64,000 nt of DNA, from positions 186,001-250,000 of the forward strand of contig JANWWZ010000001.1 in the NCBI GenBank assembly GCA_025057115.1, read 5' to 3'. Below, piece by piece: positions 1-64,000 of the stretch (positions are counted from its first letter, which is position 1; the number at the start of each line of letters is the position of its first letter). Below the pieces are notes generated by a model. It searched no databases. It saw only the letters and a program-made list of their open reading frames with translations, and was not told the DNA's origin. A program made the translations under genes and the position numbers. This DNA is from Bernardetiaceae bacterium (GTDB lineage Bacteria; Bacteroidota; Bacteroidia; Cytophagales; Thermoflexibacteraceae).

Positions 1-720
1 TGTTACCTGACCATTGGCTGCAAAAACGGGTTTGAGTTTCGCCAATGCTTCCAAAGATGTATCTGCTCGTGGACCTTCGTCAGTATCTACTACAAACTGC
101 CGCTGTTTTTTCTTGCCAGTTTCGTCGATATAGGTTTCTGTTACAGGAATAGGAACAATTTCCTCCTTAAACTTACCCGCTGCGATGGCGGCAAGGGCTT
201 TTTGATGGGAGTAGTAGGAAAACTCGTCTGCTTTTTGGCGGCTAATTTTGAATTCTATGGCAACTTGTTCAGCAGTAAGCCCCATGCTTAGGTAATAGTC
301 AGGATGTTTTTCGGCTATTTTCCAGTTTAGAGCGGTTTTCCAGCCTGTAGTAGGTACTAATGACATGGATTCTGTGCCGCCAGCGATGATGCACTCAGCT
401 TGTCCAGCTCTGATTTTAGCCGTTGCCATGGCAATAGCTTCCACTCCCGAACCGCAATAGCGGTTAATAGTAACTCCTGGCACATTCATCGGCAAGGAAA
501 GCAGGGCAATCATGCGAGCAATTTGCATGCCCTGTTCGGCTTCGGGTACGGCGTTCCCTACGATGAGGTCATCTATGCGTTTAGGGTCGAGATGAGGAAC
601 GGAAGCCACTAAATGCTTAATCACTTCGGCTGCCAGATCGTCAGGGCGAGTGAAGCGAAAGCCACCACGATTGGCTTTGCCTACAGCGGTGCGGTAACCT
701 GCTACAATATATGCCTCCAT
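1..720 (-). CDS. acetyl-CoA C-acyltransferase (thiolase), partial at window edge
   Basis: The first 240 codons of a thiolase, read from an ATG at the right end and running off the left window edge without a stop. Thiolases cleave 3-ketoacyl-CoA (beta-oxidation) or condense two acetyl-CoA. The N-terminus has the family start (EAYIVAGYRTAVGK) and the nucleophilic cysteine lies at about residue 89 in NRYCGSGVEAIAMA, followed by the GGTESMS loop near residue 115. The missing C-terminal part would hold the second Cys and the His of the active site. FadA-type (beta-oxidation) is more likely than a biosynthetic AtoB because of the long loop after residue 185, but this is an inference; a fadB partner would lie outside the window. 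Confidence 0.93.
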   Translation of the reverse strand, partial: MEAYIVAGYRTAVGKANRGGFRFTRPDDLAAEVIKHLVASVPHLDPKRIDDLIVGNAVPEAEQGMQIARMIALLSLPMNVPGVTINRYCGSGVEAIAMATAKIRAGQAECIIAGGTESMSLVPTTGWKTALNWKIAEKHPDYYLSMGLTAEQVAIEFKISRQKADEFSYYSHQKALAAIAAGKFKEEIVPIPVTETYIDETGKKKQRQFVVDTDEGPRADTSLEALAKLKPVFAANGQVT

Positions 721-808
721 ATTACAAGTTGAATTTATGCAAATCTAGCTATCTGGGCAGATGAAGCAAAGGATTTATCAAAAAATATTATGCAAGCCGA
801 GTATTTTC

Positions 809-2140
809 CTACAGTGTAGAAAAAAAGTTGATGCTTTGGGCTGGTAGCGTTACTCTCAACTTACCCGATTTGAGCTTAATGAGAATTTTCTCAAAATTGG
901 GGTCATCGTTATTGGCACTATCCATCATTACTTGTTGGGCATTCCAGTTGGATATTTCTATCTCTCTTGGTTGGTAGGCAATGTTGATAATTTGCATTAC
1001 TATTTTTCCCTTATTGTCTTTGCCTGCTAATACCCACAAGTCAGCGTCGTCGGTGATGGCGTTGATAAGAGTAATGCTTGGTTTAAAGTGCTTTACTAAT
1101 CTGTTGAGGTAGTGGAAGGCGGGGTAGATGGTGAGCGTATCAGGCGAAGCTAAAGGATAGTGATCTTGAAAAGTCCAATAGTAGGCTGAAGTTACATTGC
1201 TGTAGCGCAATAGGCGGTGATAGGTGCGAGCAGTTTCCCATGCGTGTTGCCAAGTACTAAAATGCTCGGTTGAATTGCCTAAATGGGCATTGTACCCTAC
1301 TTCGGTACACCATAGAGGTAATTGGTATTGCTTGGCTATAGTGGGAATTTTTTCGAGAATCGCATTAGGCAGTTCGGGCAATTGCCAACTGTGAAAGGCA
1401 ATAGGTCCCATGTATTGGCGCAGCGACTCTTCTGCCCAAAGTTGGTTAAGGTATTGACTGATTGCGTCTATCTTGCGGACATCTCCGACAATAAATTTTA
1501 CCGACACGCCCATTTTTTCTATAATAGGCATGGCTAATTTGATAAAATTTGCTAATTCTTGCGGAGAAAAGGATAAACAGTTGCCTGCATCAGGTTCATT
1601 AATTGAAATGTAAGTTACCTCCACGCCATATTTTCCTTTAGCATGGCGCAGAAAGGTAGCAATGCTTTCTGCTAGTTCAGGGTACATTTCAGGGCTAATT
1701 TTTCTTTGTGTTTTCTGGTGTGGATTGGTTACTAGCCACTCGGGTAAGTCCCAAATAGTTCCGATAAAGGTTTGGACGCCGTATTGCTTTTTCATAGTGC
1801 GCAAAAAGCGAAATAGCGATTCTACTACTCCCACGTCCTTAAATCCAGGCCAATACACTTGGTCAGTAAACGGGTTATCATTTCGCGGCTCCCAGTGAGA
1901 CAAAGGAATATGAAACCTTATACTTTGAGGCTTAAGCCGATTAAGTACACATATGCCAATGGCATCTTCAGCTTTGTCGGCATACTGGGTGCGATAAAAG
2001 TTACCGCCAAAGCTCTCAATGGTTTGAAAGGTCTCTTGGGGAGAAAGGATGATTTTAGAGTCGGGCTTTTTGGAAAAAATTTGTGCAGTTGCTTTAAAAG
2101 ATAGCCAAAGAATCACCATCAATAACCATGTACGTACCAT
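809..2140 (-). CDS. secreted glycoside hydrolase, GH30-like (glucosylceramidase/xylanase clan)
   Basis: A 443-residue protein starting at the ATG followed by a clear signal peptide (MVRTWLLMVILWLSFKATAQ); an upstream in-frame extension overlaps murA and adds no plausible leader, so it was discarded. The body is a (beta/alpha)8 barrel of the clan GH-A/GH30 type: FGGN near the N-terminus, the acid/base Glu in SINEPD (about residue 182) and the nucleophile Glu in LWCTEVGYN (about residue 280), then a C-terminal beta-sandwich ending in the usual LPAQSI strand. It is predicted to be exported and to cut a polysaccharide or glycolipid; substrate cannot be read from sequence. It is divergent from murA, sharing a roughly 110-bp promoter region, with no SusCD or other CAZyme neighbours. 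Confidence 0.8.
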   Translation of the reverse strand: MVRTWLLMVILWLSFKATAQIFSKKPDSKIILSPQETFQTIESFGGNFYRTQYADKAEDAIGICVLNRLKPQSIRFHIPLSHWEPRNDNPFTDQVYWPGFKDVGVVESLFRFLRTMKKQYGVQTFIGTIWDLPEWLVTNPHQKTQRKISPEMYPELAESIATFLRHAKGKYGVEVTYISINEPDAGNCLSFSPQELANFIKLAMPIIEKMGVSVKFIVGDVRKIDAISQYLNQLWAEESLRQYMGPIAFHSWQLPELPNAILEKIPTIAKQYQLPLWCTEVGYNAHLGNSTEHFSTWQHAWETARTYHRLLRYSNVTSAYYWTFQDHYPLASPDTLTIYPAFHYLNRLVKHFKPSITLINAITDDADLWVLAGKDNKGKIVMQIINIAYQPREIEISNWNAQQVMMDSANNDDPNFEKILIKLKSGKLRVTLPAQSINFFSTL

Positions 2141-2251
2141 AACAAGGGGCTTTTTGAAATTTACACCAAAATCAAAGGAATAGATAGCTATTTTTGCCCG
2201 CACCTTTAGATTTTGTCTAATCAGGTGGGTTAATTTAAACACTTTTCCAAG

Positions 2252-3571
2252 ATGGCAACCTTTGAAGTAGTAGGTGGCAATCAATTAAAAGGAGAGATTA
2301 TTCCACAAGGAGCCAAAAATGAAGCTTTGCAAGTGCTTTGTGCCGTATTGCTCACAGCCGAGCCCGTTACCATTCACCACCTTCCTGATATTGTAGATGT
2401 CAATAAGCTCATAGAATTGTTAGCGAATTTGGGGGTGGAAGTAGAGTATCTCGGCGAAAAACCACAAGGCAGAACTTATCGGTTTACCGCTGGTCATATT
2501 AACTTGGAATATTTAGAAACTGAAGATTTTAGAAAAAAAGCAGGCGCCTTGCGCGGCTCCATCATGATTTTAGGACCTCTTTTAGCACGGTTCGGGAAAA
2601 GCAAAATACCCAAACCTGGTGGAGATAAAATCGGTAGACGCCGCCTAGATACGCATTTTTTAGGATTTGAAAAACTAGGAGCGCGTTTTGTTTACGACCC
2701 TGACAATAATTTTTACTACATAGATGCTAAAGAGCTCAAAGGCACTTACATTTTACTAGACGAAGCCTCTGTTACGGGTACAGCGAATGTTATTATGACT
2801 GCTGTTTTAGCAAGAGGGCGAACTACTATCTATAACGCTGCTTGTGAACCTTATGTACAACAGCTTTGCCACATGCTCAACCGGATGGGAGCAAAAATTT
2901 CAGGCATTGGCTCTAACTTGCTCACTATTGAGGGAGTAGAATCACTAGGGGGTACTGAACACGCCCTTTTACCTGACATGATTGAAGTGGGCAGTTTCAT
3001 CGGTCTTGCTGCTATGACTTCCTCAGAATTGACTATTAAAAATGCCCGCGTGGATATGCTGGGCATCATCCCTACCGTCTTTCAGCGTTTAGGAGTTCAA
3101 ATGGTCATTGTGAATGATGACATTCACATCCCTGCCCAGAAACATTATCACATCGAAAAATTTATCGATGGCTCTATTCTCACTATCGCCGATGCCCCCT
3201 GGCCTGGCTTTACCCCTGACCTGCTCAGCATTGCCCTAGTAACAGCTACACAAGCCAAAGGCACCGTGCTGATTCATCAAAAGATGTTTGAAAGTCGATT
3301 GTTTTTTGTAGATAAGCTCATAGACATGGGGGCTCAAATTATCCTTTGCGATCCTCATCGAGCCACTGTCATCGGATTAGATCGCCAGTATCCCCTGCGT
3401 GGCATCCCAATGACTTCTCCCGATATCAGAGCAGGGGTAGCTTTATTGATAGCAGCTCTTTCAGCACAAGGAGTGAGCATTATTCGAAATGCAGAACAAA
3501 TTGACCGCGGCTATCAGAGAATCGATCAACGACTTAATGCATTAGGAGCCAATATCAAGCGCCTTGCGTAA
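2252..3571 (+). CDS. murA: UDP-N-acetylglucosamine 1-carboxyvinyltransferase
   Basis: MurA adds enolpyruvate from PEP to UDP-GlcNAc, the first committed step of peptidoglycan synthesis, in the cytoplasm. The 439 residues span the two inside-out alpha/beta domains of the EPSP-synthase fold. Lys22-Asn23 in GAKNEA match the conserved substrate-binding pair and RGSIMILGPLLAR is the usual loop lead-in. The catalytic loop reads PGGDKIGRRRLDTHF: the usual Cys (Cys115 in E. coli) is Asp125 here, the form associated with natural fosfomycin insensitivity. The gene is divergent from the GH30 gene and is followed 49 nt later by the nicotinamidase gene in the same direction. Confidence 0.97.
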   Translation: MATFEVVGGNQLKGEIIPQGAKNEALQVLCAVLLTAEPVTIHHLPDIVDVNKLIELLANLGVEVEYLGEKPQGRTYRFTAGHINLEYLETEDFRKKAGALRGSIMILGPLLARFGKSKIPKPGGDKIGRRRLDTHFLGFEKLGARFVYDPDNNFYYIDAKELKGTYILLDEASVTGTANVIMTAVLARGRTTIYNAACEPYVQQLCHMLNRMGAKISGIGSNLLTIEGVESLGGTEHALLPDMIEVGSFIGLAAMTSSELTIKNARVDMLGIIPTVFQRLGVQMVIVNDDIHIPAQKHYHIEKFIDGSILTIADAPWPGFTPDLLSIALVTATQAKGTVLIHQKMFESRLFFVDKLIDMGAQIILCDPHRATVIGLDRQYPLRGIPMTSPDIRAGVALLIAALSAQGVSIIRNAEQIDRGYQRIDQRLNALGANIKRLA

Positions 3572-3590
3572 CTTTTACCCAACTTGTGCG

Positions 3591-3605
3591 TTTACATAGT
3601 GTAAA
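3591..3605. promoter_or_regulatory. perfect dyad TTTACA-TAG-TGTAAA upstream of nicotinamidase
   Basis: A perfect 6+3+6 inverted repeat in the short gap between murA and the nicotinamidase gene, ending 15 bp before the ATG. Its size and position suit a dimeric regulator's operator; no regulator is identified and chance is possible. Confidence 0.3.
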
Positions 3606-3620
3606 TAAAACACTAAGTTT

Positions 3621-4406
3621 ATGGCAACCCACAATGCGCTACTGATTATCGACCCCCAACAAGATTTTTGCTCTCCTGAGGGAGCGCTTTTTGTTCCTGG
3701 TGCAGTAGAGGACATTCATCGCTTAGTGGAATTCATTGAGCGGAAGGGCACTACCATTGAACAAATTTTTGTAACAATAGACAGCCATCCCGTCAATGAC
3801 ATTTCTCATCCCAATTTTTGGCGCGATGCAGAAGGAAATTTGCCTCCACCTTTTACCTCCATTTCCCTTGCGGACGTGCAAGCAGGTCGCTGGATACCTC
3901 AATTTGAGCCTGAACGCGTTGAGTGGTATCTCGCTCAGCTAGAACAACAAGGACAATTCCCGCACGTAATTTGGCCTGAGCACTGCTTGATGCACTCCCA
4001 GGGCGCTTCTATAGATAACACATTGCTACAAGCGCTTCGGAGATGGTCCAGGAGTACTGGCAAACAATATCAAACTGTTGTAAAAGGTACCTGCCCCTTT
4101 ACTGAACACTTCGGCATTTTTCAAGCGCAAATTCCCTTACCTGATTACCCAGAAACGCAACTCAACACGGCACTTATCAATGCACTAATGCAATATGACC
4201 GCATTTATCTGGCAGGGGAGGCTCGTTCTCATTGCGTAGCCACTAGCCTTAAACAAGCCATGGATTTTGCTCCTGCTTTAGCACAAAAAATGATAGTGCT
4301 CACCGATTGCATGAGTGATGTTACAGGATTGGGTCACTTAGCAGCGCCAATTTATGCCGAAGCGCAGGCTAAGGGCATTCCCTTAATTGTTTCATCAGAT
4401 GCCTAA
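3621..4406 (+). CDS. pncA: nicotinamidase (isochorismatase-like hydrolase)
   Basis: A 261-residue cysteine hydrolase of the isochorismatase superfamily, predicted to deamidate nicotinamide to nicotinate in the NAD salvage pathway. The catalytic triad is visible as Asp11 (LLIIDPQQDFC), Lys155 (VVKGTCPFTEHF) and Cys205 (ARSHCVATS). The Zn site is suggested by Asp54/His56 in TIDSHP and a second His soon after. WPEHC at 118-122 is the nicotinamidase signature that separates this group from isochorismatases. It is somewhat longer than E. coli PncA (about 213 aa) because of a loop around residues 70-105. Its 3' end overlaps the convergent TerB-like gene by 12 nt. Confidence 0.85.
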   Translation: MATHNALLIIDPQQDFCSPEGALFVPGAVEDIHRLVEFIERKGTTIEQIFVTIDSHPVNDISHPNFWRDAEGNLPPPFTSISLADVQAGRWIPQFEPERVEWYLAQLEQQGQFPHVIWPEHCLMHSQGASIDNTLLQALRRWSRSTGKQYQTVVKGTCPFTEHFGIFQAQIPLPDYPETQLNTALINALMQYDRIYLAGEARSHCVATSLKQAMDFAPALAQKMIVLTDCMSDVTGLGHLAAPIYAEAQAKGIPLIVSSDA

Positions 4407-4841
4407 AAATTGCCGAATTTCTTCTATTGTGTGCATCTCTTCACTGGAGGCATTGCCAGAAGCATCTGCAAAAAGATAAAGTACATCTATTACTTGTTCG
4501 GAAATGCTGGGCAACTCTTCAAGGTACTTTTTTAGCGATTGCAAAAAAAGCATTTTCCACTGCTGCATATGAGTGGTTAAGAATTTCAAGTCAGCTAAAA
4601 AGTGTTCTTTTAGTTGTTCTATGTTAGCAGAAGGTGTTTCTTCCCGAAATACGTCTGCCATAGCTTTGGCAATATATTCTACGTAAATCCATTCTTCTTC
4701 GTCGATATTTTCATCAGCACCGATGACCAACAGCGCTGGAAAAAAAACCAATAAAGTAAGAAACTGCTCCCGATCAAGCCTTGTGTGGCTTGCTGCGCGA
4801 TACCTAATAAAAAATTGGGTCAAGTAATTTTCTGCATCCAT
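4395..4841 (-). CDS. TerB-like small acidic helical protein
   Basis: A 148-residue all-helical protein with an acidic GADENIDEEEWIYVEYIA segment near residues 40-58. This resembles the D/E-rich turn between helices of TerB-type (tellurite-resistance/COG3793) domains; it has no signal peptide or membrane segment. Function is unknown; TerB-like proteins are often scaffolds or metal-binding. It is a single gene convergent with pncA (12-nt overlap) and divergent from the DUF1573 gene. Assignment to TerB is by pattern only. Confidence 0.65.
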   Translation of the reverse strand: MDAENYLTQFFIRYRAASHTRLDREQFLTLLVFFPALLVIGADENIDEEEWIYVEYIAKAMADVFREETPSANIEQLKEHFLADLKFLTTHMQQWKMLFLQSLKKYLEELPSISEQVIDVLYLFADASGNASSEEMHTIEEIRQFLGI

Positions 4842-4898
4842 TACTCTGCAACACTTTTTTGCCTAATATTTGTTGTTTTGCGAAAATGTAGAAATTAA

Positions 4899-5285
4899 AT
4901 GAGAAAGTTCATAGCATTACTGTTGACTTTGTTTGTAAGCATAGCTCTGCAAGCGCAACAGCCAGAAGATAAGTATCCTTTCTTAAGTTTTGTGAAGCGT
5001 GAGCAAAACTTTGGTGACATTAAAAGGGGAACTATTGTTTCTCATCAGTTTGAATTTACCAACACGGGGAATGCTCCTTTAGTACTGGCAGATGTACGGG
5101 TTACCTGTGGTTGTACAGTTACCCAATGGACGCGGCAGCCTATCATGCCTGGTGAAAAGGGCGTCATCGTAGTACAGTTCAATTCTGCAGACCATATTGG
5201 ACCGCAGAATAAAGTAGTAACTGTACTTTCTAATGCCAAAAACGACATTGAGCATTTGTTAATTCGCGCAAATGTAATTCCTTAG
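4899..5285 (+). CDS. DUF1573 secreted protein
   Basis: A 128-residue protein with a signal peptide (cleavage after about residue 19, SIALQAQ) and one DUF1573 domain, an immunoglobulin-like fold very common in Bacteroidota. The hallmarks are FGDIKRG, the FTNTGNAPL strand and the VTCGCTV motif near residue 68, then PGEKGVIVVQFNS. Members are periplasmic or surface proteins without a settled function, and some sit in gliding or secretion contexts. Nothing in the neighbourhood sharpens this. Confidence 0.85.
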   Translation: MRKFIALLLTLFVSIALQAQQPEDKYPFLSFVKREQNFGDIKRGTIVSHQFEFTNTGNAPLVLADVRVTCGCTVTQWTRQPIMPGEKGVIVVQFNSADHIGPQNKVVTVLSNAKNDIEHLLIRANVIP

Positions 5286-5423
5286 AGCAGGCAGTAATTC
5301 CGTTGCTCAAATGCAAACTTTGCAAAAAATTTAGATGGCAGTGTCTCACTTTGGCTTGAAGTTGCGGAAGCTGAGCAATTTGGTCGCTGGTTGCCTAAGC
5401 AACAAGTTTTTGTCTAAGGGTGA

Positions 5424-6239
5424 ATGATGGAAGAGCAAGAGATTCCCATTTTGCAAGGTCGGCAAGTAGTGAATCCCTACTTTAAGGCGGCGGGGTTAAT
5501 TCTCAGGCGGCTTGGCTGGGATTTAAATCCAGAGTCCTGGCGCTCGCGCTGGCGCTTGGCTGCCCTAAAGAATCGCTATCAGGGGCAAAAAGCCGTCATC
5601 CTTTGCAATGGACCTAGCTTGCTTAAAACTAACTTCGATGCCCTAGCTGCTAGTGGAGTTTACACCTTTGGGCTCAATAAAATAAACCTGTTGTTTGAAA
5701 AGACTACCTTTCGCCCTTCTTGCATTGTGGCGGTAAATGAGCTGGTCATTCAGCAAAATGCTCCTTTTTACAATCAAACTGAAATTCCTTTGTTTTTAGA
5801 CAGTCGCGCGCTTCGATATGTACCGCGCCGCTCCAACATCACTTATTTAAAAGAAACCCACTACAAAGTTTTTGCTCGCGATGTTCGCATGAGCCTATAC
5901 TATGGACATACAGTTACCTTCGTAGCCATTCAGCTGGCTTACCATATGGGATTTGAAAAAGTAGCTCTCATCGGCTGCGACCATTCCTTCACCCATCAGA
6001 AGGGGTATGCTAATCAAACTGTAGTTGCTGGCGACCACGACCCTAATCACTTCGACCCTACTTATTTTGCTGGTGGGGTCAAATGGCAATTGCCAGATTT
6101 ATTCCAAAGTGAGGTGGCTTATCGGATGGCGCGGGAAGTATTCGAAGCCTCAGGCAGAGAAATTTACAATTGCACCGAAGGCGGTAAACTGGAAATTTTC
6201 CAGCGCAAACCTTTAATGGAATTTCTACAAGAAAACTAA
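5424..6239 (+). CDS. MptE-like (DUF115) domain protein
   Basis: A 271-residue cytoplasmic protein of the 6-hydroxymethylpterin diphosphokinase MptE-like/DUF115 family (Rossmann-type fold). The diagnostic element is the N-terminal KAVILCNGPSL strand-loop near residue 55, followed by FGLNKI and, in the second half, LIGCDHSF and YNCTEGG. In bacteria such proteins are often linked to surface glycan or flagellin modification rather than pterin synthesis; the molecular reaction here is unknown. The gene starts with two in-frame ATGs and stands alone, convergent with carA across a pair of hairpins. Confidence 0.7.
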   Translation: MMEEQEIPILQGRQVVNPYFKAAGLILRRLGWDLNPESWRSRWRLAALKNRYQGQKAVILCNGPSLLKTNFDALAASGVYTFGLNKINLLFEKTTFRPSCIVAVNELVIQQNAPFYNQTEIPLFLDSRALRYVPRRSNITYLKETHYKVFARDVRMSLYYGHTVTFVAIQLAYHMGFEKVALIGCDHSFTHQKGYANQTVVAGDHDPNHFDPTYFAGGVKWQLPDLFQSEVAYRMAREVFEASGREIYNCTEGGKLEIFQRKPLMEFLQEN

Positions 6240-6251
6240 TCTGACATTTTT

Positions 6252-6323
6252 CGCCCTTGGTGCACAAGGGCGGCAAAAATTGTTTGAAAAACGCAAAAGC
6301 GAAAAATAACAAACCGCTTTTGC
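6252..6323. terminator. two hairpins between convergent genes
   Basis: Two strong stems sit in the convergent gap: an 8-bp GC-rich stem (6252-6259 with 6265-6272, loop GTGCA) and a 9-bp stem GCAAAAGCG (6293-6301) with CGCTTTTGC (6315-6323). There is no long U-tract after either stem on the plus strand, so termination is inferred from position and stem strength. Confidence 0.45.
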
Positions 6324-6348
6324 CAACGTATTAGCAATTACACCAAAG

Positions 6349-7464
6349 TTAGTGCAGCGACTCTTTCATCAGACAAATAAAGTAGTCAAATAGATATCGA
6401 GAGTCATGAGGACCAGGAGAAGACTCTGGGTGATATTGCACCGAAAAAGCCCGCTTGCCTTTAATGCGAATCCCTTCCACTGTGTTGTCGTTTAAATTGA
6501 CATGGGTAAGTTCTATGTATGGATTTTCTAGCACGCTTTCCATGCTGACAGCAAAACCGTGATTTTGTGAAGTAATTTCTCCTTTGCCTGTCAATAAATT
6601 TTTTACGGGATGGTTAAGCCCTCGGTGTCCGTGGTGCATTTTGAAAGTTTGCGCTCCTACTGCTAGAGCTAATAATTGGTGCCCAAGACAAATTCCAAAA
6701 AGTGGTTTATTAGCTTGCAGCACCTGCTTAACAGTCTCAATGGCGTAATCCATAGCAGCAGGGTCACCAGGTCCGTTAGAAATTAAGTAGCCATGGGGTT
6801 CCCATTGTTGCATTTGAGAAAAGGTAGTGTGTGCAGGAAATACCTTGCAATAACATCCACGGATAGCAAGGTTGCTTACGATGCTAGTTTTAACGCCTAA
6901 ATCCAATACCGCCACGCGAAACGGTGCGCTACTTTCCCCTATGTAGTACGGCTCTTTGGTAGTTACTACAGAGGAAAGCTCCAAGCCGTTCATATCGGGA
7001 ACTTGCGCAAGTACGTGGCGGATTTCTTCCTCATCAGTAAGCTCAGAAGTGATGACGGCATTCATTGCCCCTTTGCTGCGAATATGGCGGACTAAAGCGC
7101 GGGTGTCTATGCCGCAAATTCCTATGATGCCTGCTTGCTCGAGGTAGTCTTGTAGGCTAGTGCTAGCGCTGTGACGAGAATACACATCGGAAAAATTTCT
7201 CACTACCAGCCCTTTAATTTGGACACGGGCAGATTCCACTTCGTTGTTTTTTACCCCGTAATTGCCTATATGCGCCGTTGTATTGACAATAATTTGACCG
7301 TAATAGGAAGGGTCAGTATATATTTCTTGGTAACCAGTCATGCCAGTGTTGAAGCAGATTTCCCCTCCCGTAGTTCCTTGTTTGCCAATGGACTGTCCTT
7401 TAAACATAGTGCCATCTGCTAGCATGAGCGTTGCTGGCTTTCGAGAAGCAATTTTGATGTTCAT
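6349..7464 (-). CDS. carA: carbamoyl-phosphate synthase small subunit
   Basis: The glutamine-hydrolysing subunit that delivers ammonia to CarB for carbamoyl phosphate (arginine and pyrimidine synthesis). The start is set at the ATG giving MNIKIASRKPATLMLADG, 20 codons inside the longest reading frame, because the family begins there. The N-terminal domain has GTTGGEICFNTGMTGYQE; the class I glutamine amidotransferase domain has Cys259 in GICLGHQ and His345/Glu347 in QYHPESSPGP. Length (371 aa) is normal. It lies downstream of atpC but after an intrinsic terminator, so it is probably its own transcript; carB is not in the window. Confidence 0.95.
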   Translation of the reverse strand: MNIKIASRKPATLMLADGTMFKGQSIGKQGTTGGEICFNTGMTGYQEIYTDPSYYGQIIVNTTAHIGNYGVKNNEVESARVQIKGLVVRNFSDVYSRHSASTSLQDYLEQAGIIGICGIDTRALVRHIRSKGAMNAVITSELTDEEEIRHVLAQVPDMNGLELSSVVTTKEPYYIGESSAPFRVAVLDLGVKTSIVSNLAIRGCYCKVFPAHTTFSQMQQWEPHGYLISNGPGDPAAMDYAIETVKQVLQANKPLFGICLGHQLLALAVGAQTFKMHHGHRGLNHPVKNLLTGKGEITSQNHGFAVSMESVLENPYIELTHVNLNDNTVEGIRIKGKRAFSVQYHPESSPGPHDSRYLFDYFICLMKESLH

Positions 7465-7496
7465 AGCCCTTGTAGTGTTAGTAAAATGATGTGGGT

Positions 7497-7529
7497 AAAA
7501 AAAAGAAGTTGCCCTTGGAGACAACTTCT
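7497..7529 (-). terminator. intrinsic terminator of atpDC
   Basis: On the minus strand, an 8-bp stem AGAAGTTG/CAACTTCT followed directly by eight T residues, placed 33 nt after the atpC stop codon. A textbook intrinsic terminator separating atpDC from carA. Confidence 0.85.
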
Positions 7530-7561
7530 CTGCGTTATGAGAATAAAAATTTGCATGCTGC

Positions 7562-7816
7562 TCAAACCTCTGTGGCTGATTCTGCCAATAGAATTACTTT
7601 ATTTTGCAATACTTCGATTATACCGCCGCCTTCTATTTCAAAAAAGCGAGAAGTGCCTTCTGGCAAGCGAATGCGAACCTTTCCCTTTTCCAAAACGCTA
7701 ATGATAGGGGCGTGATTTTCAAGCACTTCAAAAGAACCTGCTCTTCCTGGCACTTGAATGCCTTGCGCCATTCCTTCGAACAGTTTCTTATCTGGGGTGA
7801 TGATCTCCACATGCAT
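7562..7816 (-). CDS. atpC: F1Fo ATP synthase epsilon subunit (short form)
   Basis: An 84-residue epsilon subunit covering only the N-terminal beta-sandwich that binds gamma and the c-ring (MHVEIITPDKKLFEG, VPGRAGSFEVLENHAPI, GGGIIEVLQNKVILLAE). Typical epsilon subunits are about 130-140 aa and carry a C-terminal helical hairpin that can inhibit ATP hydrolysis; that domain is absent, as in many Bacteroidota. It is the second gene of a two-gene operon, 13 nt after atpD. Confidence 0.95.
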   Translation of the reverse strand: MHVEIITPDKKLFEGMAQGIQVPGRAGSFEVLENHAPIISVLEKGKVRIRLPEGTSRFFEIEGGGIIEVLQNKVILLAESATEV

Positions 7817-7829
7817 GGTTGGGTATATT

Positions 7830-9350
<1,521 letters not shown>

Positions 9351-9401
9351 CTAAACTACTTGTTTTCAGGCTCTTGCTAGTGAACTGCTCCAATTGTTGC
9401 G

Positions 9402-9433
9402 CAAAAATAGGTCTCAACTAGTTCCCCTACAAA
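9402..9433 (-). promoter_or_regulatory. atpDC promoter
   Basis: On the minus strand TTTG (9430-9433), a 20-bp spacer and TATTTTTG (9402-9409) match the Bacteroidota -33/-7 consensus TTTG-N19-21-TAnnTTTG. It is about 64 bp upstream of atpD, giving a leader of roughly 55 nt. Confidence 0.6.
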
Positions 9434-9533
9434 TCCTCCCTTTGATTTTTAACTTACTGGCAAATTTTTTTTGTCTTTCTTGAGCAACCTTTAAAAGCAA
9501 AATCAATCTCTAGCCTAAAAACTGTGAAAACAT

Positions 9534-10229
9534 ATGAAGCAATTGGCTACTTGCTGGATGATAGCCCTGTGCGTAACAACAGTAGTTGCTCAAAAAGAAA
9601 CGCAAACTCGCACATTAGAAGAATTTCACGCCATCGAACTTTCTGGACCTTTTGAAGTAAGGCTTGTTCCAAGCCATGAACACGCCATTAAGATTACTAC
9701 CAAAGGCACCGTTTCCCCCGATGAAGTAAAAACTCAAGTGCACAACAAAAAACTTTGCATAAGCTACCGACAGAAAAAGCGAGACTTTTGTAACTCGCAG
9801 CGCATTGTGCTAGAGGTTCACTGCCACAATTTAAAAGAAATTATCACCAGAGGAGTTTACCGCCTTTTTAGCTATGATACCCTCCGCAGCGATAAGCTAG
9901 TGCTAAAAGTTGAAGGTGTAGGCAACGTGGACTTGCTGCTCAACGTAGAGAAGCTCGAGGCTCATGTATGCGGAGTAGGTAATACGGAGCTCAAAGGCAT
10001 AGCTAATGAACAATCAGTTAGGCAAAGTGGGGTGGGCAATTACAAGGCTTCGGAACTTGTCTGTAGTAAGGTTCAAATGCACGTAGAAGGGGTTGGAAAT
10101 GCAGAAATTCATGCTACGAAACAATTGGAAATAGAAGCAATTGGAATTGGCAACGTGCGCTATCGCGGCAATCCAGAAATAATTCGCACTAATGCTTCCT
10201 TTCTCAATAAAATTCGGCATGTCAATTAA
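9534..10229 (+). CDS. GIN-domain (DUF2807) secreted protein
   Basis: A 231-residue exported protein (signal peptide ending near VVAQ, residue 19) with a DUF2807 'head GIN' domain. It starts with the standard FHAIELSGPFEVRLVPS strand pair and continues as a right-handed beta-helix in which a GVGN-type turn recurs (GVGNVDL, GVGNTEL, GVGNYKA, GVGNAEI, GIGNVRY). Such proteins are abundant on the surface of Bacteroidota; their role is unproven (an adhesin role has been proposed). Its stop overlaps the convergent nuoM end by 8 bp. Confidence 0.85.
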   Translation: MKQLATCWMIALCVTTVVAQKETQTRTLEEFHAIELSGPFEVRLVPSHEHAIKITTKGTVSPDEVKTQVHNKKLCISYRQKKRDFCNSQRIVLEVHCHNLKEIITRGVYRLFSYDTLRSDKLVLKVEGVGNVDLLLNVEKLEAHVCGVGNTELKGIANEQSVRQSGVGNYKASELVCSKVQMHVEGVGNAEIHATKQLEIEAIGIGNVRYRGNPEIIRTNASFLNKIRHVN

Positions 10230-11829
10230 CCAATTGCAATTTTTTCCAAAGTAATAGCCAGTGCAACAAACTATTTTCTATTCCTTCAAGGAGCCATGTA
10301 GGCAGGATTCCTATTGCTAAACTTAGCACTGCGGGCAAGAGAAGCAGCATCCATTCAGTGGGCGTGAGGTCGTAAAGCCGTGGACGCCATTGAGCTTGCT
10401 GCAAAGAAAGCTCTCCCATGAACATGCGTTGAAAAGTCCATAAAAAATAACCCGCTCCTATGAGCAAGGCTATCAGTGCTAGTAAAGGCATCCAGAGGGG
10501 AATCAATTCGCTACTAAAGGAGCCTAACAAGACCAGCAATTCAGCTACAAAGGCAGAAAAGCCTGGCAGTCCCAAAGAAGCAAAAAAAGCAATTCCTGTG
10601 AAAGTGGCGTAGTAGGGCATTGCTTGGGTGAGTCCTTTATAATGGTCAATCTCCATATCGTGAGTGCGTTGGTAGATTACTCCTGCAACTGCAAAGAGCA
10701 TAGCGGAGAGTAATCCATGGCTAAACATCTGCATCATGGCTCCAGCTGCACCTTTGGTGTTAAGGCTCGCTAAGCCAAGCGTTACATACCCCATGTGCGA
10801 AACAGAAGAATAAGCTATCATTTTCTTGAGATTGTTTTGCCCAAGTGCTACAATGGAGCCGTAGAGGATGCTACCTGCCCCTAGCAGTGCTATCCACCAA
10901 GTCATTTTTTGCATTTCTGCAGGGAAGAGCGGGAAAGCAATGCGCATCAGTCCATAACCGCCTATTTTAAGCAAGATGCCAGCCAGGACAATGGAAATAG
11001 GGGTAGGAGCCTCTACGTGGGCATCGGGGAGCCAAGTATGCAGCGGCACAACGGGAATTTTAATGCCAAATCCAATCAAAAGCAATATGAAAACGACTGT
11101 GCGGGCCGGAAAACCCCATAAAAAACTTTTTCCATGTACGTCCAATAAGCTATCTGGAGTATAAGCCTCAGGCTGGGTCATGAGCAATAAATCAAAACTT
11201 TGAGAGCCCGTTTGATCTTGGACTGAAAGACAGAGGGCTATCATGGCTACTAAAATCATCGCTGAGCCGAAAAATGTGTAGATAAAAAATTTAATGGCGG
11301 CATATTCGCGGCGCTCGCCTCCCCAAATGCCGATGAGAAAATACATCGGCAGCAACATGAATTCAAAAAACAAAAAGAACAGAAAAAAATCCAGCGCCAA
11401 AAAACTTCCCATTACAGTGGCAGCAAGCAGGAGATAAAGCGAAAAATAAGCCTTGTGCAGTTTTTTGATGTGATAAGAAGCCAGCGCTCCTAGTAGCAAT
11501 ACAATGCCGCTAAGTAGTACTAACGGAAGGTTGAGCCCGTCAATTCCCAAAAAGTACATCACTTTGAGTTTACCCCAATTGCCCATGTCCAGACTAATCC
11601 AGGAGTATTTTTCAGCAAGGAGGAGGTCGCCATATTGGGTAGTAGACTTGTTATTTACTGCCAAAAAAATTGTAGCTGAACACAAAGCCAATAGCAAGCA
11701 AATCAGTTGCGCAATGCGCTTGATGGTTTGCACGGCAGAGGAAGGCAGTAGTAAAATCAGTCCTGCACCTGCAAGTGGCATGATAATAAGCAAGTGCAAC
11801 AAAATAGGCATAACCGTTGCAAGCAGCAT
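10222..11829 (-). CDS. nuoM: NADH-quinone oxidoreductase subunit M
   Basis: An antiporter-like, proton-pumping subunit of respiratory complex I, 535 residues and about 14 transmembrane helices. Visible hallmarks are the lysine/histidine-bearing PVVPLHTWLPDAHVEAPTP loop (discontinuous helix), FFLFFEFMLLPMYFLIGIWGG and NLKKMIAYSSVSHMGY. The ATG chosen starts a hydrophobic N-terminus of normal length. No other nuo gene flanks it: upstream is ccmB and downstream a convergent GIN-domain gene, although nuoL-nuoM-nuoN are normally contiguous. Confidence 0.95.
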   Translation of the reverse strand: MLLATVMPILLHLLIIMPLAGAGLILLLPSSAVQTIKRIAQLICLLLALCSATIFLAVNNKSTTQYGDLLLAEKYSWISLDMGNWGKLKVMYFLGIDGLNLPLVLLSGIVLLLGALASYHIKKLHKAYFSLYLLLAATVMGSFLALDFFLFFLFFEFMLLPMYFLIGIWGGERREYAAIKFFIYTFFGSAMILVAMIALCLSVQDQTGSQSFDLLLMTQPEAYTPDSLLDVHGKSFLWGFPARTVVFILLLIGFGIKIPVVPLHTWLPDAHVEAPTPISIVLAGILLKIGGYGLMRIAFPLFPAEMQKMTWWIALLGAGSILYGSIVALGQNNLKKMIAYSSVSHMGYVTLGLASLNTKGAAGAMMQMFSHGLLSAMLFAVAGVIYQRTHDMEIDHYKGLTQAMPYYATFTGIAFFASLGLPGFSAFVAELLVLLGSFSSELIPLWMPLLALIALLIGAGYFLWTFQRMFMGELSLQQAQWRPRLYDLTPTEWMLLLLPAVLSLAIGILPTWLLEGIENSLLHWLLLWKKLQLVN

Positions 11830-11882
11830 GAGAAGAACAATTTAGGCGCAAAAATAGCGTTAGCTTCTCCGTGTTTGCCCTT

Positions 11883-12551
11883 TTACGATCGCCATACAAA
11901 GGGAAAAAGCAAAAGGGATACAACTAGTGCGATCAGATTGATGGCAACAAGGGTAATCAATTCGTCATAGCTTTGGCTGCGGGCAATGCCATCTATAGCA
12001 TTTTTAGAAACTTTGATAAGTAGCAGCACTAAAGGAAGTACTACTGGGAAGCCCAGAGTAGCCATTAAGGTCCCAGTATGTTGAGCCTTAGCAGCAATTG
12101 CAGAAATTAACGTGAGTGAAGTAGCAAGACCTCCACTGCCCAGTATTACACTTGCAATAAAAAAAGGCATATCCTGAACAGGATTGCCTAATAATATCAT
12201 ATAGAGCAGTAGTCCAAGCAGTGCCAAAAAACAAAGTAAAAGACTGTTGTAAATCATCTTTGAAAGAATCATGCTTTCTGGGCGTGCAAGTTGATAATAG
12301 TAGTAATGCCGATTTTCAGATTCTTGGGCAAAGCTTTTTGCCACTGCGCTGATGGCTGCAAACAGCAAAATGATCCAGAAAAGGGCATTCCAAGTAAGAG
12401 AGCTTAATTGAGTTTTTCTGAGATTAAAGCTAAGGTAAGCAACAAATATGGTAGCTACTAGATAAAGTAAAATTCCATTGAAGGCGTATTTGCGTCGCCA
12501 CTCAAGCCGAATTTCTTTTGACAATAACAGCAGTATTTCGCGCAGTATCAT
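11883..12551 (-). CDS. ccmB: heme exporter membrane subunit CcmB
   Basis: A 222-residue inner-membrane protein with six predicted helices, matching CcmB, the permease of the CcmAB(CD) ABC system used in cytochrome c maturation. Family features are the N-terminal LLLLSKEIRLEWRRKYAFNGI, the AISAVAKSFAQE segment (the usual AxxRxFxxE region) and the glycine-rich stretch GSGGLATSLTLISA. The gene lies upstream of nuoM in the same direction (53-nt gap) and divergent from the DUF58 gene. ccmA and ccmC are not in the window. Confidence 0.85.
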   Translation of the reverse strand: MILREILLLLSKEIRLEWRRKYAFNGILLYLVATIFVAYLSFNLRKTQLSSLTWNALFWIILLFAAISAVAKSFAQESENRHYYYYQLARPESMILSKMIYNSLLLCFLALLGLLLYMILLGNPVQDMPFFIASVILGSGGLATSLTLISAIAAKAQHTGTLMATLGFPVVLPLVLLLIKVSKNAIDGIARSQSYDELITLVAINLIALVVSLLLFPFVWRS

Positions 12552-12605
12552 AGCGCAATTTACGCCGCTATTGCATAAGTTTGTTACTGCTCAATCATAG
12601 CCAAA

Positions 12606-13493
12606 TTGGAAAGCAACCTTCGAGAAATATTTTACAAACTGCGTCGCTACGAGTTAAAGATTCGCAAAGCGGTTAATACGCAGATGCAAGGCGACTTTCA
12701 TTCTGTTTTTAAAGGCTCTGGGCTAGAGTTTGACGATGTGCGTGCTTACCAATATGGCGACGATGTCCGCACCATCGACTGGAATGTAAGCGCTAAAGGA
12801 CACGGCATTTATGTAAAAACTTTCAAAGAAGAAAAAGAACAAAACGTTTTCATGATTTTAGACGTGAGTGGCTCTCAGTACATTGGCAAACCTCAACACC
12901 AAAAAATTGACTACGCCCGAGAAATTTGCGGGGTTTTGACCATCTCTGCAGTAAAGGAAAATAGCTCTGTAGGCTTGCTTTGTTTTAGCAACCAGCGCGA
13001 AAAATACATCAAACCCAAAAAAGGCATTAAACACGCCTATGAGTTGATCTCTGCTATGTTTTCCCTTCAACCGCAATCTCTTAGAACCAGCCTTAACAAA
13101 GCACTTTCAATGGCAATGAGCATTATTAAACGCAAAAGCATAGTCTTGCTAGTGAGCGATTTTGTAGATGAAAACTATGAGCGAAATTTAAAGGCTATCG
13201 CTAAAAAGCATGATTTAATAGTAATTCACTTGGCAGACCACAGAGAAAAAACCTTGCCACCTTTGGGCATTGTTCCTGTACTAGACAAAGAAACAGGTCG
13301 GCTCATTTGGATTAACACTGACTCAGAAGATATTCGCGACAAGATGGCTGAAAGATTTTTTCAAAAACGAGACCACCTAGAAAAATTTTGCCATCAGTTT
13401 AATGCAAATTATTTGTTTATTGACACATCGGAAGACTACGTTCCCAAGTTGGTCAAACTTTTTAAAGTGCGCAACAAAATTGCAAAAAAATAG
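12606..13493 (+). CDS. DUF58 / VWA-like protein with TTG start
   Basis: A 295-residue cytoplasmic DUF58 protein. The signature GLEFDDVRAYQYGDDVRTID (residues 39-58) is followed by a von Willebrand A-like fold with a DxSxS metal site (Asp86-Val-Ser88-Gly-Ser90). DUF58 proteins usually work with a MoxR AAA+ ATPase and, in Bacteroidota, with BatA-D in envelope stress; no moxR partner is adjacent here. The only usable initiation codon after the upstream in-frame stop is TTG, and no Shine-Dalgarno is visible, so initiation may be weak or regulated. Confidence 0.85.
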   Translation: MESNLREIFYKLRRYELKIRKAVNTQMQGDFHSVFKGSGLEFDDVRAYQYGDDVRTIDWNVSAKGHGIYVKTFKEEKEQNVFMILDVSGSQYIGKPQHQKIDYAREICGVLTISAVKENSSVGLLCFSNQREKYIKPKKGIKHAYELISAMFSLQPQSLRTSLNKALSMAMSIIKRKSIVLLVSDFVDENYERNLKAIAKKHDLIVIHLADHREKTLPPLGIVPVLDKETGRLIWINTDSEDIRDKMAERFFQKRDHLEKFCHQFNANYLFIDTSEDYVPKLVKLFKVRNKIAKK

Positions 13494-13511
13494 CCTTACC
13501 CTTTTTGGATT

Positions 13512-13532
13512 TACGCAACCTTGCGCTTTTTT
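13512..13532 (+). terminator. weak intrinsic terminator after the DUF58 gene
   Basis: A short 4-bp stem CGCA/TGCG with tetraloop ACCT, followed by C and seven T residues, 20-40 nt after the stop. The stem is short, so confidence is modest. The rest of the gap to 13773 holds no ORF, only a 16-bp palindrome. Confidence 0.4.
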
Positions 13533-13692
13533 TCAGCACAGCTAGAAAAAACACTTCACAATCTCTTTCCTCAAACTAATTGACATGTTGGAGGGTACTA
13601 CTTTGGGGCGTTGGCGGCTCTTTAAAGTGAAAAGTTTCTTGTTTTATTAACACGTTGGCTTCATTTTCCAACCTTGGTATGGGCTGCTTTGC

Positions 13693-13708
13693 TCATTTTG
13701 CAAAATGA
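13693..13708. repeat. 16-bp perfect palindrome TCATTTTGCAAAATGA
   Basis: A perfect self-complementary sequence in the convergent gap between the DUF58 gene and comA. It could be a protein-binding site; no function is evident. Confidence 0.3.
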
Positions 13709-13773
13709 CCTAAACATCGTTTTTGCATGTTGCTTACCTTTTGAGTGAAAACTTAGCCTAGCTACATTGCATT

Positions 13774-14577
13774 TTACACATTCACGTTGGGTGCTGTAGG
13801 CAAGGGAGGTTGTTTGCCATTAAGAAAGGTGTGAAAAGTATCGCCGCGAAGCCCTAGACGAATAGTTTCTAAAGGAATGACGTCAGAAGGAGCAATGTTG
13901 CCCAAATTGACGTTGCTTCCCAAATACTTAATAAACCAAACTTGCTGTGACTTAATGGGGGCTTCCCAAATGATTTTTTCAAATGGTATTTGAGTGAGGA
14001 TTTCTTCTACCAGACCAGAGCGAACTTCTCCCGTAGCGCGAAATAATCCCACATTTCCACTTTCGCGCGCCTCGCCGATGACCTTCCAAGCTCCTGCATC
14101 TAGCTCGCGTTGCATTTGCTGGATCCACTTGTAGGGAGGAATAATTTTTTCTGCGTCTTTTGAACCTACTTCTGAAAGAACCGTAGCCCGCTGAGACAAA
14201 ATGCGAATGTAATTGCATTTTTCTTCATGAGGCATTTCTATGGAGCCATCCGATACTTCAACGTAAGTAAGCTCGTATTTATCCAGCAAGCGCAAATAAT
14301 CCTCAAACTGTCCCCTAATCACAAAGGCTTCAAAGAGAGTACCGCCAAAGTACACTGGAATGCCAGCTTGGTGATATACCTTTATCTTTTCCTCCAGGTT
14401 CGGAAAACAGTAAGAAGTTGCCCATCCTAGTTTGACTATATCTATGAAATCGGCTGAGGCACTAAGCATATCTTCCACTTGGCGTATGCTTAGTCCTTTA
14501 TCCATCACCATAGTGATGCCCTTTTCGCGGGGCTTAGTGGTGCGTTCAGGAACGTCCTTCAAAAAGTAGTTTGCCAT
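13774..14577 (-). CDS. comA: phosphosulfolactate synthase (ComA family)
   Basis: A 267-residue TIM-barrel protein of the ComA family, which adds sulfite to phosphoenolpyruvate to give phosphosulfolactate. Recognisable blocks are KPREKGITMVMDKG, FIDIVKLGWATSY, GIPVYFGGTLFEAF, VEVSDGSIEMP and SEVGSKD. The ATG at MANYFLKDVPER was preferred over a TTG six codons upstream. Bacteroidota do not make coenzyme M, so the product may feed sulfolactate, cysteate or sulfonolipids (capnine type); this is an inference. It is the last gene of an SDR-TPR-comA operon. Confidence 0.85.
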   Translation of the reverse strand: MANYFLKDVPERTTKPREKGITMVMDKGLSIRQVEDMLSASADFIDIVKLGWATSYCFPNLEEKIKVYHQAGIPVYFGGTLFEAFVIRGQFEDYLRLLDKYELTYVEVSDGSIEMPHEEKCNYIRILSQRATVLSEVGSKDAEKIIPPYKWIQQMQRELDAGAWKVIGEARESGNVGLFRATGEVRSGLVEEILTQIPFEKIIWEAPIKSQQVWFIKYLGSNVNLGNIAPSDVIPLETIRLGLRGDTFHTFLNGKQPPLPTAPNVNV

Positions 14578-14608
14578 AAACAACCAGCCGAACAAACTTT
14601 AAGGTGCT

Positions 14609-16012
14609 TTAGCGCTCATATTGGCTAATAATTTTGAAAAGCACCTTGCAAAGATTTAAGTCTTGAATCCACTCGTACAGGACTGTATGCCTGTCAAAGT
14701 CCAAAGTTAGCGCATTTTCCAAATACGCAAAGGACTGCTTATACTTACCCGCTTCTAGGCAGCACACACAAAGGCGATAGTGTAGGTCGGCATGGTTAAG
14801 GCATTCTTCTAATCCTTCTTCGAGCAAGTCAATAGCTTTTTTGTAATCCCCTTGCTGGCGATAGATTTCCGACCAATCTAGCCATACTTGTGGATTGGAA
14901 GGATTAATGTAACTGGCCTGCTGATAGGCTTCAATAGCTGAGACGACGTTGCCCGTTTTCCACTCGGCAGTTGCTAGGGCAAGCCAGTATTCTTCGCGCT
15001 GGTTATCAAGGCGCACTGATTTTTTCAAAAAACCAATGGCTTCATACCATCGTTGGCGCGCTATTAGGCACATTCCCAGCCCATACCAACCATTGGCACA
15101 CCGTTGATCGAGGTGAATTGCTTTGCGATAAAAGCGAGCTGCTTGAGCGTATTCCTTTCGCTTTTCGTAGGTGGCTGCCAGGCAGCAGTACATTTCAGCA
15201 TCAGGGGTACTGTTTTTTTCTTGGAGTTCAATGGCTTTTTTATAGCTTGTTTCTGCTTCTTGGTAGCGGTTCAAATTCATTTGAGCATGACCGAGGTAGT
15301 ACCACACTGTGCTTTCTTCTTCGTTCAGCGCTAGGGCATAGCCAAGTAATTCTATCGCCTTGTGGAAATTTCCGATTTGGTTATGAAATATGGCGGCATT
15401 GCGCCAGTGGCGGAATTCTTCAGGGTGATTGTCGATGAGGGTTTCTAAAACATGCGCTCCATAGTTAGTGTGCCGCAAATATTTCAAGGCTTGGGCTGCT
15501 TCTTTGACTGCCTCTGCATTGTCAGGGTTAATTTTTACAACTTCTAGCCAGTGCTCAGCAGCTTGTTGCAATTTGCCACAATGTTGATATAATTCGGCGA
15601 TGCGCAAGTGAATTTCTTCTTTTTCTGCGGTGTGCTCCAGCGCAATTAACAGACTTTCAATAGCCTGGGGAAACATTTGCAGCCCGGCAAAAGCCTCGGC
15701 TTGTAGAGTATACAGCTCCTCAGAGTAAGGATGTAAAACGGCAGCTTTTTCTATCTGCTGCAAAGCGTGTTGATATTTTCCTTGTCTTACTAAAGCCCGT
15801 GCTTTTTCTATCTCTAACTCGCTGGCAAAGGGATAAAGTGCAAGGGCTGCTTGACAGACATGCCATACTTTTTGCCATTGTAGGCAAGAGGCATAGTATT
15901 CTATCAGGTCCTCAAATTCATGCAAGTCAAAAAACGTGCTTTCGCCTTCTGCAAGCATTTGCTCAAAGCGTTGCACCAGAGGATTTTCACTCTTTTTGCT
16001 CTTTCTTGCCAT
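14609..16012 (-). CDS. tetratricopeptide-repeat protein
   Basis: A 467-residue soluble protein built almost entirely of about 10-12 TPR units (for example AEMYCCLAATYEKRKEYAQA and VWYYLGHAQMNLNRYQEA), with no signal peptide; presumably a cytoplasmic scaffold. The start at MARKSKKSE overlaps the end of the upstream SDR gene by 26 nt, and comA follows after 31 nt, so it is the middle of a three-gene operon. Its partner is unknown. Confidence 0.85.
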   Translation of the reverse strand: MARKSKKSENPLVQRFEQMLAEGESTFFDLHEFEDLIEYYASCLQWQKVWHVCQAALALYPFASELEIEKARALVRQGKYQHALQQIEKAAVLHPYSEELYTLQAEAFAGLQMFPQAIESLLIALEHTAEKEEIHLRIAELYQHCGKLQQAAEHWLEVVKINPDNAEAVKEAAQALKYLRHTNYGAHVLETLIDNHPEEFRHWRNAAIFHNQIGNFHKAIELLGYALALNEEESTVWYYLGHAQMNLNRYQEAETSYKKAIELQEKNSTPDAEMYCCLAATYEKRKEYAQAARFYRKAIHLDQRCANGWYGLGMCLIARQRWYEAIGFLKKSVRLDNQREEYWLALATAEWKTGNVVSAIEAYQQASYINPSNPQVWLDWSEIYRQQGDYKKAIDLLEEGLEECLNHADLHYRLCVCCLEAGKYKQSFAYLENALTLDFDRHTVLYEWIQDLNLCKVLFKIISQYER

Positions 16013-16982
16013 GGAGCTGGTGAGAAACATTAAAAAACGACAAAGCCACTTTTCGGATGCTCTCCGTCAGAGGCGTGTACTGCAAATTTACAGTGCGGGT
16101 GATTTTATTGCCATCGTAGTGAACTTTTTGAATAGCCATCTCAGCTACTTGGCGGTTAAAGTCAGCATCTATCCAGTTGCCTATAGTACCCAGCCATTTT
16201 ATCCAACCATCAGCAAGGGGCTTTTTATGAAAAGGTTTGCCAAGCACCTGACAGATGTGGGCAAAAAATTCTGCATAAGTAAGGGCTCCAGCGCTGAGAA
16301 TAAAACGCTCCGAGGTAATTCGATGCTTCAGGAGTAAAACTACTGCTTCGGCTACGTCGGCAGCGTCCACTAAGTTAATCCAGCCTGAAGGATAGCGCGG
16401 TGATTGGAGTGCTAATTTGAAAAGTTGAGCTAAAGAGCTTCCTTTAGAAGGAGTGCCCAGTACTACTGAAGGGTTTACGATCACTGCTGGTAGCCCTTCG
16501 GCTATACCGCGCCAAACTTGCCTTTCAGCCAGGTGTTTGCTCAAGGCATAATAAGAGTAGTGGCTATGCTCGTCCCATTTAGCATTTTCGTCGATGATTT
16601 GACCTTTACCACCTAAGGCTGCTACTGAACTGATAAAGCAAAATACTTTTAGGTGAGGATGGTCTAAGGCAACATTTACTAGATTGGCTGTTCCTTCTTC
16701 GTTCACTTTGAGTAGTTGGCGATAATGGCTAAGGCGAAAGGACACCAGTCCAGCCGCATGTACTACCATGCTCACTTGGGGTATCCACTCGCCCAGCAGG
16801 GCGATATCTGAAATATCGCCTTGTATCCAGGTGAGACCAGGCAGGTGTTCGGGAAGCAGTCCGCTGCCTTTTCTGCGCAGGGCATATACTTGCCAGCCCT
16901 CTTGCAACAATCTGACGGCGATGTAACTGCCCACTAAACCCGTAGCCCCTGTGATAAAAACTTTTTCCAAATAGTTTGCCAT
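15987..16982 (-). CDS. NAD(P)-dependent epimerase/dehydratase (extended SDR)
   Basis: A 331-residue extended short-chain dehydrogenase. The nucleotide-binding GATGLVGSY motif is at residues 11-19, VVHAAGLVSF marks the fourth strand, and the catalytic YYALSK (YxxxK) follows a serine-rich strand (CFISSVAALGG). The ATG at MANYLEKVFIT was chosen over an upstream TTG. Substrate is unknown; relatives act on nucleotide sugars, dihydroflavonols or sterols. It is the first gene of the operon with the TPR and comA genes. Confidence 0.85.
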   Translation of the reverse strand: MANYLEKVFITGATGLVGSYIAVRLLQEGWQVYALRRKGSGLLPEHLPGLTWIQGDISDIALLGEWIPQVSMVVHAAGLVSFRLSHYRQLLKVNEEGTANLVNVALDHPHLKVFCFISSVAALGGKGQIIDENAKWDEHSHYSYYALSKHLAERQVWRGIAEGLPAVIVNPSVVLGTPSKGSSLAQLFKLALQSPRYPSGWINLVDAADVAEAVVLLLKHRITSERFILSAGALTYAEFFAHICQVLGKPFHKKPLADGWIKWLGTIGNWIDADFNRQVAEMAIQKVHYDGNKITRTVNLQYTPLTESIRKVALSFFNVSHQLHGKKEQKE

Positions 16983-17077
16983 GTGCAAACATACCAAGAA
17001 AACCACCAACAATTTGCCTTGGGGACAGGTAAGCTATTAGAAAAGTTGTATTTTAGTGCGTTTGCTATAAATCCCGT

Positions 17078-18379
17078 ATGAAATACATGAGTGGCAACTG
17101 GTTGATTTTGCTTCTGCTAAGTGGAAGTATCGCTTTTCCTTTTGGGCTGTATGGGCAACAAGTTCAAGCTGACTCCATCCGATGGTTATTTCACCAACTC
17201 AATGCCAGCCAAAATTTGATTCGCAGTTTGCAACACCAACGTCGCGCCGATAGCATCAGAATAGCGGAACTACAAAAGGCTCTTCAAGAACAGGTAAGTA
17301 ACTTTAATGCAGCAGTAAGCAGTGTAGATATTCGCGTACGCGAGTTCGATCAACGCATGCGCATCACTGACCGCGACCGCTATGTGATTATTCAGCGCAA
17401 CTTGATTAGTTCGGTGGAAGTATTTGACATGCTCAACCAACGGCTTAACATCTTAGAAGCTCTCAACCAACTGGAAGAATATCAAAGCATCCTTACCGAC
17501 TTAAACAATCCAGCAAATGAAAATTTAGGTTTTTCCTACAATCGCAAAGTATTGGCTTTGGTCGAGCAGTATATTGCTGCTAATGCCCGCCGCGATAGAG
17601 GACGCATTATAGAAGCAGCTAAAATAGTGCTGGAAAATCCCTTGATGCAAACCATTGCTGGACCTGCGGCGCCTATTCTAAGCGTAAGCAACTCATTGCT
17701 GAGTTTTGCCAGTTCTCTGCTGGTAACGCGCACCGATATTCCCCAGGAGAACGTAGCGCGTTTTCGCGATGAAATGATGCAATTTACTCAATACTATGCC
17801 CGCCTTAATGAACTCAATCGCAACTTTGCCTTAGGAATTGCCAATTACCAGGTGCAAACTGCCAACTTGCAGAACAAATTGCGCGACTTTGTAGTGCAAA
17901 ATATCCAAGCAAGTGGCAGGCAAATAGATCCTAATCTGGAGAAGCGCTCTAAGTCCATAGGAGAGTTTCTCACTACGCTTTTTTTAACCTACAATGCCAG
18001 TGCCGTGCGCGAATACCTCCTACAACTAGAACGCCAAGCTACTGAAAATGGAGTGATTAACTATGGCAAGCTAATTCGCAGCGGCAATTTAATAGAGATG
18101 AACAAGCGCATTAGCGAAGTCATTTTCCTTTACAAGGAGTTTGAATATCTCTACTCCCAATACATTTCGCTGTTGGAAAAAAATAACCGCGAAATAATAT
18201 TAGTTCTGCAAGAAGCTATGGCACGCCGCCTCAGCGACGACAATAATAAAGTACGCCAGCAAATAGAACGCCTCTCCCGCGTGAAAGACAGCACTATCGA
18301 ATCCATCAACAAAGCCATTAACCTACAGCGGCTGAAAAACGAAGTGGAAAAACTCGATACCTTCTTCCCTTCTCTGTAA
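17078..18379 (+). CDS. secreted helical/coiled-coil protein of unknown function
   Basis: A 433-residue protein with a signal peptide (hydrophobic stretch to about residue 26, FGLYGQQ) and then almost entirely helical, heptad-rich sequence with many Gln, Asn, Arg and Leu. A small hydrophobic Gly/Ala-rich segment around residues 190-215 (AGPAAPILSVSNSLLSFASS) interrupts it. No known family was recognised. Likely periplasmic or surface-located. It precedes the iron-type permease by 42 nt in the same direction, so the two may be cotranscribed, but nothing in the protein suggests substrate binding. Confidence 0.75.
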   Translation: MKYMSGNWLILLLLSGSIAFPFGLYGQQVQADSIRWLFHQLNASQNLIRSLQHQRRADSIRIAELQKALQEQVSNFNAAVSSVDIRVREFDQRMRITDRDRYVIIQRNLISSVEVFDMLNQRLNILEALNQLEEYQSILTDLNNPANENLGFSYNRKVLALVEQYIAANARRDRGRIIEAAKIVLENPLMQTIAGPAAPILSVSNSLLSFASSLLVTRTDIPQENVARFRDEMMQFTQYYARLNELNRNFALGIANYQVQTANLQNKLRDFVVQNIQASGRQIDPNLEKRSKSIGEFLTTLFLTYNASAVREYLLQLERQATENGVINYGKLIRSGNLIEMNKRISEVIFLYKEFEYLYSQYISLLEKNNREIILVLQEAMARRLSDDNNKVRQQIERLSRVKDSTIESINKAINLQRLKNEVEKLDTFFPSL

Positions 18380-18421
18380 AAAAGCCTTCAACTTTGCTCA
18401 AAAAACATCAGCTAAAGAGCA

Positions 18422-19990
18422 ATGAGGGCGAAAGTATTGCTTTTGTCAGTTAGTAGGTGTTTTGCCAAATGGCTTTTGCTAGGAGGAGTAACTGCTTTGC
18501 TGGCTATACCTCCTGCTTATATTGCTTTGCAGTGGTTTTATGCTGGAGATAGCTACTGGACGCATTTGCGCGAGCATTTACTGACTGACTATTTCCAACA
18601 TACTGTGCTTCTATCAAGTGGCGTGTTATTGGGAACGCTGCTATTGGGCATTTCCACTGGTTGGACTGTTGCTACCTACGAATTTCCAGCCAGGGGGATA
18701 TTTTCTTGGATGCTGGCTTTGCCACTAGCTATTCCCGCCTATATTGATGCCTACGTATATAAATACACCTTTGAGCGCGGCTTGCTGCGAGTGTTGCCTT
18801 TTCGCCCCGACGTGATGCACCTAGGCGGTGCTATAGGAGTAATGTCTTTAGCTTTATATCCCTATGTGTATTTAGTAAGTCGGGCTATTTTCCAGAAGCA
18901 AGCAGCCAGTGCCCTAGAGGCAGCCCAGTTGTTAGGAGCTTCCTCAGCAAGGCGATTTTTGGCAATTGCTTTGCCGATGGCACGCCCAGCCATTACGGGA
19001 AGCGCCATGCTAGTCCTGATGGAATGTTTAAATGAATACGGCACGGTTAAGTACTATGGCGTGCCTACTTTTTCAGTGGGCATTTTTCGGGCATGGTTTG
19101 CAGCGGGAAGTGTCCATAGTGCTATGAAACTGGCTGCTTTGTTGTTGTTGCTAATTTTTTTGCTCAACATCGCAGAGCAGTGGCTAACGCGCAAATTGCA
19201 TTACACCACCAGAAAAAGCGAACGACTTATTACAAGACAATTTTTAAGAGGAAAGCAAGCCGTAATTGCGGTTTTGATTTGCTTAGTTCCCACTACATTA
19301 GGATTTTTGTTTCCTTTTCTGCAGCTAATTTGGTGGGCATATAGTGGTTGGCAAATAGGACTAATTAACTGGGAACTAAGCCGATATTTATTGCAAACTC
19401 TGCAACTTGCTCTGCCAACTGCTTTGCTGATTGTGTTGGTAGCCTTGCTGTTGGCTTATTTACAAAGGGTAGGCACTACGCCCTTTACCCGATGGGTTAT
19501 CCAGCTGACTCGTTTGGGTTATGCTATGCCTGGAGCAGTGGTAGCCATTGGCATATTAGCCTTCTTGTTAGCAGTAGGTCAGTTATTACAAACCTTTTTA
19601 GTGGGAACGCTAACTGCTTTGAGTTATGCCTACTTGGTGCGCTTCATGGCGGTGGCATTCAGCCCATTGGAGGCAGGTTTGAAAAAAATTTCACCTTCTT
19701 TAGATGAAGCTGCTAATATTCTTGGCAAAAACCGCTTCCAAGTTCTCGTGCAGGTACATTTACCCTTGTTGCGAAGTGCATTGCTGGCAGCATTGATGTT
19801 AGTAGGGGTGGATATTCTCAAGGAATTACCCCTTACATTAATCTTGCGCCCATTTAACTTTGACACATTGGCTACAATAGCTTACCAATATGCTGACGAC
19901 GAAAAATTACCACAGTCGGCAGCGGCTTCCTGCCTAATCGTGCTGGCAGGCATGTTGCCAGTTTTGTTGTTGGATCGGTTAAATAAATAG
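18422..19990 (+). CDS. iron(III)-type ABC transporter permease (fused two-domain)
   Basis: A 522-residue inner-membrane permease of the FbpB/AfuB/ThiP type, with two tandem binding-protein-dependent permease domains and about 12 helices. Two EAA loops, where the ATPase docks, are visible: EAAQLLGASSARRFLAIALP (about residues 161-180) and DEAANILGKNRFQVLVQVHL in the second half. Fused permeases of this size serve Fe3+ or thiamine import; iron is favoured by overall similarity, but substrate is not proven. The ATPase and the periplasmic binding protein are not adjacent. Confidence 0.85.
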   Translation: MRAKVLLLSVSRCFAKWLLLGGVTALLAIPPAYIALQWFYAGDSYWTHLREHLLTDYFQHTVLLSSGVLLGTLLLGISTGWTVATYEFPARGIFSWMLALPLAIPAYIDAYVYKYTFERGLLRVLPFRPDVMHLGGAIGVMSLALYPYVYLVSRAIFQKQAASALEAAQLLGASSARRFLAIALPMARPAITGSAMLVLMECLNEYGTVKYYGVPTFSVGIFRAWFAAGSVHSAMKLAALLLLLIFLLNIAEQWLTRKLHYTTRKSERLITRQFLRGKQAVIAVLICLVPTTLGFLFPFLQLIWWAYSGWQIGLINWELSRYLLQTLQLALPTALLIVLVALLLAYLQRVGTTPFTRWVIQLTRLGYAMPGAVVAIGILAFLLAVGQLLQTFLVGTLTALSYAYLVRFMAVAFSPLEAGLKKISPSLDEAANILGKNRFQVLVQVHLPLLRSALLAALMLVGVDILKELPLTLILRPFNFDTLATIAYQYADDEKLPQSAAASCLIVLAGMLPVLLLDRLNK

Positions 19991-20009
19991 TCAGCCTTTG
20001 AAAGCTGAC
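19990..20009. terminator. hairpin between convergent permease and hflX
   Basis: A 6-bp stem GTCAGC/GCTGAC with loop CTTTGAAA in the convergent gap, partly overlapping the permease stop. A run of A and T residues lies 15-25 nt downstream rather than directly after it, so termination efficiency is doubtful. Confidence 0.4.
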
Positions 20010-20062
20010 GGCATTGCAAAGAAAAAATTTTTATCTGCTAAATATTTTTGCCCGCGCTACCT

Positions 20063-21310
20063 TTAAGCGCTTTTCAGACTTAGCTCGCTCAAGTAAGCAG
20101 GCAATTGTTCGATTTTGAGAAAGTTGGGATAAATAGTAAAATATTTTTGAGCTATTTCGCGCATCATGATGGTGCGCAGTGCATCAATGTTAGTTTTATT
20201 GGCAGCAGAAATAAATACCGCTTTTTGCGATTGAACTACATACATTTGCTGTAATTGTTCTAAAGTAGGTTTGCCTTGGTGGTGGCTAGGAGAGATGCCA
20301 TTTTCTAACTCAGGGTTGCGATAAAGGTCTATTTTGTTGAACACCAAAATGGTAGGTTTGTCCCCAGCGCCAATTTCCGCTAGTGTTTTATTGACCACTT
20401 GAATGTGCTCTTCAAAGGAAGGATGCGAAATATCCACCACGTGCAATAAAATATCTGCTTCTACGATTTCGGCTAGCGTGGATTTAAAACTTTCTATCAG
20501 GTGGGTCGGCAGTTTGCGAATAAAACCTACTGTATCGGTTAATAAAAATGGTATTTGGTCAATAACTACCTTGCGTACGGTGGCATCTACGGTAGCAAAT
20601 AGTTTGTTTTCAGCAAATACATTGGCTTTGCTAAGCAAATTCATCAAGGTAGATTTGCCTACGTTGGTGTAGCCCACTAGTGCCACGCGTACCATTGAGT
20701 CGCGAGATTTGCGCCGAGTAGCACTCTGGTTTTCTATTTGGCGAAGTTTTTGGCGCAACAATGCAATTTTATCGCGAACAATTCTTCGGTCAGTTTCTAG
20801 TTCCTTTTCACCTGGGCCGCTGCGGACTCCTACCCCTCCTTGCTGGCGAGAAAGGTGCGTCCACATGCGGGTGAGTCGTGGCAGCATGTATTGCATTTGT
20901 GCTAATTCCACTTGAGTGCGCGCTTGAGCAGTTTTGGCTCTCAGCAAAAAAATTTCTATGATGAGCATAGTGCGGTCTAAGATTTTGCACTTTAATTCAT
21001 TTTCCAAGTTGCGCATTTGAGAAGCACTTAGCTCATCGTCAAAAATGACCATCGTAGGTGTTTCTGCTTCTACGAAGGCTTTTATTTCTTGCAATTTGCC
21101 TTTGCCCACGAAAGTACGTGGATGGGCATACTCAAGTTTTTGTTGAAACTTTTTTATGGTGCGTATGCCAGCCGTTTCAGCTAAAAACTCTAGTTCGTTT
21201 AAGTATTCTGTAGCCTGTTCTTGAGTTTGGTGCTGAGTAACTACTGCCACTAATACTGCTGTAGGTGGTGCTGGCGCAGTCTCGATAACTTTTGTTCCCT
21301 TTTTTTGCAT
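20063..21310 (-). CDS. hflX: GTPase HflX
   Basis: A 415-residue ribosome-associated GTPase that splits stalled or heat-damaged 70S ribosomes. The N-terminal HflX domain holds YAHPRTFVGKGKLQEI; a coiled linker carries the GGVGVRSGPGEKELETDRR motif; the G domain has GYTNVGKST (G1), DTVGFIRKLP (G3) and NKID (G4). The start is the ATG that overlaps the mutS stop codon by one base (TGATG), preferred over the preceding GTG. It is the last gene of rluA-mutS-hflX. Confidence 0.95.
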   Translation of the reverse strand: MQKKGTKVIETAPAPPTAVLVAVVTQHQTQEQATEYLNELEFLAETAGIRTIKKFQQKLEYAHPRTFVGKGKLQEIKAFVEAETPTMVIFDDELSASQMRNLENELKCKILDRTMLIIEIFLLRAKTAQARTQVELAQMQYMLPRLTRMWTHLSRQQGGVGVRSGPGEKELETDRRIVRDKIALLRQKLRQIENQSATRRKSRDSMVRVALVGYTNVGKSTLMNLLSKANVFAENKLFATVDATVRKVVIDQIPFLLTDTVGFIRKLPTHLIESFKSTLAEIVEADILLHVVDISHPSFEEHIQVVNKTLAEIGAGDKPTILVFNKIDLYRNPELENGISPSHHQGKPTLEQLQQMYVVQSQKAVFISAANKTNIDALRTIMMREIAQKYFTIYPNFLKIEQLPAYLSELSLKSA

Positions 21311-23922
21311 CACTTGCCTAACAAATTTTTTAGCTCATTTAGTTTCAACAGTGCCTCTACTGGTGAAATAGTGTTAATGTCTAATTGCTGTAGCATTTCT
21401 TTCACTTTAGCATAGTAGGAGTCCTCAAATAAACTCATTTGATAAACTTGAGGCTTGGGCAAGCGACCTAGATGGGTTTTCCATTGCTGCTGGCGGTGTT
21501 CATCCTTTTCTAAGTGCTGCATAATTTCATATGCTCGAATGACAATCCAGTTAGGAATGCCCGCCAGTTGTGCCACGTGAATGCCAAAGCTGTGCTGGCT
21601 ACCTCCTGGAACTAACTTGCGAAGGAAAATGATCTTGCCATTGGCTTCCTTTACCGCGATGTTAAAATTTTTTACTCTAGGAAGTTGATTTGCCAGCGCA
21701 TTGAGTTCGTGGTAATGTGTGGCAAAGAGGGTTTTAGGTCGAAAGCGCGGGTGATTGTGCAAATACTCTACGATAGCCCAAGCAATGGAAATGCCATCGT
21801 AGGTGCTAGTACCTCGACCAATTTCATCCATGATAAGTAAACTATTTTGGCTCAGATTGTTGAGAATACTAGCAGTTTCGGTCATTTCTACCATGAAAGT
21901 GCTCTCGCCTCTGGAAAGGTTATCCGTTGCTCCTACACGTGTAAATACCTTGTCCACCAAGCCAATTTTTGCCTCGGCTGCAGGGACAAAACTGCCCATT
22001 TGCGCCATGAGCACAATGAGCGCCGTTTGCCGAAGCAAGGCGGATTTGCCAGCCATATTGGGACCCGTAATAATTAAAATTTGCTGATTTTCAGTATCAA
22101 GAAAAAGATCGTTGGGTATGTACTCCTCCCCAGGAGGCAATTGGCGCTCTATGACTGGATGCCTACCCGCTTTGATATCGATAGTAGTGTACTCTCCTAT
22201 TACGGGACGTGCGTAGTGGTACGCCACGGCTGTTTGAGCAAAGGAGAGCAGACAATCCAGCGTGGCTATCACTCGCGCATTTTGCTGGACCGGCAGCACA
22301 TAACTGGCAGCAGTTTGAACCAATTGGTGGAAAATTTCTTGCTCTAAAAAGGCAATTTTATCTTCCGCTGTTAAAATTTTTTCTTCGTAGTTTTTTAATT
22401 CCTCAGTGACGTAGCGCTCAGCATTGGCAAGGGTTTGCTTGCGAATCCAGTCGGCGGGAACTTTGTCTTTGTGTGCATTGCTAACTTCGATATAGTAGCC
22501 GAATACCTTATTGTAGTTAATTTTCAGAGAGTGAATGCCTGTTCGGCGGATTTCTCGCTCTAGAATTTGTTTGAGAAAATCCTTGCTCGAGGAAGCAATT
22601 TCGCGCAACTGATCAAGCTCTTGGTTGACCCCAGACTTAATCAAGTTGCCTTGGTGGAGCAGCGCTGGTGCCTCTTCAGACAACTCTTTGCCAATTTTTT
22701 CGACTAAAAATTCGCATGGATTAATTTGGTCAGCCCACTGTTGCCAAATGGGTTGATGGGTTTTGGCAAGTAGTGTCTTGAGAGGGTGCATTTGCAAAAG
22801 CCAGCGGCGCAATTGTTGCATTTCGCGCGGGTTAACTCTGCCAGCAGCCACTTTAGAAATGACCCTTTCCATGTCGCCTAAGGTAGAAAGCAATTGCAAG
22901 AGCCCTTGTCGGAAATCTTCATGAGTAACTAAATAATCCACTGCCTCAAGGCGCTGGTCAATTTTGTGTTTGTCGCACAAGGGCAAGGCGATCCATTTTT
23001 TGAGCAAACGCGCTCCCATAGGAGTTTGCGTTTGGTCTAATACTTCCAGGAGGGAAACACCTCCCTCTTGTTGAGGAGAAAGGAGTTCCAAGTTGCGCAA
23101 AGTAAAGCGGTCTAACCATACGTATCCTGCTTCTTCGATGCGGCTGATGGAAGAAATATGCTTGATTTCTTTGTGTTCAGTAACTTCCAAGTAATAGAGA
23201 ACCGCTCCTGCAGCTATGATGCCCGCGGAAAGCTCGTGGATGCCAAATCCTTTGAGGGAGAGGGTTTCAAAATGTCGCGTTAATTTTTCATAAGCATAAT
23301 CGCGTTGAAATACCCATTCATCAAGAGGAAAGGTGCTGACTTTTTCGGCAAAGCCTGCGTCAGCAAACTTTTCTTGCCATGTTTTTTTGCAAGACTTGCT
23401 AAAAATTATTTCTGCAGGTGCAAAGTTTTGCAATAATTTTTGAATGTAGTTCAGATTTCCTTGTGTGGTGAGAAACTCACCTGTGCTAATGTCTAAAAAA
23501 GCAATCCCAATGGGTTCGTTGCTAAGATGCAAAGCACAAAGGTAGTTGTTGCGCCGCCTGTCTAGGGCTTGGTCGTGATAAACTATCCCAGGCGTGATAA
23601 GTTCTGTAACTCCTCTTTTGACTAACCCTTTAGCAAAACGAGGGTCTTCTAGTTGGTCGCAGATAGCTACGCGTTCGCCAGCTTTGATGAGCTTAGGTAA
23701 ATACACGTCTAACGCATGGTAGGGAAAGCCAGCCAGAGGCACTTCTGCAGCTGCTCCGTTGGCTCGTTTAGTGAGGGTAATGTCTAGAATTCGGCTAGCG
23801 CGTATGGCATCCTCGCCAAAGGTTTCGTAAAAATCTCCGACGCGGAAAAGCAATAGTGCCCCTGGATACTGTGCTTTAAAGGCGTTGTATTGCCGCATCA
23901 AAGGAGTTTCGTTCTGATTCAT
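21310..23922 (-). CDS. mutS: DNA mismatch repair protein MutS
   Basis: An 870-residue MutS1. The mismatch-probing motif is visible as GDFYETFGEDA near residue 30, and the ATPase domain has GPNMAGKSALLRQ (Walker A) and LLIMDEIGRGTSTYDG (Walker B). The ATG is followed by QNETPLMRQYNAFK, the standard start. It recognises mismatches and recruits MutL. The gene lies 20 nt after the pseudouridine-synthase gene and is translationally coupled to hflX. Confidence 0.97.
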   Translation of the reverse strand: MNQNETPLMRQYNAFKAQYPGALLLFRVGDFYETFGEDAIRASRILDITLTKRANGAAAEVPLAGFPYHALDVYLPKLIKAGERVAICDQLEDPRFAKGLVKRGVTELITPGIVYHDQALDRRRNNYLCALHLSNEPIGIAFLDISTGEFLTTQGNLNYIQKLLQNFAPAEIIFSKSCKKTWQEKFADAGFAEKVSTFPLDEWVFQRDYAYEKLTRHFETLSLKGFGIHELSAGIIAAGAVLYYLEVTEHKEIKHISSISRIEEAGYVWLDRFTLRNLELLSPQQEGGVSLLEVLDQTQTPMGARLLKKWIALPLCDKHKIDQRLEAVDYLVTHEDFRQGLLQLLSTLGDMERVISKVAAGRVNPREMQQLRRWLLQMHPLKTLLAKTHQPIWQQWADQINPCEFLVEKIGKELSEEAPALLHQGNLIKSGVNQELDQLREIASSSKDFLKQILEREIRRTGIHSLKINYNKVFGYYIEVSNAHKDKVPADWIRKQTLANAERYVTEELKNYEEKILTAEDKIAFLEQEIFHQLVQTAASYVLPVQQNARVIATLDCLLSFAQTAVAYHYARPVIGEYTTIDIKAGRHPVIERQLPPGEEYIPNDLFLDTENQQILIITGPNMAGKSALLRQTALIVLMAQMGSFVPAAEAKIGLVDKVFTRVGATDNLSRGESTFMVEMTETASILNNLSQNSLLIMDEIGRGTSTYDGISIAWAIVEYLHNHPRFRPKTLFATHYHELNALANQLPRVKNFNIAVKEANGKIIFLRKLVPGGSQHSFGIHVAQLAGIPNWIVIRAYEIMQHLEKDEHRQQQWKTHLGRLPKPQVYQMSLFEDSYYAKVKEMLQQLDINTISPVEALLKLNELKNLLGK

Positions 23923-23942
23923 CGCTGAGGGCTATTAGATGT

Positions 23943-24659
23943 TTACATATTTGCGCGCAATTGTCGCAACAAAGCGGCTATATCTTTGGGATAAGGCGCC
24001 TCTACATACAAAGGCTCCCCGCTCAAGGCTTTGAATGCTAAAGCAAAGGCATGCAGGGCTACGCGTTTGATAAGAGGTTGTTCTTCTGTAAATTTTTTCA
24101 AATTAAAGTTGCGTTTAAGTTCCGAAAGGTAGAGCATGCGTCCGCCGTAGAGTTCATCGGAAACAATAGGAGCTTTGAGGCACGCCAAATGAATCCGAAT
24201 TTGATGCATGCGCCCCGTGAGAGGATGACACTCGACTAAAGTGTGTCTTCTAAAAACCTCTTTGGTGTAAAAAATAGTCTTGGCTTCTTTTCCTTCTTCT
24301 TTATCGATGCGCACTCCTCCGCCTGAGGTTTGTTTAATGGGCAAATGCACATCCACGCCCTCAAAATTGTGAATTCCTTCTACTACTGCATGATATATTT
24401 TTTTTACTTGCCTTTTTTCAAATTGCACCGCTACGTGACGGTATGCCTCGGGGTTTTTAGCAATTACCAAAATGCCACTGGTTTCTTTATCCAACCGATG
24501 GCATACCTGAGCCTGAGGACAGTAATTTCTTGCCAGTTGGATGATAGAAGTTCTGTCGGCAGTGCGTTCGTTGAGTGTGGAAACATGAGGCGGCTTGTTA
24601 ATTAGAATATAGTCTTTGTCTTCATACACAATTAGGTCCTCAAAGCGAAGCAGTTTCAT
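23943..24659 (-). CDS. RluA-family rRNA pseudouridine synthase
   Basis: A 238-residue pseudouridine synthase. The catalytic aspartate sits in CHRLDKETSGILVIAK (near residue 59), with GRMHQIRIHLA as the second conserved block. There is no N-terminal S4 domain, so it is a short RluA/RluC/D-like enzyme; the target position in rRNA cannot be deduced. It is the first gene of the rluA-mutS-hflX operon. A TAACTTTG box lies only 4 nt before the ATG. Confidence 0.9.
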   Translation of the reverse strand: MKLLRFEDLIVYEDKDYILINKPPHVSTLNERTADRTSIIQLARNYCPQAQVCHRLDKETSGILVIAKNPEAYRHVAVQFEKRQVKKIYHAVVEGIHNFEGVDVHLPIKQTSGGGVRIDKEEGKEAKTIFYTKEVFRRHTLVECHPLTGRMHQIRIHLACLKAPIVSDELYGGRMLYLSELKRNFNLKKFTEEQPLIKRVALHAFALAFKALSGEPLYVEAPYPKDIAALLRQLRANM

Positions 24660-24767
24660 GCTGCAAAGTTATCGCTTTCAGCAATAGGATGGGATTTGCT
24701 TGCCTGAGATGCGTTAGTTGACCTCAGGGTAGATTGGGTAGTACTTATTCGTTTTGCTCAGAAGTTA

Positions 24768-26036
24768 TTAAAACTTGTACAACAGTCCGCTGCTCAAGCC
24801 AAGCCACTCGGGATGGGAACGCAAGTGCGGAGTTTGATAGACGGAAGTCAGTCCGCGGCGATAATTGCCTTCTAAGTAAATTCCCAATTGAGGAGTAAGG
24901 TAGTAGAATATCCCTATGCCAGCAGTAGCACTAAGGTTAAAAGGCTTATAGGTACCAAAGTCGTATTCCAAGCCTTCGATGCCGATACTGCTAATATGAT
25001 GAGCAAGGGTGAAGTCGCCAAGTAAGCCAGCCGAAAATCGATAACCCCATTTACTGCCCGCTACGTAAGTCATTTGGAGCGGCACGCTAAGCAATTGCGA
25101 GCGCACTTGAATGTTGTTAGGCTTTGTTGTCATGCCTTGCAGGAACTGGGGTAAGTATAGTTCTGCAGAGCTGTTAATTTGATACGCGTTGCTAGTGAAA
25201 ATCAGCCCGGAGCGGAGTGCTACCTTGCGACCTAGGAAGTAACCCCCTTCCAGCTGGGCACTGATGGAGCGCACATTCAGAAGGCTATCAGTTAAATCAT
25301 TGTGGATAACAGAAGCCTGCGCATACTGACCTTTCATCAAGGGCGTAGGCTGAAGCGTGGTTACATGGGAAAAACCTGGATTAAACTTACTGCCAGTCAT
25401 TAGTACGCCAATCCATGCACGCGGTCTTTCTATAAACGTTAGTGGTGCCTCCTGGTTATTTTCCCTTGCTGATTGAGTGACAATGGGTTGCAAAATATGT
25501 TTATTAGCAAGCGCTAAGGGTAATGGCTGCAGAGGAGGAAGCGGCAGCAATGTAATAGGCGTTTCTAATTTTTTGTTGTGATTGCTTGTAGATTGCTTGG
25601 AACCGCTTATGATGATGAAGTTACTGCCAAGACCAATAGGCTCGGAAGAGTTGGGAGAAGAGTGAGAAGCCACCGACTTGCCTGTTTTTGAATGGTTTGT
25701 TTTAAAGTCGGTTTGATTGTCGGCAGTATGGCTTTGATTCTTAGAAGAAGTTGGAGAGGGAGCCTCAGAGAAAGTAGATGATTTAAAAGGTTGGTTAACT
25801 ACTTGTTGAGTAGTTTCAGTAGTAGGGAAGTGATAAACAAGGTAGGAAGCAGAAAGGACAAACAAGGCAATCACCGCTGCTACGCCCAATTTTTTCAAAA
25901 AAGGCATAGATAACAAGCGAGGTTTTCGAGCTAACTCTCGCTCTATGTTTTTCCAGACTCTATCCGAAGGGGATAGTTCTGCTTTCTCGAAGGCTTCTTT
26001 AAAAATGTCCTCAAAGGTTTTCTCGTTGTTTTGCAT
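24768..26036 (-). CDS. anti-sigma-like / outer-membrane beta-barrel chimera
   Basis: A 422-residue protein with three parts. Residues 1-45 look like the cytoplasmic N-terminus of Bacteroidota anti-sigma-type proteins (FEDIFKEAFEKAELSPSDRV). A single transmembrane helix follows (about 48-68). After a low-complexity Ser/Thr/Asn/Gln linker (about 75-150), residues 200-422 look like an outer-membrane beta-barrel of the PorT/OmpA-like type, with alternating strands and a terminal GLSSGLLYKF. The start codon lies inside the upstream ECF sigma gene (26-nt overlap), so it is probably its cognate regulator. An inner-membrane helix on a barrel protein is topologically odd. Confidence 0.7.
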   Translation of the reverse strand: MQNNEKTFEDIFKEAFEKAELSPSDRVWKNIERELARKPRLLSMPFLKKLGVAAVIALFVLSASYLVYHFPTTETTQQVVNQPFKSSTFSEAPSPTSSKNQSHTADNQTDFKTNHSKTGKSVASHSSPNSSEPIGLGSNFIIISGSKQSTSNHNKKLETPITLLPLPPLQPLPLALANKHILQPIVTQSARENNQEAPLTFIERPRAWIGVLMTGSKFNPGFSHVTTLQPTPLMKGQYAQASVIHNDLTDSLLNVRSISAQLEGGYFLGRKVALRSGLIFTSNAYQINSSAELYLPQFLQGMTTKPNNIQVRSQLLSVPLQMTYVAGSKWGYRFSAGLLGDFTLAHHISSIGIEGLEYDFGTYKPFNLSATAGIGIFYYLTPQLGIYLEGNYRRGLTSVYQTPHLRSHPEWLGLSSGLLYKF

Positions 26037-26592
26037 ACGCCTTTTCCTCCTCTCTAGCCAACATCTTCTGTATCAATGCCTTGGCTCTTGCATACTGGGA
26101 CTTAGAGGTCCCTTCCGAAATTCCCAGCATCTCTGCTATTTCATGATGTTTATAGCCTTCTATGGCATATAAGTTAAATACTGCCTGATATCCAGGAGAT
26201 AGTTTTCTGATGACCTCCAGAAGTTCTTTGAAGTCATAGGACTCATCTGCAGAGATATAAGAAAAAGGTTCTTCGTTAATTTCGTCTACATCTTCCATGG
26301 GTGTTTTGTCAAGGAGCTTTCGGGTGTGCTTCAAAGCTGTGTTGATGACAATGCGCTTAATCCAGTACTCCAACGTAGAATCACCCTTAAAGCTGCCAAT
26401 TGCCGCAAACACCTTAATGAAAGACTCCTGCAAAATATCCTCTGCTTCAAAGGTTGTTTTGGAATAGCGCAGAGCTACTACGTACATTTTTCGGCAAAAG
26501 CGTTCGTAAAGAACTTGCTGCGCTTTCCGTTCCCCTCTGGCGCATCGCGTGATCAGCTCTTCTTCACTCCAGTTTTTTACCTTCTCTTTCAT
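26011..26592 (-). CDS. ECF RNA polymerase sigma factor (sigma-70 family)
   Basis: A 193-residue sigma factor. Region 2 (LYERFCRKMYVVALRYSKTT, AEDILQESFIKVFAAI) binds the -10-like element and core polymerase; region 4 has the helix-turn-helix HHEIAEMLGISEGTSKSQYA near residues 155-175. Its stop overlaps the anti-sigma-like gene by 26 nt, a strong sign of a sigma/regulator pair. Targets are unknown. Confidence 0.93.
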   Translation of the reverse strand: MKEKVKNWSEEELITRCARGERKAQQVLYERFCRKMYVVALRYSKTTFEAEDILQESFIKVFAAIGSFKGDSTLEYWIKRIVINTALKHTRKLLDKTPMEDVDEINEEPFSYISADESYDFKELLEVIRKLSPGYQAVFNLYAIEGYKHHEIAEMLGISEGTSKSQYARAKALIQKMLAREEEKAYAKQRENL

Positions 26593-26837
26593 GGGATTAA
26601 AAACTTTTAGTGAAGAATCGCTGCTCGAATAGAAGACCCTGTAATATGTCGTTTGGTTGCATAGTGTTTGAATTTTTTTTCGCCTTCAGCGGGCAATTGC
26701 AAAACGGCATACAATCTGGTCTTTTATGTTTTCAATACGAGATTCCGCACTACATGTTACAAGGAGTTAAAATCCGATCTGCACAAGCAGGCAAAGCAGG
26801 TCAGAAGGCTAATTTTTCCTCAAAAATACAGGAAAAT
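26593..26837. other. non-coding gap upstream of the ECF sigma gene
   Basis: No credible gene is seen. On the minus strand a TATTTTTG box (26821-26828) matches the -7 consensus but lies about 230 bp from the sigma gene start, which would give a long leader; no clear -33 box accompanies it. Confidence 0.4.
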
Positions 26838-29800
26838 TTACAATGATTTACCTACCCCTATCATAAAATTGAATAAATTGCTATGCGCAATGGGTTGTTC
26901 GCTTAGCCAAAGAGGATTTTCTAAACGCAATACGATTGTTTTTTCTCGGCGATATTTTCCCGTTGTGTTGAAAGTAAACTGTGCACCTACTCCTACGTTG
27001 GCCAGCCATCGGATGGTATTATGCATGTTGTAAATTGCTCCTGCATCTGCAAACAAATAACTGTTTAAACGAAGACGGTGTTTTAGCAAATTAGAGCGGA
27101 ATTTGATTGCTTTGCTAAAATCCCACTCTGCGCTGGCGCTGAAGCCATGCTGACCAGAGAAGTATTTTTGCAACGAGTCATAGGCGTACAAGGCAAAACC
27201 GCGAATGTTGAGCCCTCCTGCCACATGTAGCCGATTGATATTCTTGGACGTAAAGGGCGATAGCAGAGCGGCTTGGGTTAGGGAATTGTTAAAAATTTCT
27301 TCAGGATTAGCGCCTGCAGCGTATAAGTTAGACTCTCGATGCCTTGTGGCTCCTTGCGAAAAGCGCGCATAACCTCGCAAGCGAAATTCCGACCATTTCA
27401 AAGCGATGGCATGTTTCCACTCTCCTTCTAAAAATCCGTAACTGTTTGCTGTAACCCAAAAAGGCGTGCGAAGTAATAAATGAAAACTGCCTTGATGCGA
27501 CTTTTTTTCATAGTAGCGCCTCAGGGAAAAGTTGAGAGAAGTATTCGCCACTCCTGTAAGCCATAGAGAAGGATACCAGAGATAATTCAGGTCTGTTTCC
27601 GAAGGTCGGTATAGAAGTGTGTGGCTAATATGCAGTTGGCGATAGTTAGGATTGTACTGGTCGCGGCGCCGCCAAGTACGCGAAATTCCTATTTGATGAA
27701 AATAAGCCCCTGCATTCCAAAAAACGGTTAAATGTTCTTGCCATAGACCACCGAAATAATACCCACTGACGCTGCATTTTGCCCACCATTTGCGATGCGC
27801 TTTTTCTTGTCCTTCCATAACGGTGTTTTGTAGCTGACCTGTATTCCAGCCAGCAGTGAGTTGCCAATTTTTTCTGCCTTCAAAATAGTCTCCTGTAATT
27901 CGGAGCCCTATCTGTCCTCCATCATAGCGGTTATACCAAAAAACAGGTCGCCAAAAGTATTGCCAACTACGCCAGTAAGGCATATTTTCAACGGCATGTT
28001 CCCATTGCAAGAGAGGTAGCTTAGCTTGCCAAATGTTATTGCTGCGGTCAATATCGGCAAGGGTTTGAGAAGTGTCAATTTCAGCATATACGGGAGGGGC
28101 ATCGAGCTCAACAGTAGCTGTATAGCGTCGATTGAATACAAGCCCCCAACCTGTCCACTTGGGCAACACTTGAGCTTGAGTAGGTTTTTGCCACCATTCA
28201 TTAGGAATGTAAAAATTATAAGTAGTACCGCTGCGAGTGGTGAGGGTAAGCTCTAAAGGCATTTGCATTTCGCCTTTGCGGAGTAAAGTTAAGCGGTATT
28301 CCTTAGGATTTTTGCCTCTAACGATTTTGCAAATGGCATAGTCGGTCGTTTTAGTGGTTTCAGTCCATTGGTCGAAAAACCAGTTGAGGTTGATACCCGT
28401 AGAAGAAATGATGCTTTGCCGAAAGTCTTCGGGATAAGGATGCTTAAATTTCCAGCGCGCTACGTATTCTGCAAGGGCTTTGTAAAAGAGCTCTTCCCCT
28501 AAAACATAGCGCAGTTGCATGAGCATCACTCCGCCTTTGGAGTAAACTAGCCCATATCCTCCCGTTTGACCAATACCGCCGTTAAAGTCATTAGAATGCG
28601 TATTAAGTGGCTTATCGAAACCTTTATGCACAGCTTCTAGATAAGGATACATCAGCCGTGCAAAGCCGAAGTTGTAGGGTAGCAGTCGGCGTGTAACTGA
28701 CCGATTATCCACGCTTTGCGGTACTTCTTTGCCCCCGTAGAGCTGCTCAAGCATCCATACGGTGAGAAACTCAGCAAAACCTTCATCCATGTAGGCGCGG
28801 TACGTTTCATTATTGGCTACCATTCCATAAAACCACTGATGGGCTAGCTCGTGAGCAATGAGGGAAATGTTATGAGGATAAAAGCCGTTGACAATGGCCA
28901 TCATGCCGTATTCGGTGCCGTCTTGGGCATCCGCTACTACTAAGGAAGGATATTCATAGGCGCCAAATCGATCACTATAAAGGCGCATCATCAAGGCTAC
29001 TAAAGTGGGAATTTCTTGCCAACGCGAGGCATGAGGCTCGCGCGCAAGAACTTGAATTTTGGTATTTCGGAAAATGATTTCCCCAATGCGGTAAGTAGGA
29101 TCGGCTGTAAAAGCAAAGTTGTGGACATTTTCAGCAATGTAGTGCCACGTTTTGGTTTGACCATTTGACTCTGGCACAATCACAGAGGGGGGTTGGTAAA
29201 GGGGCTTATCTTTGAAATTACTCAGTTGAAGGCGTTTTTTGAGCCATGAAGGCAACACTTCTTCTTCATTGACTAGCAAGCCCGTAGCTCCTACGATGTA
29301 GTGCTGGGGCAAGGTGAGTTTTACATCAAAGTTGCCGAACTCGGCGTAGTATTCTTTATCTAGGTGTTGGGGAGTATGCCAGCCGTAGCGGTCATACACG
29401 CATACTACTGGATACCAATGAACTGCATTGTAGTGCTTAACACCGTACTGGCGAAACATCTTTTGCCTTCTGCGCATAGTGCCTCCATCGTCAAACCAAG
29501 TGCGGAAGCGCATGGTTACTTGTAGCTGACCTTTAGGAGGCAGGGGTTCATTAAGGCGCACTTCCATGATAGTATTGTCGATAAGGTAGTATACCGAGTC
29601 GCCGTTTACGCTTAAATGGTCGATCCGGGTGCCTAGCCCCGCTGCTTCGTTGATGCCAAAGCGCACAGGCATTTTGTTGGCAAGGTATAAATGATGGTAG
29701 TAGGACTCTGGTTGAAAGGCGTTGGCATAGAGGTGGAAATAAAGCCTATCTAATGTATGAGGAGAATGATTGTAGTAAGTCAGAACAGCTTGGGCGATAA

Positions 29801-29942
29801 TCACATCGGCGCGGTCGTCTAACTCTGCAGTAATGGTGTAATCAGCGCGCTGTTGCCAGTAGGTATTTTGTGCAAAGCCTTTCGCAAAAAAAACTAATGT
29901 AATTACCCACGCAATTGAACTTGAAGCAGTTTTCAGGCTCAT
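26838..29942 (-). CDS. secreted M1-family-like zinc metallopeptidase, very large
   Basis: A 1034-residue exported protein (signal peptide to about residue 24, FAKGFAQ). The N-terminal beta-domain and thermolysin-like domain carry HELAHQWFYG (Zn ligands His364 and His368, catalytic Glu365) and the third ligand Glu387 in MDEGFAEF. The GAMEN motif that anchors the substrate N-terminus in true M1 aminopeptidases is replaced by DGTEYGMMAI, so exopeptidase specificity is uncertain. The last 400 residues are rich in aromatic beta-strands and end in FNFMIGVGKSL, which looks like an outer-membrane barrel. Nearest described relatives are M1-family proteins of Bacteroidota. Confidence 0.85.
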   Translation of the reverse strand: MSLKTASSSIAWVITLVFFAKGFAQNTYWQQRADYTITAELDDRADVIIAQAVLTYYNHSPHTLDRLYFHLYANAFQPESYYHHLYLANKMPVRFGINEAAGLGTRIDHLSVNGDSVYYLIDNTIMEVRLNEPLPPKGQLQVTMRFRTWFDDGGTMRRRQKMFRQYGVKHYNAVHWYPVVCVYDRYGWHTPQHLDKEYYAEFGNFDVKLTLPQHYIVGATGLLVNEEEVLPSWLKKRLQLSNFKDKPLYQPPSVIVPESNGQTKTWHYIAENVHNFAFTADPTYRIGEIIFRNTKIQVLAREPHASRWQEIPTLVALMMRLYSDRFGAYEYPSLVVADAQDGTEYGMMAIVNGFYPHNISLIAHELAHQWFYGMVANNETYRAYMDEGFAEFLTVWMLEQLYGGKEVPQSVDNRSVTRRLLPYNFGFARLMYPYLEAVHKGFDKPLNTHSNDFNGGIGQTGGYGLVYSKGGVMLMQLRYVLGEELFYKALAEYVARWKFKHPYPEDFRQSIISSTGINLNWFFDQWTETTKTTDYAICKIVRGKNPKEYRLTLLRKGEMQMPLELTLTTRSGTTYNFYIPNEWWQKPTQAQVLPKWTGWGLVFNRRYTATVELDAPPVYAEIDTSQTLADIDRSNNIWQAKLPLLQWEHAVENMPYWRSWQYFWRPVFWYNRYDGGQIGLRITGDYFEGRKNWQLTAGWNTGQLQNTVMEGQEKAHRKWWAKCSVSGYYFGGLWQEHLTVFWNAGAYFHQIGISRTWRRRDQYNPNYRQLHISHTLLYRPSETDLNYLWYPSLWLTGVANTSLNFSLRRYYEKKSHQGSFHLLLRTPFWVTANSYGFLEGEWKHAIALKWSEFRLRGYARFSQGATRHRESNLYAAGANPEEIFNNSLTQAALLSPFTSKNINRLHVAGGLNIRGFALYAYDSLQKYFSGQHGFSASAEWDFSKAIKFRSNLLKHRLRLNSYLFADAGAIYNMHNTIRWLANVGVGAQFTFNTTGKYRREKTIVLRLENPLWLSEQPIAHSNLFNFMIGVGKSL

Positions 29943-29947
29943 TAATG

Positions 29948-29976
29948 CAAAGTTACGGGATTATGGCTTACCGCAA
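29948..29976 (-). promoter_or_regulatory. promoter abutting the metallopeptidase start codon
   Basis: On the minus strand TTG (29974-29976), an 18-bp spacer and TAACTTTG (29948-29955) match the -33/-7 consensus. The box ends only 5 nt before the ATG, so transcription would start at or within the start codon (leaderless mRNA). Confidence 0.5.
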
Positions 29977-30054
29977 GAGGGATTAATTGGCTAGTGGCAA
30001 AAATCTTTATAGTGCATTTGCCGATAAAAACTCACTTTTCGCCGAAGTAAAAGT

Positions 30055-30073
30055 TAAATTTTGTTAAAATTTA
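30055..30073. repeat. inverted repeat TAAATTTT-GTT-AAAATTTA
   Basis: A perfect 8+3+8 dyad in the divergent region between the metallopeptidase and ECF sigma genes. It could be an operator; AT-rich dyads also arise by chance. Nothing else coding is visible between 29943 and 30237. Confidence 0.3.
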
Positions 30074-30161
30074 TGGGTCTGGTTTTAACAAAACGCTCTG
30101 ATTTTCAGCAGTTTTTGGTATTTAGCGGGTTGTTTTTGCTAAAATTTACCGATGGTAAGGC

Positions 30162-30190
30162 TTGATTCATCGATAATTTTTATACCTTTG
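30162..30190 (+). promoter_or_regulatory. promoter of the second ECF sigma gene
   Basis: TTG (30162-30164), an 18-bp spacer and TACCTTTG (30183-30190), matching the Bacteroidota -33/-7 consensus, 47 bp upstream of the ATG. Confidence 0.6.
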
Positions 30191-30237
30191 CCTAAGAAAA
30201 AAAGCAATTCACAGAAGACCTATTAACTTGCACCGCC

Positions 30238-30840
30238 ATGAAAACCGTAGCACTTGCCACAGCTAACGACAGTGAGCTTATAATGAGCTTCCGCAATGGA
30301 AATGAAAAAGCTTTTGCTTTGCTTTTTAAGCGTTATCGCCAGCGAATTTTTTCTATTATTTACAATGTCGTCAAGGATGTGGAGACTACGGAAGATTTAC
30401 TGCAGGAAACCATGATAAAAGCATTAGACACTATCCGTTCCGACCGCTACAGCGATGAAGGAAAATTTTTGCCTTGGATAGCCCGCATTGCGCGAAATAT
30501 GGCTATTGACTTTTTCCGCAGACAAAAGCGCTACTTCAGCGTGCGCATTAACGATAACTTAAATCTGTACAACACTATTAAACTCTCTGAAGCCCCCGCT
30601 GAGGCTTCTCAAATAGAGATAGAAACTTTCCATCAATTGAAAAAATACATTCATCTACTGCCTGAAAATCAGCGCGAAGTGCTCATAATGCGCCACTATA
30701 TGAAAATGAGCTTCCAAGAAATTGCTGACGCTACTAATGTAAGCATTAATACAGCCTTAGGGCGCATGCGTTACGCTTTAATTAACTTGCGCCGTGCAAT
30801 GGAGAAAAGCAATGCAGCTTTGAACTACTTAGCAGCTTAA
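30238..30840 (+). CDS. ECF RNA polymerase sigma factor (sigma-70 family)
   Basis: A 200-residue sigma factor with region 2 (FALLFKRYRQRIFSIIYNVV, TEDLLQETMIKAL, WIARIARNMAIDFFRR) and region 4 (REVLIMRHYMKMSFQEIADA followed by SINTALGRMRYALINLR). This type is frequent in Bacteroidota, and no anti-sigma gene adjoins it, so it may be constitutive or controlled by its own promoter. It is bounded by a good promoter and an intrinsic terminator, hence monocistronic. Confidence 0.93.
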   Translation: MKTVALATANDSELIMSFRNGNEKAFALLFKRYRQRIFSIIYNVVKDVETTEDLLQETMIKALDTIRSDRYSDEGKFLPWIARIARNMAIDFFRRQKRYFSVRINDNLNLYNTIKLSEAPAEASQIEIETFHQLKKYIHLLPENQREVLIMRHYMKMSFQEIADATNVSINTALGRMRYALINLRRAMEKSNAALNYLAA

Positions 30841-30921
30841 AAAGACCATCACTACTGGCAAAATTCCACCGGCTCACCTACTAACGGATAACCCTTGCTT
30901 CAGTTTCATTAATTTCTTCTG

Positions 30922-30954
30922 GTCCGTCTGGCAATGAGTTCAGATGGACTTTTT
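30922..30954 (+). terminator. intrinsic terminator of the ECF sigma gene
   Basis: A 9-bp stem (GTCCGTCTG with CAGATGGAC, one G-T pair), loop GCAATGAGTT, then five T residues, about 80 nt after the stop codon. Confidence 0.75.
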
Positions 30955-30967
30955 AGTTTGTATAATC

Positions 30968-31471
30968 TTACAAGGCTCTGTTAATTTTGGCTACGATTTG
31001 TGCGGTTATGTCGGTTTGTAACCACCACATTACCCAATCAAAAATCATAAGCCATGTACCTTGCAGAATGATTGCCTTGCCGAATCCTTGCCAGCGAGGA
31101 GCATGGGAAGGGTTGCGGCGAGCTCGTTCCATAAGGTAGAAACCACCTACAACATAGGCAACGTCTAAAGCTGCATTGAATAGGTAAATTTTTTCGATGC
31201 GGTACTGTGCAATGATAGATTCTTGCAAACTCATTAAACTAACACTTGTTTGCAATGCGTTCCAGTATCCTGCTATAGCAAGGAAGAAATTAATTACATT
31301 CCAATAGGCATTCATTTGCCAAAAGTAACGGCTTTGCCCTTGATTGCGGCAAGACCTCCACCACCCCACTACCAGATTTAACACTGCCCAACTGCCCAGC
31401 AACATCATACCTTGCTGATTGAGGTTTAGTCGGGCTAGGTTAAGCGTAACTAACGAATCTAAAAAAAGCAT
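30968..31471 (-). CDS. multi-pass membrane protein (DUF6992-like)
   Basis: A 167-residue protein with four likely membrane helices (about residues 22-38, 58-75, 98-115 and 135-152). The WQMNAYWNVINFFLAIAGYW block and the GGFYLMERARRNP block resemble an uncharacterised Bacteroidota family (DUF6992 by recollection, not checked). Function unknown. It is convergent with the sigma gene and is followed upstream by another small membrane protein gene on the same strand. Confidence 0.65.
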   Translation of the reverse strand: MLFLDSLVTLNLARLNLNQQGMMLLGSWAVLNLVVGWWRSCRNQGQSRYFWQMNAYWNVINFFLAIAGYWNALQTSVSLMSLQESIIAQYRIEKIYLFNAALDVAYVVGGFYLMERARRNPSHAPRWQGFGKAIILQGTWLMIFDWVMWWLQTDITAQIVAKINRAL

Positions 31472-31548
31472 ATGTCAGCGCAGTAATTTCTAGCTAAGAA
31501 ACTGCGAGAAAGCTATAATGTTGCTTACTGTTCCTGACAGAAATTCAA

Positions 31549-31899
31549 TCAATCGGAAAAAAAGAGACTTATCACTATCCAAGAGCCGATTGTAAAAGCA
31601 GCAAAGAGAAAAGGGGAAGCAGCGGCAAAGAAGGCTTTTTTGTACAATTCTCTCTTGTAGTAGGACCAGGTAGCAAATAACGACCAGATAATTACAAGAG
31701 GAGTTCCAATTCCTGCCATTACTATCCAAAGCGTCTGTATGATGTTGTCCTCTGTCAAGAAGGCTTGCAAGGACTTGGCAACACTTGAAAGTATTCCCAC
31801 AACAAGGATAAAAGGTAGCAGAAGCCCTGTAAAGAGGTTAATTACAACTAAAGCTGGCTTAATTTCGGGATTGAAGAAGGGATGTTGGTAGCGTTCCAT
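31549..31899 (-). CDS. small membrane protein of unknown function
   Basis: A 116-residue protein with three hydrophobic segments (about residues 15-38, 53-78 and 90-113) and a short charged linker. No family was recognised. The start is the ATG of MERYQHPFFNPE; two codons upstream a TTG could also serve. It belongs to a run of small orphan genes on the minus strand between the ECF sigma gene and the S9 peptidase. Confidence 0.6.
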   Translation of the reverse strand: MERYQHPFFNPEIKPALVVINLFTGLLLPFILVVGILSSVAKSLQAFLTEDNIIQTLWIVMAGIGTPLVIIWSLFATWSYYKRELYKKAFFAAASPFLFAAFTIGSWIVISLFFSD

Positions 31900-31982
31900 G
31901 CCCAATGATACAAAAGAAAATATAAAAATTCGGCGACGGCTGAAAAAAGTAAAGCCGAGCCGTCACCTTGCGAGACGATGGT

Positions 31983-32276
31983 TCATAAATTGTTGCTAAT
32001 GAGCTTTTTATTTACAATTGCTTCTTGAATCCTGTTTAGTTTGCGCTGCATTTTTTTACTAGCCCGCACATAGTCCCCCTTTACTTCTTCCTCGTAAACC
32101 AGCTCATTTTGCCCATTGTAGATGCGGATAATTGAAACATTGGGCTTGTGTGGATTGCTTTCTACTACCCAAGTGCCTCGAGTTAGTTCTTTTTTCGGTT
32201 CATCAGAGGCGATAGCACTGCTGTTGAGCAAGGTCATGATTGCTATCCCCATCAATAATTTTCCTTTGTTCACCAT
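31983..32276 (-). CDS. small secreted protein of unknown function
   Basis: A 97-residue protein if started at MVNKGKLLMGIAIM, which gives a normal signal peptide with cleavage after about SSAIAS; the longer in-frame start destroys it. The mature part is short and basic at the C-terminus (KKMQRKLNRIQEAIVNKK), with two beta-strands before that (SIIRIYNGQNELVYEEEV). No family recognised. It is the last gene before a 620-bp non-coding stretch. Confidence 0.6.
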   Translation of the reverse strand: MVNKGKLLMGIAIMTLLNSSAIASDEPKKELTRGTWVVESNPHKPNVSIIRIYNGQNELVYEEEVKGDYVRASKKMQRKLNRIQEAIVNKKLISNNL

Positions 32277-32315
32277 AGCTAACGAGTTTTTAATTTGTTC
32301 ACGCAAAATTAACAA

Positions 32316-32939
32316 AAAATTAATATTAAAACGCTCCTCCTAATTGTCTCGTTTTACATTCTGGCTTGCCATTTTGCTTTTGCTGTGCCATTGGCCTTGT
32401 TTGTTTTGCGGGACAGTAGTTGTAACTGCTCGCCTGAAGAACATGTTTAGATCTTTATGAGAGTCTTAGGCATACTAAGCCAAGCAGAGCTGGGTTCTAC
32501 CTTTGCTCAACCTACCATCGTCCTTTTTGAGGAATAAAACCTTGAGAAAACCCCAACCTTTGATCTCTTTTTCTCATCCATGCGCTTGCATAATCAAGGG
32601 CAATCCGTTGTAAGATTTTGTACTTTTCAAGTGGTTCCAACCCTGCTTTGGTATCCATTGGCTCCTGTAACTATGATTCCATGTAACAATCTGAGTGCAT
32701 CCACCGCCATGTGCTGCTGTTAAGTTGGTTTATTGACATTAGCCAATTCCTCTCTGACTATTTTATCCGTAACTTTATTCCTGGTAAAAACATAAACATG
32801 CCTCAAGGAGATAGCTAGGCTTAGCATTAGTACAAAGAGCCTGCCGCAATTGTGGTTTTGAGTTGAAACTAGTATCTTTTCGGGTACTATCAACCTTAGC
32901 TCACCTGACTATTTTTCTTACCAATTCGGCAAAAATTAC
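32316..32939. other. long gene-free stretch
   Basis: No intact gene is seen on either strand. On the minus strand two short open segments have protein-like composition (32720-32908 and 32512-32658; see the pseudogene entry). The promoter and the 5' side of the S9 peptidase gene lie at the right end, including one arm of a 14-bp inverted repeat. No tRNA-like or clear riboswitch fold was found. Confidence 0.5.
32512..32908 (-). pseudogene. degenerate coding remnants, possibly transposase-derived
   Basis: Two minus-strand fragments in different frames separated by stop codons. The first contains QNHNCGRLFV, which faintly recalls the zinc-ribbon of IS1-type InsA proteins (QNHxCxxCGRQFV) with residues missing. 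The second reads from an ATG through ALDYASAWMRKRDQRLGF to a stop. No terminal repeats or target duplication were found, so the mobile-element origin is a guess. Confidence 0.25.
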
Positions 32940-32993
32940 ATGCAAACAAACGTACAACTGACGCTATGGGCAGTACTTGTACTAGTTTCAACT
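32861..32993. repeat. 14-bp inverted repeat flanking the S9 peptidase start
   Basis: AGTTGAAACTAGTA at 32861-32874 is the exact reverse complement of TACTAGTTTCAACT at 32980-32993, inside the first codons of the peptidase gene. If the upstream arm is transcribed, the arms would fold back over the start codon. Confidence 0.5.
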
Positions 32994-34859
32994 GCCTGTG
33001 AACACTCAACTTCTTCCAGTAGCTATAGAGGGGTTCGAGTGTATACTGCTGAACAGTTTCTCAACACGCGAAAAATTTTTGGCAGTGCCTTCTCGCCCGA
33101 TGAATTAAAAATTATGTACTCTAGCAACGAAACGGGCATTATCAACGCTTTCGAAATTGACGTAGAAGGCATCGGAAAGCCTCGCCAGCTGACCTTTTCC
33201 AAGGAAAACGCTGTATATGCTATTTCGTATTTTCCTCATGATGAGCGAATTTTATTCAAAAGTGACCGAGGAGGTAACGAGATTACTAATTTGTTTGTCA
33301 AAGAAAGAAACGGAACTTTGCGCAATATTACCCCTGATTCAACTGCTAAGTCAGAATTTTTAGCATGGGCAGCAGACCGCAACAGTTTTTTTTTCATCTC
33401 CAACCGTCGCGATAAACGCTATTTCGACTTGTACGAAATGAATATCGCCGACTACAGTTGGCAAATGATTTATCAAAATGAAGGAGATATGAACCCCGTT
33501 TGCGTTTCAGACGACAAGCGGTATATAGCTTTGCAAAAAGTGATTTCGCGCCGACGCACTGAAATGTATGTCTTTGATACTCAAAAGCAAACTACATTTC
33601 CAGTTAATCCCCTGCCAGGTGAAGTGGTGCAAAATCCCCTCAACTTCAAGCCTCAGTCCCATATTTTGAACTTTGTAACTGACAAAGATTCGGAATTTCT
33701 CTACGTGATGAGTTGCGATCTAGACAATGGTCATTTGCAGCAAATAGCGCGTGCCGACTGGGACGTTTACAAAATGTATTATTCTCGTACAGGTAAGTAT
33801 CGCGTAGAATACATCAATCGGGATGCAAAAGTAGAAATTAAGGTATATGAAACGGCTACCAATCAGCCCTTACCATTGCCGCGCTTACCCGAAGGTGAAA
33901 TTTCTTCTGTTCACATATCGGACAGTGAGCGCCTGATGGCTTTTTACGTGAATAGTTCCAAATCACCTAATGATTTGTATGTGTATAACTTCCAAACTGG
34001 TAAATACGTAAAGTTAACTCGTTCCCTGAGCCGTGAAATAGATCCCGAAGACTTAGTAGCAGGTCAAGTGATTCGCTATCGTTCATATGATGGCATGGAA
34101 ATTCCTGGGATTCTTTACAAGCCCCACGCCGCTAATCGGACGGGGATACGTCTGCCAGCAGTGGTATGGGTACATGGTGGACCAGGAGGACAATCTCGCC
34201 TAACTTACTCGCCACTAATTCAATATATTGTTAATCAAGGATATGTAACGCTGGCTGTCAACCATCGAGGTAGTTTGGGATACGGCAAAACTTTTTTTGC
34301 TGCAGATGATCGCAAACACGGCGAGGTAGATTTAAAAGATTGTATAGCCGCTAAGGATTACTTACACAGTCTTGGATATGTAGATACCACGCGCATAGCT
34401 ATTGCAGGAGGTAGCTACGGGGGATATATAGTTCTTGCAGCTCTGGCCTTCGCTCCTAAAACTTTTGCCTTAGGAGTGGATATTTTCGGAGTTTCTAACT
34501 GGTTGCGCACTTTGAATAGCATTCCTCCTTGGTGGGAAGCAGCTCGCAAAGAGCTTTACAACGAGATCGGCGACCCTAAAGCCGATTCAGTGATGTTATA
34601 CAACAAGTCTCCTCTCTTCCATGCTCATCGGATTGTGCGTCCGTTAATGGTTGTTCAAGGAGCTAACGACCCGCGCGTACTTAGAATAGAGTCCGACCAG
34701 ATTGTAGAAGCAGTACGCAAGAATGGAGTCCCAGTAGAATACATTCTTTTTCCCGATGAAGGACATGGCTTTAACAAGCGCGAAAATGAACAACAAGCCT
34801 ATGAAGCTATTGTCCAGTTTATGAATAAGTACCTAAAAAATTCGCCTGCTATGCCATAG
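32940..34859 (+). CDS. S9 family (prolyl-oligopeptidase-like) peptidase, lipoprotein
   Basis: A 639-residue serine peptidase. The N-terminus is a lipoprotein signal with lipobox LVSTAC (Cys20), so it is anchored to a membrane. Residues 40-380 form a WD40-like beta-propeller (repeats such as [19 protein letters not shown]). The C-terminal alpha/beta-hydrolase has [11 protein letters not shown] (oxyanion), Ser in GGSYGGY, Asp in GANDPRV and His in DEGHGF. It probably cleaves short peptides in the periplasm. The tsaB gene follows after 2 nt, so the pair is cotranscribed. Confidence 0.9.
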
Positions 34860-34861
34860 CT

Positions 34862-35584
34862 TTGCAGAACAACCCTTTTGTTTTGAACAGCTTGGCACCC
34901 TATGAATGGCTTTTAAGTATAGAAACTTCCACCAACGTTTGCTCTGTAGCCCTTCATTATCAAGGCAGGTTGATTGCCTTTAGCGAACTGCATCAGGAAA
35001 AGATGCACTCCAGTAGGCTTACCTTGCTTATTGAAGAGCTGCTCAATCATTGCCAACTTTCTATAACGGAACTTTCTGCAGTGGCTATTTCAGCAGGACC
35101 AGGTTCTTACACAGGCTTGCGCATCGGCGTTTCTACAGCAAAAGGAATTTGTTTTGGCTTAAATATTCCCTTGTTAGCAGTAGATAGCTTGCATGCTTTT
35201 AGCTATGGAGTTGCTCAGCAGAGCATTGTTCCCGAGCAAGTATTGCTTTGCCCTTGTGTAGATGCTCGGCGCATGGAAATTTATCGCGCTGTTTGGCAAG
35301 CTGAAGGAAAGTGCTTGCTCACCTCTGAACCTCACGTGCTGCAACCTTCTTCATTTGCTGAATTTTCTCAATATACTCTTTGGCTCTTTGGGAGTGGAGC
35401 AGAAAAAACATATGCTACCATTGAACACCCACGCAAATATCTTTTACCTCATCTAACGCCTTCGGCACGCTTTGTTGGCGAGGTAGCTTTAGCACACCCT
35501 CATCTCGTGGATTTGGCTTATTTTGAGCCTTACTATGTTAAGCCAGTATATACCACCGTTCCTAAAAAGCCTGCTAATGGCTAA
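34862..35584 (+). CDS. tsaB: tRNA threonylcarbamoyladenosine biosynthesis protein TsaB
   Basis: TsaB, the partner of TsaD in N6-threonylcarbamoyladenosine modification of tRNAs reading ANN codons. The 240 residues carry the ASKHA-type start LLSIETSTNVCSVAL, the HSSRLTLLIEELL helix and the signature SAGPGSYTGLRIG. There is no ATG upstream of the conserved start; the frame opens with TTG codons, the first just 2 nt after the peptidase stop. Initiation is therefore probably at TTG and coupled to the upstream gene. Confidence 0.92.
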   Translation: MQNNPFVLNSLAPYEWLLSIETSTNVCSVALHYQGRLIAFSELHQEKMHSSRLTLLIEELLNHCQLSITELSAVAISAGPGSYTGLRIGVSTAKGICFGLNIPLLAVDSLHAFSYGVAQQSIVPEQVLLCPCVDARRMEIYRAVWQAEGKCLLTSEPHVLQPSSFAEFSQYTLWLFGSGAEKTYATIEHPRKYLLPHLTPSARFVGEVALAHPHLVDLAYFEPYYVKPVYTTVPKKPANG

Positions 35585-35669
35585 AAATTGTAGTTCATTC
35601 TGTCCGCTGGCGCAGTTTGTTAAACTTTCCAGATCCGTTGCTGCGCTTTTGTAAGATCGCAAAAAAAAA

Positions 35670-36359
35670 TTAGTTTGTCGCGTTTTCTGCTTTTTTTACT
35701 TTTTCCTTAGTGGGAGTGCGCACAATGTATCTAATAAACAAAAACGACGAGAAAATAATGCCAGCCCACCCTAATATAACTACTACAGTTCCCAGAGCTT
35801 CATTACCAGAACAAGCGATGCTACACCCAAGTAAAGCGATAATAGCAGCCAGCCACAAGCCCACTAGTACTGCAAGAGTGATAAGAAGGATTTTAAGCCA
35901 TAATGCCATGCCGCCCGCTAAGATGAGGCGATTTTGCTTTTTTACCTGCTTAGGAGAAATTTCCTGGAATGGTGTTTCATAAGTGCGATTTGATACCAGT
36001 TGAAAAGTCGGGTTAGTAGAATAAACATCTTGCAGATGAGTTCGGTGTGCCTTTGAACAAAGGTGGTTAGAATAAGTAATAAGTGCAGCAAAATGCAACA
36101 CTATGAGCAAAAAATCCGCTGATTTACGCGCCCAAAAAGAAAAATATCTCCTCCAAGTTGTGCCAGTAAGGTATAAAAGATATACTACCACAAATAGGAT
36201 CATTACCAAAGTAGGCACTTTCCCTGAAGTAGCAACGCCCAGCAGGTCCAACCAACATCCTATTGCTATTGCTTTTGCCATCAAAATTAGATGACCCGTA
36301 ACGATGATAATCCTCGCATATACAGGATGGGCAACTGCCCAATAACTGATTTTTTTCAT
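35670..36359 (-). CDS. membrane protein of unknown function
   Basis: A 229-residue protein with five probable helices (about residues 18-38, 48-65, 80-95, 150-178 and 188-208), an acidic/polar loop between residues 98 and 140 and a lysine-rich C-terminal tail. No family recognised. A terminal EKVKKAEN tail and a Cys-containing ALLGCSIACSG segment are its only notable features. It lies on the same strand as degP but 238 bp downstream of it. Confidence 0.6.
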   Translation of the reverse strand: MKKISYWAVAHPVYARIIIVTGHLILMAKAIAIGCWLDLLGVATSGKVPTLVMILFVVVYLLYLTGTTWRRYFSFWARKSADFLLIVLHFAALITYSNHLCSKAHRTHLQDVYSTNPTFQLVSNRTYETPFQEISPKQVKKQNRLILAGGMALWLKILLITLAVLVGLWLAAIIALLGCSIACSGNEALGTVVVILGWAGIIFSSFLFIRYIVRTPTKEKVKKAENATN

Positions 36360-36488
36360 AGATGTGTTAGTTTAATGACAAGCGACAAGTTAAAAAAATG
36401 ATCGCCCTTATCCTATAAAAAGGGACAAACGCGGTTAAACATGAAACATTCGCGCCATTTATAGCTATTTGTCCTGCTGCATGCGTGT

Positions 36489-36554
36489 ACGAATGGCAAA
36501 TTCTCCATTTCACTGTGGCACAGTTGTAAACAAAGATCCCATTTGTGCATTCGT
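36489..36554. repeat. nested inverted repeat between degP and a membrane protein gene
   Basis: Outer arms ACGAATG-gc-AAAT (36489-36501) and ATTT-gtg-CATTCGT (36541-36554) pair over 11 bp with a small internal loop, and an inner perfect hairpin ACTGT-ggc-ACAGT (36512-36524) sits between them. A candidate structured RNA or attenuator; no U-tract was seen. Confidence 0.45.
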
Positions 36555-36597
36555 GGCGGTGCTTAATTTGTTCAAATTTTTGTGATATCTCCAAAAT

Positions 36598-38058
36598 TTA
36601 AAACCCGATGCCAAAAAAAGTGCGTTCGCCTTTTTTATCTATGCCTTCTAGCAAGAATTTGCTCTTGTTTTTTGCCAGTAGGCGCTTCAAATCATCTATT
36701 GTACTGACTGGTTTTTTGTCGATATGCGTGATAATAAATCCTTCTTGTACGCGATTGGATTTAAGAATGCCTTCGCCGAGGCGAGTAATTCTCAACCCAC
36801 TATTGATGTTGAGGCGCTTGCGCTCATTTAGTGATAGTTCTTCTACTTCTGCATTCCATTGCTGGACCTGCATGCTAGGATTAATAAGCCCAACGCTATT
36901 TCGTTTGTTTTTAAGTGTAACTTTGAATTGCTTGGTCATTCCTTGCCGCTCCACTTCTACATTTACTTTATCTCCAGGTCGGTAGCGGGCTATTAACTCT
37001 TGCAAATGGGAAACGGAATTTACTTCTATTCCATTAACAGAGAGTATCACGTCTCCTGGCTTTATTCCAGCATCGTCGGCACCACTGCCAGCATTAACAT
37101 TGGTGACGTAAACCCCGCGAATGGTAGTTAAGTCATTTTTCCGCGCAACTTCGTCATTGACTTCCATAATAGTTACTCCAAGTAAAGCTCGCTGGACTTG
37201 TCCGTATCGGTAGAGATCTTCGGCTACTTTGCGAGCAAGATTCACTGGCACGGCGAAAGAGTAACCCGAGTAGCCCCCTGTGCGAGTAGCGATGGCGGTG
37301 TTGATGCCGATTAACTCGCCTTTGAGGTTTACCAGTGCACCGCCGCTATTGCCTGGATTTACCGCCGCATCAGTTTGCAGAAATGACTCTATTGCAAGAC
37401 CATCGCTATTAAAGAGCAAGTTAATGTTGCGCGCTTTTCCGCTAATAATTCCAGCGGTAACTGTAGAAGTAAGGTCAAAAGGATTGCCCACTGCCAGCAC
37501 CCATTCGCCTACGCGTACTTCATCAGAGTTGCCGTAAGCGATGGGAGTGAGGTTATGGGCATCGATTTTGATTAATGCCAAGTCCGTAGTGGGATCTTGA
37601 CCCACCACAGTAGCTTTGAACTGTCTTTTGTCGTCTAAGGTTACGGTAATGGTTTCTGCTTCATCTATAACGTGGTGATTAGTTAAAATAAGCCCATCTT
37701 CAGAAATGATTACCCCTGAGCCAGTAGAGGTACCACGTCGAGCATTTTCATCGCTTTCGTCAAAAAAACTCAAAAAGGCTCCTGAATTGCTTTTGTAAAG
37801 TGTTCGTATGTGGACCACGGAACGAGTACTGCGCTCGGCTGCTAGTAAAAAATTCATTCCTTCTGGAACGGTGAAGTTCTTAGACAAACCTTCAAGCCAA
37901 TGGGTAAATCGAGCAGGATGGGAGGTTATGCTCGTAGCAGGTTGCAAAGCAGGCTTGGGCTCAAACCAGAGCAAATAGCTGCCCAAAGAAACACCACCGC
38001 CTATGAGAGCAGATAAAAATACAGACATCAGATACCATCGCTTGCTAATTACTACCAT
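36598..38058 (-). CDS. degP: DegP/HtrA-type periplasmic serine endopeptidase
   Basis: A 486-residue protease-chaperone anchored by an N-terminal membrane helix (about residues 9-31), acting in the periplasm on misfolded envelope proteins. The triad is His129 (TNHHVID), Asp159 (DLALIK) and Ser238 (PGNSGGAL). The first PDZ domain follows at about 265-370 (GVYVTNVNAGSGADDAGIKP) and a second, less regular one at the C-terminus (FIITHIDKKPVSTIDDL). It is the last gene of the nfeD-TPR-degP operon, 6 nt after the TPR gene. Confidence 0.95.
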   Translation of the reverse strand: MVVISKRWYLMSVFLSALIGGGVSLGSYLLWFEPKPALQPATSITSHPARFTHWLEGLSKNFTVPEGMNFLLAAERSTRSVVHIRTLYKSNSGAFLSFFDESDENARRGTSTGSGVIISEDGLILTNHHVIDEAETITVTLDDKRQFKATVVGQDPTTDLALIKIDAHNLTPIAYGNSDEVRVGEWVLAVGNPFDLTSTVTAGIISGKARNINLLFNSDGLAIESFLQTDAAVNPGNSGGALVNLKGELIGINTAIATRTGGYSGYSFAVPVNLARKVAEDLYRYGQVQRALLGVTIMEVNDEVARKNDLTTIRGVYVTNVNAGSGADDAGIKPGDVILSVNGIEVNSVSHLQELIARYRPGDKVNVEVERQGMTKQFKVTLKNKRNSVGLINPSMQVQQWNAEVEELSLNERKRLNINSGLRITRLGEGILKSNRVQEGFIITHIDKKPVSTIDDLKRLLAKNKSKFLLEGIDKKGERTFFGIGF

Positions 38059-38064
38059 ACCCCC

Positions 38065-38820
38065 TCAGTTTTTTTGAAGTTGTTTTTCAATTTCTTTTTT
38101 TAACGCATTGTATTCTGCAATGTTGGGCGCTAGCTGAAGCGCTTTTTCGATGTCTTGTAAGGCTTGCTGCCACATATGTTCGCCATAGTAAACCGTAGCG
38201 CGGTGATAGTAAGCCTCTGCATATTGCGGAGCAAGTGCTATTGCCTTTTCGATGTAGCTGAGCGCTTCTGCTACCTTGCCTTCAAAATATAAACAAATTC
38301 CTAAATAATTATTTGCTTCCGCGTTACTGGGATTGACTTGGACACATTGAGCCATGTCCTCCCGTGCCTTGAGGTAATTTTTGAGGGAAAAATAAGTGAG
38401 GGCGCGATTGTAATAAGCTTCTTCGTGTTTGGGGTTAAGTTGAATAGCTTTGTTGTAATCTCGAATGGCGCGCCAATGGTCACCGATAGTAGCATATACA
38501 TTGCCGCGATTTAAGTAAGCATCAGCATCTTTAGGAGTGCGTTTGACTACTTCATCGTAATCCAAAAGAGCATTGATGAATTGATTGAGTCGAAAATAGG
38601 CATTGCCGCGGTTGTTATAGGCTTGTACTAAATTGGTATCCAGTTCAATGGCTTGTGAATAAGCATCAATAGCGCTTTTGTAATCGCCTTGGCGAAATAG
38701 TGCATTGCCAGTTTCTAACTTCTCTAGCGCTGTTTGAAATGGTTGAGAATGAGCTGAGCAATTAGCCCCAATTAAAAAGATGACAGACCAAGCAAAACGG
38801 ACAAAATATCGCAGCATCAT
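38065..38820 (-). CDS. secreted TPR protein
   Basis: A 251-residue protein with a signal peptide (MMLRYFVRFAWSVIFLIGAN, cleavage near SAHSQ) followed by about six TPR units (for example DTNLVQAYNNRGNAYFRLNQ). A longer in-frame reading would overlap nfeD by about 70 nt, so the later ATG was preferred; it starts 7 nt after nfeD ends. Predicted periplasmic scaffold, plausibly working with the NfeD-like and DegP proteins encoded beside it. Confidence 0.85.
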   Translation of the reverse strand: MMLRYFVRFAWSVIFLIGANCSAHSQPFQTALEKLETGNALFRQGDYKSAIDAYSQAIELDTNLVQAYNNRGNAYFRLNQFINALLDYDEVVKRTPKDADAYLNRGNVYATIGDHWRAIRDYNKAIQLNPKHEEAYYNRALTYFSLKNYLKAREDMAQCVQVNPSNAEANNYLGICLYFEGKVAEALSYIEKAIALAPQYAEAYYHRATVYYGEHMWQQALQDIEKALQLAPNIAEYNALKKEIEKQLQKN

Positions 38821-38827
38821 TTGAAAA

Positions 38828-39565
38828 TTACGCTTTCGTAATGGCAGCATTGGGATTGAAGTCTTCTCTAGGTCTGACGCGCAGCATGTTACCTTCCACA
38901 TCTACCACATACACCCATTTGCCTGCCTCTATGTAAGAATCTAAAGAAGTGGCTTCATAAAGTTTTCCTTCTATTTCCACCTTTCCAGAGGGACGCAATA
39001 CAGTGCGCACAAGAGCAGGCTTTCCAATAAGGCTTTGCAACTGGGTGCCTAAAGCAAATCCTTCGCTCGCATCCAAAGATTGATGTAAAGTTACTTGATG
39101 AAAAAGCCGAGAGTTGACAATTTTTTTTATCAAGTACGTTAGCACTACTATTCCACCTACTATCCCTGCTATCACTATCAAAAGTGAGGAGATTGCATCG
39201 GCAGTTTGCATTTGACTGGAGTTTGTTATATGGTTGGGTAATGCAGCTAATACCAAGCTAATGATTGTTAAAATAATTCCAATTATGCCAACAGTCCCCA
39301 AGCCAGGCAAAGCAAAAATTTCTATGACCATTAATATAGTTCCAGCAAAAAACATGAGTACTTCCCACCAGGCAGCCAGTCCTAGCAAAGAATAAGTTAT
39401 GAAGTAAATAATAGCCGACAACAAACCAACAGCCAAAGGTACTATTGTGCCAGGAAGTTTGATTTCCAGTATAATGCCAGTAATAAATAACAATATTAGC
39501 AAAGCGCTCATCCATGGCTGAGCGCAAAAAAGAGCCATTTCATATAGCAAATTATTACTTGGCAT
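38828..39565 (-). CDS. NfeD family membrane protein
   Basis: A 245-residue protein with four to five membrane helices (residues 20-160) containing the NfeD signature EIFALPGLGTVGIIGIILTI, then a C-terminal OB-fold (LQSLIGKPALVRTVLRPSGKVEIEGKLYEA, discussed in parts, about 180-240). It lacks the N-terminal ClpP-like serine-protease domain of full-length NfeD, so it is a short form that would need a partner; such proteins often work with stomatin/flotillin-type proteins. First gene of the operon with the TPR protein and DegP. Confidence 0.88.
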   Translation of the reverse strand: MPSNNLLYEMALFCAQPWMSALLILLFITGIILEIKLPGTIVPLAVGLLSAIIYFITYSLLGLAAWWEVLMFFAGTILMVIEIFALPGLGTVGIIGIILTIISLVLAALPNHITNSSQMQTADAISSLLIVIAGIVGGIVVLTYLIKKIVNSRLFHQVTLHQSLDASEGFALGTQLQSLIGKPALVRTVLRPSGKVEIEGKLYEATSLDSYIEAGKWVYVVDVEGNMLRVRPREDFNPNAAITKA

Positions 39566-39654
39566 GGCTTTAATCTTTTCTTGTCTTTTGCGCTAATGTA
39601 CGCAAAAAATAGCGGTTAGCTACCTACAGGTAGCAGGAAAAATGATCAATGTTA

Positions 39655-40719
39655 TCAGCCAGTTAAAGAAATATCGGCAAATTGGGTAAGTGATTTATGG
39701 GGGAATCCGTCTTTCATTTCTACGCCTGTACCGTTACGGGATGGATAAATAGCACCTTGCGGAGTGACTTGTACTCCCGTTGCAATATCTTGGCTAAGGA
39801 GTAAAGCGCCATCCATATCCACGTAATCTAGTAAAGGCGCCAAATGGGCAATAGCAGAGATGCCTACGCTAGACTCCACCATGCAACCTACCATCACTTT
39901 CATGCCATATTGCCGAGCTTGGTTTATCATTCTAAGAGCTGGAGTAATACCACCACACTTGGTTAATTTAATATTAATACCGTGAAAATATTCTTTACAA
40001 CGTGCTACATCAGTTTCCAAGATACAACTTTCATCAGCAATTATAGGTAGCTTGCTATAAGTAAATACTTCTTTCATTCCCTCCCAGTCATCGGCTTTAA
40101 GAGGTTGTTCAATAAATTCTACTCCGAGCTGTTTTAATTCTTGAGCATATTCAATGGTTTGCTCTGCAGTCCATCCACAGTTGGCATCCACTCGAAAAAC
40201 AGCCTCTGTATGCTGACGCAGCGCACGGATAATTTCCAGGTCGTTGCCCATTCCTAACTTGATTTTATAAATGGGCCAGGGCATTTCTTTCATTTTAGCA
40301 AGCATTACTTCTACGCTGTCGATGCCTATTGTATAGTTGCTTATAGGCGCATTAGCTGGATTAAGTCCCAAAAGTTGATAGAGCGGCACACCCATTTTGC
40401 GCCCGTAGTAGTCCCATGCAGCTTGGTCTAGGGCGCACTGAGCGAAAGGATGCTCCTGCAAGTAAGGTTGCAGGTCCGTCCACAATTGCCAAGGAGAAGT
40501 AAAAGAGTAATCAGCCAGCAAGTGGCGTACGTTTTTTAATGCTTGAGAGAGGTCTTTTAAAGTAACTTTGTAGTAGGAAACTTCTGCGGCTTCGCCATAG
40601 CCAGTAATATTTCCGTCAGAGAGAGCTACAATTAAAGTGGGTTGATGAATGCGCGACTCATGGGTGATAGTAAAGCGATAGCGCAACGGAAGGCAGTACT
40701 CCTTTAAAAAGATTTGCAT
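39655..40719 (-). CDS. dipeptide epimerase (L-Ala-D/L-Glu type), enolase superfamily
   Basis: A 354-residue muconate-lactonizing-subgroup enolase-superfamily enzyme. The KxK base pair is in WPIYKIKLG (near residue 165), the metal ligands in FRVDANCGW, VEFIEQPLK and PIIADESC, and the second lysine in GINIKLTKCGG. It likely epimerises L-Ala-D-Glu released from peptidoglycan, but substrate varies within the group and needs testing. Single gene divergent from proline dehydrogenase. Confidence 0.88.
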   Translation of the reverse strand: MQIFLKEYCLPLRYRFTITHESRIHQPTLIVALSDGNITGYGEAAEVSYYKVTLKDLSQALKNVRHLLADYSFTSPWQLWTDLQPYLQEHPFAQCALDQAAWDYYGRKMGVPLYQLLGLNPANAPISNYTIGIDSVEVMLAKMKEMPWPIYKIKLGMGNDLEIIRALRQHTEAVFRVDANCGWTAEQTIEYAQELKQLGVEFIEQPLKADDWEGMKEVFTYSKLPIIADESCILETDVARCKEYFHGINIKLTKCGGITPALRMINQARQYGMKVMVGCMVESSVGISAIAHLAPLLDYVDMDGALLLSQDIATGVQVTPQGAIYPSRNGTGVEMKDGFPHKSLTQFADISLTG

Positions 40720-40782
40720 ATGCTAACAGAAAAGAACAACTTTCTAATATTGTGTTACAAATATTGCTTCAACACATAAAAT

Positions 40783-42033
40783 ATGCAAACATCGACTACC
40801 CAACAGTTTGGCGTTGCTGTATCGTTTGAAGATACAGCTACTGCTTTTGCCTTAAAAACTGACGCCCAATTGTATCAAAGCTATCTTTTGTTTAAAGCAC
40901 TCCACCACAGTTGGCTAGTAAAAGTAGGCACCAGTTCAGTACAATGGGCTTTAAAAGCAGGGTTACCTGTTAAAAAACTCCTCAAGGCGACTTTGTTTCA
41001 GCAGTTTTGCGGGGGTGAGACTATTAAAGAATGCGAACCTATCATTTATCGCATGGCAGCTTTGGGAGTGGGTTCTATTTTGGATTATTCAGTAGAGGGA
41101 GAAAAAACGGAAACTGGCTTTGAAAATACTAAGAAAGAAATCATTAATACTATCTACTATGCCTCCAATCATCGCCAGCAAGTACCTTTTTGCGTATTTA
41201 AAGTAACTGGGCTTGCTCCATTTCGGTTGTTGGAAAAAGTTTCGGCAAGTATTAAAGGTCAAGAACCACTTGCCTTGCCTTCCGAATTAAAAGGCTTTGA
41301 GGCTGTTCGGGAAAGAATCGACCAAATTTGCCGCGTAGCTGCTGAAAATGAGGTGCGCATTTTAATTGACGGAGAAGAAACATGGATTCAACCAGCCATA
41401 GATGTGCTTGCTTACGAGATGATGGAAAAGTATAATCGTCAAAAAGCGATTGTGTACAATACCTATCAAATGTATGTCACGGACCGACTAGAAAAACTTC
41501 GCTATTGGTATGATTTAGCTGCCAAGCAAGGGTTTTATCTTGGAGTAAAGCTAGTGCGCGGGGCATACATGGAAAAGGAACGAGAAAGGGCAGCGCAGCT
41601 AGGTTATCCCGACCCTATTCAGCCTACAAAAGAAGCCTGTGACCAAGATTTTAATCAAGCTCTTGGCTTTTGCATAGAAAATAAGCACCGCATTTCTCTT
41701 TGTGCTGGTACACACAATGAAGAGAGTTGTTACTACTTGGTGTCTTTAATGGAAAAATACAATATTAAACCCGACGATTCAGGTGTATATTTTGCCCAAT
41801 TGTATGGAATGAGCGACAATATTTCATTTAATCTAGCAAAAGCCGGATATAATGTCGCCAAATATCTACCTTATGGACCTGTGGAGGCTACTTTGCCTTA
41901 CCTTTTTCGAAGAGCTCAGGAAAATACTTCTGTAGCTGGTCAAAGTAGTCGCGAACTGCTCTTAATTCAACGTGAATTGCAGCGGCGCAAAATTCAGCCA
42001 AGCTATAGCCAAAAGGTAAAATTTTGCTGTTAA
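40783..42033 (+). CDS. proline dehydrogenase
   Basis: A 416-residue monofunctional FAD-dependent proline dehydrogenase, oxidising proline to pyrroline-5-carboxylate. Conserved blocks are FGLVKLVRGAYMEKER-like YLGVKLVRGAYMEKERER (Lys-Arg contacts), LCAGTHNEES, and the C-terminal YGPVEATLPYLFRRAQENT with the substrate-binding RRAQEN. It resembles the eukaryote-like, PutA-independent PRODH of Bacteroidota. The P5C dehydrogenase gene is not adjacent. Confidence 0.93.
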   Translation: MQTSTTQQFGVAVSFEDTATAFALKTDAQLYQSYLLFKALHHSWLVKVGTSSVQWALKAGLPVKKLLKATLFQQFCGGETIKECEPIIYRMAALGVGSILDYSVEGEKTETGFENTKKEIINTIYYASNHRQQVPFCVFKVTGLAPFRLLEKVSASIKGQEPLALPSELKGFEAVRERIDQICRVAAENEVRILIDGEETWIQPAIDVLAYEMMEKYNRQKAIVYNTYQMYVTDRLEKLRYWYDLAAKQGFYLGVKLVRGAYMEKERERAAQLGYPDPIQPTKEACDQDFNQALGFCIENKHRISLCAGTHNEESCYYLVSLMEKYNIKPDDSGVYFAQLYGMSDNISFNLAKAGYNVAKYLPYGPVEATLPYLFRRAQENTSVAGQSSRELLLIQRELQRRKIQPSYSQKVKFCC

Positions 42034-42052
42034 TTTACCGTACAACTACAAT

Positions 42053-42649
42053 TTAAAGCAAAACATTTTTTACAAAGTCGTCAAAAGGTAAAGGAGGTTG
42101 ATAAAGGGAGTCTTGGTAATAATGAGCCATTAGGCGTATAAAGCTGGGTTGGTCGTCGATTTGAACGTATTCAATTAATACATTTCCATAGAGTTGGTTA
42201 CAAGGTAAAAATTTTCCGTTTTCTACTCGGAGATCGATAGGTGGTTTTAGATAGTGTTTTTCTACTGTTTCTGTGTAATGAGAGCGGAGGTAAATACGTC
42301 GGTCAGAAGTGTAAAGTTGATAGCCAATTTGCAAAGTTTTATCTCGTAGGTAGTCAAAAAAGAACTGAAAAGGTTCTGGACCGATTTGAGGATGATAAGT
42401 AAAAGCAATGCCGTTACTACCGTTTATTTTTAAAATATGCACTTGAAAGTCAGCAAGTTGTTGATTTTTCTTAAGTTGCCAAGCCTCCCAAAATTGGTAA
42501 GCAAGGCGGTGATGTGCGCCACTATTTTGCCAGAGAAACATTTTATGGCGAAAGTCTTGGTTGCGTTCCAGTGCTTCTTCTAACACTGGAACGTTTTCAG
42601 TGTGTCGTCTAGGAAAAAGTTGTTCAACTATTTTGTCAAAGAAAGACAT
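42053..42649 (-). CDS. conserved-looking protein of unknown function
   Basis: A 198-residue soluble protein without signal peptide or membrane segment, rich in aromatic residues (His, Tyr, Phe) and mixed alpha/beta in appearance. The middle (FQVHILKINGSNGIAFTYHP) and the C-terminus (SFIRLMAHYYQDSLYQ) look like well-formed strands and helices. No family recognised. It is convergent with proline dehydrogenase (20-nt gap) and follows the HMA-domain gene on the same strand by 15 nt, so those two may be cotranscribed. Confidence 0.7.
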   Translation of the reverse strand: MSFFDKIVEQLFPRRHTENVPVLEEALERNQDFRHKMFLWQNSGAHHRLAYQFWEAWQLKKNQQLADFQVHILKINGSNGIAFTYHPQIGPEPFQFFFDYLRDKTLQIGYQLYTSDRRIYLRSHYTETVEKHYLKPPIDLRVENGKFLPCNQLYGNVLIEYVQIDDQPSFIRLMAHYYQDSLYQPPLPFDDFVKNVLL

Positions 42650-42664
42650 AATGAGTTAATTTTA

Positions 42665-43003
42665 TCACTGTTTGTGATTGTTCTTTTTACAGCAATCGGG
42701 GAGTCTATTATATGCCTTAGGGTCTGCTAGCATGTCATCGGCATCATAACCAATTTTGGTAAGAGCTACTTTAATCTTTTGTGGGGTAGATTTTCTGGGG
42801 TTATACACTACGGTCAATGTGTGGTTTTCTAAATTGAGCTCAGCGGATTTTACGCCTTTTTGCAATCTCATGCCTTTTTCTATGCGTTTTTTGCACATTT
42901 CGCATTGGGAAGAGGTTTTAATGGTAATGCTTGCAAGGTCAGACTGCGCGGCGGAGAAGTAGGCTACCACAAGAAACAGCAGCAGAAACGACCAGTTTTT
43001 CAT
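42665..43003 (-). CDS. secreted heavy-metal-associated (HMA) domain protein
   Basis: A 112-residue exported protein: signal peptide MKNWSFLLLFLVVAYFSAAQ, then an HMA ferredoxin-like domain whose metal-binding loop reads SSQCEMCKKRIEKGM (CxxC). The C-terminal tail has a Cys pair (PDCCKK) that could also bind metal. The inner ATG was chosen because the GTG nine codons upstream gives no signal peptide. Probably a periplasmic copper chaperone; copper is inferred from the domain, not shown by neighbours. Confidence 0.88.
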   Translation of the reverse strand: MKNWSFLLLFLVVAYFSAAQSDLASITIKTSSQCEMCKKRIEKGMRLQKGVKSAELNLENHTLTVVYNPRKSTPQKIKVALTKIGYDADDMLADPKAYNRLPDCCKKNNHKQ

Positions 43004-43103
43004 ATGGTATGAACTTTCTTTATGTAACACTTCTTAATGTATAAATGTTGCATATAGCTTAATTTTGCCTTGAGTTGAAAGTATTGAATAATCCTAAGAC
43101 TTT

Positions 43104-45143
43104 ATGAGACACCGGATAGCGTCGCCGAAAGCCTTTCTCAATTACGACCGCACTGTAGTAGTTATCTTAGTTACTTTATGTATTGCTATTTACCATAAGG
43201 TAGGCACATTGGAGTATGTGTTTGATGACAAGCCAGCAATAGTAAATAATAAATTTGTTCAGAAAGGAATTGAAGGAATTCCAGATTTACTTACTACTAC
43301 TTTGTGGAGAGGTGATGAATCAAGGGGAACTGCTATTAAAGCTTATCGCCCACTTACGATGATAACATTTGCTATAGATTACGAACTTTTTGGGTTAAAT
43401 CCAGGCCCATTTCATTGGGTTCAGCTATTTATTTACATATCACTTTGCATTTTTTCTTATGCTACGCTAAGAACTCTTTTAAGTGAAGATAAAAAAAGTA
43501 TTGCTTTGTTATCTAGTATTATCTTTGCCATTCATCCTGTCCATACTGAAGTAGTTTGTAATCTTAAAAGTCGAGATGAACTACTATCTCTTTTCTTTTC
43601 AATAATAGCACTTTATAACACCGCGCTTCACATAAAAACTGCTTCAGCTAAGCATAAATATTTATCAGCTTTTTTTCTTACATTAGGGCTTTTCTCAAAA
43701 GAAACAGCTGTTGTGTTCCTAGGTATTATTCCACTTACGTACTACTTTTTCTCTCAAGCTCGTTTTATAGAAATTGGTAAAAATCTCATACCATTATTTA
43801 TAGGATTTACCATTTTTATGGGAGCACGTCAGTGGGTTTTATCAAATGAAAAGTTACCATGGGTAGCTATTACAGTTTTTCAAAATCCTCTGTTTCTTGC
43901 TGAAACATGGAGCAAGAAATGGGGCACGATATCTTACATCAATGGAAAATATTTGCAACTAATGATTTTTCCATATCAACTTACTTTTTCATATTTTTAT
44001 GATGATATTCCAATTATTGAAATTTTTCACTGGAAATCAATTCTTTCAGTACTTGCTTATGCCTTAATGATATTCTATGTAATCAAGAATTTTAAATCAA
44101 AAGACTTAACCGTATATGGTTTGCTCTGCTATTTTGCAGGCTTGTCTATTTTTTCACATGTAATTATTCCTTTTGTCAATGCCATGGGTGAACGTTTAGC
44201 ATTTACTATGTCATGGGGGTGGTGTTTATTTCTAGGAGCGTTTTTCTTCAAAATTATTTCGAGTAAGTTTATAAAGCCCAATTATAAATTTGGTACTATG
44301 ATTTTGATGATAATCTTATTAATTTTTTTCGCGAACAAAAGCTATTCAAGAGTACCTGTATGGAAAAGTAATTTGATTTTGGCAAAAACTGATGAGGCTG
44401 TTTCACCTAAAAGTTTTTTTATTAACAGAATATTAGGAAACCATTATTGTTATCATTCTATACACCTTAGAAATCAAGCTACGCTTTCTAATGCTGAAAA
44501 GTACATAGACTATTTAATTCAAATAGATCCTTGGCGTCCTTCGTACCTTATTACAAAAGGCTGGTTATTACTAATAAAAGGTGAAGAGAGCAAAGCTGAT
44601 ACCTGTTGCTTTGATAAAGCACTCTACTCAGCATTCAATTTTTTCGATAAAAGAAATGTGTCTGAAGATTTATCATATAATGAAGAAAACTGGGAATTTG
44701 TTATTAGAAGAGATATTCATTTCGATCATCCCTCAATAGGTTATGTCTATAAGCATATAGGAGAAGCATTTTTTGACGTGAGAAAATTTCATCGTGCTAT
44801 TGCTTGCTTTGAAGCAGCTATTCCATATATGAATTCTGAAATTGGAACTTTTTACATATACCGTGATTTAGGTGCTTCTTATCTAATGGTAAGGAACTAT
44901 GAAAAATCTATCGATTATTTTTCAAAAGCTGAACTACTAAAAGGCGGTGACTATTACATCTACAATGGCCTTGGAAATGCATACTACCATTTAAAAGACT
45001 ACCAAAAAGCTAATATGTATTTTGAAAAGGCTTATCAACTAGCACCTAATGTAGAAGTAGTTAATAACTTAATTGCTGTAAATAAGGTATTAGGCGATTC
45101 AGCGAAAGTTGATTTTTATAGGAGATTATTGAAAAAACGATAA
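43104..45143 (+). CDS. TMTC-like glycosyltransferase with C-terminal TPRs
   Basis: A 679-residue integral membrane protein. The first 400 residues hold about 10 helices and the GT-C/TMTC-type luminal start YVFDDKPAIVNNKFVQKG (Asp-Asp pair), then YRPLTMITFAIDY and FAIHPVHTEVVCNLKSRDEL, all typical of TMTC/DUF1736 proteins. The C-terminal 200 residues contain four or so TPR units (SYLMVRNYEKSIDYFSKA). TMTC relatives are protein O-mannosyltransferases; here the acceptor is unknown. The gene is clearly richer in A+T than its neighbours, including third codon positions, suggesting recent acquisition or a different mutational history. Flanked downstream by a strong terminator. Confidence 0.85.
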   Translation: MRHRIASPKAFLNYDRTVVVILVTLCIAIYHKVGTLEYVFDDKPAIVNNKFVQKGIEGIPDLLTTTLWRGDESRGTAIKAYRPLTMITFAIDYELFGLNPGPFHWVQLFIYISLCIFSYATLRTLLSEDKKSIALLSSIIFAIHPVHTEVVCNLKSRDELLSLFFSIIALYNTALHIKTASAKHKYLSAFFLTLGLFSKETAVVFLGIIPLTYYFFSQARFIEIGKNLIPLFIGFTIFMGARQWVLSNEKLPWVAITVFQNPLFLAETWSKKWGTISYINGKYLQLMIFPYQLTFSYFYDDIPIIEIFHWKSILSVLAYALMIFYVIKNFKSKDLTVYGLLCYFAGLSIFSHVIIPFVNAMGERLAFTMSWGWCLFLGAFFFKIISSKFIKPNYKFGTMILMIILLIFFANKSYSRVPVWKSNLILAKTDEAVSPKSFFINRILGNHYCYHSIHLRNQATLSNAEKYIDYLIQIDPWRPSYLITKGWLLLIKGEESKADTCCFDKALYSAFNFFDKRNVSEDLSYNEENWEFVIRRDIHFDHPSIGYVYKHIGEAFFDVRKFHRAIACFEAAIPYMNSEIGTFYIYRDLGASYLMVRNYEKSIDYFSKAELLKGGDYYIYNGLGNAYYHLKDYQKANMYFEKAYQLAPNVEVVNNLIAVNKVLGDSAKVDFYRRLLKKR

Positions 45144-45213
45144 CAACAACTTTACTACTCTTACCGCATCCAACTTCTAGCTTTATCTACTTTGTCATAA
45201 CTCTCACAAGTTA

Positions 45214-45250
45214 AAAAGGCTACCTGATACAAACTCGAGGTAGCCTTTTA
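45214..45250. terminator. strong bidirectional terminator
   Basis: A 12-bp stem AAAAGGCTACCT (45214-45225) with AGGTAGCCTTTT (45238-45249), loop GATACAAACTCG, with A-rich and T-rich flanks that serve both directions. It ends both the TMTC-like gene (plus) and rplB-rpsC (minus). Confidence 0.9.
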
Positions 45251-45278
45251 CTTTATGCCTGAAAGAATTTTCTTGCCA

Positions 45279-46043
45279 CTACTTGCGCTTATTGCGTCCT
45301 CCACGACGAGTGCGCTCGTTAGTGCGTCCTCCGCTGCGTTTGCGTTCACTGCCGCGCTCCTCTCCTCCTCCAGCTTCGAAGCGAGGTGATATGCCTGTTA
45401 CTGGAGATAAATCAGGGCGGCCATAGATTTCACCTTTAAAAATCCAAACTTTAATGCCAATTTTTCCATAAACGGTTAATGCTTCGCTGACAGCATAATC
45501 TATATCAGCGCGCAAAGTATGTAAAGGTACGCGTCCTTCCTTGTATTCTTCGGAGCGAGCCATTTCTGCCCCGCCTAGCCGACCTGAAAGGCGTACCTTT
45601 ATACCTTGAGCACCTACCCGCATTGCATCGCTAATTGCTTTTTTCATTGCTCGACGAAAAGAAATACGCGCTTCTAACTGCTGGGCAATACTTTGACCTA
45701 CAAGGCGGGCATCAAGTTCTGGACGTTTGATTTCAAAAATATTAATCTGAACGTCTTTTTTAGTACGCTTTTTTAATTCTTCTTTAATTTTATCTACCTC
45801 AGCGCCTTGTTTTCCGATTACTATTCCTGGACGAGCCGTATGAATAGTAATAGTTAGTCGTTTGAGGGTGCGTTCAATAATGATGCGCGAGATGCCTCCC
45901 TTGGGAATGCGTTCGTTGAGATATTTCCTAATTTGCTCATCTTCAATGAGCTTTTCAGAAAAATCTCTTCCTCCGTACCAGTTGGAGTCCCAACCTTTGA
46001 TAATACCTAATCTAAGACCTATTGGATTGACTTTTTGTCCCAT
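45279..46043 (-). CDS. rpsC: 30S ribosomal protein S3
   Basis: Small-subunit protein S3, 254 residues, in the head of the 30S at the mRNA entry. The start [13 protein letters not shown], the KH-domain [16 protein letters not shown] and [12 protein letters not shown] are standard. Residues after about 225 form a Gly/Arg/Glu-rich tail ([12 protein letters not shown]...) of about 30 aa, an extension common in Bacteroidota and likely RNA-binding. Last gene of a four-gene ribosomal operon; rplP, which normally follows, is missing here. Confidence 0.97.
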
Positions 46044-46047
46044 GCTG

Positions 46048-46446
46048 TTACTCTTTGGTTGAACTTTCTTCTTGTTGCGTAGGAGTTGTAGAAGCCTGCG
46101 GATGTATCATTTCATCAATAATGATAGTAACATGATTAGAGCGCTTGCGAATGCGATGGGCACGCCCCTGAGGTGCTGGACGAATGCGCTTGAGCATCTT
46201 ACCACCATCGACAAAAATGGTTTTTATGTACAAGTTAGCCTCTTCTATTTTTTTGTCAGGATTCTTTTGTTCCCAGTTAGAAATGGCTGATAAAAGCAAT
46301 TTTTCCAAAGTAGCCGCTGCTGCACGCGGTTCATACTTTAAGATGCTTAGGGCTCGGCTTACTTTCTGCCCTCTTATCATATCGGCAACTAAGCGCATCT
46401 TACGCGGCGAGGAAGGACAATTTCTCAGTCTTGCAATCGCTTCCAT
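46048..46446 (-). CDS. rplV: 50S ribosomal protein L22
   Basis: Large-subunit protein L22, 132 residues from the ATG at [17 protein letters not shown]; an upstream in-frame extension overlaps rpsS and was rejected. The globular part ([17 protein letters not shown]) and the extended loop reaching the exit tunnel ([20 protein letters not shown]) are present. There is an extra C-terminal tail ([18 protein letters not shown]) of about 18 residues. One-base gap after rpsS. Confidence 0.96.
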
Positions 46447-46447
46447 G

Positions 46448-46726
46448 TTATTTTTTGCCTTTGTCTTTTTTGGAGGTGTGTCCTTTGAAAGTACGCGTTG
46501 GAGCAAATTCGCCTAATTTGTGTCCTACCATGTTTTCCGTTACGTAAACAGGAATAAACTTATTCCCATTGTGAACGGCAAAAGTGTGTCCGATGAAGTC
46601 GGGTGTGATAGTAGAGCGGCGTGACCAAGTTTTGATGACCATTTTTTTGTTGGCTTCGTTGAGTGCCGCTACCTTTTTAGCCAAGTGATGTTCAACGTAG
46701 GGTCCTTTCTTGATGGAGCGTCCCAT
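46448..46726 (-). CDS. rpsS: 30S ribosomal protein S19
   Basis: Small-subunit protein S19, 92 residues, normal length: [39 protein letters not shown] and [13 protein letters not shown]. Two-base gap after rplB. A standard core gene that binds 16S rRNA near the decoding centre with S13. Confidence 0.97.
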
Positions 46727-46728
46727 AG

Positions 46729-47553
46729 TTATTTCTTCCTTCTACTAATGATGAAACGATTAGAGTATTTCTTCACAGAACGAGTTTTTTTGCCTTTGGC
46801 ATACAAGCCCTTGCGCGAACGAGGATGACCTCCTGAAGCACGACCTTCACCTCCTCCCATTGGGTGATCCACAGGGTTCATTGCAACGCCACGGGTGCGC
46901 GGGCGAATGCCTTTCCATCGATTGCGACCTGCTTTGCCAATGCTTTCATTCATATGGTCGCTATTGGAAACCGTGCCGATAGTTGCATAGCAGTTAGCAG
47001 GTACAAGGCGAGTTTCTCCCGAAGGCATCCGAAGAGAAGCATATTTGCCATCCCGACCTAGTAACTGAGCGTATGAGCCTGCACTACGAGCAATGCTACC
47101 CCCTGCGCCCGGTTTAAACTCAATATTGTGCACAATAGTACCTATCGGAATGGCGGAAAGGGGAAGGGCGTTCCCCAGTTCAGGCGGTACATCAGGACCA
47201 GATACAACAGTTTGACCTACTTTAAGACCCTCTGGAGCAATAATATAACGTTTTTCGCCATCTTCGTACTTTAAAAGGGCGATGCGCGCTGTGCGATTGG
47301 GATCGTACTCAATAGCTTCCACCACTGCAGGAATGCCGTGTTTGTCTCGCTTAAAATCAATGATGCGATACTTGCGCTTATGCCCACCGCCGATGTAGCG
47401 CATGGTCATTTTGCCATCGTTGTTGCGCCCGCCTGTTTTTTTCAGTGGTACAGTTAATGACTTTTCGGGTTTGGTCTTGGTAATTTCACTGAACGTAGGT
47501 CCAATGCGAAAGCGCGTTCCAGGCGTTACGGGTCTGAGTTTTTTTACAGCCAT
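46729..47553 (-). CDS. rplB: 50S ribosomal protein L2
   Basis: Large-subunit protein L2, 274 residues, involved in peptidyl-transferase centre assembly and subunit joining. Hallmarks are [32 protein letters not shown], the conserved histidine region [16 protein letters not shown] and the basic C-terminus. It is the first gene of this operon; normally rpsJ, rplC, rplD and rplW precede it, but here the upstream neighbour is an unrelated divergent gene, and a new promoter and leader with tandem repeats precede the ATG. Confidence 0.98.
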
Positions 47554-47555
47554 AA

Positions 47556-47606
47556 GTTTACGGTCATGAGTTTACAGTCTTGAGTGTGCGGTCAGAAGTT
47601 GCGACC
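47556..47606. repeat. tandem imperfect 14-bp repeats in the rplB leader
   Basis: Three consecutive copies of a 14-bp unit, GTTTACGGTCATGA, GTTTACAGTCTTGA and GTGTGCGGTCAGAA, plus a partial fourth (GTTGCGACC), beginning 2 bp before the rplB start codon. Copy 1 ends within translation-initiation range. Confidence 0.75.
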
Positions 47607-47655
47607 ATACTATAGTTTTTTCTAAACTAACAGCTTGTCCCCACGGGCTGTGTTT

Positions 47656-47698
47656 CAAAATTAGGCTGCAAAGTTATGCAAAACTCCTTTCCCTACAA
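47656..47698 (-). promoter_or_regulatory. promoter of the rplB-rpsC operon
   Basis: On the minus strand TTG (47696-47698), a 19-bp spacer and TAACTTTG (47669-47676), with a second possible -7 box TAATTTTG at 47656-47663. It lies 103-145 bp upstream of rplB. The leader between holds an ACAGC/GCTGT hairpin (47630-47651) and the tandem repeats. Confidence 0.55.
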
Positions 47699-47746
47699 CA
47701 GTTTAATGTTTTATTTTGCAATTTTACTTAATCGATTAACTCGTAC

Positions 47747-48856
47747 ATGCTTTCATACTTCTTGCGAAGCGTTCATGAATACACGCAAGCCTATTCAGCT
47801 GGCAAGTCTTCTAACTTAGGCGCAGTTATCATAAATAATTTAACAAAATTAGTTGATTGGCAACAAATTGATATTGCAATTATCACCGTGGGTTGGCAGC
47901 CTTGTGAAAATGATACTTTTAGAAACATTTTGTATAATTTACAGCAAAGCAATCGCACTTATCGCATTGCTGATTTGGGCTGTTTACTCGAAGGAACATC
48001 CCTTCAAACTTCAACCAGACTTCAAAAAGTGTGTGAGTTTTTGCTTTCTCATCAAGTAATTCCTTTCATTCTTGCCTGCGACCATGCTCTAGACGTAAGT
48101 CAATTTGCTGCTTACGAGCACATGAAAAAGTCGGTGTACATGTTGCAAATAGACAAGCATTTGGATTTAGATGAGGCTTCATCCACTCATTTAGAAGAAA
48201 TTATTAATTACCAGCCTAATTTGTTAATTGGAGCGGGGCTGTTAGCCTATCAGGAATATTTAACCAATCCTTTGCACCTCCAGCGATGGCAGCAATTGGG
48301 ATTTGATCTGTTAAGCATAGGCAAGATGCGTAATCATTTCCAACAAGTAGAACCTCTTATTCGATCTGCTGACATGATTAGCTTCGACTTGCAGGCAGTG
48401 CGCCCCTTTTTCTCCCCACCTCATCATTCCTTCCCCTTTGGACTTACTCCCGAAGAAGCCTGCCAAATAGCTTGGTATGCGGGAAAAAGTGAACACTTGA
48501 CCTCTTTAGGCATTTATGGCTACGTGCCCGAAGGGGATAGCAATGGTATGATGGCTGCCTTAGTAGCTACTATGTGTTGGTATTTTATTGAAGGGTACGA
48601 TAGAAGTCAAAAAAATCCAGATTTTTCGCAGCCTTGTTTTGTCAAGCATATCGTACCGTTAAGCGATCGTTTTCACCTGGTGTTTTACAAACATATCCAA
48701 AGCGAAAAATGGTGGATGGAATTGCCTTGCCAACAATCAACTCTCCTTCGTTTTGAGAGACCTAAAGCTATTCCTTGTAGTTATCAAGATTATTTGACAG
48801 CATGCGAAGGACTGCCTCCTGATCGTTGGATACAATTTTCTGTACGGCTGGGCTAA
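47747..48856 (+). CDS. arginase/agmatinase-fold protein with altered metal site
   Basis: A 369-residue ureohydrolase-superfamily protein. Of the six manganese ligands of arginases, five are visible: His113 (ACDHALD), Asp136, His138 and Asp140 (IDKHLDLD) and Asp214 in SFDLQ; the sixth, normally Asp in SFDVD, is Gln216. The GGGH loop is also altered (ILACDH). The C-terminal 100 residues are longer than in arginases. It may still bind metal but be inactive or act on another substrate, such as formiminoglutamate-like compounds. Divergent from rplB; no urea-cycle or histidine genes nearby. Confidence 0.75.
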   Translation: MLSYFLRSVHEYTQAYSAGKSSNLGAVIINNLTKLVDWQQIDIAIITVGWQPCENDTFRNILYNLQQSNRTYRIADLGCLLEGTSLQTSTRLQKVCEFLLSHQVIPFILACDHALDVSQFAAYEHMKKSVYMLQIDKHLDLDEASSTHLEEIINYQPNLLIGAGLLAYQEYLTNPLHLQRWQQLGFDLLSIGKMRNHFQQVEPLIRSADMISFDLQAVRPFFSPPHHSFPFGLTPEEACQIAWYAGKSEHLTSLGIYGYVPEGDSNGMMAALVATMCWYFIEGYDRSQKNPDFSQPCFVKHIVPLSDRFHLVFYKHIQSEKWWMELPCQQSTLLRFERPKAIPCSYQDYLTACEGLPPDRWIQFSVRLG

Positions 48857-48866
48857 ATGAAATATT

Positions 48867-49532
48867 TTACAGGCGAAGAATCATAAAACCATGCATAGTA
48901 ACCACTTCACTACTGCAGCGAAAGAAATTATTCTTTGTAAAAATAATTATCAAGCGACCTTCAGGGAAGTAATGCGCGCGCTCGATCTGGTAGTTGAAGT
49001 AGAGTCCATTAGGCGAAGCATAAAGCAGTTTAGGAGTTATTTTGTGGAGTCCACTGACAAGGGGCAAATTAATTCCTTGTTCTTTCATAGCTTCGTTCCA
49101 TTGTTTGGCGCATTCTTCATGAAAATCTCGCTTGTATATGTCTTCCAAAACTGGGTTGCGTTCTGGAGTGCGCAATTTAACTCCAATTTGTTCTATGTGT
49201 AAAATGCCGTTTTGAGGCAATATCTGCGTGTGGGGAGCTATATCAATGGCTGTAGAAAGAGTGCTTTCGAGCACATTCCACTTTCCAAATTCTCGAAGAG
49301 GGGTCACTCGCTGTACAGGAACTGCATGGCTAAGATCCACTTGTATTAAATTAGACTGACTGCATTCTCCGTAAAGGTCTTCAGCAATCCAAAACGCATC
49401 TGTTTCTTTTTCTTTAAATAGAAGTCGGTATTCTTGTTCGCAATGATTAGAGTAAGAGGAATTAAGGCGCGCCGAGGAGCAGAGTAAGATTAAAGGAAGG
49501 CATGTTATCCAAATAAACTGTTTCATTGCCAT
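48867..49532 (-). CDS. secreted protein of unknown function
   Basis: A 221-residue exported protein with a signal peptide (MAMKQFIWITCLPLILLCSS), four or more cysteines in the mature chain (for example NHCEQEY, LYGECSQS, HEECAKQ, RCSSEV) and mixed beta structure. No family recognised; the cysteines suggest disulfides or metal binding. Convergent with the arginase-like gene (10-nt gap) and possibly cotranscribed after dapB. Confidence 0.65.
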   Translation of the reverse strand: MAMKQFIWITCLPLILLCSSARLNSSYSNHCEQEYRLLFKEKETDAFWIAEDLYGECSQSNLIQVDLSHAVPVQRVTPLREFGKWNVLESTLSTAIDIAPHTQILPQNGILHIEQIGVKLRTPERNPVLEDIYKRDFHEECAKQWNEAMKEQGINLPLVSGLHKITPKLLYASPNGLYFNYQIERAHYFPEGRLIIIFTKNNFFRCSSEVVTMHGFMILRL

Positions 49533-49600
49533 GAGTTTGCAAGGGATAAATGCTAGCTTACTCTACAAGTTATCAAATTTAAGCACAAGAGCAAATCAAA

Positions 49601-50329
49601 TTATTGGGGAAGGGATAAGGAGAGCATATCTTCCATGCCAAAAACGCCTTTTTTTCCGATGAGCCACTCAGCCGCCCAAAGTGCCCCTTGAGCAAAACCT
49701 TCTCGACTGTGGGCTACATGTTTAATTTCAATAGTATCGATAGTGGATTGATAGGTTACAGTATGAATTCCAAAAATGTCTGGTTGGCGAATGGCAGTAA
49801 TAGGCAATTGATTTTCTTGGGCATTAGGGGTTAGTTCCCACCCCTTTAAGGATTGAAAGAATGGTAGAATAGCTTCAGCCAGTGCAATAGCAGTGCCGCT
49901 GGGAGCATCCTTTTTCTCGGTGTGATGTACCTCCACAATAGTGGGGCGATACTGCGGCTGAGAAGCCATCAAACGCGCAAGAAAGCGATTAAGTGCAAAC
50001 AAGATATTGACGCCAATACTGTAGTTAGGAGCGTAAAACAATGCTCCTCCATGCTGGCGAAAGCGCTCGCTAATGTGCTGAAACTCTGATAACCATCCCG
50101 TGGTGCCGCAGACTACTGGCAAGTGATGTGCTAAACAAAATTCAAGGTTGCTTACCACTGCTTCGGGGGAGGTAAATTCTATAGCTACATCCGCATCGCC
50201 TTGCCGATAGTGTTGTAGCTGATCTCGATTGTGAATATCAATTTTTTGGATGATTTGATGTCCTTTTCTGAGGGCAATTGCTTCAATGGCTCTGCCCATT
50301 TTTCCATAGCCTAATAGCAAAATTTTCAT
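49601..50329 (-). CDS. dapB: 4-hydroxy-tetrahydrodipicolinate reductase
   Basis: DapB, which reduces hydroxytetrahydrodipicolinate in the lysine/meso-diaminopimelate pathway. The 242 residues carry the Rossmann start LLGYGKMGRAIE, AIEFTSPEAV, VCGTTGW, the catalytic EVHHTEKKDAPSGTA motif (His-His and Lys) and the C-terminal HVAHSREGFAQGALWAAEWL. Upstream on the minus strand a TACTTTTG box (50349-50356) lies 19 nt before the ATG. Other dap genes are elsewhere. Confidence 0.95.
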   Translation of the reverse strand: MKILLLGYGKMGRAIEAIALRKGHQIIQKIDIHNRDQLQHYRQGDADVAIEFTSPEAVVSNLEFCLAHHLPVVCGTTGWLSEFQHISERFRQHGGALFYAPNYSIGVNILFALNRFLARLMASQPQYRPTIVEVHHTEKKDAPSGTAIALAEAILPFFQSLKGWELTPNAQENQLPITAIRQPDIFGIHTVTYQSTIDTIEIKHVAHSREGFAQGALWAAEWLIGKKGVFGMEDMLSLSLPQ

Positions 50330-50621
50330 GCTGCGCTTACGAGTTCTACAAAAGTAGAAAGTTTTTTACAGTAAAAAATTTGGCTTTTAAAGCACTTTTT
50401 TGATGATGTGTTGGCTAAAAAATGAGAATAAGTTCTTTTGCCGACTCAAATTACTATGGGCGCCTGATGTAAATCCGCACTGGAGCAATTGCATAGATAA
50501 TTATCAAAGTTTACTGACACAGGACAGTGAGATTTCCAAAGTTTTGAAATTACCTCATTTCTTGCGGCAATCTGTTTGCATGTTTATATTACAGCAGTTG
50601 AGGGGTTTTTAAAACAATTTC
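50330..50621. other. divergent gap, dapB promoter region
   Basis: Mainly the promoter region of dapB. A weak 68-70 codon plus-strand ORF (from ATG/TTG near 50400 to 50612) has no recognisable features and is not called as a gene. No RNA fold stands out. Confidence 0.45.
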
Positions 50622-50846
50622 ATGACAGTTACCGGAAGAGTCACTTATCAAGCTATTGCTACGGGCTTTTGGGGCATTGTGGATGAACAAGGAAAAAAAT
50701 GGAGAATGGTAAATCCTCCAAGTGCCCTATGCAAGGAAGGATTGCATATCAGTGCAGAAGTTAGAGTATTAGAGGAAGTTGTCTCAATTTTTATGTGGGG
50801 ACTGCCGGTGGAAATCCTTAGTTTTCGTATCTTAGAGAAATATTAG
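50622..50846 (+). CDS. small beta-rich protein of unknown function
   Basis: A 74-residue protein (MTVTGRVTYQAIATGFWGIV start) with alternating hydrophobic strands and the pattern GRV...GFWGIVDEQGKKWRMVNPP, which resembles a small OB-fold. No signal peptide. It ends 7 nt before the S8 protease gene, consistent with an operon. No family was recognised, so it is a plausible but unproven gene. Confidence 0.55.
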   Translation: MTVTGRVTYQAIATGFWGIVDEQGKKWRMVNPPSALCKEGLHISAEVRVLEEVVSIFMWGLPVEILSFRILEKY

Positions 50847-50853
50847 CAGAGTC

Positions 50854-52404
50854 ATGCTTTATACGATTGGATTCCTTGCCGTGCTAGGTTCTGCACTGGG
50901 GTGGTTATTTCTTAAAACTTACCAACTGCCTTTTGCCAACTGGATAGGCAGAAGTTTCTGGATTTCGCTGTTGATTTACTTACTAGGATTGTATTTTGAA
51001 GAGGCTGCCCTACTGGTAAAGCTATTCTTAATGCTGCCTTTGGACGTGGCTGTCTTCATTAGCTTGTTGTTGCTCTTTAACCGATACGTTACCAAATCTA
51101 AAATATGGTTTACAGTTGTTGCAGCTATTTTGCTGGCTGTCAAATTTTTCTTTTTTGACCTTGCTTCTGATTGGTTCAAACAAAATTTATCGACTACAAA
51201 GGATGGTAATACATGGTCATCAGTGAGTTTGGCTGACGACGGTGAGCTTTTGATAGACCTGAATACCCAGTTTAGCCAGCAGGAGCTATTTGCTTTTTGT
51301 AAAAAATTGGACGTATCTTGCCGCTTGGCATTTCCCAACATAGCTCGTCCAGAGAATACCTCACTAGACGAATTCTACGTAATAGACATTCCTCAAAAGC
51401 GCTCAAAAGACTGGGAAAAAATTGCAAAAGAATTCCAATCAGCGGGATTGATAGATGCTTTCGAAGCAAACGAACTGATGCAGTTGGACTTGCCCGCCGC
51501 TGCACCTACTCGAAAAACGCAACCCGATTTCGGGCTAAATGATCCTTACGTGCCTCAACTTTGGGGATTTGAGGTCATGCAAGTGCAAGAGCTTTTCGAC
51601 TTACTTCGAAATATTCAACCGCGCAAGGTAGCTACCATTGCCATTGTAGATACCGGAGTGGAAAGCAAACACGAGGATTTACAAGCCAATTTTCACTCTA
51701 TTAACGCTGACTATGACACCGATCCAGTGGGGCATGGCACCCATTGCGCAGGCATTGCAGCAGCAGTAAGCAACAACGGAAAGGGAATTGCTTCTTTTTC
51801 ATTGAACAATAGATTTGTGCGAGTAACTTCAGTGCGCGTGCTGAATCGCTTCGGAGGAGGCACTCAGAAAGATGTAATTAACGGCATCATTGAGGCAGTA
51901 GATAAAGGCGCAGATGTAATTTCTCTTTCTTTAGGAGGTCCTTCTTTGGATAGCTACCAGCAGGCTTATGAAGAGGTGGTTAAATACGCTTCTCAAAAGG
52001 GAGCCATTGTAGTAGCAGCAGCGGGCAATGCCGATGAAGATGCAGCAACGTTTGCTCCTGCTAATGTAAAAGGAGTAATTGCAGTGGCTGCTGTTGATGA
52101 AAATCTGCGCAAGGCATCATTTTCCAATCGCGTAGGAAGCCTTGATATGCCAATTGCCGCTCCTGGAGTGAATATTTGTTCTACTTTTCCAAATAACGAA
52201 TACCGCTTTTTAAGTGGTACTTCTATGGCTACTCCCTACGTAGCTGCTTTGTTAGGGATAATGAAAGCCATTCGCCCAACATTGACTGCTGCGCAAGCCT
52301 ATCAACTCCTCCAGCAAACCGCTGCTGACGTGCCAGATGCACAGCAAACAGGCAGACTAATACAGCCTGGAAAGGCAGTAGCTGCATTGTTAGCATGGCA
52401 ATAG
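50854..52404 (+). CDS. membrane-anchored subtilisin-like (S8) serine protease
   Basis: A 516-residue protein. Residues 1-105 hold four membrane helices, residues 120-215 a propeptide-like region (FYVIDIPQKRSKDWEKIAKE) and residues 225-510 a subtilase domain with Asp266 (IAIVDTGVESKHEDL), His294 (GHGTHCAG), the oxyanion Asn392 in AAAGN and Ser457 (SGTSMATPYVAAL). Most subtilases are secreted through a signal peptide; a multi-pass N-terminal anchor is unusual and implies a tethered periplasmic or cytoplasmic-face protease. It follows the small protein gene by 7 nt. Confidence 0.9.
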   Translation: MLYTIGFLAVLGSALGWLFLKTYQLPFANWIGRSFWISLLIYLLGLYFEEAALLVKLFLMLPLDVAVFISLLLLFNRYVTKSKIWFTVVAAILLAVKFFFFDLASDWFKQNLSTTKDGNTWSSVSLADDGELLIDLNTQFSQQELFAFCKKLDVSCRLAFPNIARPENTSLDEFYVIDIPQKRSKDWEKIAKEFQSAGLIDAFEANELMQLDLPAAAPTRKTQPDFGLNDPYVPQLWGFEVMQVQELFDLLRNIQPRKVATIAIVDTGVESKHEDLQANFHSINADYDTDPVGHGTHCAGIAAAVSNNGKGIASFSLNNRFVRVTSVRVLNRFGGGTQKDVINGIIEAVDKGADVISLSLGGPSLDSYQQAYEEVVKYASQKGAIVVAAAGNADEDAATFAPANVKGVIAVAAVDENLRKASFSNRVGSLDMPIAAPGVNICSTFPNNEYRFLSGTSMATPYVAALLGIMKAIRPTLTAAQAYQLLQQTAADVPDAQQTGRLIQPGKAVAALLAWQ

Positions 52405-52455
52405 TGATCGACAAAGTACGAAAGCGGCGCTTCACTTTGGCTAGTTGCAAAAAAG

Positions 52456-53367
52456 TTAAACTTTGGTAAAAAGTCCCTTAATGGAGTCGCCAACTCCCAG
52501 CAGGGATAAGATGCTATTAATTCCTTCTTTGGCAAAATTCATTAAGCGGTTGTTCTCAAAAGATTGCCGCAAGCGCTCATCAGGGCTTTCTGGAGCTACG
52601 TAAACAGGAGGAGCTTGGCACAAAGTGGAATGGGAGTTGGAGTGCTTAGATTGTTGAAGGCTGCATGCCAACCGCATGGGACTGATGCCTGTAGTGCGAA
52701 TCCAAATCTTGCTAAACCCGCTCATTTGCATGAGTTTTTCTAAGGTAGCTGGCGTGTAATAGGATAAATGTTCTGGGTATTGGATGACATTATAGCGCTC
52801 CTTTAGCAAAAAGCGCAAGGCAGAATTAAAATTAGGGGTGGTGATGTAAACGATTCCCCCTTTGCGCAACAGATGGTAAAACTTTGCTACTTCTTGGCGT
52901 GGGTTATTGATATGTTCAATCACTTCGAAAGATGTGATGATATCAAATGATTCAGGAGGATACCAAAGAGCATTGAGTTCACCTTTTTTCATGGCAATGC
53001 CTTTGGCAGTACAAAGTTCAACGGCGCGATCAGTAACCTCAGTGCCGTGTACCTGCCAACCTTTTGTTTGAGCTACTTGTAAAAAATGTCCAATCCCACA
53101 ACCTACATCTAAAATTCGGTTAGTATGGCGATATTTTTCCCAGTTTTTCAATAGCTCTTCGTAGCGCTTTACTGTTATAGGAGAAAGATAGTCGTCGCGT
53201 CCATAGCCTTCGTAGTACGTTTCTAACTCTTGTGGTGAAGGAATTTTTTCAGCAAAAACGAAATGGCACTCTTGGCATTGTACTAAATAGTGTTGGGGAT
53301 AGTATCGGGGAAGTTTTTTCAATTGAGAGCTTTGGCAAATCAAGCAAGTTTTGTGAAATTCTTCCAT
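52456..53367 (-). CDS. class I SAM-dependent methyltransferase with zinc ribbon
   Basis: A 303-residue protein. The N-terminus has two CxxC pairs (TCLICQSS and VQCQECHF) forming a zinc ribbon, followed by the SAM-binding ILDVGCGIGHFLQVAQ (motif I, near residue 90), FDIITSFEVIEHINNP and VYITTPNF. The start at MEEFHKTC was chosen over an upstream TTG. This architecture occurs in surface-polysaccharide modification; the substrate is unknown. Convergent with the S8 protease across a hairpin-rich gap. Confidence 0.85.
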   Translation of the reverse strand: MEEFHKTCLICQSSQLKKLPRYYPQHYLVQCQECHFVFAEKIPSPQELETYYEGYGRDDYLSPITVKRYEELLKNWEKYRHTNRILDVGCGIGHFLQVAQTKGWQVHGTEVTDRAVELCTAKGIAMKKGELNALWYPPESFDIITSFEVIEHINNPRQEVAKFYHLLRKGGIVYITTPNFNSALRFLLKERYNVIQYPEHLSYYTPATLEKLMQMSGFSKIWIRTTGISPMRLACSLQQSKHSNSHSTLCQAPPVYVAPESPDERLRQSFENNRLMNFAKEGINSILSLLGVGDSIKGLFTKV

Positions 53368-53541
53368 GCTGCAGAGCAAATAAATCAAATCGACATTTCA
53401 CCTAAAGCACACTAAAAGCACGTTTAACAAATGGCAAATTTCGGAGTTAGCAAGCAAAGAAAGGCAATTTTCAAACCAAGATAGGATAAGCCAAACTTAG
53501 TATATTTTGCAGGTGAATTTTTTGCCTGTAGTTTTTTGATT

Positions 53542-54018
53542 ATGCCAGAGCGTTTGCCTTGTTTAATTCGCTATGCCACTGAGCGCGATGTACCCCAGCT
53601 GTGGCAAATGATGCGCGAAATAGCAATTATTGAGCACTATTTCCATCGCTTTCAACTTACTGAAGAGCGTATTAGACTGCAGGGATTTGTCAAAGACCCT
53701 CCTGATTTTTATGCCTTAGTAGCTGAGAACGTTTTTACAAAACAGCTGGTAGCGATGGCAGTTTACTACTTTATTCCTTTTTCAGTAGCAGGGGCGCCGT
53801 TGTTGTTTCTCAAAGATTTATATGTGCGCGAACCTTTGCGTGGAAAAGGATTGGGAAAAGCACTTTTAGCTACTGTAATGCGGGAAGCTCGTCAAAAAGG
53901 GTGTATCAGTGTTCGTTGGAGCGTTCCTCGTTGGAACAAAGAAGGGATTGGCTTTTGCCAATATTTAGGCTACAATCCTGATAATCAATGGCTTCAATTT
54001 GAAGCCTTAACTTCTTAA
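53542..54018 (+). CDS. GNAT family N-acetyltransferase
   Basis: A 158-residue acetyltransferase with an acetyl-CoA site visible as DLYVREPLRGKGLGKALLAT (motif A, R/QxxGxG/A) near residues 90-110 and SVRWSVPRWNKEGIGFCQYLGY (motif B). It resembles spermidine/spermine acetyltransferase-type proteins (RYATERDVPQLWQMMREIA), so a polyamine or amino-acid substrate is possible. The ATG was preferred over a TTG two codons upstream. Its stop overlaps the convergent recX end by 4 bp. Confidence 0.88.
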   Translation: MPERLPCLIRYATERDVPQLWQMMREIAIIEHYFHRFQLTEERIRLQGFVKDPPDFYALVAENVFTKQLVAMAVYYFIPFSVAGAPLLFLKDLYVREPLRGKGLGKALLATVMREARQKGCISVRWSVPRWNKEGIGFCQYLGYNPDNQWLQFEALTS

Positions 54019-54473
54019 GGCACCACAGTTCTTACCACTTCATCTACTAAATTGGCTTCAAAACCTTTGATGACTAAAAAACGAAAAAGCGCCTGCCTTT
54101 TTAGCGACTTGGTCAATGACTTTTTGAGCCGAGATGCCTTTTTTTCCGCCAGTGAGAGCAGTGTTTGGTAGTATTCTTCTGTTTGGATTTCCTCCAATGC
54201 TTTGCCAATCAAGGACGCAGGCAATCGTTTCTGACGCAGTGCCATGCGAATGCGAATTTTGCCCCAACAATTTCGGTAAAATTTGCTACGGACGTAGTTG
54301 AAAACAAACCGCTGGTCATTTAGGTAATTTTCTTTTTGGAGGAATTCTATGACGCCTTGCTGGATGTGCTTAGGAATTCCCAGGCTTGTCATTTTGCTTT
54401 CTACTTCGCTGGTACAACGCTCGCGATGAGCGCAGTAAAAAGCCATTTTGTTACATACCTTCTGAAAGTCCAT
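54015..54473 (-). CDS. recX: regulatory protein RecX
   Basis: RecX modulates RecA filaments. The 152 residues show the three-helix repeats of the family: HIQQGVIEFLQKENYLNDQR (helical pair ending in L-N-D-x-R) and YVRSKFYRNCWGKIRIRMAL, then a third near the C-terminus (LFRFLVIKGFEANLV). Started at MDFQKVCNKM rather than the upstream TTG. The sequence is divergent but the order of motifs is right. recA is not in the window. Confidence 0.85.
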   Translation of the reverse strand: MDFQKVCNKMAFYCAHRERCTSEVESKMTSLGIPKHIQQGVIEFLQKENYLNDQRFVFNYVRSKFYRNCWGKIRIRMALRQKRLPASLIGKALEEIQTEEYYQTLLSLAEKKASRLKKSLTKSLKRQALFRFLVIKGFEANLVDEVVRTVVP

Positions 54474-54558
54474 GCAGCGCTTCACTACAGGGGCATGGTA
54501 AAACAACCCATTACAAAAAATCCGATGGACGTAGTAGCCATCGGAAGTACTTTTCAGT

Positions 54559-54632
54559 GGAAGCTATAGGATTCGAACCTATGACCCTCTGCTTGTAAGG
54601 CAGATGCTCTGAACCAGCTGAGCTAAGCTTCC
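54559..54632 (-). tRNA. tRNA-Val (anticodon UAC), copy 1
   Basis: 74 nt with a complete cloverleaf on the minus strand: acceptor GGAAGCT/AGCTTCC, D-arm GCTC...GAGC, anticodon loop CTTACAA (anticodon TAC) on a TCTGC/GCAGA stem, and T-arm with GGTTCGAATCC. The CCA end is not encoded. Anticodon UAC reads GUN valine codons. Confidence 0.97.
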
Positions 54633-54650
54633 GAAAGTGTTTGCATTTGT

Positions 54651-54724
54651 GGAAGCTATAGGATTCGAACCTATGACCCTCTGCTTGTAAGGCAGATGCT
54701 CTGAACCAGCTGAGCTAAGCTTCC
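54651..54724 (-). tRNA. tRNA-Val (anticodon UAC), copy 2
   Basis: Identical in all 74 positions to the first copy, 18 nt away on the same strand. The pair is a recent or gene-converted tandem duplication. Confidence 0.97.
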
Positions 54725-54789
54725 CAAAAAAAACCTTGCAAAACTGGAGTGCAAAATTACAATATCTTGCCAATAGTGCAAGAGTTTGC

Positions 54790-55458
54790 TTAAAAATTGT
54801 TCAGAACGGCTTGATTGCTTAAGGCAAATTTAAGCAGGGCGTTTTTGCCGCTTAGATTGAGTTTTTTGCAAATATTGCTGCGATGATTTTCCACCGTCTT
54901 GACACTAATGAAAAGTATCTCGGCAATTTCCTGACTAGTTTTCATTTGGGAAATCAAACGCAAAATGCGCAATTCAGTAGGGGTAAGCTGTTCGGCTAAG
55001 GCTTGTCGCCGACGTTCGTATTTCTCCTTTTTTCGAATCCGTTTGATGAGGTAATCCGAGAAAATACTGCTAAAATAGTTTTTGCCTTCTGCCACTTGGC
55101 GAATTCCCTCGAGAAGTTCATCAAATACATTTTCCTTTGAAATAAATCCTTCTACTCCTGCATCAATGGCAGCGTTGAAAGTTTGCTCTTGGTGATAAGC
55201 TGTAAAAATGATAATCTTTTGCTCAGGTGATTGCTTTTTGAAGTGTTGGGTAAGGGAAAGACCATCCATGCCAGGCATGTCAATATCTAAAATAATCACA
55301 TCGGGAGCCGTATCTTGAGCAATCCGAATGGCTTCATTTGCATTGCCTGCAATTCCTGTTACTTGCATATCCGGCTCATTTTCAATAAGATGGCTTAATC
55401 CTAAGCGCATCACGGGGTGGTCATCAACAATGAGAATTGTTATGGGCTTCTCAGGCAT
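54790..55458 (-). CDS. NarL/FixJ-family response regulator
   Basis: A 222-residue two-component regulator. The receiver has VDDHPVM at the start, the phospho-acceptor Asp in DVIILDIDMPGMDG and a conserved Lys in GFISKENVF; the C-terminal LuxR-type helix-turn-helix is TPTELRILRLISQMKTSQEI...SVKTVENHRSNICKKL. The ATG at MPEKPITILIVDD was taken over an upstream TTG. No histidine kinase neighbour is present, so it is an orphan regulator. Divergent from gcvT. Confidence 0.93.
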   Translation of the reverse strand: MPEKPITILIVDDHPVMRLGLSHLIENEPDMQVTGIAGNANEAIRIAQDTAPDVIILDIDMPGMDGLSLTQHFKKQSPEQKIIIFTAYHQEQTFNAAIDAGVEGFISKENVFDELLEGIRQVAEGKNYFSSIFSDYLIKRIRKKEKYERRRQALAEQLTPTELRILRLISQMKTSQEIAEILFISVKTVENHRSNICKKLNLSGKNALLKFALSNQAVLNNF

Positions 55459-55523
55459 CAATTCATGAGTCAATCAAGGGATTGCCTTAAAATTAAGATG
55501 ACTTCATCGAATTCCCAAACGAG

Positions 55524-55543
55524 TATAGGGGTTAGCCCCTATA
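55524..55543. promoter_or_regulatory. 20-bp dyad TATAGGGG-TTAG-CCCCTATA
   Basis: A perfect 8-bp-arm inverted repeat with a 4-base centre, between the orphan response regulator and gcvT, 66 bp upstream of the regulator start. Its symmetry suits a dimeric LuxR-type regulator site; autoregulation is an inference. Confidence 0.5.
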
Positions 55544-55586
55544 AAAATGAAGGAAAATCGGCATTTTAGTTTGCTTAATGTTGAAA

Positions 55587-55594
55587 TACCTTTG
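55587..55594 (+). promoter_or_regulatory. gcvT promoter -7 box
   Basis: TACCTTTG matches TAnnTTTG; TTTAG lies at the -33 distance, so the -33 half is weak. Start of transcription would be near 55601, giving a leader of about 160 nt. Confidence 0.45.
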
Positions 55595-55668
55595 TACAAG
55601 TAAAAAAACTCAGGTTCCTCCAACTTTGATAAACTAAAACTAATACAAATACACTTCAGTAAGCTAAA

Positions 55669-55759
55669 CTAACAAACGCGCTCAAAGAGAAAAAGGTAAA
55701 AGACTCAGTTAAGTTCGCGTTTATTAGCTTTACGGCTAACTAAACGCGATTTTTATTTT
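55669..55759 (+). promoter_or_regulatory. candidate attenuator in the gcvT leader
   Basis: CGCGTTTATTAGC (55716-55728) pairs with GCTAA-c-TAAACGCG (55735-55748) over 13 bp with one bulge, followed by ATTTTTATTTT and then the ATG at 55760. CTAACAAACGCG at 55669-55680 nearly repeats the 3' arm (CTAACTAAACGCG) and can pair with the same 5' arm instead (11 bp, one mismatch). These two folds exclude each other, as in an attenuator or riboswitch expression platform. The ligand or trigger is not identified. Confidence 0.55.
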
Positions 55760-56851
55760 ATGACCTTAAAAGAAACCGCACTTTATCAAACTCATCTCAA
55801 GCTGGGAGCTAAAATGGTACCATTTGCTGGTTATTACATGCCTTTGCGCTATAGCTCCGACATAGAAGAACACCTTGCAGTACGCACTGGCGTAGGCATT
55901 TTTGATATCTCGCACATGGGCGAGTTTATTCTCAGCGGACCCCACGCCATAGACTTGATCCAGTATTTGACTACCAATGATGCTTCGCTGCTCTACGAAG
56001 GCAAAGCCCAATATACTTGTATGCCCAACGGCAAAGGTGGTATTGTGGATGATTTGCTGGTGTATCGCTTGGGTAAAGAAAGTTATATGTTGGTGGTCAA
56101 TGCAGCCAACATTGAAAAGGATTGGCAATGGATAGCCACCCACAACAGGTGGGGAGTGCAAATGGAAAATATTTCCGACCAAGTTTCTTTGCTTGCTGTT
56201 CAAGGTCCGCTGGCTGCTGCTACCCTGCAAAGTTTAACCAGCATCGACCTGGCTAGCATGGAATACTACACCTTCAAACGTGCTCGACTGGCAGGGGTGG
56301 AAAACGTTATCATCTCTGCTACGGGTTACACAGGCGCAGGCGGCTTTGAAATTTACGTCCCTAACGCCCATGCTCTACACCTTTGGCAGCACGTTGTAGA
56401 AGCGGGCAAACCTTATGGCATTAAGCCCGCTGGACTGGCTGCCCGCGACACCTTGCGCCTCGAAATGGGCTATTGCCTCTATGGCAATGACATAGATGAA
56501 ACCACTTCACCTATAGAAGCTGGCCTGGGTTGGATTACTAAGTTTAACAAGGACTTCATCGATAAACCGTTGCTAGAAAAGCAAAAGCAAGAAGGCACTA
56601 AGCGAAAACTCATAGGCTTTCAGATGACAGAGCGCGGCATCCCAAGACCTGGTTACATTCTTTATAACCAACATGAAGAACCCATCGGAAAAGTTACTTC
56701 AGGCACCCAGTCCCCTAGTTTGCAAATAGGTATAGGACTGGGATATGTACAAACTCCTTACAGCCCAGTAGGCACCGAGTTATTAGTAGGTATTCGTCAG
56801 CAAAAAGTTCCCGCTCAGGTGGTCAAGTTGCCTTTCTACAAAAAGGGATAA
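55760..56851 (+). CDS. gcvT: glycine cleavage system T protein (aminomethyltransferase)
   Basis: GcvT, which transfers the methylene group from aminomethyl-lipoyl H protein to tetrahydrofolate, releasing ammonia. The 363 residues contain MVPFAGYYMPLRYSSDIEEH, GVGIFDISHMGEF, the folate-site region ATGYTGAGGFEIYVPN and AARDTLRLEMGYCLYG, and a C-terminal OB-like domain. gcvH and gcvP are elsewhere. Probably regulated by the leader described above. Its stop codon lies inside the promoter of the next gene. Confidence 0.97.
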   Translation: MTLKETALYQTHLKLGAKMVPFAGYYMPLRYSSDIEEHLAVRTGVGIFDISHMGEFILSGPHAIDLIQYLTTNDASLLYEGKAQYTCMPNGKGGIVDDLLVYRLGKESYMLVVNAANIEKDWQWIATHNRWGVQMENISDQVSLLAVQGPLAAATLQSLTSIDLASMEYYTFKRARLAGVENVIISATGYTGAGGFEIYVPNAHALHLWQHVVEAGKPYGIKPAGLAARDTLRLEMGYCLYGNDIDETTSPIEAGLGWITKFNKDFIDKPLLEKQKQEGTKRKLIGFQMTERGIPRPGYILYNQHEEPIGKVTSGTQSPSLQIGIGLGYVQTPYSPVGTELLVGIRQQKVPAQVVKLPFYKKG

Positions 56852-56856
56852 CTTTG
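56828..56856 (+). promoter_or_regulatory. leucine dehydrogenase promoter inside the gcvT 3' end
   Basis: TTG (56828-56830), 18-bp spacer and TAACTTTG (56849-56856); the TAA of the box is the gcvT stop codon. The ATG follows 29 nt later. Confidence 0.55.
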
Positions 56857-56884
56857 TAAGCAATTCAAATAAACAACCTAGAAC

Positions 56885-57988
56885 ATGATAAGCGAACCCC
56901 AATCTTTGGTAAGGGTAGAAAGCAATCTCTTTCTACAATTAGACAACCTTGGGCATGAGCAAGTGGTGTTTTGTCATGACCACTATACAGGCTTAAAAGC
57001 CATTATTGCTATTCACAATACAGTACTTGGTCCTGCTATGGGAGGCACGCGCATGTGGGCTTATAGCTCTGAAAGTGAGGCATTGGAAGATGTCTTGCGG
57101 CTTTCTCGTGGCATGACGTTCAAAAATGCCATGGCAGGGCTGCATCTAGGGGGAGGTAAGGCGGTGATTATAGGCGATGCGCGCAAAATCAAAACGGAAG
57201 CCCTTTTGCGCTTGTATGGAAAGTTTATCAAAAATCTCAATGGAAAGTATATCACTGCTGAAGATATGGGCATGACCGAGCGGGACATGGAGTACATTGC
57301 CCAAGAAACTTCTTTTGTTGCTGGCTTGCCTCATTACCGCGGCGGTAGTGGCAGCCCTGCTCCCATGACCGCCTTAGGCACCTATGTCGGTATGAAAGCC
57401 GCTGCAAAAAAAGCCTTTGGAACCGATAGTTTAGAAGGCAAAACCATCGCCGTGCAAGGCGTCGGCTCAGTGGGAGAAATATTAATAGGCTACCTGGCAA
57501 AAGAAAATGCCCGCATTGTTGTTACAGATATTTTTGAAGACCGCATTAAAAAGGTAGCTCAGCAGTACAAAGTAACTGTAGTAAGCCCAGAGGATATTTA
57601 TGACGTACCAGCTGATATTTATTCGCCTTGTGCCAGGGGAGCTACTATTAATGACAGTACTTTGCAGCGTTTAAAGGCTCAAGTAATTGCAGGATGTGCC
57701 AACAATCAATTAGCCGATGAACAACTGCATGGAACGGCTTGCATGAAAATGGGCATCGTATACGTACCTGATTTTGTTATCAATAGTGGTGGCGTAATTA
57801 ATATTGCTACAGAAATCGCAGGCAGTTATAATCAAGCATGGGCTAAGGCTAAAACTGAGGAAATTTATGACCGCGTTTTGCAAGTGTTGCAAAAGGCAGA
57901 AAGCCAGCGGCGCAATGCTCAACTGGTAGCGTTGGAAATGGCTTGGCAGCGCATTCAAGATATTGCTCGGATCAAGGCAACTTATTAA
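56885..57988 (+). CDS. leucine dehydrogenase (Glu/Leu/Phe/Val family)
   Basis: A 367-residue NAD-dependent amino-acid dehydrogenase oxidatively deaminating branched-chain amino acids to 2-oxo acids. The substrate domain has GPAMGGTRMW, FKNAMAGLHLGGGKAVIIG (with the conserved Lys) and AEDMGMT; the Rossmann domain has GKTIAVQGVGSVG and later PDFVINSGGVINIATE. Size and motifs fit leucine dehydrogenase better than Phe or Glu dehydrogenase. Together with the HMG-CoA-lyase-like gene nearby it points to leucine catabolism. Terminated by a strong hairpin. Confidence 0.92.
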   Translation: MISEPQSLVRVESNLFLQLDNLGHEQVVFCHDHYTGLKAIIAIHNTVLGPAMGGTRMWAYSSESEALEDVLRLSRGMTFKNAMAGLHLGGGKAVIIGDARKIKTEALLRLYGKFIKNLNGKYITAEDMGMTERDMEYIAQETSFVAGLPHYRGGSGSPAPMTALGTYVGMKAAAKKAFGTDSLEGKTIAVQGVGSVGEILIGYLAKENARIVVTDIFEDRIKKVAQQYKVTVVSPEDIYDVPADIYSPCARGATINDSTLQRLKAQVIAGCANNQLADEQLHGTACMKMGIVYVPDFVINSGGVINIATEIAGSYNQAWAKAKTEEIYDRVLQVLQKAESQRRNAQLVALEMAWQRIQDIARIKATY

Positions 57989-58015
57989 AAATTTTTTCGT
58001 AACATTACAGCAAAG

Positions 58016-58043
58016 TAGCTTTCTTCACCAGAAAGCTATTTTT
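58016..58043 (+). terminator. intrinsic terminator of leucine dehydrogenase
   Basis: 8-bp stem TAGCTTTC/GAAAGCTA, loop TTCACCA, followed by TTTTT-GTTTT, 28 nt after the stop codon. Confidence 0.88.
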
Positions 58044-58080
58044 GTTTTTACCCCCTGAAAATGTTTAACTTCTACAAGTC

Positions 58081-58740
58081 ATGAAAAGCCATCTTTTTCT
58101 TGCTATCTTGTTGTGGGTATTAGTCTCTTGCCGCAACAATACTGCTAAAGAGTCTTTAAACAGCAGAACTGCAGCTGAATCCACAGAGGAATCTTGGGAC
58201 TCTGAACAAATCCAAGAGGAAGAATTTCCACCGATGCCTTTAAAGGAACTAGTAGCAGCCTTGCAAGACAGTGTAGAGCATACGTGGTACCTTTCCGTTA
58301 AATCGGATGAAAATAAATTAGCCAAAATACTGAAACTTACAGCACAGTTAGAAAAATATCCTGCTCATGACAAAAAAGTTGCTGACTCCATCAAATTAAT
58401 GCATCGATGGCTTTCTGCGCACCCTCTCACGTGGGAAGTGTTAGCGGACACCACAAAAACATTACTCTATGACAATAATTTTGATATTCTCATGCAGCTA
58501 GTGCGTCGGCTGAAAAATACTCCTGGCAGCGAAAGTTGTACGCTTTGCACGGAGCTCTACCAAGAAATCATAGCCGCCTACGACGACGACCTCATTTTGC
58601 GCCGCCGTTATGACAAGGCTGCTCTCATGCTCAACAAACTCATAGACAAAAAACAAGATAGCATCAAACTGCTTCCTCCTCCTCTGAACAAAGTAAGTCG
58701 CAAGCCTTTGTTTATGCCGCAGATAGCAGAATCATTATAA
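58081..58740 (+). CDS. lipoprotein of unknown function
   Basis: A 219-residue protein with a lipoprotein signal (MKSHLFLAILLWVLVSCRNN, lipobox LVSC, Cys17) and an acidic linker (TEESWDSEQIQEEEF). The rest is helical and could be a helical-repeat scaffold; CTLC near residue 158 is the only Cys pair. No family recognised. Its stop overlaps the convergent PAP2 gene by 6 bp. Confidence 0.65.
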   Translation: MKSHLFLAILLWVLVSCRNNTAKESLNSRTAAESTEESWDSEQIQEEEFPPMPLKELVAALQDSVEHTWYLSVKSDENKLAKILKLTAQLEKYPAHDKKVADSIKLMHRWLSAHPLTWEVLADTTKTLLYDNNFDILMQLVRRLKNTPGSESCTLCTELYQEIIAAYDDDLILRRRYDKAALMLNKLIDKKQDSIKLLPPPLNKVSRKPLFMPQIAESL

Positions 58741-59397
58741 GGATAATTTCTTTTGCCAAAAAGGCTGGTTAAACCATCGTTTGGGTTGTTCCATCTGATA
58801 GCCTATGTATAGAGCAGTTAGGGTGCCGATCCAAGCCCCTGCATAGACATCTTCTCCAAAGTGTTGCACTAGGTAAATTCTTGAAAAGGCTACTAAAGAA
58901 GCCAGAGCAAAGCAAATGAAAGACAACCAATTGCTGCGTCCTTGAAGCGCAATGCTCAAAGAAAGGAAAATAGCAAAAGCAGTGGCAGAATGCCCAGAAG
59001 GGAAGCTATAGTTAAAATGAACCGTTACCCCTTCTACGTAATGCAATGGCGTTGATTGTTTAAAGTAAGCAGCGGGGCGCACCTGGTCGGCAAAAAAAGT
59101 GCGCTTGAGTAGCTGTACTGCAAGCCCTGAAATGCCCCAAGAAAGCAGGAGTTGGAGAGTATGCCTGAAACGCACCCAAAGCATTGCCAACGCCAAAACA
59201 ATGGCAAAAAGTCCATCGCCCAAATGAGTAACATGGCGAAAAAAGATATCAGCTCCAGGATTGTGCCATTGATTGATGTAAATTACTTCCTGCCCTTTAG
59301 GTAATAAAATTAAACCAATGCCGCTGATGAGCATCATTAACCCAAAAGGGATCATAAATCCCCTATTGCAGCGGAGCAAGTGAGCAAGTGTATCCAT
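58735..59397 (-). CDS. PAP2-superfamily phosphatase
   Basis: A 220-residue inner-membrane phosphatidic-acid-phosphatase-type enzyme with about five to six helices. The three active-site motifs are KRTFFADQVRP, PSGHSATAF (catalytic His) and SRIYLVQHFGEDV. It probably removes phosphate from undecaprenyl pyrophosphate or a phospholipid; which is not clear. Its ATG overlaps the stop of the upstream HMG-CoA-lyase-like gene by one base (TGATG), so it is translationally coupled. Confidence 0.9.
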   Translation of the reverse strand: MDTLAHLLRCNRGFMIPFGLMMLISGIGLILLPKGQEVIYINQWHNPGADIFFRHVTHLGDGLFAIVLALAMLWVRFRHTLQLLLSWGISGLAVQLLKRTFFADQVRPAAYFKQSTPLHYVEGVTVHFNYSFPSGHSATAFAIFLSLSIALQGRSNWLSFICFALASLVAFSRIYLVQHFGEDVYAGAWIGTLTALYIGYQMEQPKRWFNQPFWQKKLSL

Positions 59398-60266
59398 CAG
59401 ACAGGGTAATTAGGCAACTGAGAGTCAAAAACTTCTACACTCAGTTGAAGAGCCTGAGAAAGGGCTTGGGTATTGATACCAGTGGGAATATTTTCTCGTT
59501 CAAAATACTCGATCATAGCTTCGGTAGCAATATTGCCCGTAAGTTCGTCCTTAGCAATGGGACATCCCCCGAATCCGCGCAGGGCTCCATCAAAGCGGCG
59601 GCACCCTGCTTGCCAGGCAGCAGCGATTTTGCGCATTGCTGTTCGCGGATGGGAGTGAAGGTGGGCTCCAAACTCAATGTGAGGGAACGCTGGTATTAGT
59701 GTTTGAAACGCTCGCCGAATGTTTTCAGGGTTGGATATGCCAATGGTATCTGCAAGAGCAATAGTCTTAATGCCGATGGCATTCATTTTGAAGGTCATTT
59801 CTCCTAAAATATTTTCATCGTAAGGGTCTCCATAGTGGTTGCCAAAGCCCATGGAAAAGTAAATTACTAGTTCTTTGTGGTGTTGTAGGCACATGTTTTG
59901 AATTTCCTTCACTACTTCGATGGCTTGGGCAATGGTCTTGTTAGTATTTCGCAACTGAAAAGTTTCGGACACGGAAAGAGGAAAGCCCAAGTAGCGGATT
60001 TCTGGATAACGCATAGCTATTTTTGCCCCGCTCACACTTGCTACAATGGCTAGCAAATGCGTAGAGGTGGTGGATAAATCAAGCCCTGCTAGCACTTCTG
60101 CCGTATCGCGCATTTGGGGAATCACTTTAGGGGATACGAAGCTACCAAAATCTAAGGTATGAAAACCTACCTTTAAAAGTGCGTTGAGGTAATTGATTTT
60201 AACGGATGTCGGTACAAAATGAGGCAATCCTTGTATGGCATCGCGGGGACATTCTATTAATTTCAT
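59397..60266 (-). CDS. hydroxymethylglutaryl-CoA lyase-like protein
   Basis: A 289-residue TIM-barrel of the DRE-TIM (HMGL-like) family. HMG-CoA lyase cleaves HMG-CoA to acetoacetate and acetyl-CoA, the last step of leucine breakdown. Arg-Asp of the active site is present in [10 protein letters not shown] (canonical PRDGLQ is altered), the metal-binding HxH appears in GAHLHSHP, and the flexible loop Cys is in [12 protein letters not shown]. The altered first loop leaves substrate specificity open (other HMGL-family lyases act on related acyl-CoAs). Leucine dehydrogenase lies 1.4 kb away. Confidence 0.85.
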
Positions 60267-60338
60267 TGTAAAATTGTTTGCCTGCCTTGTTTATTGAACG
60301 CGAATTTATTGCTTTGTAAACAAAGTTGGAGTAATCGC

Positions 60339-61103
60339 ATGCTTACCAGACGCATCATTCCATGCTTGGATATCAAAGATGGCAAAACAGTGAAGGGCAT
60401 CAACTTTATTAACCTTGTCGATGCAGGTGACCCCGTAGAACAGGCAGCTTATTATGCCCAAATAGGAGCCGATGAATTAGTTTTCTTAGATATTACGGCT
60501 ACCGTGGAAAAGCGCAAAACCTTGGTAGAACTAGTCAAGAGAATTGCCAAGGAAATTAACATTCCCTTTACAGTAGGAGGAGGTATTAGTTCTGTAAGCG
60601 ATGTAGAAGCCTTATTAAAGGCAGGTGCCGATAAGATTTCAGTCAATTCTTCTGCTGTTCGCAATCCCGAAATTATTACTCAAATGGCTATGGAGTTCGG
60701 CAGCCAATGCGTGGTAGTAGCCATCGACTCTCGCAATGTAAACGGAATGGATGTGGTTCACATAGAAGCAGGACGAAAACCGACACAAAAGAATACTATT
60801 CAATGGGCAAAAGAAGCAGAAGAGCGAGGTGCAGGTGAAATTTTACTCACTTCCATGGACCACGACGGCACTAAAAATGGCTTTGCAGTTCAACTAACAA
60901 GGGCGGTAAGTCAAGCGGTTGGCATTCCCGTCATTGCTTCAGGAGGTGCGGGAACGATGGAGCATTTTGCAGTTATTTTTGCTGATGGCAAAGCCTCGGC
61001 AGCACTGGCAGCTAGCATTTTTCACTTTAGAGAAATAGATATCCTCCAACTGAAGGAGTATCTTCTTCGACGAGGTTTTCAAATTAGGCCAGTTTTATTT
61101 TAA
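60339..61103 (+). CDS. hisF: imidazole glycerol phosphate synthase subunit HisF
   Basis: The cyclase subunit of the HisFH glutamine amidotransferase in histidine (and purine AICAR) metabolism, 254 residues from [15 protein letters not shown]; the longer frame starting at TTG has no support. Asp11 (LDIKDG) and Asp130 (VVVAIDSRN) are the catalytic pair, with the phosphate sites GGGISSV and [10 protein letters not shown]. The hisH, hisA and hisI partners are not in the window. It is divergent from the HMG-CoA-lyase-like gene. Confidence 0.96.
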
Positions 61104-61133
61104 ATTAAATTCGCAAAAGTCGCGTAAAAAGCG

Positions 61134-61141
61134 TACCTTTG
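61134..61141 (+). promoter_or_regulatory. promoter -7 box of the TPR gene
   Basis: TACCTTTG, with TTC (61110-61112) at a 21-bp spacing as a weak -33. It is 80 bp before the TPR-protein ATG. Confidence 0.4.
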
Positions 61142-61220
61142 GCATGATTATGTTGCTTGTTAGGTGAGAACATACCGAAGTTGCTAAAGGCTAAAAATAA
61201 AATATTACGCGAGTTGTCTT

Positions 61221-62576
61221 ATGAAAGCGCAAGTATACATCAGTTTTGTGTTTCTTCTCATCACCTCTTTTGCAGTACGGGCGCAAGATGGCGGTCTTGA
61301 ATTTTTGCTGCGAGCCGAGGAGCTCAGAAAAAACAACAGGTACAGGGAAGCCATAGACGAGTACAACAAAGCTATCCAATCTGATCCCACTAATCCAGAA
61401 TACGTATTTCGGAAAGGAAAAGCCTATGTGGTGCTTAAAGATATAGACAATGCCATAGAATGCTTTGAAAAAACCATCAATCTGCGAAAAGACTATTTAG
61501 GTGCGTATGTTCGACTGGCACGCCTTTACGTAGTAAAAAACAGAATCAATGACGCTATTGCTGCTTTTGACAACGCGTTTAAGTACGACAGCAATCCTAA
61601 AGAAAAGGTAGAGTACAAAATTAACATCGTGAAATTGCTCATGCGTGCCAACCGCTTTATGGAAGCGGCTCCTCACATTGCTGATGGCTTAGCGCTAGAT
61701 CCCAATAACTTGCAATTGCTCTTTTTCAATGCTCATCTAAACAACAAAACAGGAAAGCATGACTTGGCAGTAAAAGACATGCTCAAAGCTACTTCTTTTA
61801 TTACAAGCCAAGATCCGCGCGATTTTGCTCGCTATTATTACGAATTAGGGTTGGCTTACTACAAACTTGGAAAATACCCAGAGTCGCAGCAAGCTCTTGC
61901 AAAGGCAAACTATGGACCTTACAAGGCTAAAGTTTTTGAAATGACCCATTTGTATTTCCAGCAATTATCTACTGCCTATTTCAAGGTGTATGAGCTGGAA
62001 GAGAGCAAAAAAATGGCAGAGCAGGCAACTAAAATTAAGCCTGATTTTGCACCTGCCCATGAAATGTTGGTCAATATTTCTAAAATGACAGTCAACCAAA
62101 GCACTGTTATCAAACAACAAAAGATAGCTGCTGAAGCTCAAAAAGATCCAGGTGAAAAAGCACAATCTTTTTTCAAAGTGGCTCAGATGGAACTCAATTC
62201 GGGGCTGTATAACGATGCTGTCGCTTCTGCCGATGCGTGTCTGGCTATTCAGCCTCTTAACTACAATGCTGCTTTTATTAAAGCAGTGGCATTGCACAAA
62301 CTCAACAAGCTCAACGAATCGATGAATGTCATCAACGAGATACTAAAAAATTCTGGCTTGGACCAAGATACTAGAGCCCAGACATACTTTTTACAAGGCC
62401 TTGTTTTTAACAAAATGAAAAACATCAAAGCAGCTAACGAAGCCTTCAAAAAAGCCGAGCAGCACCCTATATTCAAATACGCTGCCGTTTATGAGCTGCG
62501 CAGGAATGACGACGAAACCGTAAGAGAAAAAGAAGACGAGGGCGATACGAATATTTCTACTCCAGAAGACCAATAA
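61221..62576 (+). CDS. secreted TPR protein
   Basis: A 451-residue exported protein (signal peptide MKAQVYISFVFLLITSFAVRAQ) made of about ten TPR-like helical hairpins (YREAIDEYNKAIQSDPTNPE, NAIECFEKTINLRKDYLGAY and others) with an acidic C-terminal tail (REKEDEGDT). Probably periplasmic or surface-attached and involved in protein assembly; the partner is unknown. Followed by a strong terminator. Confidence 0.85.
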   Translation: MKAQVYISFVFLLITSFAVRAQDGGLEFLLRAEELRKNNRYREAIDEYNKAIQSDPTNPEYVFRKGKAYVVLKDIDNAIECFEKTINLRKDYLGAYVRLARLYVVKNRINDAIAAFDNAFKYDSNPKEKVEYKINIVKLLMRANRFMEAAPHIADGLALDPNNLQLLFFNAHLNNKTGKHDLAVKDMLKATSFITSQDPRDFARYYYELGLAYYKLGKYPESQQALAKANYGPYKAKVFEMTHLYFQQLSTAYFKVYELEESKKMAEQATKIKPDFAPAHEMLVNISKMTVNQSTVIKQQKIAAEAQKDPGEKAQSFFKVAQMELNSGLYNDAVASADACLAIQPLNYNAAFIKAVALHKLNKLNESMNVINEILKNSGLDQDTRAQTYFLQGLVFNKMKNIKAANEAFKKAEQHPIFKYAAVYELRRNDDETVREKEDEGDTNISTPEDQ

Positions 62577-62602
62577 TTATTTTCTACTTTTTAAGCTCCC
62601 TG

Positions 62603-62644
62603 GAGCGCATAGCCGCAGAAAGTTATGCGCTCTATTTTTTTATC
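62603..62644 (+). terminator. intrinsic terminator of the TPR gene
   Basis: 9-bp GC-containing stem GAGCGCATA (62603-62611) with TATGCGCTC (62624-62632), loop of 12 nt, then TATTTTTTTAT. The right arm touches the stop codon of the convergent gene. Confidence 0.9.
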
Positions 62645-64000
62645 CCCTGTTTTAGCGATTGAAAAATGATGTCATAAACCTGATTGGGAAGGCAAATTTT
62701 TTCAGGAGGAAGGCAGTCCGCCTGGGACATTGCAACAATGGGTTTGAAGTCAATTTGTTCTACGATACGCCCATGAGAACCACGAACTAAAGAAGCATCT
62801 AAAGGAATAACGTCCATCAAAGTGCGAAACCCAAGTTTTCTTTTAAACAGTTTCCAAGCTATTTGCAAAGGCACAAAGGGTTTTGCAGGGTCGGTAAATA
62901 GTTCTACAGGGTCGTAGCCTGGTTTTTTATGGATTTCAACTAATCGAGCAAAGTCAGGAGCGTGTTTATCGTTGAGCCAGTAGTAATAAGTAAACCAACT
63001 GTTGGCATCTGCAACGGCTATTAAGTCCCCAGCGCGTTCATGGTCGAGGTGATGCTGGATTTTACCTTGGCGGTCAAGAACTTGTTCTATGCCTGGTGTC
63101 TGCTCGAGGAGTTCTTTTACTTGTGGCAATAAAGAGACATCATTGAGGTACACGTGAGCAATTTGATGATCGGCAACAGCAAATGCTTTGCTTGCTCCCG
63201 CATCGAGCAGCTCAGTTTGGTGATGCTCTCGGCGCACTTGCAACCAACCTTTCTGCCTTAACAACCGATTAATATGTATGGGATTGTTTACATCCGTAAT
63301 GCCATATTCAGAAAGCACAATCACTGTAGCGCCTCTGCTTTCATAGAAGGTAACCAAATCCTTGCAAACTTCATCTATTTGCTGTAAATCTTTGTGGATA
63401 ACAGGAGAAGAAACTCCGTAACGTTGGAGATTGTAGTCTAGGTGAGGTAGGTAAATCAAAGTGAGGGTAGGGGAGTGCCACTCTTCTACGAGCTTACAAG
63501 CCTGTGCAATCCATTGAGAAGAACGAATAGAAGCTCCTGGACCCCAAAAATCAAAAAGTGGAAAGGTGCCCAATGCCTTCTGCAATTTGTCGCGCAACTC
63601 GGGAGGATGAGCATAACAATCTGGCACTTTGCGTCCATCTGCCCAGTACTGAGGCCGTGGCGTAACGCTGTAGTCCACGCTGCTGTACATGTTGTACCAC
63701 CAAAACATATTACAAGCAGTGAAATGGCTCTTCCAGCGCCGCGCCTCTTCCCATATCTTAGAGGCTTGCACTAATTTATTAGACTGTTTCCAAAACTTGA
63801 CTTCACACTCGGTGCGGTCATACCAGCCATTGCCTACAATGCCGTGTTGATTGGGGTATTTGCCTGTTAGGTAAGTGGCTTGTACTGAACACGTAACCGC
63901 AGGCAGCACATTTTCTATTACCCTATGATTGCCTTTAGCAATCCAATGCTTGAGAAAAGGCGTATGCTCCCCTATCAAGGCTTTACACAAACCCACTATG
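62632..64000 (-). CDS. nucleotide pyrophosphatase/phosphodiesterase-type protein (EboF-like), partial
   Basis: At least 455 codons of an alkaline-phosphatase-superfamily protein whose frame continues past the right window edge; the first visible GTG is probably not its start. Visible blocks are NVLPAVTCSVQATYLTGKYP (metal-bound nucleophile Thr region), NQHGIVGNGWY, FWKQSNKLVQASKIWE, LTLIYLPHLDYNLQRYG and SEYGITDVNNP. These match the type I phosphodiesterase family that closes the ebo operon (eboA-F), which moves metabolites or glycolipids to the periplasm; the other ebo genes would lie beyond the edge. Assignment to ebo rests on remembered sequence similarity. Confidence 0.75.
   Translation of the reverse strand, partial: IVGLCKALIGEHTPFLKHWIAKGNHRVIENVLPAVTCSVQATYLTGKYPNQHGIVGNGWYDRTECEVKFWKQSNKLVQASKIWEEARRWKSHFTACNMFWWYNMYSSVDYSVTPRPQYWADGRKVPDCYAHPPELRDKLQKALGTFPLFDFWGPGASIRSSQWIAQACKLVEEWHSPTLTLIYLPHLDYNLQRYGVSSPVIHKDLQQIDEVCKDLVTFYESRGATVIVLSEYGITDVNNPIHINRLLRQKGWLQVRREHHQTELLDAGASKAFAVADHQIAHVYLNDVSLLPQVKELLEQTPGIEQVLDRQGKIQHHLDHERAGDLIAVADANSWFTYYYWLNDKHAPDFARLVEIHKKPGYDPVELFTDPAKPFVPLQIAWKLFKRKLGFRTLMDVIPLDASLVRGSHGRIVEQIDFKPIVAMSQADCLPPEKICLPNQVYDIIFQSLKQGIKK

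Follow-up and report, generated by a model that had tools for sequence, protein, structure and literature searches.

A conserved terminator-like hairpin in the gcvT leader of a Bernardetiaceae bacterium suggests an attenuator

The gcvT locus and its promoter

The window, the 64,000-nt stretch analysed here, comes from a 3.0 Mb genome and contains a gene for the aminomethyltransferase of the glycine cleavage system. The initial annotation had named this gene gcvT, and the protein scored 470 bits against the GcvT subfamily model (cut-off 300), in agreement with that name. A gene of the Glu/Leu/Phe/Val dehydrogenase family follows after 33 nt, and the two probably form one co-transcribed unit. 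On the other side of gcvT, a spacer of 286 nt, which contains the leader and the hairpin described below, separates it from a divergent response regulator gene. The features of the locus are the following (+, forward strand; −, reverse strand).

54790–55473 (−): NarL/FixJ-type response regulator gene, divergent from gcvT
55524–55543 (no strand assigned): palindrome TATAGGGG-TTAG-CCCCTATA (TATAGGGGTTAGCCCCTATA), between the response regulator gene and gcvT
55564–55567 (+): −33-like element TTTT, weak, 19 nt ahead of the −7 box
55587–55594 (+): −7 promoter box TACCTTTG (TAnnTTTG)
55600–55759 (+): gcvT leader, its start point placed from the −7 box
55602–55673 (+): conserved upstream leader segment, model R1
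55626–55634 (+): invariant word TTGATAAAC, candidate antiterminator arm
55669–55680 (+): near-copy CTAACAAACGCG of the hairpin 3' arm, its pairing potential particular to the window's genome
55715–55749 (+): predicted intrinsic-terminator hairpin, arms TCGCGTTTATTAGC and GCTAACTAAACGCGA
55750–55759 (+): T-rich tail TTTTTATTTT of the predicted terminator, abutting the gcvT ATG at 55760
55760–56851 (+): gcvT, aminomethyltransferase gene
56885–57988 (+): Glu/Leu/Phe/Val dehydrogenase family gene
58012–58042 (+): ordinary 3' terminator of the gcvT–dehydrogenase unit, used as a control

The leader was compared with those of four relatives: three genomes of the same genus (G001, G002 and G003) and G007, from a second genus of the family. 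Two of these five leaders come from close relatives, G001 and G003 sharing 95% of residues. A search for the response regulator in 390 genomes of the order found matches at 1e-45 or better in 10 genomes, these five included. The arrangement of response regulator and gcvT was seen in all five (G001 and G007 by their open reading frame lists, G002 and G003 by coordinates), so that a relative of the regulator adjoins gcvT in every hairpin-bearing genome. The core AGGGGTTANCCCCT of the palindrome at 55524–55543 was found without mismatches in 3 of 13 family genomes (the window's own, G001 and G003), at the gcvT locus only, with diverged forms at the aligned place in G002 and G007. It is a putative operator and probably the binding site of the divergent response regulator itself. 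Directly behind the regulator gene lie two tRNA-Val genes (anticodon TAC; 54557–54724, − strand), and the corresponding place in relatives has three (L003), two (L004) and two (L005) tRNA matches.

TAnnTTTG is given as the −7 box of Bacteroidota sigma A in PMC7366714 and PMC9723704. It is a real promoter signal in the window's genome, where 198 upstream spacers contain 78 sense and 50 antisense copies and 15 of a reversed control. The box occupies the aligned place in all five leaders, and the 300 nt before gcvT hold exactly one exact copy per genome, 165 to 209 nt from the ATG. Between hairpin and ATG there is no exact copy in any of the five, and each has one to five one-letter-off matches. 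Judged by motif only, a promoter thus lies upstream of the hairpin and none between it and the gene. A box this far out is not rare, since 7 of the 78 sense boxes are at least 165 nt from a start, although some of these are chance matches. The −33 element is weak across the leaders (TTTT or TTTC, with TTG in G007 only); in the window's genome TTG is most frequent 19–20 nt ahead of TAnnTTTG (15 of 71). The resulting leader of about 160 nt is long beside the 5' leaders of two Bacteroidota, for which PMC9723704 gives mean lengths of 65 and 52 nt (medians 24 and 32).

The hairpin ahead of gcvT and its conservation

The hairpin at 55715–55749 consists of 9 outer pairs, a bulged C and 6 inner pairs, with a folding energy of −17.0 kcal/mol that none of 200 shuffles equalled. 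It had been described as a 13-bp hairpin with a T-run reaching right up to the gcvT ATG; the hairpin and the position of the T-run (tail 55750–55759, ATG at 55760) are as described, and the length is corrected to 15 pairs interrupted by a bulge. No equally strong terminator-like site arose in 300 dinucleotide shuffles of the entire spacer (best shuffle −16.0). The fold of the full stretch 55600–55765 was at shuffle level (z −0.32), and only the hairpin stands out. The stable hairpin and T-run that belong to an attenuator are therefore present.

Hairpin and T-run precede the ATG in all five genomes, at distances of 10 nt (window), 28 nt (G001 and G003), 32 nt (G002) and 7 nt (G007). The tail after the hairpin is T-rich in each, and in G007 the T-run also abuts the ATG. 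When each spacer was shuffled separately, 0 of 300 shuffles reached the observed hairpin strength in any of the five. Between the window's gcvT and those of the other three genus members, 76–78% of residues and 38–39% of four-fold sites are identical, the latter being near saturation. Despite this, all four genus genomes keep the hairpin, the T-run and the −7 box, and the window's hairpin matches each of the other three at 32 of 34 positions. The leader ahead of the hairpin matches at 60/93 to 69/101 or 69/102.

In G007 the layout is the same and the stem is different (GATATATTT/AAATATATC vs TCGCGTTTA/TAAACGCGA in the window), and its outer stem still pairs, with 7 of 9 pairs altered on both sides in an alignment made by hand. 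A MAFFT alignment of the five hairpins counts double changes at just 2 of 15 pairs, a low number because MAFFT gaps the G007 stem. We read the element as an RNA hairpin that is probably kept for its pairing. Near-invariance of the stem within the genus was also considered as a sign of sequence-specific recognition; this argument is weakened by the control, since the ordinary terminator at 58012–58042 likewise keeps its stem in the four genus genomes and varies in its loop alone. The inner part of the gcvT hairpin (TTAGCTTTACGGCT, 55724–55737) is invariant in the four species, unlike the varying loop of the ordinary terminator, and G007 keeps TAGTTTTAC.

The same features bear on a reading at the DNA level, in which the palindrome TCGCGTTTA-N-TAAACGCGA would be an operator around a second promoter with its −7 box TAGCTTTA in the loop. 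Stem and loop are near-invariant in the genus, a single letter separates the loop word from TAnnTTTG in all five genomes (TAGTTTTA in G007), and each of the four genus genomes has one copy of CGCGTTTA-N-TAAACGCG, at gcvT, while G007 has one elsewhere. However, upstream regions of genes show no excess of TAnnTTTA (35 sense copies, 37 of the reversed control), there is no TTG at the −33 position, and the spacing of the hairpin arms differs (16, 17 and 22 nt) while the T-run is kept; the plain 3' terminator, moreover, has a conserved stem too. We consider this reading very improbable. Still more so, to the point of being extremely improbable, is a 5' UTR hairpin guarding the mRNA or tuning translation: the hairpin is near the ATG in the window's genome (10 nt) and in G007 (7 nt), but it ends 28–32 nt ahead of the ATG in the other three genus genomes, and the T-run is kept in all five.

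Terminator-like sites were also surveyed in 350 kb of the same contig, where a simple gene caller gave 315 genes, with 48 divergent spacers no shorter than 60 nt. At −12 kcal/mol or better there were 20 convergent sites, 17 co-directional sites, 3 in divergent spacers facing a start and 2 antisense to both neighbours. Two of the three divergent sites share one spacer, which by our reading of the gene sequences is really acpP–fabF, acpP having been missed by the caller; gcvT is thus the only true divergent case seen in the 350 kb. The rarity of the site proves little alone, because called genes of the same 350 kb contain 78 terminator-like sites at the same cut-off, 10 of them at −17 or better. 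Another hairpin with a T-run (53505–53541, −10.2 kcal/mol, equalled by 0 of 200 shuffles) lies immediately ahead of the ATG of a small open reading frame that reads as acetyltransferase-like and has a divergent neighbour. Its layout is the same as that of the gcvT leader, and its strength is below the −12 kcal/mol cut-off of the spacer survey.

Among gcvT genes more widely, the best site within 220 nt was taken at each of 90 loci (L071 and L072, with <200 nt upstream, and L006, a duplicate of L004, were excluded). At the 85 loci other than the five above, this site lay at most 40 nt from the ATG in five cases (L061, −13.2; L015 and L018, −9.0; L036, −6.5; L031, −2.8), all unlike the window's hairpin in sequence. 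Stronger sites lie farther from the ATG, for example −17.4 at 45 nt (L075) and −16.7 at 57 nt (L076), and may be ends of the gene upstream.

A terminator-like hairpin in the gcvT leader had been claimed in the initial annotation, and its conservation behind a credible promoter makes an attenuator the natural reading. An intrinsic terminator inside the leader is well supported by these features. Since the sole exact promoter box lies upstream of the conserved terminator, gcvT probably depends on read-through.

Upstream pairing and conditional read-through

In the initial annotation, a near-copy of the 3' arm was proposed to act as an antiterminator by pairing with the 5' arm. The near-copy is present at 55669–55680 exactly as stated, and in the window's genome the best duplex between upstream leader and 5' arm uses it (−12.1 kcal/mol; 4 of 1000 shuffles reach this value). 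In the four relatives the best duplex has −7.0, −7.0, −7.0 and −4.5 kcal/mol, which is shuffle level: 604 (G001), 464 (G003), 490 (G002) and 431 (G007) of 1000 shuffles were as good. Because the relatives are at chance level, the near-copy pairing is a feature of the window's genome alone. For the 3' arm, pairing with the upstream leader gave no signal, being equalled by 313 (window), 141 (G001), 317 (G003), 67 (G002) and 284 (G007) of 1000 shuffles. The lowest-energy fold of the full leader has the terminator formed, at −23.3 vs −17.9 kcal/mol with the near-copy helix forced. A terminator/antiterminator switch with the near-copy as its antiterminator arm is decidedly unlikely on these values: the strong duplex in the window's genome speaks for it, as does a predicted upstream pairing that holds the 5' arm until the 3' arm emerges (0.77–0.80), but the pairing is at chance in G001, G002, G003 and G007, and the fold with the terminator formed is the more stable one by 5.4 kcal/mol.

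Folds of the growing transcript point to upstream pairing of a more general kind within the genus. With 9–27 nt of the hairpin made, the 5' arm is predicted to pair upstream with a mean probability of 0.48–0.82 in the four genus genomes. Such pairing is hardly predicted in G007 (0.05–0.06), so the folds show no antiterminator common to both genera. In the final transcript folds the terminator has a probability of at least 0.97 in all five genomes.

A scan for duplexes shared by the genus covered the columns present in all four genomes and is blind to pairing beside an insertion in G001. It returned a single duplex: in all four, TTGATAAAC (55626–55634) can pair with GTTTATTAG (55719–55727) in the terminator 5' arm over 9 bp, including two G-U pairs. 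Shuffling the columns gave 9 or more pairs in 13 of 3000 cases, and shuffling the arm did so in 12 of 3000. The duplex was identified post hoc and is weak, at −5.1 to −6.8 kcal/mol; none of its pairs varies, and its energy in the relatives is at shuffle level. With weak support from these counts, the invariant word may be a better antiterminator candidate than the near-copy.

The reading we favour, at slightly better than even confidence, is an attenuator with conditional read-through before gcvT that is opened via the upstream leader. Transcription would start near 55600 from the TAnnTTTG promoter and give a leader of about 160 nt, at the end of which the polymerase would meet an intrinsic terminator that reaches up to the start codon of gcvT; only polymerases that read through would transcribe gcvT and the dehydrogenase gene. 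The conserved upstream leader (55602–55673), bound or folded by something, would delay closure of the terminator and make read-through conditional. The best candidate for this delay is pairing of the invariant word with the terminator 5' arm, which in the window's species the near-copy would reinforce. The hairpin, the T-run and the promoter box are read directly from the sequence, as is their conservation; termination, read-through, regulation and the antiterminator are what we infer from them, and a regulated switch at gcvT is plausible. Of the switch proposed in the initial annotation, the terminator in the leader stands, kept in five genomes with a promoter upstream, while the proposed antiterminator finds no support in the relatives, where its pairing is at chance.

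The same anatomy would result if the terminator acted at a fixed ratio, releasing the leader from 55600 on as a stable small RNA about 150 nt long, with constant partial read-through and no sensing. This is possible, though clearly less probable than an attenuator with conditional read-through. It is in line with the lack of an antiterminator common to all five genomes and with a whole-leader fold at shuffle level. On the other hand, identity in the upstream leader (60/93 to 69/101) is above that of synonymous sites (38–39%), which suggests that the leader has a function.

Candidate sensors and known systems

At the gathering score, Rfam matched only the two tRNAs in the window. Across the five loci, with E up to 5, there were tRNAs and sub-threshold matches, one of which, to the MH_s25 sRNA, overlaps the spacer (L001 1488–1607, 23.4 bits vs a gathering score of 114, E 1.4) and is by our reading a chance match. 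A search for the glycine riboswitch RF00504 across 390 genomes of the order gave no match, with filters that at such scale lose weak matches; of 14 control genomes, two were positive in the same search (Bacillus subtilis and Caulobacter vibrioides). Window, loci and order thus agree with the earlier remark that the leader does not look like a glycine riboswitch. The Bacteroidetes/Chlorobi column in the table of PMC2211319 is, as read here, likewise without one.

Model R1, built on the upstream leader, matched four of the 390 genomes with strict filters (E ≤0.01), namely those of the genus, at one place each and always at gcvT. No R1-like leader was found at any other gene in these genomes, and G007 gave no R1 match. 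Covariation in homologous leaders, named in the initial annotation as a check, is suggested for the hairpin by the hand-aligned G007 stem (7 of 9 outer pairs) and was not seen in the upstream leader, where 0 of 7 predicted pairs have a double change in the four sequences available. An aptamer in the upstream leader that binds a ligand from glycine or one-carbon metabolism would fit the position before gcvT, the conserved leader and an order in which 390 genomes gave no glycine riboswitch. Nevertheless, such a metabolite riboswitch would be known from a single locus of one genus and, in diverged form, from a second genus, and has neither covarying pairs nor an Rfam match. The riboswitch suggested earlier is accordingly quite improbable, given also the restriction of R1 to gcvT leaders of the genus and a lowest-energy fold with the terminator formed.

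A lineage-specific sensor, in which the upstream RNA words TTTGATWRACTAA and ACTAAAC are read by a protein or ligand that opens the terminator ahead of gcvT and the dehydrogenase gene, while the divergent response regulator is dedicated to control at the promoter, is unlikely. TTTGATWRACTAA is kept in G007, whose only copy lies in the gcvT leader; each of the four genus genomes has one extra copy elsewhere, vs 0 to 1 for the reversed control. A leader peptide was rejected for the genus, as none of its four leaders contains an ATG or GTG and just a 3-codon TTG frame lies before the hairpin; by our reading, no start codon opens the frame that crosses the hairpin (SRLLALRL). The G007 leader contains an ATG frame of 19 codons with a high share of Ile and Leu (MAYLIKLTKSFITSAILID; L106 1348–1407) that is absent from the window's genus.

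The gcvT leader resembles intrinsic-terminator attenuators in bacterial 5' leaders in having a promoter, a leader of about 160 nt and, just ahead of the first structural gene, a hairpin and T-run. It differs from attenuators with a conserved antiterminator, as none was found conserved across both genera and its switch is a putative one. The glycine riboswitch likewise lies upstream of gcvT, and that of Bacillus subtilis acts on a terminator, but the present leader and the 390 genomes of the order are without a match to it. To our knowledge, few attenuators have been worked out in Bacteroidota. If termination is confirmed, glycine cleavage would have a control point in this leader, in an order with 0 of 390 glycine riboswitch matches, and antitermination in Bacteroidota could be studied here in a simple case. 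PMC9723704 suggests leader-peptide attenuation for amino-acid operons of Flavobacterium psychrophilum, which are similar in being a Bacteroidota case with a structured 5' region ahead of an amino-acid gene, and different in that the four genus leaders lack an ATG or GTG, the ATG frame being found in G007 alone. Literature matches listed for gcvT leaders, attenuation in Bacteroides and the −7 box included no description of this leader.

A trans-acting complement was also considered and rejected, because extra matches to the 18-mer TTTATTAGCTTTACGGCT with up to 3 mismatches occurred at about the rate of the reversed control. The one 2-mismatch match (window's genome) and one 3-mismatch match (G001) were located at a DUF805b RNA. 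Rfam places DUF805b RNAs above the gathering score at L090 1493–1525 in G001 and at L092 1307–1339 in the window's genome.
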